This document shows positions 1-58,642 of a DNA stretch of 58,642 nt, in pieces. The position numbers and the translations under genes are program-made. The stretch is from Bacteriovoracaceae bacterium. GTDB lineage: Bacteria > Bdellovibrionota > Bacteriovoracia > Bacteriovoracales > Bacteriovoracaceae. The first letter of the stretch is position 1; every line of letters begins with the position of its first letter. The stretch lies in NCBI GenBank assembly GCA_016786485.1, contig JAEUWD010000031.1:1-58642 (forward strand). The letters run 5' to 3'. Under the pieces are notes generated by a model that did not search any database, was not told the origin of the DNA, and was given only the letters and a program-made list of their open reading frames with translations.

Positions 1-2
1 TT

Positions 3-1637
3 TCAGGTGCTTCTCGTCCTCTCATCTATGGTGATTTTGCGACGAAACAATTATGGATGCATGAAGTGTGTGATGAGACAGGTGCCAACTGTAAAGATAT
101 CTCGACTGGATGGGGTGGGTCTTCTAACTGGACCATCACTGGTTCAGATATTTATCGTAACAGTATGGTTCGAATTGGTGCTGTCACAGCTCCAAACGAT
201 GCTTTGGATGTAACAGGTGCCATTGATGCGACTGGTGCTTATAAACAAAATGGTAGTGTGGTGTTAAATACCTTAGGTGGTACAGGTATTACACGAGTTG
301 GTTTAACCGGAACTTCTATTTCAGGTGCGAGTAACACGGCAGTTGGTAACGCTTCAGCTTTCAGTTTAACTTCAGGAACAAATAATACTTTAGTCGGGGC
401 GGCTTCAGGCTCGTATATAACAACTGGTCAACAAAACGTTATGCTTGGAACTTCTACCGGAAACGCCGCTGCGGGAAGTACTTTGAGTTTTAGTACATTT
501 GTTGGTGCAAGTGCAGGTGCGACAGTAACCGCCGATGAGAATACTTTTATTGGATATCAAGCTGGAGAATCGGTAACCTCAGGTGCGAATAACGTGTTTG
601 TTGGTTCTCAGTCAGGCCCACAATCGACGGCCGCAACAGGCAGTGGGAACGTAGGCGTTGGTAAAGATACCATGTATTTTACAACAACTGGATATGCCAA
701 TACTGCAATTGGATATCAATCAATGCGTGCCAATGTTGATGGTGCAAATAACACTGCGCTTGGGTATGGTTCACTAGATACCAATACTTCAGGTTCTAGT
801 AATGCGGCCATTGGTTACAATGCACTTACTGCGAACACCACTGGTAATAACAATGCAGCAACTGGTAACTTTGCTTTACGATCAAATGTTGGTGGTAACT
901 CGAACTCAGCTTTAGGTACCCATGCTCTGAGTTTAAATGCTGGTGGAGGAAACAACTCTGCAGTTGGTAATTTTGCTTTATATTCGAATGTTTCTGGAAA
1001 TAATAACACTGCGATTGGTGATAATGCTGGTTACAATGCTTTAGGTTCAGGCAACGTTTTCTTAGGTCGATATGCTGGTTATAATGAAACTGGTTCAGAT
1101 AAATTATATATCGATAACTCGAACACAGTGACGCCTTTAATTGGCGGTGATTTTTCTACAGATGCTGTAACGATTAACGGTTCACTAACTGTAACTGGAA
1201 CTGCCAATCTGGCTAATAATTCAATTCAAAATGCAGAGATTTCAGATTCAACTATTGATCCTAGGAAAATAATGAACTCAGGAAGAACCACGGCCAGTTA
1301 TGCTGCTAACTCGAGTTATACAAGTAATTTAGATTCAGGTGCTTCTCTACCATATGTGGCAACAACAAACAGTACTCCTACTGTCTATCAGGCCATAGGA
1401 ACATGTACCAACTATATGACTGCAACTGATAAATGTGGTGTAGTGGCCAACATATTAGTTCTTCCAAACGGAACTAATATTGTTATGTCTAATCAATCAA
1501 CTTACAGCGGTGGTTCGTGGTGTATTCCTACGATGACAATTGTATCGAACAGACCTAACGTGAATTGCGTTTATACAACTTTCTCAAGTGGTGGAGCGGC
1601 ATCACTAAGTTGGCATATTACCAGCCAGCCACAATAA
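3..1637 (+). CDS. Fibre/adhesin with YadA-like head repeats (5' truncated)
   Basis: The reading frame is open from the window edge, so the N-terminus is missing and no start can be assigned. The visible part is a surface fibre. From about base 330 to 1090 it carries roughly 22-24-residue repeats of the type NTAIGYxA / NNTALGYGSL, which are characteristic of YadA-like left-handed head roll domains in trimeric adhesins. A connector (GGDFSTDAVTINGSLTVTGT) and a short linker follow, then a C-terminal tip of about 110 residues with four cysteines that ends at TAA 1635. It lacks the S74 chaperone domain seen in the fibre gene at 4793, so its tip is of a different class. This architecture matches the chimeric or mosaic trimeric fibres known from Bdellovibrio. 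I am confident of the surface-fibre class; the tip domain is unrecognised. Confidence 0.8.
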   Translation, partial: SGASRPLIYGDFATKQLWMHEVCDETGANCKDISTGWGGSSNWTITGSDIYRNSMVRIGAVTAPNDALDVTGAIDATGAYKQNGSVVLNTLGGTGITRVGLTGTSISGASNTAVGNASAFSLTSGTNNTLVGAASGSYITTGQQNVMLGTSTGNAAAGSTLSFSTFVGASAGATVTADENTFIGYQAGESVTSGANNVFVGSQSGPQSTAATGSGNVGVGKDTMYFTTTGYANTAIGYQSMRANVDGANNTALGYGSLDTNTSGSSNAAIGYNALTANTTGNNNAATGNFALRSNVGGNSNSALGTHALSLNAGGGNNSAVGNFALYSNVSGNNNTAIGDNAGYNALGSGNVFLGRYAGYNETGSDKLYIDNSNTVTPLIGGDFSTDAVTINGSLTVTGTANLANNSIQNAEISDSTIDPRKIMNSGRTTASYAANSSYTSNLDSGASLPYVATTNSTPTVYQAIGTCTNYMTATDKCGVVANILVLPNGTNIVMSNQSTYSGGSWCIPTMTIVSNRPNVNCVYTTFSSGGAASLSWHITSQPQ

Positions 1638-1648
1638 GAACTTAGAAC

Positions 1649-1672
1649 GCACCTGGAGCCTTTTCGTCTAGC
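1649..1672 (+). repeat. REP-like 24-bp repeat, copy A
   Basis: This copy starts GCACCTGGAGC, continues through a T-rich middle and ends GTCTAGC. It lies between the fibre gene and the REP-associated transposase, in inverted orientation to copy B on the other side of the transposase. It differs from copy C at two of 24 positions. Confidence 0.75.
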
Positions 1673-1763
1673 TTCGCGGTACTATTTTTCAAAAAAGAAA
1701 TAAATCTACTTTCTTAAGCACGTTTCTTGGTCAATCAATGATTTTATTAATATCTAGTCATAC

Positions 1764-2375
1764 ATGAGTCGTAAAATTTTAATCAGAAGCGATGAATTCC
1801 CTTACCATGTTACATGTCGCTCGAACAATCGAGAGTGGTTTGAAATTCCAACCCAAAAAATGTGGGAGCTGTCTCTCAAATGTTTGGCCCACGCTAATCA
1901 AAAACATCCCATCACTTTAATTTCATTTGTTTTGATGAGTAATCACTACCATATGTTGCTCAGAACCCCAGAGGCCAATATCGATAGATTTATGTATGAG
2001 TTTAATAAAAACTTAAGTCTCGTGGTGAGAAATTATGCGTATCGCGAGAATCGAGTATTTGGTGGACGCTATAAATGGTGTCTTATACGTTCGCACAAAT
2101 ATTTATTTAATTGTTATAAGTATGTTTACCAAAATCCAAAGCGTGCGAAAATTGTCAAACATTGCGAGGATTACCCTTACAGTACTTTATATTACATCCG
2201 TCACGATAAAACATTTCCACTGATCATCCATGATTTATTTGGTTTTAAGGATGAATACGGACTTTTAAAGCTCAATCATCTTCAGCCTGAGATAGAGCTT
2301 ACCTCAATCAGAAAGGCTCTAAAAAAATCAGAACTTAATGTTTTGAAACACCCAAGTCGAAGAACTCCGTTATAG
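1764..2375 (+). CDS. REP-associated tyrosine transposase (IS200/Y1_Tnp family)
   Basis: The 203-aa protein has the single-strand HUH transposase signature: a histidine pair in MSNHYHMLL (about residues 56-64), preceded by the strand ITLISFVL. Downstream, SHKYLFNCYKYVYQNPKRA (about 110-128) contains candidate catalytic tyrosines. The length and the C-terminal NP-R-A motif fit RAYT proteins, which act on REP palindromes rather than mobilising a normal insertion sequence. No left or right IS ends or accessory TnpB are present. The gene is bracketed by inverted copies of a 24-bp repeat (1649-1672 and 2382-2405), which supports a RAYT/REP relationship. The start ATG at 1764 gives the expected N-terminus; no strong ribosome site is seen. 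Confidence 0.88.
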   Translation: MSRKILIRSDEFPYHVTCRSNNREWFEIPTQKMWELSLKCLAHANQKHPITLISFVLMSNHYHMLLRTPEANIDRFMYEFNKNLSLVVRNYAYRENRVFGGRYKWCLIRSHKYLFNCYKYVYQNPKRAKIVKHCEDYPYSTLYYIRHDKTFPLIIHDLFGFKDEYGLLKLNHLQPEIELTSIRKALKKSELNVLKHPSRRTPL

Positions 2376-2381
2376 TGCACG

Positions 2382-2405
2382 GCTAAACAAAAAAGCTCCA
2401 GGTGC
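2382..2405 (-). repeat. REP-like 24-bp repeat, copy B
   Basis: Read on the minus strand it begins GCACCTGGAGC and ends GTTTAGC. It lies 6 bp after the transposase stop and is inverted relative to copy A. The AAAAGC/GCTTTT arms around TCCAGGT can also form a small hairpin, so it could terminate transcription between the convergent transposase and protease genes. Confidence 0.75.
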
Positions 2406-2407
2406 TT

Positions 2408-3136
2408 TTAAGGGCCGTAGAGTTTACGGACGGTTTCTTGGTCGCCTTGACTTAGTTCAGTGAGCCTTCCCATGGAACCCTGGTACTGAGTGTAACCAGG
2501 TCTGGCGTTGATCGTCATAAGATTTGATGTTTTTGCAAACGCATTATCACGATAGTGCATAATCGAGAGAAAATCATAATCAGAATATTCTTTAGTCCAA
2601 AAAATTTTAAAGAAATTGCTTTTGGCGCCAGACTGAACATTATCTTTTTCAATTTTCACATATCGATCTCGATCACTTCGCTGATGTTCGTGTAGTAGGC
2701 TTAGTGAGTGACCAATTTCATGCACAATCGTTCGTTTATTCCAACAACCACCTTCTTCTAAATTAAGTGTACGCTTTTTGCTCCAAGGCATCGTTCCCAT
2801 TCCAATACTCGCAAAACAGCCTTTGGCGTTTTTTTGAACATAAACGTAACGATCTTCGTTCTTGCGAATTTTACAATTAATTTTTGCTATTTTTTCCCAC
2901 TCACTACAAGCGTTTAAAAAATCCATTTTTTGTTTTTCTGTTAGGTCGTTTGCAAATTCAATAGGTAGTATTCCATCAGTCCAAGTCGTTCCTATGAAAA
3001 GGGCGGTTGCACCTTTTTCAGTCGTTATTTCTTCTTCATCAATCAGCATATCTCCGATTCGAATTTCATGATTTTGTGGCACGTACCCAGCCATAACAAA
3101 ATTGGAAAAGAGAAAAGGCGTTAAAAATATTTTCAT
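2408..3136 (-). CDS. Astacin-like zinc metalloprotease, secreted
   Basis: This is a 242-aa exported protease. A short hydrophobic N-terminus (about residues 1-16) looks like a signal peptide. The zinc site is HEIGHSLSLLHE at about 139-150 (His139, Glu140, His143, His149), followed by the Met-turn SIMHY at 191-195, an arrangement typical of the astacin family M12A. The glycine usually found three residues after the second zinc histidine is Ser146, a mild deviation. Cysteines at about 77, 88, 107 and 131 could form disulphides. The predicted role is extracellular or periplasmic protein digestion, which would fit a predatory or scavenging lifestyle. It is transcribed convergently to the transposase and lies between two repeat copies. 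Confidence 0.85.
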   Translation of the reverse strand: MKIFLTPFLFSNFVMAGYVPQNHEIRIGDMLIDEEEITTEKGATALFIGTTWTDGILPIEFANDLTEKQKMDFLNACSEWEKIAKINCKIRKNEDRYVYVQKNAKGCFASIGMGTMPWSKKRTLNLEEGGCWNKRTIVHEIGHSLSLLHEHQRSDRDRYVKIEKDNVQSGAKSNFFKIFWTKEYSDYDFLSIMHYRDNAFAKTSNLMTINARPGYTQYQGSMGRLTELSQGDQETVRKLYGP

Positions 3137-3215
3137 GAATTTCCTTTTATTTAATTATCTTGGCGTTTGGGAGAAACACACAGTTAGGAAAATTTGTTCA
3201 AAAATTTAGCGCGTA

Positions 3216-3239
3216 GCTAGACAAAAAAGCTCCAGGTGC
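3216..3239 (-). repeat. REP-like 24-bp repeat, copy C
   Basis: It has the same orientation as copy B and differs from it by one base in 24. It lies upstream of the astacin-like gene, so copies B and C bracket that gene in direct orientation. Confidence 0.75.
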
Positions 3240-3343
3240 CTTTTATGATGGGCACTGGGCACGGAAACGTCGGAAATGAAAGAACACAAGTGTTTGAAAT
3301 TACGTCGCTAGAGACCTCAACTTCTGACCGCGATAGTCCGATA

Positions 3344-3349
3344 TATAAT
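3344..3349 (+). promoter_or_regulatory. Candidate -10 box for the 3370/4793 fibre operon
   Basis: A perfect TATAAT lies 20 bp before the ATG at 3370. No convincing -35 hexamer is seen at 17 bp, and the expected 5' leader is only about 14 nt with no clear Shine-Dalgarno. This is tentative. Confidence 0.35.
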
Positions 3350-3369
3350 AGGTATTAGTCTCTATTAAC

Positions 3370-4785
3370 ATGGCGGTACGTATGCTCGGTAAAGCCAAGG
3401 ATTTTGTCCGTGATAATCCGGTGGTCTCCACTGGAATCGGGATTGCTTTACTTATGATGCTACTGGATTTCGGTGATCAAGGGCAGACCATTTATGAGAA
3501 GGCCAAGAAAAAAGCCGCTAAAAGAAATCCTGCTTCAAAGGAATACCAAAAACTCTTAGGTGATGAATCAACCACCTCATCAGGAGAAAATTCAGTTCAA
3601 ACATATACTCAACTTGAATCTCCCCCTGAGCGCCTTGAGATGATTCAATCCGGAAGTGAAAACCAAGAAGATTTTCGAGGCATGAGTTTTGTCGGCGATT
3701 CCGGAGGTTCAGGTGATACAACTCCTAGTCTCGCCCTCAGTGATGGACAAGATAATACAAACACACGAGAACCAGATAAATATGTTCCGATTGAAGATGA
3801 TATTACCCCAGTAGCTGGTGGCGGTTTTGCTGGCGGCGGGGGTTGTTTTGGAGAAAATTGCGTTGGCAATCCACCTCCCTCAAGTGGAGGACCGATTGGC
3901 GGAGGTTCTGGCTCAACCACCATTTCTGTTGTGGGCTCTCCAGGGTCAGGTTCCTATGTCACAAATCCTACGGTCACCTTAACTGGTGCTAATACCACGC
4001 AAATTCTCTACTGCTTAAGTCTCACCTCAACTTGTTGTGAACCAAGTAGCACTTATACATCTCCTGTTCTTATCTCTTCAGGTGCCGCGGGTGTTTATAC
4101 GGGAGGTAGTTATTGTCTCTCATTCAAAGGTGTTAATGGAACAAATAGTTCAAGTGTGGTTCAGCAACAATACCTAGTCGATAACACTTTGCCAGCCTTA
4201 ACCGCTGGTCTTTTTCCTGTCTCAACCATGTATCAAATTCAGTCCACTGAAACGCAATATTTTCTTCGCTCAAATTCATCTGACTTTGGGGCCAGTGGTT
4301 TTACCTTTTTTAATATCGCCCTTAAAAATAATAATCCAGCCAGCTACACTGACTGTGAAGATATTGTAAATTCATTTCCAAGCAGCACTTATGGTATGCG
4401 TTCTCCCGCGGGTGCGCTAGAAATTAATACCGACGGATTAACTCCAGCTTCAAACATCGATATGAGAATTTCCATGAATAACGGAGTAGACCACTACGGA
4501 ATCAACTATATGGTTTCGGTCATGCAGTTCACTGATTTACAAGGTGAGAGTGTTTATATGTGTATGCCTCACCAGGTTCTACTGAGAGATTTTACGGTCT
4601 TTACACCGACCAATGTGAGCAACTTTATAACCGCACCAGACTTCACCTCAGGCACATATGGCATCAACGAATTCCAAGGCATGATTCAACCTTTTGGTCC
4701 CTTTGGCGGCGGCAATTCTGGCCCTGGTGTCGCTAGTGGTCCTAACTTCGATTTAGAATATAACTTGGTCAACATTATTAATTGA
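3370..4785 (+). CDS. Membrane-anchored, Gly-rich surface protein preceding the fibre
   Basis: The 471-aa protein has no recognised full-length family. A single hydrophobic segment (about residues 16-32, VVSTGIGIALLMMLLDF) with positive residues before and after it suggests an N-terminal inner-membrane anchor. An acidic/Ser-rich stretch and a Gly/Pro-rich linker with a CFGENC motif (about 150-178) follow. A region at about 185-275, containing paired cysteines in STCCEP and ending in a LVDNTLPAL strand, resembles the beta-sandwich repeats of chitobiase C-terminal type found in surface proteins. The last 190 residues are unassigned. The stop is 7 nt before the 2545-aa fibre gene, so the two are probably co-transcribed and this protein may act as a fibre partner, anchor or assembly factor. 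That role is inferred from context only. Confidence 0.6.
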   Translation: MAVRMLGKAKDFVRDNPVVSTGIGIALLMMLLDFGDQGQTIYEKAKKKAAKRNPASKEYQKLLGDESTTSSGENSVQTYTQLESPPERLEMIQSGSENQEDFRGMSFVGDSGGSGDTTPSLALSDGQDNTNTREPDKYVPIEDDITPVAGGGFAGGGGCFGENCVGNPPPSSGGPIGGGSGSTTISVVGSPGSGSYVTNPTVTLTGANTTQILYCLSLTSTCCEPSSTYTSPVLISSGAAGVYTGGSYCLSFKGVNGTNSSSVVQQQYLVDNTLPALTAGLFPVSTMYQIQSTETQYFLRSNSSDFGASGFTFFNIALKNNNPASYTDCEDIVNSFPSSTYGMRSPAGALEINTDGLTPASNIDMRISMNNGVDHYGINYMVSVMQFTDLQGESVYMCMPHQVLLRDFTVFTPTNVSNFITAPDFTSGTYGINEFQGMIQPFGPFGGGNSGPGVASGPNFDLEYNLVNIIN

Positions 4786-4792
4786 GAGTGTT

Positions 4793-7700
4793 ATGAAAAA
4801 TATTTTCAAAATTTTATTTTTATTAATCCCTATAGCTTCAGAAGCAGCATCATTCTTCTATGGTGGTCGTTTAGTTAATCCCACAACTGGACAACCTTAC
4901 GCAGGTCCAGCGGACTTAACATTTAGAGTTTATGTCAATAATGCGGCCACAACCTGTATCTATACTGATAATTCGGTCCCACTTAATAACGGAGTTTTTA
5001 ACGTAGCGGTCGACTTCGATACGGGACTTCCTTGCGGAACAGCGTTTTCGAGCATTTTACAAACAGCAGTTGCACTTAATCATAAAATTGAAATTGAAGT
5101 TAGACATAATAACACTGCAACGACTTATCCACGACAAGAAATCGGAACGGTGCCGCTTGCGATAACTTCAACTAATGGTGGTACGCCAGCGATTGGTTCA
5201 GTAACCAATAATCAACTAGTGGGGACACCGACATGTTTGGCCGGTCAATATCTACGTTGGAATGGAATCAGCTTTGAATGTACTGCGCCAGTGGGTGGGG
5301 GCACGGTGAACTCAGTCACTGCAGCCGATGCTACGATTACTGTGAGTGGTTCTGCCACCAATCCAACTGTCGCCGTTAATACAGCCAACACAGATACTCG
5401 TTACTTAAAAATTGATGGCACCAATAATATGGGCGGGAATAGAATTCAAAACGTTGGCGCTCCATCAGTGGGTACTGATGCTGCTAATAGAAACTACGTT
5501 GATACTCAAGTCTCTGGCGCAGGTTCAATGGATAATTTTAATGTGACGGCTGATTCTGGCGGTTCAGCTACGATTTCAGACGGAAATACATTAACCATTG
5601 CTGGTGGTAATAATATTGCAACTACACGCGCACTTAATACTGTCACTATTGATATCACACCAAACACGAATAATTTTATTCCAAAAGCGACGACGACTAA
5701 TTATGTCGATTCACTTATTTCTGATAACGGCTCAAACGTTTCAATTAGTGTTGCAGCACCTGTTCCACATGCGAGTGCTTTGATGCAAATTGATTCTGTG
5801 ACTCGAGGTTTTCTAGCACCTCGTATGTCGACAGCACAAAGAGATGCAATCACTGCACCGGCCGCAGGTCTTTTAATTTATAATACAACAACTAATGCAT
5901 ATAATTTTTATAACGGTGGATCTTGGGCAGCGGTAGGTTCAGGTGGAGGTACAGTTAACTCAGTCACTGCTTCGGCAGCGGGAATAACGATTGGTGGAAC
6001 GGCGACCAATCCGACGGTTGGACTTAATATTGCAAACTGCTTGGCCGGAAACTCCATTCGCCAAATCAATGCTGACGGAACAGTTGTATGTGAAACGGAT
6101 GATGCCGGAGCACCTGGTGGATTGTCATCACTAAACGGACAGACTGGTAATACGCAAACTTTTAGTATAAATACCGCTACTGGCACTACTCCAGCTTGGA
6201 ACTCGGCCACTGATAACCACGAACTCAGAATCCCGATGGCCGCGGTGGTAGGTGTGACGGCTGGTCTGATTTCAAAAGCTCAATATGATATTTTTAACGC
6301 GAAACTTTCTGCGGAATTAGACCCAGAAGTAGGCGCTAATACCACAGATAGGCTTCCTCGTTGGAATGGTTCGGCATTGGTTGCCGGTCAAATTCAGGAC
6401 ACAGGCACAAACATTGCAATTGCGCCATCTGGAACCTTGGCCATTTCAAATCTGGTTGCTCCGATTGGTGCAAGTGATGCGACAACAAAAGGCTACGTTG
6501 ACGCTCGTACAGGTGCGAATGAAATTGACCCTAAGCTTGATTCAGCTACTGTAAACGCTATTCCTCGTTGGAATGGGACTGATTTAGTTGATGGTATTAT
6601 CCGTGACAACGCGACAACTGCGTGGATCGGCGGAGCCGCCGTCACTTCAGCTCTACTTTCACTTGATTCAACCACGCGAGGTTTTTTGGCGCCACGTATG
6701 ACAACTGTGCAACGAGACGCTATCACTACGCCAGCCGCAGGTTTATTAATTTATAATACTACCACCAATGCTTATAACTTTTATAACGGGACGATTTGGA
6801 ATGCAGTAGGTTCTGGAGGCGGCACCGTGAACTCGGTCACGGCTTCGGCAGCGGGTATTACTATCGGTGGAACTGCAACTAACCCAACAGTGGGAATAAA
6901 TATCGCAAACTGTGCCGCAGGAAACTCCATTCGCCAAATCAATGCTGACGGAACAGTTGTATGTGAAACGGATGATGCCGGAGCACCTGGTGGATTGTCA
7001 TCACTAAACGGTCAGACTGGAAACACACAAACCTTCAGTACTAATACCGCTACAGGCACTGATCCTATATGGAGTTCATCGGGTGATAATCATGAGCTGA
7101 GAATTCCCATGGCCTCGGCCGCAGGAGTTAACGCAGGTCTTATCTCGAAAGCACAATATGATATTTTTAACGCTAAATTAGGAACTGGTTCTGCTGCAGG
7201 TGGTGACTTAACAGGAACATATCCGAACCCTGCCATTGCCGCGAGTGCGGTGACGAGTGGGAAAATTCTAGATGGCACTATTGCTGCCGTGGACGTGAAC
7301 TCTGCCGCTATTCAACTTCGAGTGTCTGGGACTTGTGCTGCTGGAAACTCTATCAGAACCATCAACGCTGATGGTTCAGTTGTATGTGAAGCTGATGATA
7401 GTGGCGCCGGTGGTATTACAACTATTAATTCGCAAACTGGAGTAACACAAACCATCGCTATTACCACTACAACTCCAATGATGTCTCCAGATGTTAGTAG
7501 TGCGACCGATACACATACGATTCGTATTCCATTTGCGGCCACTGCGGGTGTAGGCGCGGGTCTAATTACCAATGCTCAGTACACTACTTTTAATAATAAA
7601 CAAGAGAGAGTCACAGGTACCTGCGCTGCTGGAAATTCAATCAGTACTGTAAATGCTGATGGTACTGTCGTGTGTGAAGCCGATGACGGTATTACTGTTG

Positions 7701-10700
7701 AAGCTGATCCACAAGTAGGGGCCAATACCACTAGCTATATTCCACGTTGGGATGGCTCGGCTTTAGTCACCGGTCAAATTTATGATAACGGAACAGTCGT
7801 TAATATAGGATCAACCACTGCCGTGCCGAGTGCGATTTTAAATTTAGATTCAACCGCCAAGGGTCTATTGATTCCACGTATGACCTCCGCACAGCGTGGT
7901 GCTATCGGTACTCCTGCCACCGGGCTTTTGGTTTTTGATACTGATATGAGCGCTTTTAATTATTATAACGGCTCAGCTTGGGTGGCCTTCGGAGCAGGTG
8001 CAAATGCGACTCAGATTCAAGGTAGAACACTCGATGCGGCCCTTAACTCAATTGGTGCTGGCCAAGATGGATATGTGCTAAAATGGATGAATGCCAATAA
8101 CAGATGGGAAGCTCAACCTGATGCTGTAGGTGGAGCAGGAGGGCTTTCAAATTTAAACGGAGCTACTGGTTCAACTCAGTCCTTTGGAGCACCAGGTACT
8201 ACAGGTACTGCACCAAACTGGACTCGAACTGGTGATACTCACTTTATCAACATTCCCATGGCCGCAACAGCGACTGTGACCGCAGGTTTAATTTCTAAAG
8301 CTCAATACGATATTTTTAATGCTAAACAAGCCACACTTTCAGCAGGCTGTGCTGCTAACGAAGCACTTCGAACTTTTTCTGCCGCAGGTACTCCGACTTG
8401 TACCGCTTTTATAACCGTTGGTGCAAGCGCCGGTGGTGATTTATCAGGAACGTATCCAAACCCAACGGTAGCAAGAATCCAAGGTCGCGATGTTTCATCT
8501 GCAGCACCTGGAGCAAACCAAGTCTTAAAATGGAACGGAGCTGCCTGGGCACCAGCAGCGGACGACAATACGGGTACCACATATTCAGCAGGAGCAGGAC
8601 TAGATTTAACCGGTACTATTTTTTCTATCGCTGATAGCGGTGTAACCAGTGTGAAAATTGCTGCTAACGCTGTGGACTCGTCAAAAATTGCAGCCGACAC
8701 CATTGTTGCAGCTGATATTGCGACTGGTGGTGTGGCGACAGCCGAAATATTAGATGGGACTATTCTCAATGCCGATATTAGTGCAACGGCCAATATTGAT
8801 GCTACAAAGCTCGGCACAGGAGTGGTTAGCACTACTGAATTTAATTACCTTGATGGAGTAACATCAAGCATTCAAACACAACTTGATGCTAAATTAACGA
8901 CTGAAACAGATCCTCAAGTTGGTACCCTAACCGCCAACCTGTGGTGCCAAGCCAATGCTGCTGGTACGTCGATTGACTGTACCGCAAATGCTCCTTCACC
9001 AGTAGGAGCAACACTAAACTCAACCCAAATTTGGGTGGGAGACGCCGGAAACTTAGCGGTAGCAAGAACGGTAACAGGAGATGTGACAATCAGTAATACC
9101 GGAGTAACGGCGATCGGAGCTGGAGTTATTGTTAACGCTGATGTAGCAGCAGCAGCCAATATTGCGGCGACAAAACTAGGAACTGGTGTCGTAGATAATA
9201 CCGAATTTAATTACTTAGACGGAGTAACTTCTGCGATCCAAACACAATTAAATGCAAAACTCTCAGCAGAAACAGATCCTCAAGTTGGAACCTTAACTGC
9301 CAATCTATGGTGTCAGGCCAACGCCGGTGGAACATCGATTGACTGTACCAGTGCAGCTCCTTCACCAGTTGGAGCAACACTAAACTCAACTCAAATTTGG
9401 GTGGGAGACGCCGGAAACTTAGCAGTAGCTAGAACTGTGAGTGGTGATGTAACGATTAGTAATACAGGCGTAACGGCGATCGGAGCTGGGGTTATTGTTA
9501 ACGCTGATATAGCAGCAGCTGCCAATATTGCGGCGACAAAACTAGGAACTGGAGTCGTAGATAATACCGAATTTAATTATTTGGACGGAGTCACTTCGGC
9601 GATCCAAACACAATTAAACGCAAAAATCTCAGCAGAAACAGATCCAGAAGTCGGAACGTTAACGGCGAACCTTTGGTGTCGTGCCAACGCTGGTGGTACA
9701 TCGATTGATTGTACCAGTGCAGCTCCTTCACCAGTTGGAGCAACACTCAACTCAACTCAAATTTGGGTGGGTAGCGCAGGTAACTTGGCGAGTGCAGTAA
9801 GCATGAGCGGAGATGCTACATTATCAAATACTGGTGTTCTGACCATCGGAGCTAATGCGGTTGACTCGTCAAAAATTGCAGCCGACACCATTGTTGCAGC
9901 TGATATTGCGACTGGTGGAGTAGCAACAGCTGAGATCTTAGATGGAACAATATTGAATGCGGACATCAACGCGGCAGCAGCTATCGCTTTAAGTAAACTG
10001 GCAGGCTGGCCAGCAGATGCGGCTGGTGTTTTAAATAATAACGGTTCAGGAACTTTGACATGGGTAACACCGCTAGCAAATCCGATGACTACAGCGGGAG
10101 ATATTATTTATGGTGGAGTCGCAGGAGCAGCGACAAGACTACCAACAGGAACGGGTTTTTTAAGAGGTGGAGCAACACCAAGTTACTCAGCCGTGAATTT
10201 AGCGACAGTAGATGTCACTGGAGCCTTACCAATAGCAAATGGTGGTACAGGAGCCACAACGGCAGCAGCAGCACGAACAAACTTAGGTTTAGGAACACTT
10301 GCAACCTTAAGTGCGGTTGGTTCTACAGAAATCACTGATGGATCAATTATGAACGCAGATATCAATGCGGCAGCAGCGATTGCTTTAAGTAAACTGGCAG
10401 GTTGGCCGGCGAATGCATCTGGATTTTTAAGTAACAACGGTTCTGGGACGTTGACTTGGGCAACATCAGCAGAAACAGATCCTCAAGTTGGTGCAAATAC
10501 CACAAACTATGTTTCGAAGTGGGATGGTTCGGCTTTAGTTGCTTCCCAAATTTGGGCGGATGCTACAGGAGTTGGTATCGGAACCAATGCACCCGCAGGA
10601 CTTCTTGAGTTACGTAATGCATCTCCTTTTATCGAGCTTTCAGATACTACAGGTGGTACTTCGAGAGATTGGCGTCTAGGGATAAGTAGTTTAGTCGAAG

Positions 10701-12430
10701 GAGATTTTTTTATTTCACAATCGACAACAGCTGGCGGAACGACTTTTGTTAACAAACTCTATATGGACGCCGCTGGTAATATGACCGCAAATGGCATCAC
10801 CACGCTCAACGGTGAAGCCAGAATCAATGACAAAGTTGGAATTGGAAATACTGGTTCGTCAGCTCTTTTAATTAAACCGAGTACACTAACAGTGCCACAA
10901 ACTAATGCGATTGTTGTTCAGAATTTAGGTGGTTCGAGTATGTTCTCCGTCAATGATTCAGGCGTTGGATCTTTTGCTGGAAACTTAACCGTCGCAGGCC
11001 AAAACGTTTGTCGTCAGGATGGAACTAACTGTCCGGCAGGTGGTTCAGTCGGTGGTTCAGGGACTACTAATTATGTGACAAAATGGACTGCAGGAACAAC
11101 TGCAGGTAACTCACAAATTTTTGATGATGCGACAAATGTCGGAATCGGCACAGGTGGTGCTGGTTCTGCAAAATTACATGTTGCTGGTGGTGGGGCAATT
11201 CTCGGAACAACAGGAACTTCATCTAACACGAGGACTTTGACTATTTTAAATAACGGCCAAGCTCAAACGAACTGGGGTTCATATCCAGGAACCTGGTCAC
11301 CAGCACTACAGATTCAGAGTAATGATAACTCGAGAATGATTTGGTTAAGTCCATTGCATACCGATGCTGCAACTAACGCTCGCTTAGTAACAACTGGAAC
11401 AAATTTTGACATTATGCCGCAAAACACACTAGCAGCAAGGTTTGATAATAGCGGTAACGTTACAGTGATGAATAATCTTTATCTGGCCCCAGCTAACCCA
11501 TATATCTATACAGGTGGAAGTTGGCTAGGAGTTGCAAACGGTCTTTATGTCAGCGGTGGTACACTTTATTCACAAGTTCCGATCATGGCGAGAAGTTATA
11601 TTGCTAATGATGATACCTATAATGGTGGTCGTATACATCTAAATGACTCAACGGATGTTACAGGTACTCTAGAAACTAGTTCTGAGATCTACTCGGGAAG
11701 TTGGTTAAGAAATAGAAATTCGGGTACAGGTTGGTATAATCAAGCGAATGGTATCGGTTTATATACAGCTGACGGTACTTGGGTTCGTACTTATCCAAAC
11801 GGTGGCTCAACCGGCATCTGGGCAAATAACGGTACTGTTGCTACGGCAGGATGTATCGTGGCTGGCGATAGTGCATGTTCAAGTGGTGCCGGTGAAGTCA
11901 CAGCGACGAATTGGTTTAGAAGCCGAGGTGCAACCGGGTGGTACAACCAAACCTACGGTGGTGGTATCTGGATGCAGGGTGCGAGTACGGTAGAAGTTTA
12001 CGGTTCAAAAAACTTTGCAGTTCCTGGAGCAACAGCATCGGCTAATTCGTTTGTTTATTCTTCTGACATTCGCTTAAAACAAAATGTTGAACCTATCGAT
12101 AATGCTCTTGAGAAAATCTTATCGCTTCAAGGAGTCGAGTTCGAATGGAAAAAAGATGGCAAACAAGATGTTGGATTTATAGCTCAAGACGTACAAAAAA
12201 TTGAACCAAAATTGGTGGAGACCTTACCACAAAAAGAAGCCTACTTAGCGGTAAAATACGGCAATATCACAGCCATCTTAGTTGAGGCAGTGAAGGAAAT
12301 CAAAACCATGATTGATGAGCTATTTGATAATGATAAAGAGCTTAAGCGTGAACTGGCTTCGGTGAAGGCGGAAAATGAAGAGCTTAAGAAGCGCTTAGAC
12401 CGATTAGAAAAGAAATTAGATTCGAAGTAA
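4793..12430 (+). CDS. Giant mosaic tail-fibre-like surface protein with C-terminal S74 chaperone
   Basis: The 2545-aa secreted fibre starts with a signal peptide (about residues 1-18) and an N-terminal beta domain (FFYGGRLVNPTTGQPYAGPA) typical of Bdellovibrio-type fibre proteins. Most of the body is mosaic repeats: three copies of a block containing LDSTTRGFLAPRMTTVQRDA, duplicated GGTVNSVTASAAGITIGG blocks, and three 122-residue blocks carrying FNYLDGVTSAIQTQL. The C-terminus is a peptidase S74 intramolecular chaperone of endosialidase. Its Ser2424-Asp2425 dyad sits in SSDIRLKQNVEP, followed by GFIAQDVQ and a terminal coiled coil. In this family the chaperone trimerises the fibre and then cleaves itself off before the Ser. 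The predicted product is a trimeric surface adhesin, possibly for prey or host recognition. It is the second gene of an operon with the 3370 gene. Confidence 0.88.
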   Translation: MKNIFKILFLLIPIASEAASFFYGGRLVNPTTGQPYAGPADLTFRVYVNNAATTCIYTDNSVPLNNGVFNVAVDFDTGLPCGTAFSSILQTAVALNHKIEIEVRHNNTATTYPRQEIGTVPLAITSTNGGTPAIGSVTNNQLVGTPTCLAGQYLRWNGISFECTAPVGGGTVNSVTAADATITVSGSATNPTVAVNTANTDTRYLKIDGTNNMGGNRIQNVGAPSVGTDAANRNYVDTQVSGAGSMDNFNVTADSGGSATISDGNTLTIAGGNNIATTRALNTVTIDITPNTNNFIPKATTTNYVDSLISDNGSNVSISVAAPVPHASALMQIDSVTRGFLAPRMSTAQRDAITAPAAGLLIYNTTTNAYNFYNGGSWAAVGSGGGTVNSVTASAAGITIGGTATNPTVGLNIANCLAGNSIRQINADGTVVCETDDAGAPGGLSSLNGQTGNTQTFSINTATGTTPAWNSATDNHELRIPMAAVVGVTAGLISKAQYDIFNAKLSAELDPEVGANTTDRLPRWNGSALVAGQIQDTGTNIAIAPSGTLAISNLVAPIGASDATTKGYVDARTGANEIDPKLDSATVNAIPRWNGTDLVDGIIRDNATTAWIGGAAVTSALLSLDSTTRGFLAPRMTTVQRDAITTPAAGLLIYNTTTNAYNFYNGTIWNAVGSGGGTVNSVTASAAGITIGGTATNPTVGINIANCAAGNSIRQINADGTVVCETDDAGAPGGLSSLNGQTGNTQTFSTNTATGTDPIWSSSGDNHELRIPMASAAGVNAGLISKAQYDIFNAKLGTGSAAGGDLTGTYPNPAIAASAVTSGKILDGTIAAVDVNSAAIQLRVSGTCAAGNSIRTINADGSVVCEADDSGAGGITTINSQTGVTQTIAITTTTPMMSPDVSSATDTHTIRIPFAATAGVGAGLITNAQYTTFNNKQERVTGTCAAGNSISTVNADGTVVCEADDGITVEADPQVGANTTSYIPRWDGSALVTGQIYDNGTVVNIGSTTAVPSAILNLDSTAKGLLIPRMTSAQRGAIGTPATGLLVFDTDMSAFNYYNGSAWVAFGAGANATQIQGRTLDAALNSIGAGQDGYVLKWMNANNRWEAQPDAVGGAGGLSNLNGATGSTQSFGAPGTTGTAPNWTRTGDTHFINIPMAATATVTAGLISKAQYDIFNAKQATLSAGCAANEALRTFSAAGTPTCTAFITVGASAGGDLSGTYPNPTVARIQGRDVSSAAPGANQVLKWNGAAWAPAADDNTGTTYSAGAGLDLTGTIFSIADSGVTSVKIAANAVDSSKIAADTIVAADIATGGVATAEILDGTILNADISATANIDATKLGTGVVSTTEFNYLDGVTSSIQTQLDAKLTTETDPQVGTLTANLWCQANAAGTSIDCTANAPSPVGATLNSTQIWVGDAGNLAVARTVTGDVTISNTGVTAIGAGVIVNADVAAAANIAATKLGTGVVDNTEFNYLDGVTSAIQTQLNAKLSAETDPQVGTLTANLWCQANAGGTSIDCTSAAPSPVGATLNSTQIWVGDAGNLAVARTVSGDVTISNTGVTAIGAGVIVNADIAAAANIAATKLGTGVVDNTEFNYLDGVTSAIQTQLNAKISAETDPEVGTLTANLWCRANAGGTSIDCTSAAPSPVGATLNSTQIWVGSAGNLASAVSMSGDATLSNTGVLTIGANAVDSSKIAADTIVAADIATGGVATAEILDGTILNADINAAAAIALSKLAGWPADAAGVLNNNGSGTLTWVTPLANPMTTAGDIIYGGVAGAATRLPTGTGFLRGGATPSYSAVNLATVDVTGALPIANGGTGATTAAAARTNLGLGTLATLSAVGSTEITDGSIMNADINAAAAIALSKLAGWPANASGFLSNNGSGTLTWATSAETDPQVGANTTNYVSKWDGSALVASQIWADATGVGIGTNAPAGLLELRNASPFIELSDTTGGTSRDWRLGISSLVEGDFFISQSTTAGGTTFVNKLYMDAAGNMTANGITTLNGEARINDKVGIGNTGSSALLIKPSTLTVPQTNAIVVQNLGGSSMFSVNDSGVGSFAGNLTVAGQNVCRQDGTNCPAGGSVGGSGTTNYVTKWTAGTTAGNSQIFDDATNVGIGTGGAGSAKLHVAGGGAILGTTGTSSNTRTLTILNNGQAQTNWGSYPGTWSPALQIQSNDNSRMIWLSPLHTDAATNARLVTTGTNFDIMPQNTLAARFDNSGNVTVMNNLYLAPANPYIYTGGSWLGVANGLYVSGGTLYSQVPIMARSYIANDDTYNGGRIHLNDSTDVTGTLETSSEIYSGSWLRNRNSGTGWYNQANGIGLYTADGTWVRTYPNGGSTGIWANNGTVATAGCIVAGDSACSSGAGEVTATNWFRSRGATGWYNQTYGGGIWMQGASTVEVYGSKNFAVPGATASANSFVYSSDIRLKQNVEPIDNALEKILSLQGVEFEWKKDGKQDVGFIAQDVQKIEPKLVETLPQKEAYLAVKYGNITAILVEAVKEIKTMIDELFDNDKELKRELASVKAENEELKKRLDRLEKKLDSK
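6047..6138 (+). repeat. 92-bp exact direct repeat in the fibre gene, copy 1
   Basis: This segment is identical to 6920-7011, exactly 873 bp (291 codons) downstream in the same frame. It encodes the GNSIRQINADGTVVCE region. Identity at synonymous positions suggests recent duplication or gene conversion. Confidence 0.9.
6920..7011 (+). repeat. 92-bp exact direct repeat in the fibre gene, copy 2
   Basis: This is the second copy of the 6047-6138 segment. The flanking sequence is similar but diverged, so the 291-codon block was duplicated and part of it re-homogenised. Confidence 0.9.
8921..9790 (+). repeat. 366-bp tandem coding repeats in the fibre gene
   Basis: Units begin at 8921, 9287 and 9653, each 366 bp (122 codons) apart, with motifs LTANLWC, TSIDCT, NSTQIWVG and FNYLDGVTS. 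The first two units are complete; the third diverges after about 9790 into a block that copies the 8650-8790 segment. These repeats would allow changes in fibre length by recombination. Confidence 0.85.
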
Positions 12431-12498
12431 TTTTGAGTCATTTCTTGAAGTCAAAGTTCAACTAGACAGATTTAAACCGCCTTTGATAGCTTACTATT

Positions 12499-13074
12499 AT
12501 GTTATTTATAATTAACATATTTATCCAAGCAGCATTTGCAGTAACGGCCCTTACAACGGTAAGCGGTACTTGTTCATATGTTGATGGCACAAATGGGGTA
12601 AGAGCATATAATGGTAGCGTTTGCAGAGTCACTTCAGACGGACAATGTCGACAAGTCACAAATAGTTCTGGAAATGACATTTTTGTTCCTGGTAAAGAAG
12701 GGACTTTTGATTTTATTAGTTTTTATGGTGCGCCACCTGCTGGTGTAACCATAGGAACTTGTGTCGTGAGAGCTACTACAACTCCACCTCCTCCTCCTCC
12801 TCCTCCGACCTCTGGGTTTGGAGATGGTACGCTATGCTCTACGGATATCTCAACCGGAAATAGCTTTGACCCAGGATCACCTTATTTAATTGCGTTTAGT
12901 TGTAGTGATTGTGCTAACGCTCCCGTTGATTTAGGTGTTATCTGGATTGGTTGTACCATCCCATATGGTACACGAGATTTGTATCGTTGTGGACCGTCTT
13001 CATGGGGAACGCCTAACTGTCCGGGGACATCACCAATCGCCTGCGGTAGCGGTTACTCATGCGTTCAACCTTAG
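12499..13074 (+). CDS. Cysteine-rich secreted two-domain protein
   Basis: The 191-aa exported protein has a short signal peptide (MLFIINIFIQAAFA). The N-terminal domain (about residues 15-92) has four cysteines and a GTCSYVDGTNGVRAY start. A polyproline linker of eight prolines (about 95-102) leads to a C-terminal domain with eight cysteines. The family is not recognised; the even cysteine count suggests disulphide-stabilised extracellular modules. It lies 68 bp after the giant fibre gene on the same strand and could be part of the same surface unit. Its stop overlaps the stop of the minus-strand gene at 13071 by 2 bp. Confidence 0.7.
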   Translation: MLFIINIFIQAAFAVTALTTVSGTCSYVDGTNGVRAYNGSVCRVTSDGQCRQVTNSSGNDIFVPGKEGTFDFISFYGAPPAGVTIGTCVVRATTTPPPPPPPPTSGFGDGTLCSTDISTGNSFDPGSPYLIAFSCSDCANAPVDLGVIWIGCTIPYGTRDLYRCGPSSWGTPNCPGTSPIACGSGYSCVQP

Positions 13075-14498
13075 TTTTCATTTATTTGAAAAGCTTCTTT
13101 TGAATCAAAATACTTAATTAAAATTTTGTTATCTAAAGTGTTAATTTCATCTGAGTTCTGCATAATATCGACTTGAGATTGGCTTGGATAATAACTAGGG
13201 TTGATAAGTTGGTCGTTACTGCCATAAAGGACAATTTCGTTTGGGAAAGTTTGATAAGCCGTATATTTGAACGCTTTCTTGAGAGTGTTAAGCAGAATTC
13301 CGTTAAATTTATCTGAGATAGAAGCTGACCAGAAAGTAAAAAGCCCTTTTGGCTTTAGTAGTTTGCTAGCAATTAAAAAATATTCATAGGTGTACAAAGC
13401 CGATGAGGTGATAATGTCAACTTCTTCGATATCGATAATAATAGTATCGTATTTTTTAGAAGTTGTTCTTATGACTTCACTTCCATTTTCGATAATCAAA
13501 CTAACTTTAGGGTTCTTGAGGAGATTCTGGTTATATTGATTGAAATAATTCTCTGTAGCGCTGACAACAACAGGATTTATTTCGATGATATCTAAGTGTT
13601 TTACCTTGGAGGCAGCCATTAAAGTTGCAGCAGTCATGCCACATCCCAGACCAATATTTAAAACGGTTGCATTTGAGGGAGCATATTTAAGAGCTTCTTT
13701 GGCCATAATGATATGTCCTGTGGAGTCATTATCAGCACTCGAACACATGATACGATAATCAATAAAAAGAAAATCGATGTCATTGTTTTTTCCAACAGTG
13801 ACGACACCAAAGTCGGACTGTTTTTGAAATAAGATGCTACCAAATCGAGGTGAATATTTTATTAACTCATTTTTGTTATAAATGAGAAATAGTAAAAAAA
13901 AAGTTGAAAAAATAATAACAATAAATTTTTGCCATTTTTTTGAAAAAACAAAAAATGCAAGTAAAAGATTTATACTGATGGCAATGTTTAAAGTCATTCC
14001 TAGACCAAAAGAGGGTATAAAATAGATTCCAGCTAAGATTGCTCCTGTTACGGCTCCAATAGTATCGACGAAATAAATGAGCCCTGTTTGCTTAATGCTA
14101 TCTGGTAGAGAGTTGAGATAAAGTCCATTGAGAAGAGGAAAACTTCCTCCTAAAAGCAGCGCGGGTATTAAAATATAAAACCACAAGAAAAGGTGTTTTA
14201 AGAGATTTTCTGAATCAAGTAGAGCTGGAATGAAGTCATAATGTTTTAAGAAAAAGAAGGCGTAGATTGCCACCGCCAGCTGTGTGAACCCTATAAATAT
14301 TCTGACATTCTCTCTTGAAATATATTTAGAAAAGATAAGTGATGAGAGTGCAATTCCTGCTAAAAAAGCAGATGTTGCGAGGCTCATGGCCTGAGAACTC
14401 TTACTTAGAAAATAAAAAAGTACCTCATAGCAATAAACTTGGTAAAGAAGAGAAACACAACCAATAAAAAATGAAAAAATAAGTATAATTGATGGCAT
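13071..14498 (-). CDS. Membrane protein fused to a spermidine-synthase-like domain
   Basis: The 475-aa protein has an N-terminal half (about residues 1-210) of multiple membrane segments, including the family motif VDTIGAVTGAILAGIYFIPSFG. The C-terminal half is a Rossmann methyltransferase-like domain related to polyamine synthases: VLNIGLGCGMTAATL (about 281-295) is the glycine-rich loop, DIIEINPVV (about 305) the acidic ribose-binding strand, and DTIIIDIEE (about 350) the region of the catalytic aspartate in true spermidine synthases. Fused proteins of this kind are common and their substrates are mostly unknown. The start is 25 nt after the stop of the upstream HTTM gene, so both form one minus-strand operon. 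Confidence 0.75.
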   Translation of the reverse strand: MPSIILIFSFFIGCVSLLYQVYCYEVLFYFLSKSSQAMSLATSAFLAGIALSSLIFSKYISRENVRIFIGFTQLAVAIYAFFFLKHYDFIPALLDSENLLKHLFLWFYILIPALLLGGSFPLLNGLYLNSLPDSIKQTGLIYFVDTIGAVTGAILAGIYFIPSFGLGMTLNIAISINLLLAFFVFSKKWQKFIVIIFSTFFLLFLIYNKNELIKYSPRFGSILFQKQSDFGVVTVGKNNDIDFLFIDYRIMCSSADNDSTGHIIMAKEALKYAPSNATVLNIGLGCGMTAATLMAASKVKHLDIIEINPVVVSATENYFNQYNQNLLKNPKVSLIIENGSEVIRTTSKKYDTIIIDIEEVDIITSSALYTYEYFLIASKLLKPKGLFTFWSASISDKFNGILLNTLKKAFKYTAYQTFPNEIVLYGSNDQLINPSYYPSQSQVDIMQNSDEINTLDNKILIKYFDSKEAFQINEN

Positions 14499-14523
14499 AT
14501 TATTTATTATATGACTCGAAGAT

Positions 14524-15894
14524 TTATTTTACACCACATATTTTTTTCCTAAGTATCTCTTCGTGATATTTTTTCTCTTTCAAATAGGTATGGGTATAGT
14601 GTTGATAGTATATCTGGATTTCTGTTCCCGTGGCGAGATTTGATCTTTTGCAAAAAAACTCAAGTGAATAGTTTATAATTTTTTCGTTGTTAGCATGAGC
14701 AACGAGATAGTTTTCAAAAAAATTCCAGAGTCTTAGGTTCTTAAAATGTTCTCTAATTTCGGAACTGGATTTAAGATTATGAGCAAAAAGACTTTGGTTT
14801 TCCTTGGTTTTGACACTGGCCCACGAATCGAGTGTCTGTGGAGTAGGACTATAAAGAAGCCAACTTTGATAGATACCAAGTAAAGATGTTAGCTCGGTGA
14901 GATAGAAGCCATTTTTAATTCTTGTTTGAAATTTGAGAATTTCGTTATCTCCAGGGAAAGGGAGGGCCGTAAGTAAATTAAGCAAAATGAGTACTGCAAA
15001 AAAAAGAGATGTATATTTATGTGCAGGCCATCTTAAGTCTTCTTTTTTTTTATCAAATTTTAGCTTAATTAATTTCCAAAATGATCCTGGTAGATAGAGT
15101 AACCAGGCACTCATGCAAACATAGGGGAAAATTCCTAAATTCATGAAAATGGCAATACCTAGATGAAAGAGAATCATTATCAATACACAATACATTCGTG
15201 GTTTTTCTTTTGCATAAAAGAAAAAGGCAAAAAAGGGTGCAATGACTTCAGTTAAATAAACAAAACGAGTACACCACTCAAGAATTTGGGGATAGTTTAA
15301 GAGCCTTTCTGCTAAAAGGCTTGAGCTAATACTTGAGACAAAGGTGTACCAAAGTGCACTAGCTTCGATGAACCAAATTTCAGTACTGCGATGGAGATTT
15401 AAGCAGAAATAGATATATGCAATTTGGAGAAGCAGAACTAATTGATAAAAATGGATGATTTTTTTACTTTGAGCTGGTTCAGGGTGAAATATATGAAAGA
15501 GTACGAGGATATTTAAAAGCATATCTCCGCCTGTTAGTACTGACCAATCTTTAAGTTGTAGTGAGTGCAAAATAACCCACGCAATAAGAAGGCCTAATTT
15601 TTTATAGTTTGTAAAAAGTGTGATGGAGATCCCTAAGAAGCCAATTCCAAAAAGTATGACTGACCACAGAGCTGTGGCGTTAAGATAGAATAGTGACCAA
15701 TAATACCATGCTGAAAATTCAATTTTGATTAGATCAAGTGAGACAATTCTTAAGTCAGAGTAGAACCAGTTAAACAAGCTTAAACGTTCGATGAAGTCAT
15801 AGGCGATGATTAAGCAGAGTGCCAGTCTTTGAATCGTTAACGATTCAGGTGAAATTTGATATTCTTCGAGCTTTTTTAAAATTAAGCTTTTCAT
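14524..15894 (-). CDS. HTTM (vitamin-K-carboxylase-like) membrane protein with fused C-terminal domain
   Basis: The 456-aa multipass protein follows the HTTM pattern: an N-terminal ISPESLTIQRLALCLIIAYD helix, LKDWSVLTGGD in the second loop, then a helix pair with TEVIAPFFAFF and FHLGIAIFMNLGIFP. HTTM proteins are related to gamma-glutamyl carboxylase; bacterial substrates are largely unknown. After about residue 320 comes a soluble tail with YQSWLLYSPTPQTLDSW, resembling the W-x-F partner domains that often follow or accompany HTTM. The gene is divergent from the 15938 gene with a 43-bp gap and precedes the spermidine-synthase-like gene in an operon. Confidence 0.7.
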   Translation of the reverse strand: MKSLILKKLEEYQISPESLTIQRLALCLIIAYDFIERLSLFNWFYSDLRIVSLDLIKIEFSAWYYWSLFYLNATALWSVILFGIGFLGISITLFTNYKKLGLLIAWVILHSLQLKDWSVLTGGDMLLNILVLFHIFHPEPAQSKKIIHFYQLVLLLQIAYIYFCLNLHRSTEIWFIEASALWYTFVSSISSSLLAERLLNYPQILEWCTRFVYLTEVIAPFFAFFFYAKEKPRMYCVLIMILFHLGIAIFMNLGIFPYVCMSAWLLYLPGSFWKLIKLKFDKKKEDLRWPAHKYTSLFFAVLILLNLLTALPFPGDNEILKFQTRIKNGFYLTELTSLLGIYQSWLLYSPTPQTLDSWASVKTKENQSLFAHNLKSSSEIREHFKNLRLWNFFENYLVAHANNEKIINYSLEFFCKRSNLATGTEIQIYYQHYTHTYLKEKKYHEEILRKKICGVK

Positions 15895-15937
15895 TCTTAA
15901 AGACTATTGAAAAAATAGTCATAAGAAAAGTGAACAT

Positions 15938-16465
15938 ATGAAAAATATAAAACAATATTGGAAATGGGGATGTGTAGTTTTACTATGTGCCAGTTTGTCG
16001 ACTACCATTATAATAAATCTTTCACCTTATTTAAGGTTAGAAAACTCGAAACATTTAAGTAGCGCACTAAGGCCAATTCGTACTTTTGCTTACTCGGTTG
16101 GAATGGACAACGCCTGGCAGATGTTTAGTTATATTTATCGTCATCGTTGGTACTCAAAGTTTTATGCTGTTGATGAACTAGGTCAAGAAAGACTTCTTCC
16201 GCTAGCTTTACAATCTAAGCGAACTTTTTGGCAAAAGAATTTTTTTGATTTTAAACAAGCAAAGTTTTTATTAAATATTCATAATGACATGGATAGACAG
16301 GAAGATTATCTGAACTATTTGTGTATGACTTTTCCGCAAATAAATAAGATACGTTATTATTTTGAAATTCAGCATTTTCCCAATCGAGAACTTTTTCTCT
16401 CGAAAATTCCCACATCTAAATTCCTTTATGAGCGAGATATGCTGAAGGAAAAAAAATGTCAATGA
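15938..16465 (+). CDS. Small membrane-anchored partner of an HTTM protein
   Basis: The 175-aa protein has one N-terminal membrane helix (about residues 10-30) and a soluble domain. The motif NAWQMFSYIYRHRWYSKFYA (about 66-85) resembles the tryptophan-centred motif of small proteins that sit beside HTTM genes (DUF5819-like), and also the tail of the HTTM protein encoded at 14524. It overlaps the next gene by 10 bp, which implies translational coupling with the HTTM protein. The specific function is unknown. Confidence 0.55.
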   Translation: MKNIKQYWKWGCVVLLCASLSTTIIINLSPYLRLENSKHLSSALRPIRTFAYSVGMDNAWQMFSYIYRHRWYSKFYAVDELGQERLLPLALQSKRTFWQKNFFDFKQAKFLLNIHNDMDRQEDYLNYLCMTFPQINKIRYYFEIQHFPNRELFLSKIPTSKFLYERDMLKEKKCQ

Positions 16466-17328
16466 ATCTTTCAAAATATTTAGATTTTGAAATTTCCAAC
16501 TCCTCATTGAAGCTGTTTAGGCTTTCTCTTGGTTCCATTTTTTTGTTTTATCTTTTTTTCTTATTACCAAATTGGAATGTGTTTTTTGCTGCGGATGGGA
16601 TTCTACAACTTAAAACCACAACTGCTTTTGTGGATAAAATTAATCTTTTTACAATTTTTGATAAGGTAAAACTTTCAATTTTTTGGATTTGGTTTATTGG
16701 GGTAGTGGCTTCTTGTCTGTTGATTTTTAATTTACATCCAAGATTATCGACAATTCTACTGCTACTAGTACAAGCAAGTATTATTCGAAGAAATCCAAGT
16801 GTGGTCAACGGTGAGGACTTAGTTTATCGCATGTTGCTATTTTATGCCTGTTTTTTTCCTGTTGATAAAAAGATTGATCTTTTGGGTAAAATTGCCGTTT
16901 GGTTTTCACAGATAAATTTATTATTAATTTATGTTTTTAGTTTGCCTGCCAAATTACTTTCTGATCCCGCATGGACCAATGGTGATTTAATGTACTATGT
17001 GTTTATTAATGACACATGGTCAAGATGGGATTTAAGTTCAGTTTTAGGCTTGAAACCTATTAGCGAAATTTTAACGTTTGCCTCAGTTGGGATTGAACTG
17101 TTGGTTCCTATTTTCATATGGTTTAAAAGAATAAGACTTTTCGTTGTTTTGATAAGTTTAATATTTCATTTATGTATTGGAATTTTTTTACAAAATGTCA
17201 CTTTTTTTTCACTAGCGATGATGAATGGTTTGATACTTTTTTTACCTGAAAGATATGCTCATGATTTTTTATTAAGTTTTAGGCAAGGATATTATTTTGT
17301 ACGCACTTACATCAAAAAAATTATTTAA
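16456..17328 (+). CDS. HTTM (vitamin-K-carboxylase-like) membrane protein
   Basis: The 290-aa multipass protein shows the core HTTM pattern clearly: LVYRMLLFYACFFPVD, IYVFSLPAKLLSDPAWTNG (the conserved lysine and W-x-x-G loop), VGIELLVPIFIWFKRIR and FHLCIGIFLQNVTFFSLAMM. It is close to the minimal HTTM length and lacks the soluble tail present in the protein from 14524; the neighbouring 15938 gene may supply that part separately. ATG at 16456 overlaps the upstream gene by 10 bp; an in-frame ATG at 16462 is an alternative. It also overlaps the following gene by 32 bp, so the three genes form a tight operon. Confidence 0.75.
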   Translation: MSMNLSKYLDFEISNSSLKLFRLSLGSIFLFYLFFLLPNWNVFFAADGILQLKTTTAFVDKINLFTIFDKVKLSIFWIWFIGVVASCLLIFNLHPRLSTILLLLVQASIIRRNPSVVNGEDLVYRMLLFYACFFPVDKKIDLLGKIAVWFSQINLLLIYVFSLPAKLLSDPAWTNGDLMYYVFINDTWSRWDLSSVLGLKPISEILTFASVGIELLVPIFIWFKRIRLFVVLISLIFHLCIGIFLQNVTFFSLAMMNGLILFLPERYAHDFLLSFRQGYYFVRTYIKKII

Positions 17329-18277
17329 TTTTGAAATTCAGTTTGTGATATTAGGCGGACTTTTTTTGATTATACCTTTCATCTTTTTTTACGATGGTTT
17401 ATTCAACTTAAAAAAAGAGGGGATCAGTTGGTATTTTTGGACAAACGCTCTTGTAAGCTCTCCACATGTTCATGCTACCTATGTAAGGCTACAAGGTGAA
17501 ATCTCGTCAAAACATGTTTCTTTTTTTTGGGGTGTACCGGCTTACTTACTTTGCGCAATTTTGCTCTGGTATTTTTATCAAAAGGGCTTATATGTAGAGG
17601 CAATCACCTTTATAAACGTTTGGCAGTCCTATCATTATTTACGTCAGACTTATGGTGTTCATCGTTATTTTATTAAAAAAGAAAATGAAGAATTGAATTA
17701 TAAAAGAATGATGTTTTGGGCATTTCATTTGCCTATGCCTTACTTAATCTTAGGAAGATGGCATACTTTGCACCAAGCTTGGGGCGGAAGAGTCTATAAT
17801 TATCTTAAACCCGTTTTATTTCCTGAATTTTTGATGAATTTCCTTTTTGTAATATTTATTCTCGCCGTTTTTTTGGGACTAATTATAGAAATAAAGCGTT
17901 CTTTAAAATTACAAAAATTTGAAAATTTATTAATCTTCGTTGCTTTTATCGGAATACATTATTATGGATTTGTAATGCTAAAACATTTTCATCGAGGCTT
18001 TTTGGCCGTAACCCTATTTCATGCTGTACAGTATTTGGCCTTTGTTTGGATTTTTGAAAAAAAACGACGCGCAAATACTTTCTTTGGTAAGATGTTTACT
18101 CAAAAGTTTGCTGTTTTTTTCCTTTGTTTACTCATTTGGGCTTATCCAGTTGAAAATTATGCGATACCTTATTTTGATTATTATATCGATAACTTTGCCT
18201 TATTTATGTTATGGGCGATAAGTTTGCATCACTATATGGTAGATGGCTTAATCTGGAAACAAAAGGCAATTGGCTAA
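17297..18277 (+). CDS. Histidine-rich multipass membrane protein of unknown function
   Basis: The 326-aa protein is not recognised. It has about eight hydrophobic segments with conserved-looking histidine clusters at the membrane borders: SSPHVHATY, SYHYLRQTYGVHRYF, GRWHTLHQAW, FIGIHYYGF, LKHFHRGF and FHAVQYLAF. This spacing is reminiscent of membrane di-metal oxidases or desaturases, but I cannot assign it to a named family. Translation probably starts at TTG 17297, preceded by AAGGA with 7-nt spacing, inside the end of the HTTM gene. Coupling to the HTTM gene suggests a shared pathway. Confidence 0.65.
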   Translation: MYALTSKKLFNFEIQFVILGGLFLIIPFIFFYDGLFNLKKEGISWYFWTNALVSSPHVHATYVRLQGEISSKHVSFFWGVPAYLLCAILLWYFYQKGLYVEAITFINVWQSYHYLRQTYGVHRYFIKKENEELNYKRMMFWAFHLPMPYLILGRWHTLHQAWGGRVYNYLKPVLFPEFLMNFLFVIFILAVFLGLIIEIKRSLKLQKFENLLIFVAFIGIHYYGFVMLKHFHRGFLAVTLFHAVQYLAFVWIFEKKRRANTFFGKMFTQKFAVFFLCLLIWAYPVENYAIPYFDYYIDNFALFMLWAISLHHYMVDGLIWKQKAIG

Positions 18278-18287
18278 GTTTTCATTA

Positions 18288-18495
18288 CTAGTGCCACTTT
18301 TTTTACAAGGTGTTCGATAGTCAAGCATCTTACGAGGTCTTTTGCTTATCCAATTTTCGATAATAGCTAAATCTTAAGTTTTTAATTTTATTTCTTAATG
18401 TTCCAATCGAGTTTTCAATAGAACCTCTATACTGTGTTTTTAATGGAGCAAAGTAGTAAATCTTATATTTAATGGTCTCAGGTCTTTTAAATTCA
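18288..18495 (-). pseudogene. IS30-type transposase C-terminal remnant, frameshifted
   Basis: On the minus strand, one frame reads YRGSIENSIGTLRNKIK and another, shifted near base 18356, reads IIENWISKRPRKMLDYRTP. Together they match the end of IS30-family transposases, where the catalytic-glutamate helix (RGSIENSIG) is followed by NxRPRKxLGYxTP. Only about 60 codons remain and the frame is broken, so it is inactive. The rest of the 18278-18662 interval holds no gene; it contains repeat copy D and a candidate promoter. Confidence 0.7.
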
Positions 18496-18606
18496 GTTTT
18501 AATACATTCTCATATCTCAATAGCTCTTCAGTTAGCTTATTTGTTTGTCTTGCATTTGATGTCAACATTAGACCAAGTTTAATATATAGGGTTAAAAGGG
18601 TTAAAA

Positions 18607-18630
18607 GTGCCTGGAGCTTTTCTGCCTAGT
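18607..18630 (+). repeat. REP-like 24-bp repeat, copy D (diverged)
   Basis: Starts GTGCCTGGAGCTTTT and ends CCTAGT. It shares about 19 of 24 positions with copy C and lies next to the transposase remnant, 16 kb from the other copies. Confidence 0.6.
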
Positions 18631-18649
18631 TCTGCATTATAAAATCCAC

Positions 18650-18655
18650 TATAAT
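18650..18655 (+). promoter_or_regulatory. Candidate -10 box very close to a start codon
   Basis: TATAAT ends 7 bp before the ATG at 18663, with no Shine-Dalgarno between them. If real, the transcript would be nearly leaderless. No good -35 is seen. Confidence 0.35.
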
Positions 18656-18662
18656 AGACTCA

Positions 18663-19175
18663 ATGAAAACAGTAATGCTTGGCTGCTTACTTATTCTGCT
18701 TATCATCTCAAACCAAACTCAAGCACAAGTTAGGTTTGCGAGTGATTTAAATCCTGCGCTCAAAAATTTTTACAAAAAATACCATAAAGATGAATCAGTT
18801 AATGAGATGATATTGGCGTTTGATGAAGCTATGACAAAGAAACGCTCAGCTGATTGGAAGTTGGCGTTTGCAAAACAAGCATTTTCACTCAAGCTCGATC
18901 TTGATGACCCAAAAATTAAGCTAGGTGAAGTCGATTTTGAAGTTTATGAATTACGTTTCAAATTATTAAATGAATTTACGGCAAAATTTAAATTGGCCTT
19001 TCCTGATGATGAAATTCCTAAAAACGGATTTTATGATGATGCTAAAATCTTAATGCAAGAAAAACGTAAAATTTTAAAACAAACTCAAGTTAATGATTCG
19101 CAACGTGAAGCAGTAGTAGAAAAAAAGTCTCCTGAAAATACACCTATAGATTCAGTTAAAGTTAGAGATAATTGA
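18663..19175 (+). CDS. Exported hypothetical protein
   Basis: The 170-aa protein has a signal peptide (about residues 1-22, ending NQTQAQ) and a mature charged, mostly helical domain rich in Lys, Asp and Glu without cysteines. The family is not recognised. The two segments FKLLNEFTAKFKLAFPDDEIP and LMQEKRKILKQ look like amphipathic helices. It is monocistronic, convergent with the 19183 gene (7-bp gap). Confidence 0.6.
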   Translation: MKTVMLGCLLILLIISNQTQAQVRFASDLNPALKNFYKKYHKDESVNEMILAFDEAMTKKRSADWKLAFAKQAFSLKLDLDDPKIKLGEVDFEVYELRFKLLNEFTAKFKLAFPDDEIPKNGFYDDAKILMQEKRKILKQTQVNDSQREAVVEKKSPENTPIDSVKVRDN

Positions 19176-19182
19176 TTTAACT

Positions 19183-19662
19183 TTATTGTTCTTCGCAGCT
19201 AAATGTTTTAGCGCTAGTTTTTGAATCTACAACTTTCGCTTCGACTTTACGCTCGTCTTGATGAATAAATGAAACATCTTTTGCCTTAATTTCTCTTTCT
19301 GACTGGTAGTCTGAATAAGTTTTAAGACTGAAATAAAGTGTCAGTGCTGCAGAGAAAAAGCTTCCGGCCAGGTAGCGATTTTTTTGTTTAAGCGTATTCT
19401 CAATTTTGATTTCAGTTTCTGGTAAGTGTTCAACTTGTCCCAATCTAACTTTACTGTCACTCGACGAAATAAGTTCTTTCGCCTCGGCATTTTTTTGAAC
19501 GAATCCGTGAATGCTAAGTCCAGTTGCGATAGTCGAAGCAGCTGTGACTGTGATATCGGCTTTTACCTTACTTTGGATTTGCTCTAACTCGGTCACTTTT
19601 TTTGTTTGAGCAAAAGTATAAGTTGTCATAACTGAGAGTAGGATAAACATAGTCAATTTCAT
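19183..19662 (-). CDS. Exported or membrane hypothetical protein
   Basis: The 159-aa protein has a signal peptide (MKLTMFILLSVMTTYTFAQ), a helical domain, and a second hydrophobic stretch at about residues 96-118 (AGSFFSAALTLYFSLK) that may anchor it. One cysteine lies near the C-terminus. No family is recognised. It is divergent from the chalcone-isomerase-like gene. Confidence 0.55.
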   Translation of the reverse strand: MKLTMFILLSVMTTYTFAQTKKVTELEQIQSKVKADITVTAASTIATGLSIHGFVQKNAEAKELISSSDSKVRLGQVEHLPETEIKIENTLKQKNRYLAGSFFSAALTLYFSLKTYSDYQSEREIKAKDVSFIHQDERKVEAKVVDSKTSAKTFSCEEQ

Positions 19663-19817
19663 TACGAACTCCTATTTTAGCTGAAATATTTGCAAGTCTA
19701 GGGCCAAAAATTTTGTGTTTTAGCGAGCTCAAGTTATTAAAATGACATACAAAACTGTATAATCTTTTGACAGTCAGGATAGAGCTAGCCAAAATAGGAA
19801 TAAACACAGGGGGAACT

Positions 19818-20342
19818 ATGCTTATCAATCTATTTCTTGGATTAGCTTTTGCAGCGACACTTGGTGGAGTCGAATTTACAGAAACTAAAACCTTAACAGG
19901 AAAAAACTTATTACTGAATGGTTTAGGTATGCGTGAGGCCACTATTTTCAAGGTGGATGTTTACGCTGCTGGGCTTTATCTCGAAAAGAAAAATAATAAT
20001 GCTCAAGAAATTCTTAGCAATAATGAAACAAAATATTTAGAAATGTTTTTTGTTCGTGATGTAGGCTTGGATAAAATTGTTGAAACTTACCAAACCAGTC
20101 TAGATCAAGTTTTTGCTGATAAAGAACTAGAAGCGCGCACAGCTTTTTTAAGCAAAATGAAACCCATGACTAAAGGTAAGAGTATGGCGCTCATGTTTAC
20201 TGAAAAAAGTGTGGATGTTTTATTTGATGGCCAAAGCGCTGGTGTGATTGAAAACCCAACTTTCGCGCGAGGCTTACTCGAAGTATGGCTAGGGCAGACG
20301 CCACCAAATCCAGGTCTTAAAACCGGTTTATTAGGTATTTAA
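19818..20342 (+). CDS. Exported chalcone-isomerase-like protein
   Basis: The 174-aa protein starts at ATG 19818, which follows GGGGGAAC at good spacing; the more upstream in-frame ATG at 19767 lacks this and would disrupt the signal peptide. The signal (MLINLFLGLAFAATLG) precedes a domain with LNGLGMREATIFKVDVYAAGLYLE, FFVRDVGLDKI and LLEVWLGQTPPNPGLKTGLLG, the pattern of bacterial chalcone-isomerase-like proteins, which usually bind fatty-acid-like ligands rather than isomerise flavonoids. The next gene starts within 2 bp of its stop, suggesting an operon. Confidence 0.75.
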   Translation: MLINLFLGLAFAATLGGVEFTETKTLTGKNLLLNGLGMREATIFKVDVYAAGLYLEKKNNNAQEILSNNETKYLEMFFVRDVGLDKIVETYQTSLDQVFADKELEARTAFLSKMKPMTKGKSMALMFTEKSVDVLFDGQSAGVIENPTFARGLLEVWLGQTPPNPGLKTGLLGI

Positions 20343-20343
20343 T

Positions 20344-21087
20344 TTGTTTGGTTTAACTGCACTTTCAACTCTCGTTCTCATGGGGCTAAGCACTGCTACC
20401 GCCTTTATTTCCGGCATTTCCGGTGAAGCCGGCGGAGTGATGCTTTTCACCTTCATGACTTTTTTCTTTACGCTCGATACTCTTGTCCCGATTCATGGTG
20501 TGGTTCAGTTAGCGAGTAATTCTTCACGTATTTATTTTTTGCGAAACTCATTACTAAAAAGATTTGTGCAACCTTTTTGTGTGGGAGCGATCATTGGCGT
20601 AGTGCTTGCGACTTGGTTGAAAAAAGATTTTCCCATTGACCCGAAACTCCCGTTAGCTTTAATCGTGGCGTTGATTTTGTATGTTCTCTTTCGTCCGCAG
20701 AAATTACCGGCGATTATTATTCCAGCTTCAGGATTTTTCTTTGTCGGTATCATGACCGGTATCTTAGGCATTTACATTGGAACGGTAGGTCCTTTTGTTG
20801 GTGCTTTTTTTGTTCGCCCAGATCTCAAAAAAGAAGAAATCATTGCGAATAAAGCTTTCATGCAAGGCTTTACTCATTTGCTAAAAGTTCCAGCTTTTAT
20901 GAGTCTAGGTTTTTCTTTTATCGCGGCCATGCCAATTATTTTTCTCTTAGTCATTTCAACCTTTATTGGAAGTCGTTTTGGAGTTCAGATTTTAGATAAG
21001 CTTGAACCAAAAAGATTTATGCAGATAATGAAAGGTTTACTTTTTTTTAGTGCCATGAGAATTCTTTACGAAATTATCTACAAATAA
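20344..21087 (+). CDS. TauE/SafE (TSUP) family permease
   Basis: The multipass protein of up to 247 aa has the paired TSUP repeats: FISGISGEAGGVMLFTFM near the N-terminus and GFFFVGIMTGILGIYIGTVGPFVGAFF in the second half. This family exports or takes up sulphur-containing anions or organic acids; the substrate cannot be read from sequence. The longest frame begins with TTG 20344, one base after the preceding stop; ATG 20380 is an alternative that would shorten the first helix. Probably co-transcribed with the chalcone-isomerase-like gene. Confidence 0.75.
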   Translation: MFGLTALSTLVLMGLSTATAFISGISGEAGGVMLFTFMTFFFTLDTLVPIHGVVQLASNSSRIYFLRNSLLKRFVQPFCVGAIIGVVLATWLKKDFPIDPKLPLALIVALILYVLFRPQKLPAIIIPASGFFFVGIMTGILGIYIGTVGPFVGAFFVRPDLKKEEIIANKAFMQGFTHLLKVPAFMSLGFSFIAAMPIIFLLVISTFIGSRFGVQILDKLEPKRFMQIMKGLLFFSAMRILYEIIYK

Positions 21088-21173
21088 ATTCAGCACCTTA
21101 CAAAACTGATAATTTTTCTCATCTTTGCATGGAGATATGATAAAATATCTTCAGATACCCTGGAGGTAAAACC

Positions 21174-21497
21174 ATGGGAGCGATCGTGTTTGGTAATGAA
21201 TTTTTCGATCAATGGCTAAATCAAAAAAGTAATGAAATATTGGGTAAAGTAGAGCGTGAAAAAATTACGACAGAAGAAATGTTAATTCTTTCCCTCAAAG
21301 CACAGGTGAATCATTTTCATCATATGGATGTTGAGTTTAGAGAGGAATTTCGTAGGATTGATAAAAGATTTGAAAAAATCGAACACAAATTTGAAAAAAT
21401 TGATGACCGTTTTGAACAGCTGTATAAGGTTCTTACTTGGGGTTTTGGTTTATTGTTTTCTAGTATTTTAGCAATTGGATTGAAATTATTTCTTTAA
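21174..21497 (+). CDS. Small coiled-coil protein with C-terminal membrane anchor
   Basis: The 107-aa protein has a central heptad-type repeat (RIDKRFEKIEHKFEKIDDRF, about residues 61-80) and one C-terminal hydrophobic helix (about 87-106). This fits a tail-anchored coiled-coil protein. TGGAGG precedes the ATG. No specific function can be given. A terminator follows directly. Confidence 0.65.
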   Translation: MGAIVFGNEFFDQWLNQKSNEILGKVEREKITTEEMLILSLKAQVNHFHHMDVEFREEFRRIDKRFEKIEHKFEKIDDRFEQLYKVLTWGFGLLFSSILAIGLKLFL

Positions 21498-21502
21498 AAA
21501 AA

Positions 21503-21520
21503 GGGCCTCTTTCGAGGCCC
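21503..21520. terminator. Bidirectional intrinsic terminator
   Basis: The stem GGGCCTC/GAGGCCC has a TTTC loop. It is flanked by AAAAAAA on the left and ATTTTTT on the right, so it can terminate both convergent genes (coiled-coil gene and HiPIP). Confidence 0.85.
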
Positions 21521-21528
21521 GATATTTT

Positions 21529-21864
21529 TTAAGCTTTTACTACTGCATGCATCGAACAATAAGCACCTGGTAAAACTTTTGGATGTTTACCACCAACTAC
21601 CATAGCTGCTAGACTACAAACTTGGTTGCTTGCACAGAAGAATTTACAGTTTGAACAAGATTTGCCAGCCTTTGTTGAAACTTCAACATACTGAAGTTTA
21701 CCTTTTTTGGTTTTTGGATCAACTGCGAGTAAATCACCAACTGGTTTTTTTACATCGCCACAAGCATCAGCTTGCGCAGAAGAAATTAGTTTTGAGCCAA
21801 TAAAAACTGACGTTACTGAAAGAAGAGCTGTCTTAAATAATTCACGACGATTCAAATTTTTCAT
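21529..21864 (-). CDS. High-potential iron-sulfur protein (HiPIP), Tat-exported
   Basis: The 111-aa protein begins NRRELFKTALLSV, a twin-arginine signal, as expected for a cofactor protein folded before export. The mature part has Cys70-x2-Cys73, Cys83 and Cys103 in the context GAYC, the ligand pattern of the HiPIP [4Fe-4S] cluster; Cys35 and Cys77 are extra. HiPIPs carry electrons in the periplasm at high potential. It is monocistronic. Confidence 0.85.
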   Translation of the reverse strand: MKNLNRRELFKTALLSVTSVFIGSKLISSAQADACGDVKKPVGDLLAVDPKTKKGKLQYVEVSTKAGKSCSNCKFFCASNQVCSLAAMVVGGKHPKVLPGAYCSMHAVVKA

Positions 21865-22020
21865 ATTTATCCTTTGTTATGATTTTTTCTTATTATCGTT
21901 GATTTATTCTCGACACGCCACGGTTTGATTTACCTACTATAGTTTCGCTATTCAAACATTGCCAGATGCCAATAAATCCTTAAGATAATAGGTAACTTTT
22001 AACCACTAAAGAGGAATTTT

Positions 22021-22605
22021 ATGAAAATATTTCTGCTATCTTTTTGTCTAATCATGTTCTCAGTTAACAGTTTTGCTAAGGTTTGTACTTATGAGTACGT
22101 ATCAGCAGGCACTGAATTAAAATGGAAGGCCTTCAAAACTCCAAAAAAATTAGGTGTTAACGGTCAATTCAAAGATTTTTCGATCGTGGCCGGAAAAGCT
22201 TCATCGCTAGCGGATCTTTTAGCGCAAGCGGCGTTTTCAATTAATACTCAGTCTGTAGAAACAGGTGACAAAGGTCGTGATGGAAAAATCATGAAGTCGT
22301 TTTTTTCAACTTTAGCTCAAGGTCTTCATATCAAAGGTTTCACGAATAAAGTGACAGCGAAAGATGATGTGAGTGGGCAAGTGGAAGTTGAAATGAGCAT
22401 GAACGGCGAAGCTCAAGATGTAAAAATGGATTACAAGCTGACAGACGGAAAATTAACTCTGACTGGTAAAGTTGATGTGCTTGAATTCAAAATGGATAAA
22501 AACTTGCAAGCGATTAATAAGGCCTGTTTTGCTCTTCACGAAGGGAAAACCTGGTCAGACGTTGAGTTAGAATTAATCGCTGTGATTAAAACGACTTGCC
22601 AATAA
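22021..22605 (+). CDS. YceI-like exported lipid-binding protein
   Basis: The 194-aa protein has a signal peptide (about residues 1-19). The mature domain shows the YceI order: an initial KWKAFKTPKKLGVNGQFKDF strand pair, SINTQSVETGDKGRDGKI, and alternating beta strands to VDVLEFKM. YceI proteins form lipocalin-like barrels that bind isoprenoid chains. AGAGGAA precedes the ATG. Two cysteines near the termini are unusual for the family but may pair. It is convergent with the histidine kinase gene. Confidence 0.75.
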   Translation: MKIFLLSFCLIMFSVNSFAKVCTYEYVSAGTELKWKAFKTPKKLGVNGQFKDFSIVAGKASSLADLLAQAAFSINTQSVETGDKGRDGKIMKSFFSTLAQGLHIKGFTNKVTAKDDVSGQVEVEMSMNGEAQDVKMDYKLTDGKLTLTGKVDVLEFKMDKNLQAINKACFALHEGKTWSDVELELIAVIKTTCQ

Positions 22606-22607
22606 TT

Positions 22608-23978
22608 TTAAGCCGCTTTTTTATCATCCGTATAATGAAGTGGTAATTTAACGACAAACTTTGTATTGGGTGAACTTGTATCTAGGTACAGTTCACCTTT
22701 GTGATGATTGATAAGTTTTTTCGAGAGACTTAAACCCAGACCAGTTCCTGTCCCGACTTCTTTGGTCGTAAAGAAAGGCGTCATAATTTTGTCTTGAATT
22801 TCTTTCGGGATTCCAGGTCCTGAATCGATAACAGAAAGATAGAAAAAATTCAGATCATGAGTAAATTGAATTCTGACCCAGGCACCAGGATCTTTGCAAA
22901 TAGCATCGAAAGCGTTGTTTACCAGATTAATAACCACTTGCTGGATTTCCAAAGAACGACAAGGAATTTTAATATTAGGTGCGTGGTTTTCAACAGTGAA
23001 TGCAATGGCGTGATGCATGCATTTTTTTTCCATAATTTCTAGCGAGTCCTCAAGTAGGAGGTTACTATCTACCATCTCAATTTCATCTGCATGTGTATCG
23101 CGGGAGAGTTTACGAAGGGAATTAATAATTTTAGTGATTCTTTTGACCGTCGACTGCACGCGCTCAACATTTTCAAATAAAGTTTTTTCATCTAGCGTAC
23201 TGCGCTCTTGCAGTTTTTTCAGTTTATCAACTGTTCCCGCAATAACGGTAAGTGGGTTATTAATTTCATGCGCAATCCCTGAAGCAAGCTCACCAATCGC
23301 AACTAGCTTTGAGCTTTGGAATGACTTTAAACGTTCTTCTTCCAGCTCTTTTTCAGCTTCTTTCATGTTGTTATAGTTTCTGCGATAAGCTGAATAAATT
23401 CTTATCCAAGAATTTCCAATCAGGACTAAAAGTGCAATCGAGGCAAAGAAAAAAGCTTGGAGGAATCGGTTATGTTCTTCCAATTTTTTTTCTCGCAATA
23501 AATAAAAATGTTCCGTAAGATTTTCGATTGTTTCGGTAAAATTATTATTGGCTTCGATATATTCATTGCTATTAAAAAGCTTCGCGGCCGCAGACAGGTT
23601 TTTCTTTTTAGTAAAATCTAAAATACTATTTTCGATTTTGAATAATTCCTGTCTTTGGACCACCGGCAAACCTAAATTATGCGGGTCTTCTTTTAGCAGA
23701 TCATTTAAACTTTGAATTGCTGTATCTAAAGCGAAAATATCCAGTTGAACTTTTTCATAGTTTTCAGCCGTGTATTTTTGAATAAGAGTTTCAATGTGCG
23801 CATTGATTAATTTGTTTAAGCGAATGCAAATTGAATTTGTTTCCATCATAGGAAGATAAAAAACTTGTACTAGCTGATCGGCTTTTCTAGAAATGTGAAT
23901 AGTATAGAAGTAAAGTGATGCTTGAATAATACTTAAAGCTATCGAAATAATAACGAGTTTTTTGGGAAAAAGATTCAT
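22608..23978 (-). CDS. Sensor histidine kinase
   Basis: The 456-aa membrane kinase has two membrane segments (about residues 9-27 and 173-194) enclosing a helical periplasmic sensor of about 140 residues. The cytoplasmic part has the H box GIAHEINNPLTVIAG with His237, the N box VVINLVNNAFDAI, G1 DSGPGIP, F box FFTTK and G2 GTGTGLGLS. No receiver or response regulator gene is adjacent. The order kinase, porin and divergent phosphate-binding-protein-like gene suggests a sensing-uptake module. It starts 17 bp after the porin stop on the same strand. Confidence 0.9.
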   Translation of the reverse strand: MNLFPKKLVIISIALSIIQASLYFYTIHISRKADQLVQVFYLPMMETNSICIRLNKLINAHIETLIQKYTAENYEKVQLDIFALDTAIQSLNDLLKEDPHNLGLPVVQRQELFKIENSILDFTKKKNLSAAAKLFNSNEYIEANNNFTETIENLTEHFYLLREKKLEEHNRFLQAFFFASIALLVLIGNSWIRIYSAYRRNYNNMKEAEKELEEERLKSFQSSKLVAIGELASGIAHEINNPLTVIAGTVDKLKKLQERSTLDEKTLFENVERVQSTVKRITKIINSLRKLSRDTHADEIEMVDSNLLLEDSLEIMEKKCMHHAIAFTVENHAPNIKIPCRSLEIQQVVINLVNNAFDAICKDPGAWVRIQFTHDLNFFYLSVIDSGPGIPKEIQDKIMTPFFTTKEVGTGTGLGLSLSKKLINHHKGELYLDTSSPNTKFVVKLPLHYTDDKKAA

Positions 23979-23995
23979 AGGGATTTATCGACAAA

Positions 23996-25162
23996 CTAGA
24001 AGACAAAATTAAGGCTTGCTGAATAAAAGCGCTGATAGTCGAGCTGTTGTCCAGATACCCCATCAATTTGGTCATTTTTAAATTGTTGGACTTCGAGTTT
24101 GGCGACCCAATTGTCGTTAAATGAGTAGTTGACCCCGTAGCTCAGCGATCTTCTTCTTCCGTCTGTTGGGTCACCAGCAGGGCTTAAGCTATCACTTTCG
24201 CGGTCGAGAGTTTGAGCGTACGTTGTGTGCAGTAAAAATTTTCTATTATAAAAATAGTAACCTAAGGTTGTGTAGTAAGACTCAACTCGTTTTAAATCTG
24301 CATCTTTAGTTGTTAAGAGGATGTGCTCGATCATAACCAGCCAGTTATATTTATCAAATTTCAAACCAGTGGAAATAAAATGAGCATTTTGGGATTTGAT
24401 GGTCGTTATCACATTTGGTATCGCTGCGGTATCCATTGCCACTGCAATTTTCTTATTTAAGAAATAGACATTAACATCGATCTCACTATAAAAAAATGAT
24501 GTCCGTAGCTCGAGTGCATCAGTGTTAAAGGTAAAGACTAAACCTGTCGTTTCTTGAGTACTTCCTTTAATTGTTTGCGCCATGGCTTCATCTTCAAAAT
24601 TACCACCGCCAATAAAAAGTGTGCTGGTGAAATAATTATCTTCACCTAAACTAGTTTGATATTCAAATGAAGCGCCTGGCATCGAATTGATAATCATAAC
24701 CGAGTAATTTTCCAGAGGCGGACGTGACCAAGGATAAAGCGCACTAGTATAGCGATACTCGCTAATGAGCCATGTTGGTGGACGCAATAAACCAGCACGA
24801 ATCAATATTTGATCATTGAGGCGATATCGAATAAGTCCGTAATCAACCCTTGGATCCATGTCGCCACTGCGGCCATTGGCGACAGTTTGGAAATCAATAG
24901 TAAGCTGAGAATTTAAATCGTAAGAAATTTTTAAACCGTAATTGGAATCGTAGAGAAAATCATCTCGATTATAGATAGGCAATACAGCTGGTGCTGATGT
25001 TGTGTAATCATAACGATCAATGAAGGCGCCTTCAATCGTATCATTTTTAAAATCAGCTCGCATGTAACCGATTGTGCCAAAGCCATCAATATGCCATTTA
25101 CCGATGTCGATAGCATACGATGATGAAGTCAGCAATGTGAAAAGTATGACTAAGGTTTGCAT
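23996..25162 (-). CDS. Outer-membrane porin-like beta-barrel protein
   Basis: The protein is about 388 aa from ATG 25162, giving the signal MQTLVILFTLLTSSSYA. A longer frame starting from TTG 25192 would put charged residues ahead of the signal and overlap the operator, so it is less likely. The mature sequence has alternating aromatic/polar strands throughout (GFGTIGYMRADF, YGLKISYDL, LIRYRLNDQILIRAGL) and ends LNFVF with a terminal phenylalanine, the outer-membrane insertion signature. The specific solute is unknown. It is divergent from the 25222 gene, with a shared palindrome between them. Confidence 0.75.
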   Translation of the reverse strand: MQTLVILFTLLTSSSYAIDIGKWHIDGFGTIGYMRADFKNDTIEGAFIDRYDYTTSAPAVLPIYNRDDFLYDSNYGLKISYDLNSQLTIDFQTVANGRSGDMDPRVDYGLIRYRLNDQILIRAGLLRPPTWLISEYRYTSALYPWSRPPLENYSVMIINSMPGASFEYQTSLGEDNYFTSTLFIGGGNFEDEAMAQTIKGSTQETTGLVFTFNTDALELRTSFFYSEIDVNVYFLNKKIAVAMDTAAIPNVITTIKSQNAHFISTGLKFDKYNWLVMIEHILLTTKDADLKRVESYYTTLGYYFYNRKFLLHTTYAQTLDRESDSLSPAGDPTDGRRRSLSYGVNYSFNDNWVAKLEVQQFKNDQIDGVSGQQLDYQRFYSASLNFVF

Positions 25163-25185
25163 ATATATGAAACAATCTTTATAGT

Positions 25186-25203
25186 TTGACAAAGCTTCGT
25201 CAA
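25186..25203. promoter_or_regulatory. Candidate shared operator between divergent porin and binding-protein genes
   Basis: TTGAC and GTCAA arms enclose AAAGCTTC, making a near-perfect dyad centred midway between the two start codons. TTGACA at 25186-25191 could also be a -35 box for the plus-strand gene, with TAATAT at 25208-25213 as -10. Confidence 0.45.
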
Positions 25204-25221
25204 GTCGTAATATTTTTAAAT

Positions 25222-25629
25222 ATGAAATTTCTTTTCTCGTTCTGCTTGATTTTTTTTTTACTCTCCTTGAAAGCTGAAAGCTATGTAGTCCTTCATCAAA
25301 AGGCAGTTAAGGAAAATTTAACCAATGCAACTCTAAAAGAAATTTATCTTGGGAAAAAAAACTTTTGGCAAAATGGTTCTCGAATTTATCCATCAACAAG
25401 CACAACTAAAAATGAAGAGATCCAAAAATTTCTCGAACAAGTTTTGGATATGAGCGACGACCAATACAACAACTATTGGCGACGAATTCTCTTTTCTGGA
25501 AAGGGGCGACCTCCACGAGTTTTTGCTAACGATGCAGAAGTAATAGAATTCGTAGAATCCTTTGAAAATGCCATTGGAATTATCTCTCAGAAACCAAAAA
25601 GCCTGCCTGCAGGCTTGATTCTTAAATAA
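25222..25629 (+). CDS. Small PstS-like periplasmic binding protein
   Basis: The 135-aa protein starts at ATG 25222 with a signal peptide (MKFLFSFCLIFFLLSLKAES). The mature part matches one lobe of phosphate-type binding proteins: LKEIYLGKKNFWQNGSRI, WRRILFSGKGRPPRVF, and a terminal AIGIISQKP in place of the usual GYI-type ending. At this length it is a single-lobe relative, unlike full PstS of about 300 residues, and no ABC transporter genes adjoin it. It is divergent from the porin and kinase genes, consistent with a shared function. Confidence 0.75.
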   Translation: MKFLFSFCLIFFLLSLKAESYVVLHQKAVKENLTNATLKEIYLGKKNFWQNGSRIYPSTSTTKNEEIQKFLEQVLDMSDDQYNNYWRRILFSGKGRPPRVFANDAEVIEFVESFENAIGIISQKPKSLPAGLILK

Positions 25630-25693
25630 TTTCTAAGACAAACAAAAAAAAATTAGTTATCTTTTTCAGACTTACATAAATAAGGACGGACTC

Positions 25694-27298
25694 ATGCAAA
25701 AACTATTGACGCGTTATGGTATTAAAACTGATGGTGCTCAACTTTTTACGAATGCTCAAAACCAGGAACTGGTGAATGTTGCAGTTAAAAATGGCGAAGG
25801 ACAATTAACTAAGGCCGGTGCCTTGACGGTTTTATCAGGCAAGCAAACAGGCCGTGCTGCTAAAGATAAGTACATCGTTAAGTCGAAATATACAGAATCA
25901 ATCATTAACTGGGAAAGCGACATCAATCCAATGTCTAATGACCAGTTTAACAAAATTCAAAACTGGGCGGCGCAAACTTTAAGCCAATCAAAAAATCTTT
26001 ATGTAGCAAAACGTTCAACTGGAACGGAAGCTCAATACAACATGCAAGTCAACTTGATTACTCCGAGTGCCACTCATAATTTATTTTTCAATCATATGTT
26101 CCTCGATTTGATCCCAAATGGTGGAAAGCTTGAAGAGTGGAGTATTATCCATGTTCCTCACCGTCAACTAGATGCTCAGGAATTTGGAACAAAAAATGGT
26201 ATCTGTATTGCGCTTAATTATGAAACACAAACAGTCATCATCATTGGTACGGCTTACGCAGGTGAAATTAAAAAATCAATTTTTTCTATTATGAATACTT
26301 TGTTACCAGATTTAGGAGTTCTTCCTATGCATGCTGGGGCAAGTGTTAGCGATAAGGGTACTGTTTCAGTTTTCTTCGGTCTTTCTGGCACAGGAAAAAC
26401 TACTTTATCAACAGACGTTGGTTCAAAAATCATTGGTGATGATGAGCATGGTCTAACTTCAAAAGGTGTTTTCAATTTTGAAAATGGTTGTTACGCAAAA
26501 ACTTATAAATTAAGCAAGGACGGCGAGCCTGAAATCTATAAAGCGATTCATACTCCATTAGCTTTGGTAGAAAACGTGAAAGTTGTGAATGGTGAAATTG
26601 ATTTCAATGATATGAGTATCACCGAAAATGGTCGCGCGAGTTATCCACTATCATTCATTGATGAAGTGGTTGAATCAGGCAAGGGCGGATTACCACAACA
26701 TATTTTCTTTTTAAGTGCTGACGCTTTCGGAGTTTTGCCTCCAGTAAGTAAACTAACTGAAGCCCAGGCGATGTATTTCTTCTTGTCTGGTTACACGGCG
26801 AAATTAGCGGGAACGGAAGTCGGTGTCCAAGAGCCACAAGCGGCATTTTCGTCTTGTTTTGGCGCGCCTTTCATGATGAGACATGCGAATGATTACGCTG
26901 AACTGCTTGGAAAATATTTAAAAGAAAATAAAATCCATGTCTGGTTAGTCAACACTGGCTGGAGCGGTGGCGTTTACGGTGTTGGTTCACGTTTTCCATT
27001 AAAAGTGACTCGTCAGATCATTCGTTCAATTCAATCAGGTGAATTAAATAAAACTGAAATATTGGAAGAATCAATTTTCGGTTTAAAAATTCCTACGCAT
27101 ATTCCTGGAATTCCTTCCGAGCTATTACTCCCAAAACGTACTTGGGAAAATGCGCTTGAGTATGAAACAACAGCTCATAAATTAGCTGAAATGTTCCATA
27201 AGAACTTCAAGAAATTTAAGAAGATCAATCCTAAGATTTTAGAAGGTGCTCCGCTTTACGGACGTGAGAACACTAAAACGCTAAGAGGCGAAGCTTAA
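25694..27298 (+). CDS. pckA: ATP-dependent phosphoenolpyruvate carboxykinase
   Basis: The 534-aa protein matches the usual length of bacterial PckA, which converts oxaloacetate and ATP to phosphoenolpyruvate and CO2, the first step of gluconeogenesis. The kinase-1 P-loop GLSGTGKTTLS lies at about 229-239 (Lys235), followed by IGDDEHGL with the metal-binding aspartates, and GWSGGVYGVG near the C-terminus. GGACGG precedes the ATG. A gluconeogenic enzyme fits growth on amino acids. It is convergent with the 27295 gene, overlapping by 4 bp. Confidence 0.97.
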   Translation: MQKLLTRYGIKTDGAQLFTNAQNQELVNVAVKNGEGQLTKAGALTVLSGKQTGRAAKDKYIVKSKYTESIINWESDINPMSNDQFNKIQNWAAQTLSQSKNLYVAKRSTGTEAQYNMQVNLITPSATHNLFFNHMFLDLIPNGGKLEEWSIIHVPHRQLDAQEFGTKNGICIALNYETQTVIIIGTAYAGEIKKSIFSIMNTLLPDLGVLPMHAGASVSDKGTVSVFFGLSGTGKTTLSTDVGSKIIGDDEHGLTSKGVFNFENGCYAKTYKLSKDGEPEIYKAIHTPLALVENVKVVNGEIDFNDMSITENGRASYPLSFIDEVVESGKGGLPQHIFFLSADAFGVLPPVSKLTEAQAMYFFLSGYTAKLAGTEVGVQEPQAAFSSCFGAPFMMRHANDYAELLGKYLKENKIHVWLVNTGWSGGVYGVGSRFPLKVTRQIIRSIQSGELNKTEILEESIFGLKIPTHIPGIPSELLLPKRTWENALEYETTAHKLAEMFHKNFKKFKKINPKILEGAPLYGRENTKTLRGEA

Positions 27299-28002
27299 TT
27301 TCGCTTGTAAACGTGATTAACTGATTTTTTATCCATACTTCTAATATGAAGTAGGACTTCGTTCGTTTTCAGTTCGCTTGGAACGGTGAACTCATAATTA
27401 AATGGCACCATTTTGCGCGGACAGAAATTATCGGCATAAGTATTTTTAAGGATCGGTAATACCGAGTATGTATCCTTGCCGTTACTGACGTAAGTAATTT
27501 TATCCAATTGAAAGCAGTCACTTGGGTTATAGCCTTTTAAAAGAACCTTATTGGTTCCTGGAATTTCTTCCACATATTGAACGCGAGCGTAGGTATGATC
27601 ATCAGCGCTTGCAGAGTTTGAAAGATTGACGGTGAGTTTGGTGATGATTTCTTCTTCGAAGTCACTATTTACATAAATTTTATATTCGCCTGCTTCTAGA
27701 AAACCGAGTGAAACAACTTCAAGGAGTGGTCGCGCAATTTGCGGACATATTTCTCCGGTATTAGAATAATCAAGAACAGTCAGATTTATCCGTATCACAT
27801 TGCCATCAAAGACAACTTCAGTCTGTGGTGTCCGGTAACAAAGACTCGGATAAGTAGCGGCCAGAACAATTTCAGCATTGTCATTATGATCAAATCCGCG
27901 AGGAACATAAACCTGTTCAGCTTTTAATGGAACAAGTTTTGGGGTTTTTTGTGCAAAAACAGCACCAGAAAAAGTGAGAATAAAACCTAATAATAATGAC
28001 AT
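27295..28002 (-). CDS. Exported hypothetical protein downstream of alkaline phosphatase
   Basis: The 235-aa protein has a signal peptide (MSLLLGFILTFSGAVFAQ) and a beta-rich mature region with five cysteines. The family is not recognised. Its start is 9 bp after the alkaline phosphatase stop, so it is the third gene of a ZIP transporter/phosphatase operon. Confidence 0.6.
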   Translation of the reverse strand: MSLLLGFILTFSGAVFAQKTPKLVPLKAEQVYVPRGFDHNDNAEIVLAATYPSLCYRTPQTEVVFDGNVIRINLTVLDYSNTGEICPQIARPLLEVVSLGFLEAGEYKIYVNSDFEEEIITKLTVNLSNSASADDHTYARVQYVEEIPGTNKVLLKGYNPSDCFQLDKITYVSNGKDTYSVLPILKNTYADNFCPRKMVPFNYEFTVPSELKTNEVLLHIRSMDKKSVNHVYKRN

Positions 28003-28011
28003 AAATACCTC

Positions 28012-29274
28012 TTATAATTTTTTAGTAGCTTTAAAATTTTCTTCGTTGGTTGGTGAACTAAATTGTAACCCCATTGCTTTAAGTATTTTGTGTGGGATAT
28101 CAGTATTTTCTTGGTAGCCGTTAAAAAGGGTGGCCATCGGTCCACTGGCAAAAACTAAAACATCGCTGGCTGTATGCGAAGCCGACTCTTCGTAATAAAG
28201 GGATTTTTCTGGAGCAAGATTGCCTGTATTATTCGCTTGCGCTCCAGGTCCTGTGGCCCAAGCGACGATTTGTTGTTTTTTTAGTGTGAACAAAGCATCA
28301 CCTTTGGTTTCTTTTAATCCGGCGTGACCATTCAAGCTTAGTCCACCTGTTTCATGATCAGAAGTTGAGACAATCAAAGTTTGTGGCCCTGATTTTTCAA
28401 AAGCTATTTTGTAGGCTTCATCTAACGCGAGCGTTTCACTCACTTGTAATTTTAAATTATTTTCGTGTCCGGCATGATCAATGCGGCCAGCTTCGACAAT
28501 TAAAACGTAACCATTAGGATTTGTTTCTAGCGTTTTGATTCCCCAGAAAAGCATTTGTGACAGAGTCGGTTCTAGTCTTGAAATGCCATCGACACTTGCG
28601 CGATTTTTTTCGTATGTAAGATGAGAAGCATTGAAAAGCCCTAGCACTTTTAAATTTTTCTGACGGCGATCAATATTATTTAAGGCCTCGGCATTATCCA
28701 CATAGGTCCAGCCGTTCATTTTTAGATCTGCCATCAACTGAGGTTTTTTTTTGTTATTTATAAAATGATTACGTCCACCGCCTAAAAGAAATGTTAATTG
28801 AGACATTGGAAGTTGGGCGGCAATTTCATCTTCCATATCACGATCTTTCACATGAGCATAAAAACACGCTGGTGTCGCATGAGTCACTCGTGTCGTGGTG
28901 ATAATACCAACCGATTTTCCTGCCTTTACCGCCACATCGAGAATCGTTTCAAGTTCACGACTTTGCTTCTTAGGATCAAGCTTCGAGTCACTTAAACCAA
29001 TCGAACCGTTATACGTTTTTACTCCAGAAGCTAGTGCTGTTGCTGCCGCCGCTGAATCAGTAACGAAATCGTCACTGGAATAAGTTTTGGCCATCCCTAG
29101 ATTGCTAAAGCGCTCAAAGTTTAATTTACCCGAAGAACCCTGAGAATAAATTCTGGCCGCGGTAAGTGAGTTCGGGCCCATACCGTCTGCAATAAAATAA
29201 ATAGTATTTTTAGCATTCTGAGCGAAAAGATTTAGACTTAAAAATGTGAAGAAGAAAAACAAACAAGCTTTCAT
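28012..29274 (-). CDS. Alkaline phosphatase
   Basis: The 420-aa exported enzyme has a signal peptide (about residues 1-18) and FIADGMGPNSL, the first metal-binding aspartate. The nucleophile serine lies in TDSAAAATALASG (DSA motif). EAGRIDHAGHENN, STSDHETGG and SHTASDV provide the remaining zinc and magnesium ligands. This is the PhoA-type periplasmic phosphomonoesterase, which releases phosphate from organic esters. It lies 9 bp downstream of a ZIP-family metal transporter gene, which suggests linked metal supply. Confidence 0.93.
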   Translation of the reverse strand: MKACLFFFFTFLSLNLFAQNAKNTIYFIADGMGPNSLTAARIYSQGSSGKLNFERFSNLGMAKTYSSDDFVTDSAAAATALASGVKTYNGSIGLSDSKLDPKKQSRELETILDVAVKAGKSVGIITTTRVTHATPACFYAHVKDRDMEDEIAAQLPMSQLTFLLGGGRNHFINNKKKPQLMADLKMNGWTYVDNAEALNNIDRRQKNLKVLGLFNASHLTYEKNRASVDGISRLEPTLSQMLFWGIKTLETNPNGYVLIVEAGRIDHAGHENNLKLQVSETLALDEAYKIAFEKSGPQTLIVSTSDHETGGLSLNGHAGLKETKGDALFTLKKQQIVAWATGPGAQANNTGNLAPEKSLYYEESASHTASDVLVFASGPMATLFNGYQENTDIPHKILKAMGLQFSSPTNEENFKATKKL

Positions 29275-29283
29275 GGTTTTTCC

Positions 29284-30075
29284 TTAGCCAAGATAAACAT
29301 CTAGCACCATCATGACAATAAAACCTAACATAAGACCCATGGTGGCCTTATATTCATGACCATGACGATGAGATTCTGGGATAATTTCGTGACTGATAAC
29401 AAAAATCATCGCACCGGCAGCGAAGGCCAAGCCAAATGGCAATAAAGGCTCGGATAAATTAATCATAGCGTAACCCAGGACTGAGCCGATAGGTTCAACC
29501 AGACCGGTGAGCAGCGCAATCCATAACGAATAAGCGCGACTATATTTAAGGGTAATTAAACTAAGTGCGACGACGAGACCTTCCGGCATATTTTGAAGAC
29601 TAATTCCGATAATCAGCGCCACTGCTTCATTAATATTTTGTCCACCTACTGAAACACCGACGGCCAGACCTTCCGGAAAGTTATGTAGTGTAATCGCAAT
29701 AATAAATAACCAAATTCTCTTTACTTGAAATTGGTCGCTTCCTTCAGAGCCTTTAATGAAGTGCTCATGAGGAAAAAAGAGATCGCAAACACGTAACGCG
29801 ATAGCTCCACAAGCAACACCAAGAGCGATAACGATAATACTTACCAGTTTACTCGCATAAAGTGTCTCACCAATTTCAATCGCCGGATTTAAGAGCGAAA
29901 AACAACTGGCGGCCAACATGACTCCCGCCCCAAAACCCATCATTTGGTCTTGTAGCTTTTGTGAAATGCTTTTGACAAAGTAAATTGGGACTGCGCCAAG
30001 TCCAGTAGCAAAACCCGCTACCAAACTGCCTAAGAAGGCAAGTAGTAATCCGTTCATTGAGCTTAAGACTTCCAT
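29284..30075 (-). CDS. ZIP-family divalent metal (zinc) transporter
   Basis: The 263-aa protein with about eight membrane helices has the two ZIP metal-site motifs HNFPEGLAVG (about 131-140) and QNMPEGLVVA (about 161-170). It matches ZupT/gufA-type proteins. In the second motif the histidine is replaced by glutamine, as in many gufA-like members. It is the first gene of the operon with alkaline phosphatase, a zinc enzyme. Confidence 0.9.
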   Translation of the reverse strand: MEVLSSMNGLLLAFLGSLVAGFATGLGAVPIYFVKSISQKLQDQMMGFGAGVMLAASCFSLLNPAIEIGETLYASKLVSIIVIALGVACGAIALRVCDLFFPHEHFIKGSEGSDQFQVKRIWLFIIAITLHNFPEGLAVGVSVGGQNINEAVALIIGISLQNMPEGLVVALSLITLKYSRAYSLWIALLTGLVEPIGSVLGYAMINLSEPLLPFGLAFAAGAMIFVISHEIIPESHRHGHEYKATMGLMLGFIVMMVLDVYLG

Positions 30076-30157
30076 TTGTCACCCAAATTATTGTAGACAG
30101 AATTCAAATACTTAGGACAAACTATACACAAGAACTTTAAAAAGTGGAACGTTTTTA

Positions 30158-31294
30158 ATGAGTAATGAACGTAGTGTAGAAAAATTAAATTTTATCGATT
30201 TATTTTGTGGCTGTGGTGGTTTTTCACGCGGCTTAGAAATGGCAGGACATCAATGTTTACTAGGTGTGGATTTTGATTTAGATGCGACAAAAAGTTTTGC
30301 GCTTAATCATCCCAATGCTCAAGTGTATCATGGTGACATTCGTGGACTAACGACAGCTCAGATTAAAAAATTAATTAACATTAATGATATTGATATGGTT
30401 ATCGGTGGCCCTCCTTGCCAGGGATTTTCAACCGTTGGCCGTGGTGAAGTTGGTGATAAACGAAATCAGCTTTTCTTGGAGTTTGTTCGCATCGTAAAAT
30501 TAGTAAAACCTCGCGTAGTGATTATGGAAAACGTGACAGGTTTGGTAGCAAAGAAAAATCGCAAAATTCTTTTGGCGATTTTTAAAGAATTTGAAAGCCT
30601 TGGTTACAATATGGACGCACGCGTTCTTTCAGCTGAAGAGTACGGTGTCCCTGAGCGTCGTCGTCGCACTTTCTTAATGGGAATTAAAAATTTCTCAGAA
30701 CATCCTTTCCCAGAAATAAGTCACGGTGTACGCGGCTCAAAAAAATCAGCGACGGTGGGACAAGCTTTTAAAAATTTAAAATCATCTCAAGGTAAAATCT
30801 ATAATCACGACGTTTCGGCGGTACAAATTAAAAATGCTTTAGATCGTAAACGAATTGCAAAAATTCCTGAGGGGAAAGGTATTCGTTATGAAGCTGATGA
30901 AAAAGAATATTTTTCAGCTTCGTTAAAGTTAAAAGTTGATTGGAAGAAGTTACCAGAAAATCGTTTACGTCAAACTAAGTTTCAGCGTTTGGATCGCAAA
31001 AGCCCTTCGCCAACTATTTTAACTTCGCGTACAGCTTACTTTCATCCAACTGAAAATCGTTATCTGACAGCACGTGAGGCAGCTTCACTCCAAAGTTTTG
31101 ATGGTGACTTTCATTTTCAAGGCAGTTTAACCTCTATTTTTAGACAAATTGGAAATGCTGTTCCACCCATGTTAGCTAAAGCTATCGGAGAAAAAATAAA
31201 AAACTGCCGCTTTGAAAAAGCTCATTTTAAAAATTCCATGAAAAAAGAATTTTTACAAAATGCTTTTACATATCAACAATCAACCGTGATTTAA
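30158..31294 (+). CDS. DNA (cytosine-5) methyltransferase, orphan
   Basis: The 378-aa C5 methyltransferase has its motifs in order: [18 protein letters not shown] (motif I), [12 protein letters not shown] with catalytic Cys87 (motif IV), ENVTGLV (VI), RRRRTFLMG (VIII), and [16 protein letters not shown] (X). The target recognition region between VIII and IX is short. No restriction endonuclease gene is adjacent, so it is probably a solitary methylase acting in regulation, or protection against nucleases. The AmpG-like gene begins 7 bp downstream. Confidence 0.95.
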
Positions 31295-31301
31295 GGTCAA
31301 A

Positions 31302-32534
31302 GTGATTTCATCTTATTTGAAAGTTTTTTTCTCACGCAAAATGTTCATTACATTTTTAATGGGAATTTCTTCTGGTCTACCGTTATTACTAATGGGAAGT
31401 ACCTTTCAAGCTTGGATGAAAGAAAGCGAAGTTGAACTTAGCACGATTGGACTTTTTGCTTTAGTTGGATTGCCATATACACTAAAACCATTATGGGCCC
31501 CGCTTCTCGATCGATTCACTTTTTCTTTTCTCGGCCGACGTCGCGGTTGGATTTTTTCTTTTCAAGTGGCTTTGAGCATAAGTTTTTTTATTTTTGGTCA
31601 ACTTGATCCAATGAATAATTTATGGTTGATGGGATTACTTGCGCTTATTATTGCTTTCTTTAGTGCCAGTCAGGATATCGTTATCGATGCTTTCCGCCGC
31701 GAAAGTTTGGCCGACAACGAACTTGGCCTCGGTTCATCACTTTATGTGAGTGGTTATCGTGTTGCGATTTTAGTTTCGGGGGCGTTCGCGCTTTATATCT
31801 CAGAGTCACTCAGCTGGAGTATCGTTTACGGCATTATGGGAGCGATCATGGCGGTGCTCACCCTCGCAAGTTTATTTGCACAGACTGAAGATTCAACTAT
31901 TGTTCCACCAAAAAGTATTAAAGAGGCAATCATTGGCCCGCTGAAAGAATTTTTCACGCGTGGCGGGCTTCGCGATTCGATCATTATGTTAGCTTTTATT
32001 CTGCTTTATAAAATGGGCGATCAGATGGCGGCGCATATGACGGTGCCGTTTATTTTAGATTTAGGTTTTTCAAAAACTGATTATGCAGCTTATGTGAAAG
32101 TTTATGGCATTATTTCGATGCTAGTAGGGGGAATTTTAGGTGGTATTTTGATGGTTCGTCTTTCGATCACGCGTGCGCTGTGGATCTTTGGTTTCTTTCA
32201 AGCAATTTCAACCTTAGGTTTTTCATATCTCGCATTCAGCGGTCAAGACTATATGGTGTTAGCAATAGTCGTGGCGTTCGAAAATATCGCTTCTGGTTTA
32301 GGCACGACAGCGTATTCAGCTTACATGGCCAGTATCACCAATAAGAAGTTCACCGCTACTCAATATGCGCTCCTTACCAGTATCATGGGAGTTCCGAGAG
32401 TTTTTGCCGCTGCTCCAACCGGATTTATGGCCGAAGCTTTTGGCTGGAATATGTTCTTTGTGATTTGTACCTTGATTGCCATTCCAGGCATGCTACTGAT
32501 CTTTAAGATTTCAAAAGTTTCACAGAAAGTTTAA
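31302..32534 (+). CDS. AmpG-like MFS permease
   Basis: The 410-aa, about 12-helix transporter starts at GTG 31302, preceded by TTAAGG. The N-terminus (FLMGISSGLPLLLMGSTFQAWMKE), PYTLKPLWAPLLDR and SASQDIVIDAFRRE are the hallmark stretches of AmpG, which imports anhydromuropeptides from peptidoglycan. In a predator this could salvage prey wall fragments; in any bacterium it recycles its own. It is convergent with the ankyrin gene, overlapping by 15 bp. Confidence 0.85.
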   Translation: MISSYLKVFFSRKMFITFLMGISSGLPLLLMGSTFQAWMKESEVELSTIGLFALVGLPYTLKPLWAPLLDRFTFSFLGRRRGWIFSFQVALSISFFIFGQLDPMNNLWLMGLLALIIAFFSASQDIVIDAFRRESLADNELGLGSSLYVSGYRVAILVSGAFALYISESLSWSIVYGIMGAIMAVLTLASLFAQTEDSTIVPPKSIKEAIIGPLKEFFTRGGLRDSIIMLAFILLYKMGDQMAAHMTVPFILDLGFSKTDYAAYVKVYGIISMLVGGILGGILMVRLSITRALWIFGFFQAISTLGFSYLAFSGQDYMVLAIVVAFENIASGLGTTAYSAYMASITNKKFTATQYALLTSIMGVPRVFAAAPTGFMAEAFGWNMFFVICTLIAIPGMLLIFKISKVSQKV

Positions 32535-33506
32535 GCATAAACAACGACGTAAACTAATAATTCCCGGACCACAAATTCGTTCATCTTCAGTTTTACGTGT
32601 ATTTAATAATTTTACTAATTCTCTACGAAGCGCTTTATTTCCGTGTTCACACGCGTACCAACAAGCTTTTTTTCTTTCGCTATCTTTCATCCAGCGATCG
32701 ACACACTGATTGAGTAGCAAATCAACGGTTGAAGTTCGGCCATTAATTACGGCATGCATAAGAGCGGTTTGTTTATTAAGATCTCTTTGCTCTAAATTTA
32801 ATTGCGGATACTCAAGCAACATTTCAATCGCCTTATACGCTCCGGCCTTGGCCAAGAAAATAAGTGGTGTTTGGCCGCTGCCATCATAAGAGTTGATATC
32901 GGCACCAAACTCATCAATCAGTGTACGCGAAAATTGTAAACTCAATGGTTCGTGATGACTTTCTTCGAGTAGTGTCGTGAAGAGTAGGCGATCCACTTGG
33001 GATTTATTCATATCGGTATCATAGCTAAGGACAATATCCAGTAAGGCTTGATTTCGTTTTTCAAATGCAATTTTCAAGAAACGCTCATCAAAACGGTAAC
33101 CTGCCGTGAAGTCTAAGAATAAAAGCACCGTTTTATCATCTTCTTTAACGAAACTTCTTAAGATAAGTGTTTCACCTTTAGTTAAATCTTTTTTTGTATC
33201 GGCGCCAGCTTCCAGTAATACTCTTAAGATTTCTTCTTTTGTTTCCTTTGGAGCATATTGATAAGCGTGCGAAAGCAGAGTTTCTCTTTCAGCATGTCTT
33301 AAATCTAAGTATTGGTTAATTTTTGTATAATCTTGTAAGTAGGTTTTTAAATTTTCAACTTCACCAGCTTCAATTGTTTTTAAAAGTAAAAGTTCATCAA
33401 CGACCACGGTTACGACTGGAGGTTGAATGACCGTAGGTTCATTAGAGCTTTCTGGCTTTGAACAGCTCAACAATATCATGAATAAAAAAACAAAAAGAGA
33501 ACGCAT
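32520..33506 (-). CDS. Ankyrin-repeat lipoprotein
   Basis: The 328-aa protein starts at ATG 33506, giving MRSLFVFLFMILLSCS with a lipobox (LLSC, Cys15). The longer in-frame start 21 bp upstream would place Cys and Gly residues ahead of the signal. The mature region has ankyrin units: RETLLSHAYQYAP, GQTPLIFLAKAGAYKAIEMLL and KQTALMHAVINGRTSTVDLLL. Ankyrin stacks bind proteins; the partner is unknown. Probably attached to the outer or inner membrane on the periplasmic side. Confidence 0.8.
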   Translation of the reverse strand: MRSLFVFLFMILLSCSKPESSNEPTVIQPPVVTVVVDELLLLKTIEAGEVENLKTYLQDYTKINQYLDLRHAERETLLSHAYQYAPKETKEEILRVLLEAGADTKKDLTKGETLILRSFVKEDDKTVLLFLDFTAGYRFDERFLKIAFEKRNQALLDIVLSYDTDMNKSQVDRLLFTTLLEESHHEPLSLQFSRTLIDEFGADINSYDGSGQTPLIFLAKAGAYKAIEMLLEYPQLNLEQRDLNKQTALMHAVINGRTSTVDLLLNQCVDRWMKDSERKKACWYACEHGNKALRRELVKLLNTRKTEDERICGPGIISLRRCLCLNFL

Positions 33507-33634
33507 TTTTCCACCACAAACTGTCAAAGTTATAGACGGCCGTCACCGTACGCGCTCGTTAAAAGAGTCGTATGGATGAAAACAGCTATTTACTGAGGAT
33601 AAATTGCAATGGGTATGCCAAGGCGAAAAAAAAG

Positions 33635-33656
33635 GACGGGCCTAAGTGCCCGTCCT
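33635..33656 (-). terminator. Intrinsic terminator of the 33672 lipoprotein gene
   Basis: The stem GGACGGGC/GCCCGTCC has a six-base loop and is followed on the minus strand by eight Ts. Confidence 0.9.
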
Positions 33657-33671
33657 GCGATACGCATCTTT

Positions 33672-34319
33672 TTAGAAACGAGATTTTGGATTCTTTTTAC
33701 TTAATTCAATCACTTTTTTCAGGTCTTTTTTAACTTCGCTTGAAATATTTAACAGAAGTAAAATCCCTGAGTTATCACCCTGCTCATCGACACCCACAAG
33801 CGAGATATTTCCCATGTATTTTCCATTCATATACAGACGTTGAGTGAAAATGGCCTGAACATTGAGTCTAAATGGCGTAAAGAAACCAAAAACTTTTTTG
33901 CTGAGATAGAAAGTTGTGTCCAAGAAGTCTGGTACATTCACTGCTACCGCCGGAAGTGTACCTCCCACAATACCTGGTAGAGGACGTCCACCTGGTAGAC
34001 TTTCTGGATTCACAAATTCAAAGTTACCGTTTTCGATATCATCGAAATCAATAACTGCTTGAAAAAATGTTCCGCCGCTAAATTGTGCTGGCGTTAATTC
34101 TAAAGAAGAATTTTGCAGCTTAGGAATCGGAACTCGTATACCTTGGTTGATGGCCAGGGTTTCAAATTCCATTGAAATAAGAACTGCACCGTTTTGTACG
34201 TTAAAGAAAGGACCTTTAACACCAGGAATCACTGGTACATCTGGTTGTTTCCCGCAAGACGTCATGCCTACAATGGCCAACACCACTAGCAGAGAACTGA
34301 TTTTTTTCATGATACTCAT
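33672..34319 (-). CDS. Hypothetical lipoprotein
   Basis: The 215-aa protein starts at the ATG at 34319, which has GAGGT at ideal spacing; upstream in-frame codons to 34592 form an implausible leader. MSIMKKISSLLVVLAIVGMTSCG carries a lipobox (MTSC). The mature part is beta-rich with strands FFQAVIDFDDI and FTPFRLNVQAIF. No family is recognised. Confidence 0.7.
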   Translation of the reverse strand: MSIMKKISSLLVVLAIVGMTSCGKQPDVPVIPGVKGPFFNVQNGAVLISMEFETLAINQGIRVPIPKLQNSSLELTPAQFSGGTFFQAVIDFDDIENGNFEFVNPESLPGGRPLPGIVGGTLPAVAVNVPDFLDTTFYLSKKVFGFFTPFRLNVQAIFTQRLYMNGKYMGNISLVGVDEQGDNSGILLLLNISSEVKKDLKKVIELSKKNPKSRF

Positions 34320-34511
34320 CTTCCACCTCGTTTTGAGAATATGCTCCCGAATGCTTACATTCATTCTCGGTACGATCGTATCAAACTCAATGCTAGATTG
34401 CTTCTTAGCGATTTTCTGGCAAATTTTTCCATCATGAGTGAGTAGGTGCCCGATATGAATGGTCGGACATGTTTTCGTGACTTCGATTGAAGCTAGAGGC
34501 ATAATAAAAAA

Positions 34512-35324
34512 ATGAGCACTGGATACATTAGAAAAATGAGAACGAGTTTGTTGGACGGCAAGAACGTGAATTATGAATTCGTTCTGGCCCAAGATGGCGT
34601 TGAAAAATATCTTCCACTCAACGCGAGCATCGGTAAAAAAATAACTTTAAAATCTCACCAAGTTTATGAGTGTCTCAATTGCCAGAAGCAAGGTGCAAAA
34701 TCTTACGGGCAAGGTTATTGCTTTGATTGTTTTTCGAAACTCGCTGAATGCGATATGTGCATTGTTAAACCTGAGCTTTGTCATTACGACGCGGGTACTT
34801 GCCGTGAACCTCGCTGGGCCGAACGTTATTGCATGAAACCGCATATTGTTTATTTGGCCAACTCCTCAGGACTTAAAGTTGGGATCACACGTGAACAACA
34901 AATTCCTACACGATGGCTCGATCAAGGTGCTGTTCAAGCTCTTCCGATTTTAAAAGTGGAGACTCGGTACCTTTCTGGTGTGATGGAAAAAGCACTGGCA
35001 CAGGTTATGAGTGATAAAACCAATTGGCGTGAATTATTAAAGAATGAAGGTTCAAACCTTAATATGATCGAAGAACGTGAAAAAGTTCTACCTCTTTTAA
35101 AACCTTTGATTGAACAATACGGTGCTGAAATTCTTGCCAGTGATGCCGTGAGCTTCCAATATCCTGTCAGCCAATTTCCAGAAAAAATTCAAAGTATCGA
35201 TTTGGATAAAACGCCCGAGCAATCAGGTGTTCTCTTAGGGATTAAAGGGCAATATCTTATTTTTGATAATGGCGTTCTGAATGTTCGCAAATATACTAGT
35301 TTAAAAATGGAAATAAATTTATGA
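34512..35324 (+). CDS. DUF2797 family zinc-ribbon protein
   Basis: The 270-aa cytoplasmic protein has a cysteine-rich block (ECLNCQKQGAKSYGQGYC, with further CxxC and CxxxxC pairs around residues 55-105) and a GIY-YIG-like core: IVYLANSSGLKVGITREQQI, then TRWLDQGA. This is the layout of DUF2797 proteins, whose function is unknown although the fold suggests nucleic-acid binding or cleavage. It overlaps the aminopeptidase start by 4 bp (ATGA), so the two are translationally coupled. Confidence 0.8.
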   Translation: MSTGYIRKMRTSLLDGKNVNYEFVLAQDGVEKYLPLNASIGKKITLKSHQVYECLNCQKQGAKSYGQGYCFDCFSKLAECDMCIVKPELCHYDAGTCREPRWAERYCMKPHIVYLANSSGLKVGITREQQIPTRWLDQGAVQALPILKVETRYLSGVMEKALAQVMSDKTNWRELLKNEGSNLNMIEEREKVLPLLKPLIEQYGAEILASDAVSFQYPVSQFPEKIQSIDLDKTPEQSGVLLGIKGQYLIFDNGVLNVRKYTSLKMEINL

Positions 35325-37882
35325 AAAAAAGTGCACCACAGTTGATTAAACTTAAAGATTATAAAAAAGCCGATTTTCGAATTGAAGATGTTTATTTAAA
35401 TTTTGATATTCACGATAAACACACTACCGTTTCTTCAAAAATGGTTTTAGTTTCTAATCATGAACAAGCTCCAGCTTTAGTTCTGGATGGTGAAAATCTA
35501 AACCTCAAATCGGTAAAACTTAATAATCAAAAATTAAACCCGTCAGACTATGTCATAGGGGAGGAAACCTTAACCATCGCTAAAGTTCCTAAAAAATTTA
35601 CTTTAGAAATTGAAGTGGAAATCGACCCGGCGAATAATTTGGCGCTCGAAGGTCTGTACAAATCAGGTGATGTTCTGTGTACGCAAAACGAAGCTCAAGG
35701 CTTCCGTCGTATAACGTATTTTATTGATCGTCCTGACGTCATGACAAAATTTAAAACGCGGATTGAAGCCGATAAAAAACGCTATCCCTTATTACTATCA
35801 AATGGAAACCGACTGAAGTCTGGCAATCTTGAAAAAGGTCGTCACTTTGTGGAGTGGCAAGACCCCCATTTAAAACCTTGTTATCTCTATGCTCTTGTCG
35901 CGGGTGACTTAGCACTAGTCAAAGATCAATTTATCACCATGAGTGGTCGTAAAGTCGCACTAGAAATTTATGTGGATAAAGGTAACGAAGATAAGTGTGA
36001 CTGGGCGATGAAATCGCTTAAGGCCTCGATGAAGTGGGATGAGGACACTTTTGGTCTTGAGTATGATCTTGATATTTATATGATTGTTGCAGTTGATGCT
36101 TTCAATATGGGAGCGATGGAAAATAAAGGCTTAAATATTTTTAATTCGAGTTATGTGCTCGCGAAAAAACAAACCGCTACCGATATGGATTTTCTTGGCG
36201 TCGAAAGTGTTATTGGTCATGAGTATTTCCACAATTGGACAGGTAACAGAGTTACATGTCGCGATTGGTTTCAATTAACCTTAAAAGAAGGTCTGACTGT
36301 TTTCCGCGATCAAGAATTCTCAAGTGATCTCAATTCTCGCGCCGTAAAAAGAATTCAAGACGTACGCGCTCTGAAACAAAGACAATTTCCTGAAGATGCG
36401 GGCCCCATGGCGCATCCGATTCGCCCTGAAGCTTATATGGAAATCAATAATTTCTATACCGCTACTGTGTACGAAAAAGGTTCAGAAGTCATTCGTATGG
36501 TACACACGTTGATTGGCGAAAAAGCTTTTAAGCTTGGGATGAAGAAATATTTTGAACTTTATGATGGTCAGGCCGTGACGACGGAAAATTTTATTCATGC
36601 GATGGAAGTCGCGAGCAAAAAAGATCTGACGCAATTTAAATTGTGGTATCAGCAATCGGGAACGCCAATAGTAAAGGCGAACAAAAAATATAATAAAACT
36701 AAGAAAGAACTCACCCTTACTTTTGAACAGTTTTCAAAGAAGGGCGAAAAATTTGTTTTAGAAATTCCGATTCGGTACGCACTTCTTTCAAAAAAGGGTA
36801 AAGTTTTAAGTGAAGGTCTTTTCGTACTCAATCAAAAGAAACAAAAGCTAATTCTCAAAAATATTAAAGAAGATGGTGTCATTTCACTCAATCGTGGTTT
36901 TAGTGCTCCGATTTATTTGGAGTTCCCATACACCGAAAAAGAATTATTTTTTCTGATGGCCAGTGATACTGATAGCTATAATCAGTGGGACGCAGCTCAG
37001 AGAATTTACCAGCAGAATATGCTGAAGAAAAAACCGAAGTGTTCAAAAGTTCTCATTAATGCAATCTCGACCATTCTCAAAAATTCTAAAAATGATCCTG
37101 CTCATGCTGCTGAACTTTTGACTTTAACCAGTGAAGCGGAACTCAATGAACATTTAAAAATCCATAACTATGCAGGCGTTCGCAAAGCGCGCCAACTTTT
37201 TTATTCAGAAATTGGTTCAAAACTCTTTAACGAATGGAAAAAAATCTATCTCGCTAATTCAAAAGTGGATGCTTCAGAATTAACCGCCAAAGCTTTTGGA
37301 CAACGTTCTTTAAAAAATTTAGCGCTGAAATACTTGTTTTGGTCAAAAAAAGCTGAAGGTCTAAAAATCGTTTACGAGCAATATACGAAAGCTCAAAACA
37401 TGACTGATTCCGCAGCCGCCTTAGAGCTCATCTGTCATATGGGCGATGATAAGGCGCAGGCGGCTTTAAATGATTTTAAAGCAAAGTGGAAAGGCGAGGC
37501 ATTGGTCATGAATAAGTGGTTTGCGATGCAAGCCAATAGTTATCACCCTGATGTTTTAAAACGTGTGCAACAACTGGCCAACGACACGGCCTTTGATAAG
37601 AAGAACCCAAATAAGATTCGTTCGCTTTACGCGAGTTTTGGTCGCAACTTGGCAGCTTTCCATGCTGCCAATGGTTCAGGCTACAAATACATGGCCGAAA
37701 GAATTATAGAAGTTGATAAATTTAATCCACAGATAGCCGCACGAATGGCGACTTTATTTAGCTCATATCGCTCACTACCAAAGTTAGCACAAAAGCATAT
37801 GAAAAACGCGCTAGAGCAGATTTTAAGTGAGAAATCACTGTCGGGTGATACGTTTGAAGTCGTTAGCAAAACGCTAAACTAA
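35321..37882 (+). CDS. pepN: Aminopeptidase N (M1 family)
   Basis: The 853-aa protein is close to the length of E. coli PepN. The substrate-anchoring GAMEN motif is at 264-268, and the zinc site is HEYFHNW (His300, Glu301, His304) with Glu323 in LKEGL. It removes N-terminal amino acids from peptides in the cytoplasm and helps recycle protein to amino acids. No signal peptide is present. Its coupling to the DUF2797 gene is unexplained. Confidence 0.96.
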   Translation: MKKSAPQLIKLKDYKKADFRIEDVYLNFDIHDKHTTVSSKMVLVSNHEQAPALVLDGENLNLKSVKLNNQKLNPSDYVIGEETLTIAKVPKKFTLEIEVEIDPANNLALEGLYKSGDVLCTQNEAQGFRRITYFIDRPDVMTKFKTRIEADKKRYPLLLSNGNRLKSGNLEKGRHFVEWQDPHLKPCYLYALVAGDLALVKDQFITMSGRKVALEIYVDKGNEDKCDWAMKSLKASMKWDEDTFGLEYDLDIYMIVAVDAFNMGAMENKGLNIFNSSYVLAKKQTATDMDFLGVESVIGHEYFHNWTGNRVTCRDWFQLTLKEGLTVFRDQEFSSDLNSRAVKRIQDVRALKQRQFPEDAGPMAHPIRPEAYMEINNFYTATVYEKGSEVIRMVHTLIGEKAFKLGMKKYFELYDGQAVTTENFIHAMEVASKKDLTQFKLWYQQSGTPIVKANKKYNKTKKELTLTFEQFSKKGEKFVLEIPIRYALLSKKGKVLSEGLFVLNQKKQKLILKNIKEDGVISLNRGFSAPIYLEFPYTEKELFFLMASDTDSYNQWDAAQRIYQQNMLKKKPKCSKVLINAISTILKNSKNDPAHAAELLTLTSEAELNEHLKIHNYAGVRKARQLFYSEIGSKLFNEWKKIYLANSKVDASELTAKAFGQRSLKNLALKYLFWSKKAEGLKIVYEQYTKAQNMTDSAAALELICHMGDDKAQAALNDFKAKWKGEALVMNKWFAMQANSYHPDVLKRVQQLANDTAFDKKNPNKIRSLYASFGRNLAAFHAANGSGYKYMAERIIEVDKFNPQIAARMATLFSSYRSLPKLAQKHMKNALEQILSEKSLSGDTFEVVSKTLN

Positions 37883-37884
37883 GG

Positions 37885-38007
37885 CTACTTAGTTTTCTTT
37901 TGATCTTTTTTTATTGGGATCAATTTTTGCTGTAACTTAGGGGCTTGAGCGGCCAGGATACCAATCATTCCTAAAAGGATGCCGGCAGTTAAAAGTGATA
38001 CGTCCAT
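37885..38007 (-). CDS. 40-aa small membrane protein
   Basis: The short gene reads from ATG 38007 to TAG 37885. AAGGA lies 9 bp upstream of the start. The product begins MDVSLLTAGILLGMIGILAA, a single hydrophobic helix of about 18 residues, and ends with a highly basic tail (PIKKDQKKTK). This looks like a small inner-membrane protein with a basic cytoplasmic tail. A TTATAATTATAA palindrome at 38055-38066 could contain its -10 box. The function is unknown. Confidence 0.6.
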   Translation of the reverse strand: MDVSLLTAGILLGMIGILAAQAPKLQQKLIPIKKDQKKTK

Positions 38008-38112
38008 GGTGTGTGTCCTTGTTACGTCTCGTACTAACCCTATCGGTTAGTTACTTATAATTATAACATATTTCTTGAATGACCAGTAAGCCTTTGCCTG
38101 GACTTTTAAGAC

Positions 38113-38124
38113 TGATAATTATCA
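38113..38124. promoter_or_regulatory. Fur-like palindrome upstream of the 38171 gene
   Basis: TGATAATTATCA is a perfect 12-bp palindrome with GATAAT/ATTATC arms resembling Fur half-sites, 46 bp before the start codon. The evidence is weak, as AT-rich palindromes arise by chance. Confidence 0.3.
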
Positions 38125-38170
38125 TTTAAACTTACAGTATACGTCTTTTCAATTACTTCGGAGATTTACT

Positions 38171-39643
38171 ATGACTGCGAACACTTTATCCACCAGGCAA
38201 AAAGCGCTGAAAATCAATCTGGATGCACGTATCTACGGTACGCTAGCTGAGATTGGAGCAGGTCAAGAGGTCGCGAGACACTTCTTCCAAGCTGGCGCTG
38301 CGAGTGGAACTATCGCGAAAAGTATGTCGGCTTATGACAAGATTTTTTCTGATGTTATTTACGGCAAAGAAAAATCTAATCGCTATGTGAGTGAAGAGCG
38401 ATTAATTAAAATGCTAGAAAAAGAATACGAAGTTTTAGAAGAACGTTTAGGCGCTTCTCGTCCGCCAGAAAATCTCTTTTTCTCATTCTCAAATACCGTT
38501 TCTGCTATTAACTATTTCGGGACCAATGAATCTCATGGCTGGATCGGAATTCGTTACCAATTAAATCCAAAAGCGGATTTTAACCAAATTGTTCTGCACG
38601 TGCGTATGCTCGATAAAGAAAATACTTCGCAACAACACGCACTAGGTGTGCTGGGTGTAAATTTAATTTTTGCGGCTTTTTACGAAGCGGGTGAGCCGGA
38701 TAAATTACTTGAATCTTTAATGGACAACCTCTCTAAGTCACGAATTGAAATTAATATGATTCGAATGACAGGTGTCGATTTCAAGCAAGTTGATAACCGC
38801 TTACTCAATCTACAATTGGTTCGTTTAGGTTTAACTAATGCGGTTATGTTTGATCAAAAAGGCCATATCGTTTTGGCCTCTGAAGAGCTGTACAAGAAAA
38901 ATGTCTTGGTTGTACGCGGAAGTTATCGACCACCGACATTAGTCAGCGAAGACATTATCGAAACAGGGATGAAGTGTTTTAGTGAAAAAAGTAAAATTGA
39001 AGTGGCATCAATGGTTACGTTATGTGAAATAACGATGACGAATCTCTCAGAGACGGGAGAAATTTCGAGAGAAGATTTTCTCGCTCGTGTCGATCTTTTA
39101 TCCGCTCTTGGCCACCGAGTTTTGATTAGTAATTACCACCAATATTTTAAGCTTAGTGATTACTTCGCTAAATTTAAATGTCCAAATCTAGGATTAGTTT
39201 TAGGTATTTATAATTTTCAGCAAATTTTTGATCATGATTACAATAATTTTAGTCCCGAGGCCTTAAAAAGCTTAGGAATAAAAGTCACCGAAGAGGAAGA
39301 AATTGAAGAAGTGAATTTGTTAGCTTCCGTTGGACTACTTTTCAAAGCAAATGTAAAAGTCTTTGTTTATCCATACCACAGTAGTAGTGGAAAAACAGAA
39401 TGCACGACACTTGAAAATTTAAAAATTCGTGAAGAATCAAAACATCTTATTAATTATTTGAAAGAAACCAAACAGCTTTTTGATATCCAAGGCTACAATA
39501 AAAAGATCACGGATATTTATTCTCGCCGAGTTTTGGAAATGATTCAGAAAAACGAAAAAGGCTGGGAAGATATGGTGCCGAAATCGGTCGCAAAAACGAT
39601 TAATGCAAAATGTTTGTTTGGGCATCCTTGCGATACAAAATAA
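38171..39643 (+). CDS. Conserved protein of unknown function
   Basis: The 490-aa cytoplasmic protein has no signal or membrane segment. The N-terminus (ALKINLDARIYGTLAEIGAGQE) and FSFSNTVSAINYFG, GVLGVNLIFAAFYEAG, and a C-terminal FGHPCDTK are strong, conserved-looking blocks of a family present in several bacterial phyla whose members carry unrelated database names. I do not know its activity. GGAG precedes the ATG. A possible Fur-type palindrome lies upstream. Confidence 0.6.
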   Translation: MTANTLSTRQKALKINLDARIYGTLAEIGAGQEVARHFFQAGAASGTIAKSMSAYDKIFSDVIYGKEKSNRYVSEERLIKMLEKEYEVLEERLGASRPPENLFFSFSNTVSAINYFGTNESHGWIGIRYQLNPKADFNQIVLHVRMLDKENTSQQHALGVLGVNLIFAAFYEAGEPDKLLESLMDNLSKSRIEINMIRMTGVDFKQVDNRLLNLQLVRLGLTNAVMFDQKGHIVLASEELYKKNVLVVRGSYRPPTLVSEDIIETGMKCFSEKSKIEVASMVTLCEITMTNLSETGEISREDFLARVDLLSALGHRVLISNYHQYFKLSDYFAKFKCPNLGLVLGIYNFQQIFDHDYNNFSPEALKSLGIKVTEEEEIEEVNLLASVGLLFKANVKVFVYPYHSSSGKTECTTLENLKIREESKHLINYLKETKQLFDIQGYNKKITDIYSRRVLEMIQKNEKGWEDMVPKSVAKTINAKCLFGHPCDTK

Positions 39644-39646
39644 CTT

Positions 39647-40129
39647 TTAGCCGCAGCACTTTTTAAATTTTTTGCCACTGCCGCAAGGACAATCATCATT
39701 ACGTCCCACTTTAGGTTGTGAGCGCTTGATTGGGTCTAGACCTACGATAGTGCCTTTATCAAATAACCACTGGTCATTTCTGAAAACAAAATCAGAGATT
39801 TCATGATGATAAAAATTCTTTTCGTTTTGATCTTGGTAATGGGCCACAAACTCAACCATACCCTGGTCTTTTTTTGGAGCGATGCTGGTTTTAATAATTT
39901 TAAGTCCCTTCCATTTTGATTCTTTCGCCCATTTCATCGCTGCGGCAGCATCAAAATTTTCATTACTTGTGGTTTGTGTTTTTGCAATAAACTCAATATC
40001 GGCCGTGACATAAGCACAGTAACGGGCACGCATTAAAGCTTCAGGAGTTTTTGCCTTCGCTTTGTTTTTGTGAAGAGGAGCACAGCAATTTTGATAGCTT
40101 TCGCCGCTATCACAGGGGCATAGTTCCAT
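39647..40129 (-). CDS. YchJ-like SEC-C motif protein
   Basis: The 160-aa protein has cysteine motifs at both ends: [14 protein letters not shown] at residues 3-16 and the SEC-C zinc motif [15 protein letters not shown] at the C-terminus. The central part ([11 protein letters not shown]) matches the YchJ/UPF0225 domain. The role is unknown; SEC-C motifs bind zinc and often mediate protein contacts. Its start is 14 bp from the lipoprotein gene stop. Confidence 0.88.
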
Positions 40130-40143
40130 GAAAATAGACCTTG

Positions 40144-40590
40144 TTAGTTGTTGGTCTTATGAAAATAAATGATTTTAACGACTTTGTTAAGGCTCGGGCT
40201 GTAAATAATTTGAATCCCTAATTCGTCGCATTTAATAACTTGTTGAAATGGAATTCCGTCGCGGCGAATCTCACCTGAAATTTCTCGTAGATTCGTTGTG
40301 TAGGGACGAAACATTTCTTTCCAATAATCGAGTTCAATTTCGAGCCCTTTAGGAGAAATGTACTTGGCCATCACTGCATCGCCATTCACTTCAAAAGAAA
40401 TGCCGTTATTAAAATGTAAAAGCGAATTTTCGGGATGAATTTTGGATGGTTCTTTAAAAAGTGGCCGACCAAATTGATGAAAAAGAGCGTTGGTATTAGT
40501 GGGAAAAGATGAAATCTTTTGAATTTCAACTTTCAAACAACTATTGATAATAAAAATCACGAAAAGAATAAATAAGGTTCTAGTCACCAT
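40144..40590 (-). CDS. Hypothetical lipoprotein
   Basis: The 148-aa protein has an N-terminal hydrophobic segment and lipobox (INSC at about residues 15-18). The mature domain is small and beta-rich with [14 protein letters not shown]. The family is not recognised. It probably forms an operon with the downstream YchJ-like gene. Confidence 0.6.
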
Positions 40591-40628
40591 GGCCAGCTTG
40601 TCGGTGAAATGCTAGGAAAAGTTAAACT

Positions 40629-41441
40629 ATGTTTGACCAAGTCTATCTGTCAGAAATTCAAGACCCCTATGTTAACCTGAGCTTAGAGCAACGCTTATTA
40701 GAAGAGCTTGTCCCTAACGAGCGTCGCTTGCTGATTTATATCAACCAACCTTGTGTCGTTATTGGACGTTTTCAGAATCCATTACAAGAATGCGACCTGA
40801 GCTTTATGAAAGAGCAGGGAATCGATTGGATTCGTCGTCAGAGTGGCGGTGGAACGGTTTATCACGACTTAGGGAATATCAATCTGTGCTTTCTTAATGG
40901 GGCACGAGAGCTGCAAAAAGCTGATCATCAAGAGTACCTTGTGAAGGTGCTACGTCAGTTTGATTTTCACGCTAAGATCTCTGGTCGCAGCGATGTATTA
41001 GTTGAATACAAGGGTCTGGATTATAAAATTTCTGGTAGTGCTTTTAAGCAAAAACGTGATCGCTCGTTTCATCACGCCACACTTTTATACGATGCCGATA
41101 AAGCTGCGCTTAAAAAGTGTCTTGCCCCAAAGTTAAAAATTCAAAACAGCCGTTCAATACCTTCCAATCCTCATCCGACCATTAATTTAAAACAAATCAC
41201 ACCTCAGCTAGAACTATCTCAATTGATGACCGGACTAACTCAAGGTCATACGGTTCAAAATCTGGATGCGAAAACTGTTTTATCGATGGTGAGTACAGAC
41301 TATCTACAAAGTCTTAAAACTTGGGAATGGAAATGGGGTGAAATCCCGGTCTTTGATCTCCATCATGAAGGGCAGGTTATCAGCTTTCAAAAAGCTCAAA
41401 CCGTCGATGGGATTAAAATTAATGAATTTTTAGGTCTTTAG
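40629..41441 (+). CDS. lplA: Lipoate-protein ligase A family
   Basis: The 270-aa protein shows the biotin/lipoate ligase fold: IGRFQNPLQECD, RRQSGGGTVYHDLGNINLCF (residues about 71-90), and DYKISGSAFKQKRDRSFHHATLL with the catalytic lysine in KISGSA. It attaches lipoate to acyltransferase subunits of 2-oxoacid dehydrogenases using ATP. It is convergent with the 41438 gene, overlapping by 4 bp. Confidence 0.92.
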   Translation: MFDQVYLSEIQDPYVNLSLEQRLLEELVPNERRLLIYINQPCVVIGRFQNPLQECDLSFMKEQGIDWIRRQSGGGTVYHDLGNINLCFLNGARELQKADHQEYLVKVLRQFDFHAKISGRSDVLVEYKGLDYKISGSAFKQKRDRSFHHATLLYDADKAALKKCLAPKLKIQNSRSIPSNPHPTINLKQITPQLELSQLMTGLTQGHTVQNLDAKTVLSMVSTDYLQSLKTWEWKWGEIPVFDLHHEGQVISFQKAQTVDGIKINEFLGL

Positions 41442-41737
41442 TGCGCCTGACAGCTCGAGCAGCTGCCTTCTTTACCTTTTGGATTAGTGCCATCAACCAG
41501 CGCCCAGCGCTTGTAACGGTCATTAATATAGGTACAAGCCGATTCCAGGTCATTAAAGTCTTTAAGACTAATTTCGACTTCTTCATCCTTAAGCACGGTC
41601 ACGGAATAAAGGAATTCAGTCTCATTAGACTCTGTTGGGACCCCAGTCAGATTGATCTGGGCACGGTTATCACCCAAGGAATAATAGCTATAAGTCCAAT
41701 TTTCGAGGTCAATTCTAGGAATATTTTTTATTGTCAT
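41438..41737 (-). CDS. Small conserved hypothetical protein with CxxC tail
   Basis: The 99-aa acidic cytoplasmic protein ends CSSCQAH. The family is not recognised. It has one start ATG, at 41737, and lies between lplA and rpmG. Confidence 0.5.
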   Translation of the reverse strand: MTIKNIPRIDLENWTYSYYSLGDNRAQINLTGVPTESNETEFLYSVTVLKDEEVEISLKDFNDLESACTYINDRYKRWALVDGTNPKGKEGSCSSCQAH

Positions 41738-41841
41738 GGATATAACCTATCAAAATCTTTGAAAACAAACAATTTTTTCTTGTCAGGAGTCGCACAGCAG
41801 GGTAAATTGCGACTTCGTTATTACTAGAACGGAGGTTTATC

Positions 41842-42018
41842 GTGGCCAAGGGACCGAGACAAGTTATTACTTTAGAATGTACAGAAGCTAGAAAAGAAGG
41901 CGGTACACCATCTCGTTATTCGACTACAAAGAATAAGAAGAAGCATCCTGAAAGAATTGAACTTAAAAAATACAATCCTTTTCTAAGACGTCACACTTTA
42001 CATAAAGAAGTTAAGTAA
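41842..42018 (+). CDS. rpmG: Ribosomal protein L33, zinc-free form
   Basis: The 58-aa protein starts at GTG 41842 with a strong GGAGG seven bases upstream. The sequence [20 protein letters not shown], then [19 protein letters not shown], is typical L33. It keeps only Cys13 of the two CxxC pairs, so it is the C-minus paralogue type that does not bind zinc. No second L33 gene is in the window. Confidence 0.95.
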
Positions 42019-43044
42019 TTAATCGTTATTTAAACTTCGTTCGCTAGTTTCAAAGACTTTTAAGAGGTCTTTGCTCACGATATATGGCTGTTCTTCATCA
42101 GAACTTTTGATGATAACACTTTGACGATTTTCCACTTTAAATTGCGGCATTTGTTTTATCGGATATGAGATTCGATATTCGATTTCTTTGCCTTGGCGTT
42201 TTAGCACCACGATATACTGAGGTCGCTTCAAGCTTTGATCTAATAACTCAATAATAGATTCATCCGGTTTATCGAGGATAACCTGGCTACGAAGGTTGAA
42301 TAAGTTTTTGAAGTACTCAGCTGTCTTTGTTGCATCTAGTGCTGTTTGGCGAGAATCAAACCAATTATTTTCAGTTTTCGTGATTTTAAAATAAGGTCGA
42401 TTGGTGATTTGCTCACGATAGAAAGAGAGCTCATCCACTTCAGCTGGATTAAAAACAAAAATACGTGGTTCAATAAAATCCCCTAACTCAAAAGTTTCAA
42501 TGGGGAATTTTAAGTTTTCAATTTGATAAATAGTTTGGTGATCCGTTACCGTCATGTATGCCGAGTTATCAATGGGATTAATCAAACCAATTTTAATTTC
42601 ATATTTGGCCCCATCAATAACTTCAAACTCCATATGGATGAGCGGATTATCCAACGAGAAGCTGGAAATATTGATCGGTTCATACTGATGAATTTTTCTG
42701 ACCGTTACTTCCTGAAGTGCATCGATAATTTGTTTCAGTGTTTGTGCCTTGGCGGGAAGTTCACGTGGTGAAAGGAGGCGCCAAGTATCATGCTTAGGTG
42801 AGTTCTCATCTAAGTTCTTCTGCATTTTAAATTCACCGAATTTATTTTTAAGCGAAAGATTTTTAATATTGGTGAAAATTTCTTCTGGAACTGGATTCAC
42901 ATAAATTTGGGCCATGTCATACGGAACGGTCGGAGCTTGGAAAAGCTCGCTAATCAGCGCGCCGCCCATGATGACTAAGAAAAAAATAGCGAGAAACCAA
43001 GTTGAGATCTGTGCCCGTAATTTAAGTAATTGTTCAAATTGCAT
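42019..43044 (-). CDS. DUF4340-type membrane-anchored protein
   Basis: The 341-aa protein has one N-terminal membrane helix (about residues 16-36) and a large periplasmic domain of repeated units (DTWRLLSPRELPAKAQTLKQ, KYEIKIGL, EIEYRISYP). This arrangement matches DUF4340 proteins, which in other bacteria follow GldF/GldG-type ABC transporter genes. No ABC genes are seen here. It is in an operon with the 43063 gene, 18 bp apart. It is convergent with rpmG. Confidence 0.65.
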   Translation of the reverse strand: MQFEQLLKLRAQISTWFLAIFFLVIMGGALISELFQAPTVPYDMAQIYVNPVPEEIFTNIKNLSLKNKFGEFKMQKNLDENSPKHDTWRLLSPRELPAKAQTLKQIIDALQEVTVRKIHQYEPINISSFSLDNPLIHMEFEVIDGAKYEIKIGLINPIDNSAYMTVTDHQTIYQIENLKFPIETFELGDFIEPRIFVFNPAEVDELSFYREQITNRPYFKITKTENNWFDSRQTALDATKTAEYFKNLFNLRSQVILDKPDESIIELLDQSLKRPQYIVVLKRQGKEIEYRISYPIKQMPQFKVENRQSVIIKSSDEEQPYIVSKDLLKVFETSERSLNND

Positions 43045-43062
43045 GATTTAATCTTAACGAAA

Positions 43063-43878
43063 TTATATGCCTAAGTCACTAAAGTCTTCTTCTTCATCTT
43101 CTGACTCTTCTTTTTTCTTGGCCTTCGTCGCGACCGGTAGATCTGGTTGAACTGAAGTTAAGAAGTTACGCAGAGTGGTTTTTTCACCTTTCATAGCGAA
43201 AGTCCAACGAAGTTGTAGGCGGTGACTTGCCTTATCTTCACTGATGATGCGGCTTCTCATTGCGTAGAAGCTTGAATATTGTACATCGGCACTGAGGGTA
43301 AATTTACTTGGGATTAAAAACTCGACAACCACTGATTGTCCGCGGATAAACGGCATGTCACAAAAGAGCAGAACTTCATCCATATTTAAATCTGAAATAA
43401 GTGCAAAACCTTTGCCAACAAATTCTTCATCAGGAATTGTGCGTGGGAGAGTGAAGGACATACGTTTTAATTCTTCTTCACTTAGCTCAACTGCAGGTGT
43501 AGTCGTCTCATCTTTCTTTTCACCTTCAGCGCTAGCAGCTGCCTCCTCTGGTTTGACTTCTGCATCGGCTGGTGCCGCTTCGACAGCTTCATCCGCTGTC
43601 TCTTCATTTTTTTCTTCAGGATTAGCTTCAGCTTCAGGTGTTGCTGCAGCATCGGCAGCAGCGGTGATGGGAACCACATTATCAGTTTTTACTTCTGTTT
43701 CAGCTTTAGCTTTTTCATAAATTTTTTTGATGTCTTCAATTTTTACGGCACTCGCGTCTTCATTTTTAGCTGCTAATTCTTTGGCCACCGCAGCCTCAAT
43801 TTCAGACCGTAGTGCCCATACTCGAACTTCGATGCGCTTAACTGTAACAGGGTGATTGCTTTTTCCAATAATTGTCAT
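43063..43878 (-). CDS. Acidic-linker protein with PilZ-like C-terminal domain
   Basis: The 271-aa cytoplasmic protein has a short N-terminal part and an Ala/Glu-rich low-complexity linker (about residues 65-135). A C-terminal beta domain (about 140-245) contains GKGFALISDLNMDEVLLFCD and GQSVVVEFLIPSKFTLSADV, resembling the PilZ barrel. The c-di-GMP signature RxxxR followed by D/NxSxxG is not evident, so nucleotide binding is doubtful. Co-transcribed with the DUF4340-type gene. Confidence 0.55.
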   Translation of the reverse strand: MTIIGKSNHPVTVKRIEVRVWALRSEIEAAVAKELAAKNEDASAVKIEDIKKIYEKAKAETEVKTDNVVPITAAADAAATPEAEANPEEKNEETADEAVEAAPADAEVKPEEAAASAEGEKKDETTTPAVELSEEELKRMSFTLPRTIPDEEFVGKGFALISDLNMDEVLLFCDMPFIRGQSVVVEFLIPSKFTLSADVQYSSFYAMRSRIISEDKASHRLQLRWTFAMKGEKTTLRNFLTSVQPDLPVATKAKKKEESEDEEEDFSDLGI

Positions 43879-43963
43879 ACTAAGAGTTTACCTAAAAAAG
43901 TGATTGAGATCTATATAATGAAAATATGCCGCCTAAGTGGAGCTTTTTGCTCAGTCGTACTGA

Positions 43964-44008
43964 TATAATCTTACATCACTGTAGAGAAGTTGCCGCCGGC
44001 AATGTAAG
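43964..44008 (+). promoter_or_regulatory. Candidate -10 box with inverted repeat ahead of the protease gene
   Basis: TATAAT at 43964-43969 is followed at once by inverted repeats: CTTACAT (43970-43976) pairs with ATGTAAG (44002-44008), with an inner TTGCC-GCC-GGCAA dyad. This could be an operator or a leader structure. Confidence 0.4.
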
Positions 44009-44075
44009 AAAATAAAAACGATTAGAATAAGCATAAATGGATTTTTTTTATAAACACGCGTGACAAGGAAGTCGT

Positions 44076-45758
44076 ATGCAAAAAATTTTAGGAATCATGG
44101 TTAGCTTACTTTTTGTTGTGAGCGCTCAAGCTAAATTTTCCAAGCTTGCAGCTCATAAAGAAGGTGAGGTCTTAGTAAAACTTAAGCCTCAACACACTTT
44201 ATCGTGGATGAGTCAAAAACAGTTTTCACATATGTCAGTAAAGCAAAAGCTGAAGTTAGGTTTTGGAGATTTTGTGCTTTTAAAAGTTGATGAAAAAAAT
44301 CTACTAACAACGCTGCAAGATTTGTCACAGCTAGGTGAAATTGAGTACGCAGAGCCTAACTATATTTATCAACCAATTATGGAGAGTGAATCTTTACTAC
44401 AAAAAATTTCACGTCTTACAACTGATGATCCTAGTTTTGATAAGCTTTGGGGTTTGCATAATACAGGAACAAATGAGCCTGATCGTAATGGAGGTTACAC
44501 CCCAATAGTAGGTGTGGCTGGAGCAGATATCAATGCCCTGAAAGCTTGGGAGATTACTCGCGGGAGTCGAAAAGTAAAAATTGCAGTGATTGATACAGGT
44601 GTCGATCTAAAACATCCAGACCTCATTCAAAATCTTTGGCTTAACCAAGCTGAAGCAGAAGGTGAAGCTGGAGTCGATGATGATGGAAATGGCTTTATTG
44701 ATGATATACATGGGTATGACTTTGCTAATAAAGATGGCGACCCTCAAGATGATCACGGACACGGGACACATTGTAGTGGAACAATTGCGGCCACACATAA
44801 TAATAATGAAGGCGTCGCTGGTGTTATGGCCGAGGCAACAATCGTGGCAGTTAAGTTTTTGGGCACACAAGGCGGTACAACGGTCGATGCTATTAGTTCC
44901 GTTGATTACGCCACAAGTTTAGATGTTGATATCATGTCAAATTCATGGGGCGGCGGCGGTGAATCGCAAGCACTCAAAGAAGCAATACAAAAAGCCGCAG
45001 AAAAAAATATTTTGTTCGTGGCCGCTGCTGGAAATAGCTCGAGCAATAATGACGTTACACCACATTATCCGTCTAATTATGAGGTAAATAATGTTATTTC
45101 GGTTGCCGCAATGAATTCAGCTGAAGAACTGGCCTATTTCTCATGTTACGGACGCAATACTGTGCATGTCGCAGCTCCCGGTCACAATATTCTTTCCACC
45201 GTTTTAGATGCAAATTACGCTATTTATTCTGGCACTTCAATGGCGACTCCACATGTTTCAGGTGTGCTCGGGTTGCTGGTAGCAAACGAAGGTCGCTCCG
45301 ATGTCACAGCTGTTCGTGAGCGTTTAATGGCCACAACGAATGAAGCTTCACTTTTCCGCCGTAAAGTAGCTTCTGGTGGTAGAGTTGATGCTTATAATCT
45401 CCTAACCAATACTCGACCGCCACGCACGCCAGAGCCTACTCATTGGCAGAGAATTGATTTAGATGAAGTGATTGAATCAGATCACCCATATTTAGATAAT
45501 TCAACGCTTGAGCGAACAATTCATATTCCAGATGCTAAGCATATTCGTTTTGTTATCAATAAAATTGATACTGAGTCTGGTTATGACAAAATTAGTGTGA
45601 AAAATGCTAAAGGAGTGGAAATGGGTTCTGTGACTGGTCTGCATGAAAATATTCGTTCAGAGTATGTTGATGGAGATACTATTTCACTCAGCTTCAAAGC
45701 TGACCATTCAATAAATGGTTGGGGATTCTTAATCGATGCGGTTGAAGTGAGTTACTAA
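44076..45758 (+). CDS. Subtilisin-like secreted serine protease (S8)
   Basis: The 560-aa protease has a signal peptide (about residues 1-19), an inhibitor-like propeptide (about 25-100), and an S8 catalytic domain: Asp173 (VIDTGVDLKHPD), His229 (HGHGTHCSG), oxyanion Asn320 (AAAGNSS) and Ser388 (SGTSMATPHVSG). The C-terminal 110 residues form a CUB-like beta domain ending GWGFLIDAVEVSY. AAGGA precedes the ATG. The predicted role is extracellular protein digestion. It is monocistronic with its own terminator. Confidence 0.93.
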   Translation: MQKILGIMVSLLFVVSAQAKFSKLAAHKEGEVLVKLKPQHTLSWMSQKQFSHMSVKQKLKLGFGDFVLLKVDEKNLLTTLQDLSQLGEIEYAEPNYIYQPIMESESLLQKISRLTTDDPSFDKLWGLHNTGTNEPDRNGGYTPIVGVAGADINALKAWEITRGSRKVKIAVIDTGVDLKHPDLIQNLWLNQAEAEGEAGVDDDGNGFIDDIHGYDFANKDGDPQDDHGHGTHCSGTIAATHNNNEGVAGVMAEATIVAVKFLGTQGGTTVDAISSVDYATSLDVDIMSNSWGGGGESQALKEAIQKAAEKNILFVAAAGNSSSNNDVTPHYPSNYEVNNVISVAAMNSAEELAYFSCYGRNTVHVAAPGHNILSTVLDANYAIYSGTSMATPHVSGVLGLLVANEGRSDVTAVRERLMATTNEASLFRRKVASGGRVDAYNLLTNTRPPRTPEPTHWQRIDLDEVIESDHPYLDNSTLERTIHIPDAKHIRFVINKIDTESGYDKISVKNAKGVEMGSVTGLHENIRSEYVDGDTISLSFKADHSINGWGFLIDAVEVSY

Positions 45759-45784
45759 AAAAGCTAGAGACATAAAATAAAAAA

Positions 45785-45802
45785 GGACCATTGAGATGGT
45801 CC
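45785..45802 (+). terminator. Intrinsic terminator of the protease gene
   Basis: The stem GGACCAT/ATGGTCC has loop TGAG and is followed by eight Ts. Confidence 0.92.
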
Positions 45803-45834
45803 TTTTTTTTATCTATCATTTTTTTAAAGTAAAA

Positions 45835-46071
45835 TTATGCTTGGAAACTAGCAGCGTATTTTCTCAAGAACTTAGATAAAGAACCAACTTTATCTAGCGT
45901 CTTGATGGTACGAGCAGCTAATCTTAACTTAATAGTTTTGCCAGTTTCTGGGTCAAAAACTCTTTTCGTTTGAAGATTTACTTGAGAGCGCTTCTTAGTT
46001 TTGATATTTGAGTGAGAAATTTTGTGTCCCACAAGTCTTCTTTTTCCAGTTAAATCACACTGTCTGCTCAT
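45835..46071 (-). CDS. rpmB: Ribosomal protein L28
   Basis: The 78-aa protein begins MSRQCDLTGKRRLVGHKISH and has KKRSQVNLQTKRVFDPETG, the standard L28 pattern, at normal length. In many bacteria rpmB and rpmG are adjacent; here they lie 4 kb apart on opposite strands. Confidence 0.96.
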   Translation of the reverse strand: MSRQCDLTGKRRLVGHKISHSNIKTKKRSQVNLQTKRVFDPETGKTIKLRLAARTIKTLDKVGSLSKFLRKYAASFQA

Positions 46072-46238
46072 AAAATTACCTCTGTTTTAAGCGTTAAGTT
46101 TCGATGTTTTACCCCGTTTTATGAAGCATGGCAAGAGTTAGACCGGGAAAAATGGAGCATTTTTGTTGCTGAACTCAACTTTTTGTTTGCTATGCCGAAC
46201 AGATGGACATAGACTGTTACCAGAGGACGGAGAGCACA

Positions 46239-46457
46239 ATGTATTTATGTATCTGTAAAGGAATCACGGAAGAGCAATTCGAGACCGCTTTTGAGCACTC
46301 AGGTGGTAATTTTAAGGATGTTTGTAGTCGTTTAGGTGTAGGCACGGATTGTGGTATTTGCGTCGAGGATGCCTATAAAAAGGCCGTTACTAAGCGCGGT
46401 CATGGCGCAGCTGAGCTTCAATCTGCTCCTAAAATCAATCAAAACAACAAGTTTTAA
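46239..46457 (+). CDS. bfd: Bacterioferritin-associated ferredoxin-like [2Fe-2S] protein
   Basis: The 72-aa protein starts at ATG 46239 after GGACGGAG; an earlier in-frame ATG at 46203 lacks such a site. Cys4, Cys6, Cys38 and Cys41 (MYLCICKG and GTDCGIC) bind the [2Fe-2S] cluster of BFD domains. Bfd reduces the bacterioferritin core to release iron. The bacterioferritin gene follows 77 bp downstream on the same strand. Confidence 0.9.
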   Translation: MYLCICKGITEEQFETAFEHSGGNFKDVCSRLGVGTDCGICVEDAYKKAVTKRGHGAAELQSAPKINQNNKF

Positions 46458-46534
46458 CCCCCAAACAAAAATAGGTTTTTCCCACTCACTAGAATTAGTG
46501 TATCGTCTGAATAGACTTTATTTAAGGAGCTTCT

Positions 46535-47023
46535 ATGAAAGGCAGTACTAAGGTTATTGAAAAACTAAACGCGATATTAACCAATGAATTAACCGCTATT
46601 AATCAATATTTTCTCCATGCACGTATGCTTGATAATTGGGGTTTTAAGAAACTTGGTAAGCATGAATATGACTCATCGATTGATGAAATGAAACATGCAG
46701 ATGAACTTATAAAAAGAATTCTTTTTTTAGAAGGCCTACCGAATGTTCAAAAAATGCATAAAGTGAATATTGGTCAATCTCTAGAAGAAGTTCTGAACGC
46801 AGATCTCAAGTTAGAAGAAGTTGCCATCCCTGAATTAAAGGAAGCCATCAAAGCTTGTGAAAGCGAAGTGGATTTCGTTTCACGCGATTTAGTGAATAAA
46901 ATTTTAACCAGTGAAGAACATCATTTGGATTGGTTAGAAACTCAAATCAATTTAATTAAAGAACTTGGTGTTGCGAACTATAAGCAAAGCCAAATCAATC
47001 CGGACCAAGGCCCGGAAGCTTAG
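46535..47023 (+). CDS. bfr: Bacterioferritin
   Basis: The 162-aa protein is collinear with E. coli Bfr. All ferroxidase ligands are kept (Glu18, Glu51, His54, Glu94, Glu127, His130), as is the haem ligand Met52 in DEMKHADE. It stores iron as ferric mineral in a 24-mer shell. AAGGAG precedes the ATG. It pairs functionally with the upstream bfd gene. Confidence 0.97.
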   Translation: MKGSTKVIEKLNAILTNELTAINQYFLHARMLDNWGFKKLGKHEYDSSIDEMKHADELIKRILFLEGLPNVQKMHKVNIGQSLEEVLNADLKLEEVAIPELKEAIKACESEVDFVSRDLVNKILTSEEHHLDWLETQINLIKELGVANYKQSQINPDQGPEA

Positions 47024-48024
47024 TTATCTTCCATACATAAATAGATTTTTTCTGCTGCAATCCCCGCGGCCAGACAAAGCCCTTGGATTTGTTTTAATAC
47101 TTTCATGCGAATAGGTTTCGGGTAACGAACTTTACCGTCAAAGCTTGTGATGAATTCTTGCGCATGCAATTTTGAATCAGGGTAATTGTGTTCAATTTCA
47201 CGATAAACATCTTTGGTAAAGCGAACGACACCGAGTGAAATATAGGCAAGCTGGTTCCAATCGAGAGTTGATTTTAATTGTTCTAATAATTTTTCATAAT
47301 GAAGAAGGGTATTGTCGCCTAAGATAATCGGGTCGAGGTGAATACCAATCTGATGGCCCGCTTGCGCCAGCGTGCTGATAGCATTCAGACGTGCTTTGAG
47401 TCCGGCCGTTTTTAAATCATAATCTTTAATTTCCTGTTCTGGTGAAAGTGAGAAGCTGACAAAGATATTTGAAAGCGGAGCTAAATTTGAAAGCGCTTTA
47501 ATATTGGCCGACTTCGTTCGCAGTTCAAGTTTTGCTCGAGGGTGTTCTTTAAAAAATTTCCAATAAAGCGGCAACTCTTCTGTAATATGCGAGAGGGCCA
47601 AACTGTCGCTGTATTCACCAGCGTGAAACCAAATATCCTCATTCGGATTTTCTATTAATAGGTTCTTCATTTGCGCGATGATTTCATCATGATTCACAAA
47701 TAAAACAATGTCCGGCGTTTGAAAGTAACCTTGTAAATAGCAGTATTGGCATTCGTAAATACAGTTATAGGCGTGGATGAAATAATAATGTAAGCCATTC
47801 TGGGTACCGTAGGCTTGTGGAGCTTTTTTGATCAGATTTCCCAGCTTTTTTCCAATATATAAATTCAGTGTTTCGCGTTTTTGTAGATAAGGTTTTTTGA
47901 CTCGTCCCCAGTAGTTTTCAACTTTGTCGATAGTCTCGATTGGTGTTTTAGCGAATTTGCTCAATAAGTTTTGTGTGAAAGGTAGTGCTAAAATATCGGA
48001 TTCGACAAAAATCTTTTCGAACAT
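47020..48024 (-). CDS. SplB-like radical SAM protein
   Basis: The 334-aa protein has the radical SAM cluster motif CIYECQYC (Cys88, Cys92, Cys95) within HAYNCIYECQYCYLQGYFQ, the sequence context of spore photoproduct lyases. Where SplB has an ACTSD motif with its catalytic cysteine, this protein reads HAGEYSDS, without cysteine, so it may use a different reaction. The organism is unlikely to form spores. It follows a nucleosidase-like gene with a 1-bp gap. Confidence 0.8.
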   Translation of the reverse strand: MFEKIFVESDILALPFTQNLLSKFAKTPIETIDKVENYWGRVKKPYLQKRETLNLYIGKKLGNLIKKAPQAYGTQNGLHYYFIHAYNCIYECQYCYLQGYFQTPDIVLFVNHDEIIAQMKNLLIENPNEDIWFHAGEYSDSLALSHITEELPLYWKFFKEHPRAKLELRTKSANIKALSNLAPLSNIFVSFSLSPEQEIKDYDLKTAGLKARLNAISTLAQAGHQIGIHLDPIILGDNTLLHYEKLLEQLKSTLDWNQLAYISLGVVRFTKDVYREIEHNYPDSKLHAQEFITSFDGKVRYPKPIRMKVLKQIQGLCLAAGIAAEKIYLCMEDN

Positions 48025-48025
48025 T

Positions 48026-49042
48026 TTAGGTCTCTCCGTTCATCAGTCTTTCATATTTTTCATAATCTAAAAGATCAAGTGAACGTTTAATGAAAATCAG
48101 ATCTTCTTTTTTTGTGACAGGAAAACTTATTTCAAAATGACTGGTTTCGAGATTTTTATCTAATAGAACTTTGCCACCCAATTGTAAAATCGGGTTAAAG
48201 ATTTTTTCAGTCTTCTCTTGTAACTGCATTTTTTCAGGATTGAGAGCTTCGGATAAAGCGTTCAATACTAGTGCGGTCTTTTTCTTGGCATTTTTTTCGT
48301 GTTCAATTTTTTGTAGCTGATTTTGACTGAGATATTCATTCCAGTTTTTATGGGGGGAACGAAGCTCAAGTTTTTTTATAAGTTGAGTAAATTGAATTTT
48401 TTGTTGATAAGTAAAATAGAAGCCTTCTGGTAAAGTTCTTTTCTTGCTGGCATGTGGAGTAAGCGTTTGAAGTAGATAAAAATCGAGCAATGCTTCTGAA
48501 GCGACTTGCGCTTTTTCTTTAACCAGCTCACACACGGCCAAGTTCCCTGCATTATCCGAAATATATTTTAGGCCAATGAAATTAACTCCGGCTTTATGTG
48601 CAGCATAAGCAATGGACCACAATTCACGATCAACCAGCGGAGCAAAAGGTGAAAGTTTTTTTGCGAGCTTTTCATCAGTCACACGTTCAGAATAAGTCAG
48701 TAGATCATGTGTACTTTTTTTATCGGCGCTGGTGAAACTTTTAAAAAGTGGTTCGTGATTTTGGTTGGCGTAAACAGTGCGAATGGAATAAACCTGGTCG
48801 AGAGCAAGAGAATCATTTAAACGCCCACAAACACCTAAATTGTATACCGTTTTAATATCGCTTTGATGACCAAGAACAGTTGAAACCGCATTCATGGCTT
48901 CAAACATACCTTCACCAGTGATCAGAAGGTACGCAGTCTCGTTTTGATAAATTTCAAGATTTCCGACAGACAGCGGAGACCATTCCCAATTTTTGAGAAA
49001 GGCGAGGGCCTCTCCTCGGTGTGCAAAGCATAGTAACTTCAT
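48026..49042 (-). CDS. Nucleosidase/phosphorylase-fold protein with extra C-terminal domain
   Basis: The 338-aa protein has residues 1-200 matching the MTA/SAH-nucleosidase fold: LLITGEGMFEAMNAVS, YNLGVCGRLND, and a distal VDRELWSIAYAAHKAG followed by KYISDNAGN, corresponding to the catalytic Glu and Asp. Residues 200-338 are an extra helical and beta domain of unknown type. As radical SAM enzymes produce 5'-deoxyadenosine, a nucleosidase encoded next to one could remove it. This role is inferred from context. Confidence 0.7.
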   Translation of the reverse strand: MKLLCFAHRGEALAFLKNWEWSPLSVGNLEIYQNETAYLLITGEGMFEAMNAVSTVLGHQSDIKTVYNLGVCGRLNDSLALDQVYSIRTVYANQNHEPLFKSFTSADKKSTHDLLTYSERVTDEKLAKKLSPFAPLVDRELWSIAYAAHKAGVNFIGLKYISDNAGNLAVCELVKEKAQVASEALLDFYLLQTLTPHASKKRTLPEGFYFTYQQKIQFTQLIKKLELRSPHKNWNEYLSQNQLQKIEHEKNAKKKTALVLNALSEALNPEKMQLQEKTEKIFNPILQLGGKVLLDKNLETSHFEISFPVTKKEDLIFIKRSLDLLDYEKYERLMNGET

Positions 49043-49107
49043 GTGTCACTTGTAGCCAAATTGCTTTAACTTTACAAATCTTTCGTCATTGGGCATACCA
49101 TTTTTCT

Positions 49108-50046
49108 ATGAAGTATCGAGTCTTAGGAAAAACCCAGCTTAAAGTCTCCGAAATCGCCTTTGGCGGGGCCGCTATTAGCGGTGAGGGCGGTGGTTACGGC
49201 TTTGGAGACATCACTGAAGTGGAGTCCGAGAAGCTTTTAAAAGCAGCGCTAGAGCGTGGGATCAATTTCTTTGATACGGCGCCTATCTATGGCTTTGGTC
49301 TGTCGGAGCAGCGTTTAGGCAAGGCCTTCAAAAAAATGCGAGATAAAGTCATTCTTGTCAGTAAATGTGGTGTTACTTGGCATGAAAATAAGCGGGTCGA
49401 TATGAATAATTCGGCCAAAGTGACGCAAAAAATGTTGGAGCAGTCTTTAAGGGACTTACAAACCGACTATATCGATTTGTACATGGTTCACTGGCCTGAT
49501 GCGAGAGTTGATATTCGTGAAACGGTTGAAGTTTTGGCCAAGGCCCAGATGCAAAATAAAATTCGCTACATTGGTTTGTGTAATACTTTTGAAGAAGACT
49601 ACCATAAGGCAAGTGAAGTAGCTGAGATTTCTGTTTTCCAATCGGAATTCAGTCTCACGCAAAGTGCGGTTGAATCGAACCTTTTCCCGCTTTGTGAAAA
49701 AAACAATATCGGTTTTATGAGTTGGGGTACCTTGGATAAAGGAATTCTCACTGGTCGTGTGATTGAGGAGCGTAAGTTTGATGCTTCTGATTGTCGTTCC
49801 TGGGCACCATGGTGGAATAAAAAAGAAGTTCTCGTCAAAGTTGAAAAGGTTAAAAAACTTAAAGCGTTCCTACAGGATAAAGATTACGATCTTTTGACCT
49901 CGGCCTTGGCGTATAATCTATCTTTTAAAAATGTCAGTAGTGCGATTTGTGGTGTTAGAAATCTAGGACAACTCGAATCCTTACTAGAGGCCCACTCTCA
50001 AGTAGAGAAAGTAGCCGTTGCCAAAGTAAAAGAATTTTTTCTATGA
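49108..50046 (+). CDS. Aldo/keto reductase
   Basis: The 312-aa protein starts at ATG 49108, giving MKYRVLGKTQLKVSEIAFGG, the normal family start; a longer frame from 49021 adds an atypical leader. GINFFDTAPIYGFGLSEQRLG carries the catalytic Asp and Tyr, VSKCGVTWHEN the region of the catalytic Lys, and YIDLYMVHWPD the catalytic His. It reduces carbonyls with NADPH; the substrate is unknown. It overlaps the next gene by 4 bp. Confidence 0.93.
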   Translation: MKYRVLGKTQLKVSEIAFGGAAISGEGGGYGFGDITEVESEKLLKAALERGINFFDTAPIYGFGLSEQRLGKAFKKMRDKVILVSKCGVTWHENKRVDMNNSAKVTQKMLEQSLRDLQTDYIDLYMVHWPDARVDIRETVEVLAKAQMQNKIRYIGLCNTFEEDYHKASEVAEISVFQSEFSLTQSAVESNLFPLCEKNNIGFMSWGTLDKGILTGRVIEERKFDASDCRSWAPWWNKKEVLVKVEKVKKLKAFLQDKDYDLLTSALAYNLSFKNVSSAICGVRNLGQLESLLEAHSQVEKVAVAKVKEFFL

Positions 50047-50897
50047 AAATTTCCGTTATTATTCCAACCTATAATCGAGAACGTACCATTCTTCGTGCCC
50101 TGGAAAGTGTTAAAGCGCAAAGCTTTGCTCCTTTTGAATGCTGGGTGGTTGATGATGGTTCGACGGATAAGACAGAAGAATTAGTAAATGATTTTATTCA
50201 AACCTCTAAGCTCGCAAATTTTTTCTACTTAAAAACTGAAAACCGTGGAGTCAGTGCTGCTCGAAATCTGGGTGTCATAAAATCCATTGGTGAGTGGGTT
50301 GCATTCCTAGACAGTGACGACGAATGGCTACCGCAAAAATTAGCAGAACAGAAAAAATTTATGGAGTCCAACCCAGAATTAGAATTAGTTTTTACTGATG
50401 AAATTTGGTTTCGAAATAGTGTCAAAGTAAACCAAAAGAAAAAGCATCAAAAGTCGGGCGGAGATCTGTTTGAGCGTTCGATGGAACAATGTTTAATTGG
50501 TCCTTCGACGGTATTGATGAAAAAAGCACTTTTCCTCAAGCTAGGTGGTTTTCGTGAAGATTTCCCAGTCTGTGAAGATTATGACCTATGGCTTAAAACC
50601 CTTTCGCAGTTTTCTGTTGGATATCTTCCTCAGGCCTTGATAAATAAATATGGTGGGCATACAGATCAATTATCGTCACAAGCTGGTATGGATTATTATC
50701 GCGTGAAAGCACTTTATTCTTTATTAGAGACATTGCCATTGACCGATTCACAAGCCAAGCACGCACAAGCACTATTGCAGAGTAAAGGCAAAATACTTTT
50801 AGCTGGTTATGAGAAATACCAAAATTTTCAACATCAAAAAGAAGTTGAAGCGATGCTTAGTCCATCTCGTGCGGAAGCGTTCGCTTCTTTGGTCTAA
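50043..50897 (+). CDS. Family 2 glycosyltransferase
   Basis: The 284-aa GT-A glycosyltransferase begins ISVIIPTYNRERTILRALES, with VVDDGSTDKT (sugar-nucleotide binding), GVSAARNLG and FLDSDDEW (DxD metal site). It likely transfers a sugar in surface polysaccharide synthesis. No membrane segment is present. Its 3' end overlaps the HAD nucleotidase by 41 bp convergently. Confidence 0.9.
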   Translation: MKISVIIPTYNRERTILRALESVKAQSFAPFECWVVDDGSTDKTEELVNDFIQTSKLANFFYLKTENRGVSAARNLGVIKSIGEWVAFLDSDDEWLPQKLAEQKKFMESNPELELVFTDEIWFRNSVKVNQKKKHQKSGGDLFERSMEQCLIGPSTVLMKKALFLKLGGFREDFPVCEDYDLWLKTLSQFSVGYLPQALINKYGGHTDQLSSQAGMDYYRVKALYSLLETLPLTDSQAKHAQALLQSKGKILLAGYEKYQNFQHQKEVEAMLSPSRAEAFASLV

Positions 50898-52227
50898 AAT
50901 ATGTTCGTGGTGAGTAGTCTTTAAAATCAGAAATTTTCGACATGTAGATACAAGCGTATTTTTCAATTTGACCAGCAAAGCGACTAGCTTCTTGGCCTGC
51001 TCGCATGACTTCTCCCCAGTATGGGTTAAAAAGTTTTTGCTGTTCTTTAATCGCCTTTGATAATTTAAGATCGATATCTTTGATCAAATTAAATTGTTCT
51101 TGCACTTGCTTCTTATCAACTTTTTTCTTCAGCTCAAATTCTTTAGCGTAAAGTTCATCCAGTTCAATTTCCACTTGCGTTTTCTTCGCCATCAAATCAT
51201 CAATTTTAGTTAGAAATTGAGATGCTTTTTTATAGTTATCAACTTCTTCTTCTAATTCTTCGACGACAAGAGCAGTACGCCAGTTACATGCTTTTTTCAG
51301 TGTTAAAATATCCCCAAAAATATGATCACCTAAGTACAGTATATCTTCGCCGGCAATCCCATTATCTTTTTCCAATGCTGTGGCACAACCACCTTGAAAT
51401 AAACCATGCTGAAAGGGTCCTTCGGTATTTTTCATAAGACCAGTTTTAGGATCAATTTCTAAAAATTTTAAATTATCAGTAAAAAAACGTGGTTTCATGG
51501 CACTCGTAACAACAATATCAAAGAGCTCCGACCAATGTTTATGTTCTTTCAAAAAGGGTGTCATGGTGTAATCAAGTAGCAACTTAGTGTAATCATAATC
51601 AGAATTTGTAATAACCCATAATTTCTTTTCATATTTTTTCAAACGCTCAAGGACTTCCACTGTTTCTGCATCTTGAACAATAAATTTACTCACATCCTTG
51701 CGCACTTCATTTTTCAAGCTACCGTCACGGTGAGACATATCAAGAGCATCGAGCAATTGTTTTTCAAGTTTGCGGTAATCGGGATAGTTGTCTTGCGGGT
51801 TCTTATCTTTTAGATCAACTAACTGTGCATAAAGAACGGCGTAGGGGACCGAGAAGGTCGTATCGATAGTTGCGTAGCGAGCATCGTTTAAATCCACATA
51901 ATGACCCTTATAAAGACGCATCTGTTCTTTATAGTCCAGTTCCTTTAGTCCGTGATAGGCCTGCTTAATACGGCTATGGAGACTAATTTTAATCAGGTTG
52001 CCATTATCTTTATCAATAACTAAACCGCGAATGGTTTTCTCTGGATCAAATTCTAATTTACTGACAGCTGCTGGATAGCCATGAACTTTGACTAACTTCT
52101 TTTTCATTTCGTCATAAGTCAGTTGTTCAAAGGCCTTTTTCTTATATCGAACTAAGGTATGATCCATATCAAAGCCAATGGCCTTAACCTGTTTCATATT
52201 GAGTGTTCGATTGACGTAAATAGTCAT
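50857..52227 (-). CDS. HAD-IG family 5'-nucleotidase
   Basis: The 456-aa protein has FDMDHTLVRY (about residues 19-28), the nucleophile Asp motif of HAD-IG 5'-nucleotidases, WVITNSDYDYT (motif II) and LYLGDHIFGDIL (motif IV). A long coiled-coil cap is present near the C-terminus (about 350-410). AAGGAGC lies 6 bp upstream of the ATG at 52227. It hydrolyses purine nucleotides, possibly to salvage prey nucleotides. Confidence is high for the family. Confidence 0.92.
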   Translation of the reverse strand: MTIYVNRTLNMKQVKAIGFDMDHTLVRYKKKAFEQLTYDEMKKKLVKVHGYPAAVSKLEFDPEKTIRGLVIDKDNGNLIKISLHSRIKQAYHGLKELDYKEQMRLYKGHYVDLNDARYATIDTTFSVPYAVLYAQLVDLKDKNPQDNYPDYRKLEKQLLDALDMSHRDGSLKNEVRKDVSKFIVQDAETVEVLERLKKYEKKLWVITNSDYDYTKLLLDYTMTPFLKEHKHWSELFDIVVTSAMKPRFFTDNLKFLEIDPKTGLMKNTEGPFQHGLFQGGCATALEKDNGIAGEDILYLGDHIFGDILTLKKACNWRTALVVEELEEEVDNYKKASQFLTKIDDLMAKKTQVEIELDELYAKEFELKKKVDKKQVQEQFNLIKDIDLKLSKAIKEQQKLFNPYWGEVMRAGQEASRFAGQIEKYACIYMSKISDFKDYSPRTYFRPKKRTLPHEMD

Positions 52228-52327
52228 AAAAGCTCCTTAGTTTTCTATTTTTCTCCAACTCTTAACACTCGTCAAACTTTATTATTTGGCCATAGGCAAA
52301 TAGCAAGGAATAGTCTATTTTGTGGAC

Positions 52328-53200
52328 ATGAAAAAAATTGCCTTTCTTACTTCAAAAATCTTAAGAAATCTCATTCCGGATGAGCAACCGCTGGTGCAAG
52401 AATTCCTTTCACGTCGTTACTCGATAGAACCCATCATTTGGGATCAACATAAAAACTGGAATGAATTTGATTTTGTTATTGTTAGAAATACTTGGGATTA
52501 TATCGATAAATATGATCTTTTCTTGCAAGTACTTAAAGAAATTAAAGCTTCAAGTGCTAAGTTGATTAATCCCTATGAAACTTTAGTTTGGAATTCGAAT
52601 AAAACTTACCTGGAAGAGTTAACACTTAAAGGTGTGCCAGTGGTGACTTCATTTCAAATTAAACAGTTAAACTTAGAACGCCTACAAGAAATTCTGATGA
52701 TGGTGAAGACCGAGGATTTTGTTATAAAGCCAACAGTCGGTGCTGGTGGCCAGGATACTTTCCGAATGAAAACGACACTCACTACTGAAGAGCAAGAAAT
52801 GTTATTGAAAGCTTTGGGCGGTCGTGATGTTTTGATTCAGCCATTCATTCAATCCATTTTAACAGAAGGTGAGTATTCTTATGTTTTTGTGAATAAGAAA
52901 TTTTCTCATGCCATCTTAAAAACCGCCAAAGCAGGCGAATTTAGAATCCACGAAGAGTTTGGTGGAAGAGTTGATAGTTATCGACCAACTCATCAAGAGA
53001 TTGAAGAAGTCACCAGTATTTTAAATAAAATCCCATACCCGATGTTTTATTGTCGTATTGATGTCGCACGCAATGAAAAGGGAAAACTGGTTCTCATGGA
53101 ACTTGAAGCGGTTGAACCTCAACTTTTCTTTACCTGGAGTTCAAATTCGGCCAATCTCTTCGTCGATGAGTTTCAGAAGAGCTATATTTACAAAAAATAA
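52328..53200 (+). CDS. ATP-grasp ligase family protein
   Basis: The 290-aa protein has the ATP-grasp core: WDYIDKYDLFLQVL, LINPYETLVWNSNKTYL, FVIKPTVGAGGQDTFRM (ATP-binding), VLIQPFIQSILTEGEYSYVF and CRIDVARNEKGKLVLMELE (metal-binding Glu). It resembles RimK/DcsG-type enzymes that form peptide-like bonds; the substrate is unknown. ATG 52328 is chosen over a GTG at 52322. Confidence 0.85.
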   Translation: MKKIAFLTSKILRNLIPDEQPLVQEFLSRRYSIEPIIWDQHKNWNEFDFVIVRNTWDYIDKYDLFLQVLKEIKASSAKLINPYETLVWNSNKTYLEELTLKGVPVVTSFQIKQLNLERLQEILMMVKTEDFVIKPTVGAGGQDTFRMKTTLTTEEQEMLLKALGGRDVLIQPFIQSILTEGEYSYVFVNKKFSHAILKTAKAGEFRIHEEFGGRVDSYRPTHQEIEEVTSILNKIPYPMFYCRIDVARNEKGKLVLMELEAVEPQLFFTWSSNSANLFVDEFQKSYIYKK

Positions 53201-53232
53201 TTTATTCGCTAAAACTATTAAGTTATCTATGT

Positions 53233-53308
53233 GGGCTCGTAGCTCAGTTGGGAGAGCGCAACGCTGGCAGTGTTGAGGTCGTCAGTTCGATCCTGATCGG
53301 GTCCACCA
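53233..53308 (+). tRNA. tRNA-Ala (anticodon GGC)
   Basis: The 76-nt cloverleaf has acceptor GGGCTCG pairing with CGGGTCC (two G-U pairs), D stem GCTC/GAGC, an anticodon stem with loop CTGGCAG (anticodon GGC), and T stem GTCAG/CTGAT with loop TTCGATC. The discriminator is A and CCA is encoded. It reads GCC codons. The sequence downstream has accessory-island character. Confidence 0.97.
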
Positions 53309-53539
53309 TATTCCGGGATAGAAAAAAGCCAATCAAGAACAACATTAGTTAAGACTTTGAATTTAAACACAAAGGGTTTCAAGCTGTTACATCAAGTTCA
53401 TTCTCTCTACATTTCCGAACATTTCGCAAAATTTCTTTCGTTGGCTACCTGTGGCTATATGTTTGGCTACTTGATTAGCAACGTGAAGTTTTAAGTTAAA
53501 ATTAGCATCTCCTTGGACGTAATCCAGCTCTAGTACTGA
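53309..53539. other. Intergenic stretch after tRNA-Ala with phased TGGCTA repeats
   Basis: No gene is evident here. Three TGGCTA hexamers (53442, 53452, 53464) lie at 10-12-bp spacing, on one helical face. The minus strand is open without a start for about 55 codons (ending VANQVAKHIATGSQRKKF and a stop near 53389), possibly the worn end of a lost gene. Together with its place beside the tRNA, this suggests an integration site. Confidence 0.4.
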
Positions 53540-53572
53540 CAATTTCGACCAGCATATCGCTGGCAGAAATTG
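53540..53572 (+). promoter_or_regulatory. Hairpin/operator 1 before the tandem-HTH gene
   Basis: CAATTTC pairs with GAAATTG (7 bp), then a 2x2 internal mismatch, then CCAGC pairs with GCTGG (5 bp) around loop ATATC. It directly abuts hairpin 2. Confidence 0.75.
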
Positions 53573-53609
53573 CTAATTCAAAGCCAGCGTACTGCTGGCA
53601 CTGAATTAG
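53573..53609 (+). promoter_or_regulatory. Hairpin/operator 2 before the tandem-HTH gene
   Basis: CTAATTC pairs with GAATTAG (7 bp), then a 3x3 internal loop, then GCCAGC pairs with GCTGGC (6 bp) around loop GTACT. It shares the CCAGC-N5-GCTGG core and overall plan of hairpin 1, with dyad centres 35 bp apart, and ends 27 bp before the ATG. Confidence 0.8.
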
Positions 53610-53635
53610 TTAACAAATTTAAAAAAGGAGAAACT

Positions 53636-54271
53636 ATGGAAGCTGAAAATCAACGAAGATCAAAAAAAAAAGTCATTACGAAAGAAGTAATTGCTTTTAA
53701 AAAGATGAGAGAATTAAAGAATTTAAGCCGTAAAGAGGCAGCACCTTTAGTCGGTGTTACTTTTAAACTTATCGAACAGGTTGAAAATGGTAGGGTCGAA
53801 ATTACTCAAAGACGTATTATTCAATATTGCAACGCATATGGTTTTTCAATTGAGCAGTTTAAAGATATTTGTGAGGGCAGGCTAGGTAAAATTAAAAATG
53901 AGATACATAAAAATAAACCCAAGGTAATTGAAAATAACAACCTTAGAAGGAGTTACAAAACAATTATAACAAAAGAAATAAGAGTTCTTGAGGCCTTGAG
54001 AAAAATAAAAGGTATCTCTCAAGATAAGGCGAGCTACCTTTGCGGTTATTCACGATGCACAATAGGTCATATTGAAAACGGTAGAATTGAAGTTTCAAAA
54101 AGACGCATAGAACATATTGTAAAAAGTTATGGTTTTAAAATGAAAGAATTTGATGATTATATGAAATCTAATGTTTTAAGGACAGATGTTATTGAGGAGT
54201 GTTATTTATTGTTGCAAAAATTGAGTAACGAAAAGCTAAAAACATTTAGGTCATTGCTTGAGAATTTTTAG
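53636..54271 (+). CDS. Protein with two tandem XRE-type HTH domains
   Basis: The 211-aa protein starts at ATG 53636 with AAGGAG five bases upstream; a longer frame from 53570 would read through the hairpins. It contains two internal repeats of about 68 residues: ITKEVIAFKKMREL to DICEG (14-81) and ITKEIRVLEALRKI to DYMKS (111-178). Each has the helix-turn-helix layout of XRE/Cro proteins with IEQVENGRVEITQRR or IGHIENGRIEVSKRR in the recognition region. A basic linker joins them. Such a protein could bind two operators at once, and two matching dyads lie directly upstream. It is probably a regulator of the island genes. Confidence 0.75.
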   Translation: MEAENQRRSKKKVITKEVIAFKKMRELKNLSRKEAAPLVGVTFKLIEQVENGRVEITQRRIIQYCNAYGFSIEQFKDICEGRLGKIKNEIHKNKPKVIENNNLRRSYKTIITKEIRVLEALRKIKGISQDKASYLCGYSRCTIGHIENGRIEVSKRRIEHIVKSYGFKMKEFDDYMKSNVLRTDVIEECYLLLQKLSNEKLKTFRSLLENF

Positions 54272-54630
54272 TTAACTAAATATTTTTCAAATTTTATCTA
54301 TTTTCTGGAGAAACGATATATAAACGGTTCAAATCCGATCGATTCCTCCAGAAATAGTTTCGATATTTGTTTCCAGAGAATAATTCTATGATTACCTTTC
54401 GAAATTATTAACAAATGGTTTCAGTTAGTTAGACCAAGTTCAAATACCTTCAATGTTGCATAAAATTGCAGAATGTTTCGATGGTTGGCTTCTCGTGTGC
54501 TTCCGTTGGGCTTCTGCGGTTGTTCAAAATTTCTGCTCCATCTGTTGTAACTATTTTAAGAAAAAGCCTATGAGCAATCGATACTAAAGTCGAAATTGCC
54601 TTTAATTTCTATTTTTGATACTTAGCAGTG
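54272..54630. other. Intergenic stretch with a tRNA-3'-end-like hairpin and 11-bp periodicity
   Basis: There is no convincing gene in this stretch. It holds a tRNA-like remnant (54302-54354) and, at 54487-54514, three KGCTTC hexamers exactly 11 bp apart. The minus strand is open for about 57 codons without a start (54438-54606), which may be a decayed fragment. A 30-codon plus-strand frame at 54481 is probably chance. Confidence 0.4.
54302..54354 (+). other. tRNA-3'-end-like structured remnant
   Basis: TTTCTGGAG pairs with CTCCAGAAA (9 bp) and CGAT with ATCG. The enclosed CGG-TTCAAAT-CCG has the T-arm consensus. After the T-stem there are seven bases, one discriminator base and CCA (54348-54350), which is exactly the spacing of a tRNA 3' end. 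No D arm or anticodon arm is present, so it is not a tRNA gene. It is not a copy of the tRNA-Ala 3' end. Confidence 0.5.
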
Positions 54631-55617
54631 ATGAAAGTTAACTTGAAAAACCTTTTAGTAAATAAATTAAAAATAAGCTTAGATGGTTCTGTCATATTTT
54701 TAATAAGCCTTTTGCTATTTACGATTACTATTTATTTTCGAGAACACCTAATTGCAGGGGATGCCTCTTGGTTAAAGGAGCAGTTTGGTAAAGATTTTCC
54801 TCTCGACTATTTCACTGCTTGCTTGGTCGTTAGCTCTTTTGTTACTTCGATATCATTTTGTATGGCTTGTTATGATAGAAAGGTATTAGATTTTTTGAAA
54901 TTGTCATCTTTCTTTTTGGTTCTTGGAATAGTTTCAATTGTTAAATTCCCTGGGTTCGTTAGTCAAATGGAATTCATTTCAATATTTACCATTATAACAA
55001 GCGTAATGTTTTGTATTGCAATTGAACACGATTCTTTTAATTCAAAGCTTAGATATAATTATTTTTTTAGATTTATACGAAATGCATATAGGAAAACTTC
55101 GGAAGTGAGAATTGAGCAAGTTGTAAATTATGAAGTTAAAGTTATTAATGAGAATAATATGCTTGAGATTTTTAAGCATAAAGCAATTTGGTATAGAACG
55201 ATGAAGCTTGTTAAAACTGATTTCGTGGATCATTTAATTGATTATGATGTAGAAGGAAAAAAGTTAGAGTTTGATCTTTTCAAGAAGTCTTACGATGTCT
55301 TTAAAGATGAGTTAGTTCTAGAAACTAAAAATGAACTTATAAAATATTTTGAAAACAGTAAGGAAATTGATGCTCATAGAGAGCAGATGAAGAATTTTGG
55401 TTGGGAGATTAGTTCAGCGGAGAATATTTTCCTGCTAACTTTAGGTATGTACATAAGTGAATTGAAAGATGAAGGGTTGAGAAACCGTATAAGAGAAGGT
55501 AAAAAGTCAGTTTGCAGAGATGCTTTATTTAAAGATATAAAGCATTTAAATGCTAGTCTAGATATCATCAATAATGTTTCAAGTGACAACTCAAGCTTAG
55601 AGACCTGTTCCCATTAG
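54631..55617 (+). CDS. Four-helix membrane protein with cytoplasmic domain, unknown
   Basis: The 328-aa protein has four hydrophobic helices in residues 20-135 (GSVIFLISLLLFTITIYF; YFTACLVVSSFVTSISF; FFLVLGIVSIVKF; ISIFTIITSVMFCIA). A C-terminal, mostly helical soluble domain of about 190 residues is rich in Lys, Glu and Asp. The family is not recognised. ATG 54631 is chosen; GTG 54628 is adjacent and neither has a clear ribosome site. Its AT-rich sequence and place between an HTH gene and a restriction enzyme suggest an accessory, possibly defensive, gene, but no effector motif is visible. Confidence 0.6.
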   Translation: MKVNLKNLLVNKLKISLDGSVIFLISLLLFTITIYFREHLIAGDASWLKEQFGKDFPLDYFTACLVVSSFVTSISFCMACYDRKVLDFLKLSSFFLVLGIVSIVKFPGFVSQMEFISIFTIITSVMFCIAIEHDSFNSKLRYNYFFRFIRNAYRKTSEVRIEQVVNYEVKVINENNMLEIFKHKAIWYRTMKLVKTDFVDHLIDYDVEGKKLEFDLFKKSYDVFKDELVLETKNELIKYFENSKEIDAHREQMKNFGWEISSAENIFLLTLGMYISELKDEGLRNRIREGKKSVCRDALFKDIKHLNASLDIINNVSSDNSSLETCSH

Positions 55618-55702
55618 GTATAATTTATCTGACTAGTCGCGTTGTAGGATAAAAGTGATTTAAATTATAGACATTTTGTAACTTGAAATCTAATTAAAAG
55701 CG

Positions 55703-55909
55703 ATGAGTAAGATCGAATTTACATTAAAAGACAAAAAGAATCTTGCAAAGAACGTAGCTGCTCTCAGGTACTTATCTAGCAAACTAGAGGATTCAGATGA
55801 ATTTGAGAAATCACTAAAAGCGATTAGATTGCAGGTTCAGCTTGCAAAAAGCCAGTTAAGGGCCAGCAATCTAGGGTGGCGCTTGATTTCGACACAAGTT
55901 GAGGGTTAG
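55703..55909 (+). CDS. 68-aa hypothetical helical protein
   Basis: The small Lys/Leu/Ala-rich protein is predicted to be helical (LAKNVAALRYLSSKLEDSDE). It has no recognised motif and no clear ribosome site. Its end overlaps the convergent restriction enzyme gene by 4 bp. It may be real, given the tight packing and island context. Confidence 0.4.
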   Translation: MSKIEFTLKDKKNLAKNVAALRYLSSKLEDSDEFEKSLKAIRLQVQLAKSQLRASNLGWRLISTQVEG

Positions 55910-58395
55910 CTTACCTTTGCCTTCTTTGCTCTGGTCTTTTTTGTCAAAGAAATTTGATTCAGATTTTTCTCAATTTCGTCAATATCTAGGGGATGTAGCT
56001 TTTCGTCGGGTAATTCGAATATTGAGTCAATCTTCTCAAGATCGTTTGCAGTTACACTATTATTTATTAGTACTTTCTCCACAATATCAAGCATCTCCAT
56101 TGTGAAAACAGAATCGGGGACATTCAATTTATAGACTTCATTTGGATCAAAATTGTAACCATCAGCTCTTAAAGTTATTCCGGCATTATCGAGCTGAGAC
56201 ATAAAAAACTTTGAATTTATCCAGCCTAAAATACACTTAAAATGTGCAAGCGAGACACTCTCTTTTTTAAGCCAAATTGATTGTCCAGAAGTTCCAACCC
56301 CATCACCGTTAAGATCAATTGCGGCTTTGACTCGGCCATCTTTTGATGACGGCATTCTCGGCATATAGATTCTTGGGGTCGAAAGGTCTTTGCCGTAGAA
56401 TTCAATTTTTTCACATCCACGCCAAGAAAAAGGAAAATTTTTTGTTACTTGAGCTCTTTTCTTTAAAGCTTGAATTTCCCCTGCTTTTAATTCTATGTCA
56501 TCAGGGAATGGGCATCCTCGTGGAACAAAGAGAATATCTTCGCTCTCAGTTAAATTCCAAATTAAATTCTGGCCACTGTTTTTTTCAGGATATACTTTCT
56601 TCACCCATTTCTTTTTTAGCTCTTTAGGGATTCGTCGAGCGATTTGTATGTATATATCTTTTTTGGATGGTTGAAAGCCATTTGCAGAAATAATGAATTC
56701 AGATAATGGTCTTCCTTCATTTTTTACTCCAGATGAGTTTAGCTTTGTGATGAAATGATGATTAGATAGACCTTTTACGCCATAAATCGCTTCGGCAACT
56801 TTAGATGCAGGAGAATGAGGGAACCTGTTGACCTGACCATGATCAAAAAGTTTAAACTTTGAGTTTTCCGCCCAATCTCTAAATTTTTTATTACTAATGT
56901 TAGTCGTAACTTGCTGTTTGATTAAATAACACGCTCTGAAATTTTCAGTATATGGAAAAACTCTTTTCTCTTGTACATGTTTTAATACGTAGCAAGAGAT
57001 ATCTGAATCGTCTGAATATATAGCTTTATGCTGTGACTTTAACAAGTCTCTTACTTTTGAAGTTAATCCCACAGGATTACCGGGAGCATCGATATTTCCC
57101 CACGGGGGATTGCCAACTACTAAGCTGATTTTCTTATTAATTTTTATATCAAATAGATCAGATTCGTATATGTGATGTAATTTAGGGAGTTTCCACTTTT
57201 CACCTAACTCTGAAGGCTCTGCATTTAGTATTTTCACGTAGGTACTTAATAGCATCGCTTTACAGCACTTTAACGCATAGATATCTCTATCAACTGCAAA
57301 AATATTCTCCTCAAAAAATTTAACCAACGTATCCATTTCTTTTTTTGGATTGAACTTTTGCCATGCTAGCTCAGATGCAACACAGAGAAGCGTTCCAGTT
57401 CCAGATGCTGTATCAATTATCCGGTCAGTTTTTTGTGGAGAAACTTTTGCGATCATTTCAACGGCTAAGTCTTCAGGTGTGTAAACGCTTGTCGCATTTT
57501 GTTTGGATGACACCATTTTTAAAATTCTTTCGTAAGCAAACCCTAATGTATCTGGATGTAGTAAGTTTAAGCGTGTACAAAATCTTGTTGTGTGCCCGTA
57601 AATTTCCCAAACCGCATCAGCATACTTATTATCAATTTTTTCAAAATTTTCATTTAGTATACGATTTAATTCATTGCTAATTCCTGAAGCGTCTAAGCTT
57701 TTCTCTAGAGCTCTCAAAGTTGAATTAGGTATAATGCCATTATCTCTGAGAACAGCTACCAAAAATAATTGAACCCAATAGTCAAAAGCAATTTCAGGTT
57801 TTTTAATTTTTGATAATAATGAATGATAGAAATTTTGAAAGTCTGTATGAAGTCTATCGTCAAGTAAGCCAATTGTTCTTGTATCCTTAAAAGGCGCTCT
57901 ATGTAACCGAGCGTGCCCTAATTTACCATTTCTAACTCTTTCGAGTATTTTTTTAAACTTAAGAAAATCATCTTCTTTTTTGAGGTTTAGGACTTCCTTT
58001 GAGTTAAACGAAAGTGTCGTATCTAAGGATGAGTCAAAGATAATAGCTTCATCTCCATCAGTAAGAATTCCAAGAGGATATACAATTTCTCCGTCTTTGT
58101 AGTAATTAAATGAAAATGCATATCTGTGAGCTTGCTGAAAGGCATTTTCGAGGAGCTCACCTCTATTTGGTTTTTTTAATTCAATAGCTAATTTACATCT
58201 ACCGTTCTTAAGGATTTTAACATCAATAACACCTTTTGGGCCCCTGCGCTCATGCTGAATTTCGCCAGCCGGATTAAAATATTCACTTGCTATAAGCTGA
58301 AACCAGTTACTATGGATTTCACCTTCAGTTTCAACAGATTCCACAATTTCTCTATGTTTTTTGAAATTGATATTTATTAAAACTAAAGAGTTCAA
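55906..58395 (-). CDS. Type IIG restriction-modification enzyme (Eco57I-like)
   Basis: The 829-aa single polypeptide combines cleavage and methylation. The N-terminal nuclease domain has a PD-(D/E)xK-like site: Asp58 in KGVIDVK and Glu72-x-Lys74 in AIELKK. A helical linker follows. The N6-adenine methyltransferase core has YTPEDLAVEM, DTASGTGTLL (motif I, 328-337) and NPPW (429-432, motif IV). The C-terminal part (about 560-800) resembles TaqI-like target recognition domains. Translation appears to start at TTG 58395, with AGGAGG four bases upstream and no ATG nearby. Such enzymes protect against phage. No separate specificity or methylase gene adjoins it. TTGAGC/GACAAT upstream may be its promoter. 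Confidence 0.88.
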   Translation of the reverse strand: MNSLVLININFKKHREIVESVETEGEIHSNWFQLIASEYFNPAGEIQHERRGPKGVIDVKILKNGRCKLAIELKKPNRGELLENAFQQAHRYAFSFNYYKDGEIVYPLGILTDGDEAIIFDSSLDTTLSFNSKEVLNLKKEDDFLKFKKILERVRNGKLGHARLHRAPFKDTRTIGLLDDRLHTDFQNFYHSLLSKIKKPEIAFDYWVQLFLVAVLRDNGIIPNSTLRALEKSLDASGISNELNRILNENFEKIDNKYADAVWEIYGHTTRFCTRLNLLHPDTLGFAYERILKMVSSKQNATSVYTPEDLAVEMIAKVSPQKTDRIIDTASGTGTLLCVASELAWQKFNPKKEMDTLVKFFEENIFAVDRDIYALKCCKAMLLSTYVKILNAEPSELGEKWKLPKLHHIYESDLFDIKINKKISLVVGNPPWGNIDAPGNPVGLTSKVRDLLKSQHKAIYSDDSDISCYVLKHVQEKRVFPYTENFRACYLIKQQVTTNISNKKFRDWAENSKFKLFDHGQVNRFPHSPASKVAEAIYGVKGLSNHHFITKLNSSGVKNEGRPLSEFIISANGFQPSKKDIYIQIARRIPKELKKKWVKKVYPEKNSGQNLIWNLTESEDILFVPRGCPFPDDIELKAGEIQALKKRAQVTKNFPFSWRGCEKIEFYGKDLSTPRIYMPRMPSSKDGRVKAAIDLNGDGVGTSGQSIWLKKESVSLAHFKCILGWINSKFFMSQLDNAGITLRADGYNFDPNEVYKLNVPDSVFTMEMLDIVEKVLINNSVTANDLEKIDSIFELPDEKLHPLDIDEIEKNLNQISLTKKTRAKKAKVS

Positions 58396-58642
58396 TGTTC
58401 CTCCTGAACAAAAGGATTCAGCTTTTATTGTCCTACTTTTTTAAAACGGCTCAATTCAGGTAAAATCTGCTTTAAGCCACCTCGTTCAGGGTGTAATAAT
58501 GATTTAGTAAATCCATCGGTTATGTAATGCTAAGACCTGAATATAAAATAGTTATATTGACTACTGTCTTATCAGTGTCGTAATGCTGTCGTGTTTGATT
58601 TAAAATTTATGGGCTACTTTAATTAAAACTTGAAAGGAGCTT
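58396..58642. other. Upstream region of the type IIG gene and of a gene beyond the window
   Basis: No gene lies here. The final bases GAAAGGAGCTT look like a ribosome site for a plus-strand gene starting just outside the window. A TTGACT at 58557-58562 with TAATGC at 58581-58586 is a possible promoter for it. Confidence 0.4.

Follow-up and report, generated by a model that had tools for sequence, protein, structure and literature searches.

The window analyzed here is a stretch of 58,642 nucleotides (contig JAEUWD010000031.1) from a Bacteriovoracaceae bacterium, and the features described below lie on its plus strand except where stated. The tRNA-Ala(GGC) gene at 53233..53308, detected by ARAGORN and Rfam, is occupied by an island, and its end (...TCCACCA) is the attachment core at the left island end. 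Downstream follow three direct repeats TGGCTA(C/T) (53442..53470, starting at 53442, 53452 and 53464), which are probable integrase arm-type sites, and two TTAGC-type repeats, GATTAGCA and AATTAGCA (53473..53506); both sets were read directly from the sequence. After the two dyads discussed below comes the first gene of the island (53636..54271, ATG at 53636 and stop at 54271), which encodes a tandem-HTH (Cro/C1, HTH_3) protein of 211 aa, identified through Pfam, its homologues, AlphaFold2 and Foldseek. A tRNA-Cys(GCA) 3' fragment, CGGTTCAAATCCGATCG-ATTCCTCCA (54325..54350), was recognized by comparison with the 3' end of the genome's own tRNA-Cys. Standing directly after the HTH gene, it is, as judged by this comparison, the remnant of a second, Cys-type attachment site. 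Behind it are TTGGCTTC-type repeats (54485..54518, read directly) that resemble arm-type repeats of relatives, e.g. those of L046, and the fragment and the repeats together indicate that this island end is a mosaic. A fused restriction-methylation protein (HSDR_N + N6_Mtase; 55906..58395, minus strand; Pfam, PADLOC) is island cargo outside the regulatory unit, and the contig ends shortly past its gene.

The original prediction described two tandem dyads of one plan before the HTH gene, each with a 7-bp outer stem and a CCAGC-N5-GCTGG core. Both dyads are present at 53540-53609, and the dimensions of the second need correcting, its outer stem being 8 bp and its core 6 bp. Read from the sequence, dyad 1 (53540-53572) is arranged as CAATTTC-GA-CCAGC-ATATC-GCTGG-CA-GAAATTG, with the operator-like ACCAGCATATCGCTGGC at 53548..53564 and outer stem arms at 53540-53546 and 53566-53572. 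Dyad 2 (53573-53609) is arranged as CTAATTCA-AA-GCCAGC-GTACT-GCTGGC-AC-TGAATTAG, with the operator-like GCCAGCGTACTGCTGGC at 53583..53599, 35 bp from dyad 1, and outer stem arms at 53573-53580 and 53602-53609; this outer stem is where inverted and direct copies of the TTAGC-type repeats reappear. The pattern CCAGCN5GCTGG occurs at two places in the whole 2.98-Mb genome, both at these dyads, and at none in 100 shuffles of the window. The MFE of the two-dyad region is -36.7 kcal/mol, compared with -17.2 +/- 2.8 for 200 shuffles (z = -7.0). A look for promoters beside the dyads in the window leader gave no convincing candidate, and the sole match in the Rfam scan of the window was the tRNA gene, with no described RNA family at the leader.

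The two HTH domains proposed for the 211-aa product were confirmed by Pfam as Cro/C1-type domains at about residues 22-74 and 117-167, with PF01381 matching two stretches at 60.1 bits against a curated cut-off of 23. The AlphaFold2 model has a pLDDT of 86.9 and a pTM of 0.49, i.e. each domain is modelled confidently and the relative domain arrangement is not. The best Foldseek matches are XRE/C proteins of the Cro/C1 fold with TMt up to 0.8 and a best E of just 0.002, and the structures matched are single-domain XRE and C proteins only. Each of the two domains resembles autoregulatory Cro/C1-type regulators. HTH2 is far more conserved among the homologues than HTH1, and the signature after its recognition helix is mostly IGHIENGR in the proteins at tRNA-Ala (Ala-type) and IGFIENGR in many of those at tRNA-Gly (Gly-type).

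A family of islands at tRNA genes

We collected 83 distinct homologues from the phylum Bdellovibrionota. The protein has homologues in 84 of the 129 genomes of the family at E <= 0.001, many of them partial or single-domain, and in 68 of the 369 genomes of the phylum at E <= 1e-25. A profile scan of the genome contigs yielded 52 loci, and an earlier scan with the single protein had yielded none. Most of the named relatives are MAGs under the labels Bacteriovoracaceae, Halobacteriovoraceae or Bdellovibrionales, and no relatives of the protein were found in phage, plasmid and viral-contig searches.

A tRNA gene was found just upstream of 51 homologues, and in all 51 of them the HTH gene adjoins the 3' end of the intact tRNA on the same strand, mostly at a distance of 283-384 nt. 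These tRNAs comprise 37 Ala(GGC), 10 Gly(GCC), 2 Cys, 1 Val and 1 Ala(TGC). Most of the remaining 32 homologues lie near contig ends or follow a core (TCCACCA or CCGCTCCA) that has no intact tRNA with it, and a few have neither. The core at the tRNA-Ala end is common to the att sites of the relatives without an adjacent tRNA, and cores lacking an intact tRNA are what tandem or circular islands, or mobile remnants, would be expected to show.

The island tyrosine integrases are 45-91% identical within the Ala-type and 56-68% within the Gly-type, compared with 28-37% between the two, and integrase class tracks motif class. An integrase was seen in L207, L065, L035 and L216, together with a second core in the first three, and the contig of the window stops before the island end. 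Some islands also carry TraG-like, Replic_Relax, SSB or Xis-like genes. Since the upstream tRNA is on the same strand and the islands encode integrases, what adjoins the tRNA is the end of an integrative island, with the HTH gene as its first gene. The left-end order in the relatives is the tRNA core, phased repeats, one or two dyads and the HTH gene, where repeat triples equivalent to the TGGCTA set of the window occupy the same place in most relatives. Islands at tRNAs have already been reported in Bdellovibrio (PMC3539863). The genome of the window holds a second tandem-HTH gene (L073, contig C59), which lies beside tRNA-Gly(GCC) and has GCAAGCA-N2-TGCTTGC dyads.

Dyads in the leaders of the relatives

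The dyad and the tandem-HTH gene co-occur near the start codon across many homologues, as the original prediction would have it, and one or two copies are found there in most Ala-type leaders. The common plan of outer stem and core holds at the window locus, but in the relatives the core alone is kept, as an imperfect palindrome of 16-17 bp, GAGAGCG/GCCAGCG-N-CGCTGGC. Its right half is CGCTGGC, its left half is GAGAGCG, GCCAGCG or a variant, and the halves are mostly separated by N4 or N5 and once by about N10. Comparing the HTH linker length with the dyad spacer by eye gave no tidy relation. A search for GAGAGYGNRCGCTGGC in 124 genomes gave 16 matches, 15 of which precede the tandem-HTH gene or its remnant, compared with one match for the reversed control.

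The commonest arrangement among the dyad-bearing tandem-HTH homologues is one dyad per protein. In the 19 aligned loci with two sites, the right halves are 35 bp (17 loci) or 36 bp (2 loci) apart, and in L124 the second copy is inverted. We scanned for a wider regulon with a PWM and obtained 119 extra matches, compared with 68 in shuffled sequence; the strong ones fall mostly on the tRNA gene, and no clear regulon beyond the leader emerged.

The Gly-type leaders have CTTGC sites with a constant spacing of 66 bp, in contrast to the 35 bp of the Ala-type two-site leaders; this spacing was seen upstream of the HTH gene at L073, L146, L148, L159, L160, L162, L164, L166 and L170. A further repeat (e.g. 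GGATTAGCC, GGACTAGCC or GGGATAGCC) stands beside the dyad in the leaders of L043, L053, L055, L058, L061 and L062, where two direct copies upstream and one inverted copy downstream vary in step within each locus.

Match between the leaders and the tRNA genes

Neither the island boundary in tRNA-Ala nor the match of the dyads to the tRNA gene was within view of the original prediction. A copy of the dyad motif, GAGAGCGCAACGCTGGC, lies inside the tRNA-Ala gene of the window (53252..53268) with a PWM score of 21.7, as high as that of the leader sites. It spans the 3' strand of the D-stem, the 5' strand of the anticodon stem and the anticodon loop up to the anticodon GGC, and GAGCGNNACGCTGGC occurs exactly in the genome only at this copy. 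The PWM built from the leader dyads finds a full-score match inside the tRNA-Ala gene in most loci, and the best agreement between leader and tRNA reaches about 18 of 20 positions (L044, L067 and L084).

We compared the leaders with all 29 tRNAs in the genome of the window. The tRNA matching best was Ala-GGC for 26 of the 37 leaders at tRNA-Ala sites and for 15 of the 21 H-type leaders without a tRNA, with 1/29 expected by chance. The hexamer GCTGGC from the anticodon side of tRNA-Ala is found in 27/37 Ala, 13/22 unassigned H-type and 0/17 Gly leaders (about 1 in shuffled leaders), and the corresponding Gly hexamer GCTTGC in 0/37, 1/22 and 13/17, respectively (about 0.5 in shuffled leaders). 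The half-site and the HTH2 signature switch together by class, i.e. IGHIE with GCTGGC at tRNA-Ala and mostly IGFIE with GCTTGC at tRNA-Gly. When each leader is aligned with its own tRNA, p<=0.05 is reached in just 20/37 Ala, 3/10 Gly and 1/2 Cys loci; for Gly, the case depends on the hexamer test at the level of the set. Of the two tRNA-Cys elements, L150 nearly matches its tRNA over 12 nt (p = 0.013), and the leaders of the elements at tRNA-Val (L071), Ala-TGC (L147) and the second tRNA-Cys (L168) have no match to their own tRNAs. A PWM from the Gly dyads scores only 2-11 on tRNA-Gly genes, below both its own sites (16-26) and tRNA-Tyr.

The class-level match is therefore solid in the Ala case and moderate in the Gly case, and it amounts to roughly two independent observations since the Ala and Gly types form two clades. 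Co-adaptation to each host is not seen. In about 11 of the 37 Ala-type hosts tRNA-Ala has ATGGC for CTGGC, and the leaders there keep the CTGGC half, so that tracking of tRNA-Ala variants at the level of the host was not found.

Interpretation of the dyads

Our analysis suggests that the dyads probably are double-stranded DNA operators of the downstream tandem-HTH protein, which would regulate its own gene as part of a left-end module of the island and might also bind the tRNA gene. Autoregulation is the natural reading of the linkage between dyad and gene: by binding beside the start codon, the protein would repress or tune transcription of its own gene. One protein spanning both dyads, as once proposed, is unlikely; since most dyad-bearing homologues have a single dyad, one chain with two HTH domains more likely covers one dyad, probably with one HTH on each half-site. 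We infer that the conserved HTH2 would sit on the conserved half CGCTGGC, and the variable HTH1 on the variable half. The varying half-spacing counts against this operator reading, since it would need a flexible two-domain protein. The conserved left end of the island family runs from the tRNA 3' end with the core through arm-type repeats, candidate operator(s) and the tandem-HTH gene to cargo and integrase.

An RNA-level switch in the 5' leader had also been suggested. In such a switch both hairpins in the leader RNA would control the HTH gene, perhaps by sensing tRNA-Ala, and we consider it unlikely. The strong predicted fold at the window locus, the perfect 18-bp stem of site 2 in L037 and the complementarity of the half GCCAGCG to the anticodon arm CGCUGGC, which includes the anticodon, all speak for it. 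But the outer stems are not retained outside the closest relatives. Among the relatives without the window, 56% and 63% of the cells of the two 7-8-bp outer stems are paired, compared with 37-52% and 42-63% for slid partners; the second stem is kept in the closest relatives, and it is made of inverted TTAGC repeats that are also found singly upstream. The proposed check for compensatory changes did not yield a conserved stem. A selected RNA stem should clearly favour G-U over A-C mismatches and a DNA dyad should not; the totals in the dyads, 64 G-U and 52 A-C, are close to each other and fit the DNA reading, as a trend and not as a significance test since the cells are not independent. Moreover, most leaders have only the short dyad, single dyads leave loops of just 2-5 nt, the left half GAGAGCG is identical and not complementary to the tRNA, and Rfam matches nothing except the tRNA gene. 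A reading of the dyads as sites for integrase or excisionase in the attachment region, with the closeness to the HTH gene being incidental, is about equally improbable. The dyads do share the left att arm with the TGGCTA repeats, and integrase class and motif class go together, but the motif is placed by the start codon and not by the core, and the HTH gene or a remnant of it nearly always comes next. As for the suggestion that the protein is an unusual controller (C) protein of the neighbouring restriction enzyme, we regard it as very improbable. Its domains resemble C proteins in profile and structure, but the restriction gene runs convergently to the HTH gene at a distance of more than 1.6 kb, and another gene separates the two. 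The islands of the homologues carry different, unrelated cargo without a conserved restriction neighbour, and the protein is conserved by its position at the tRNA and not with restriction genes.

Within the operator reading, the operator repeats the segment of the tRNA gene that the island occupies, and the same protein may bind that gene too. Binding there, for target recognition, att bridging or sensing of the integration state, would be a reasonable, though hypothetical, step from these matches. In its strongest form, which we put forward only tentatively, the protein would be a reader of the island's home address that binds the D-stem/anticodon segment of one tRNA gene as well as the leader copies. 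By bridging the tRNA gene and the attachment arm, the protein would either steer the island to that tRNA or signal the integrated state; the integrase core (~CCACCA), on this proposal, is too short to single out one tRNA. The hosts with ATGGC and the unmatched Val, Ala-TGC and Cys elements leave binding to the tRNA gene short of established. It is possible, though still doubtful, that the leader took its tRNA fragment long ago, and that only the operator role is now selected, with the protein inactive at the tRNA gene. The failure of the leaders to follow host-level changes of tRNA-Ala agrees with such a relic, but separate events would be needed for the Ala and Gly types, with half-site and HTH2 signature changing together.

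Comparison with known systems

The candidate operators and their protein resemble Cro/C1-type (HTH_3, XRE) autoregulators such as lambda CI/Cro and the restriction C proteins in the fold of the HTH domain and in having 16-17-bp pseudo-palindromic sites, sometimes paired, at the start of the regulator's own gene. Unlike them, one chain here has two complete HTH domains, one of which is more conserved, the sites are asymmetric, and there is no link to restriction or to a lytic switch.

The choice of tRNA by tRNA-targeting islands is usually credited to the integrase. In the present islands, the candidate self-regulatory sites of a distinct DNA-binding protein, which is co-inherited, duplicate a stretch from within the target tRNA gene, and this holds in two tRNA classes with the second HTH changing to match. 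Should the protein indeed bind the tRNA gene, a single sequence would couple the choice of target with self-regulation. Target-selecting DNA-binding partners of recombinases are known in the TnsD/TniQ type, which would be alike in its working if the HTH protein were to guide the island into a single tRNA gene; no homology between the two is expected. The anticodon loop and stem as an integrase core site have been reviewed for archaeal integrases, by which this arm of the tRNA gene is recognised as a DNA dyad (PMC8371274). In contrast, the core here is formed by the CCA end, and the copy of the anticodon arm is found about 250-300 bp away, before a regulator gene. Our literature search, which was incomplete, found no description of this arrangement of operator, tandem-HTH gene and tRNA copy.

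The islands resemble known tRNA-integrated islands with a tyrosine integrase in their tRNA 3'-end core, arm-type repeats and variable cargo, with TraG-like and Replic_Relax genes in several. They differ in that the tandem-HTH gene comes first at the tRNA side, and in that the candidate operator duplicates a stretch from inside the tRNA gene that does not belong to the very short core. At the start of many islands (L044, L045, L049, L054, L063 and L066), a hairpin resembling a terminator and a T-run stand about 15-30 nt past the tRNA, as if a new tRNA terminator were supplied.
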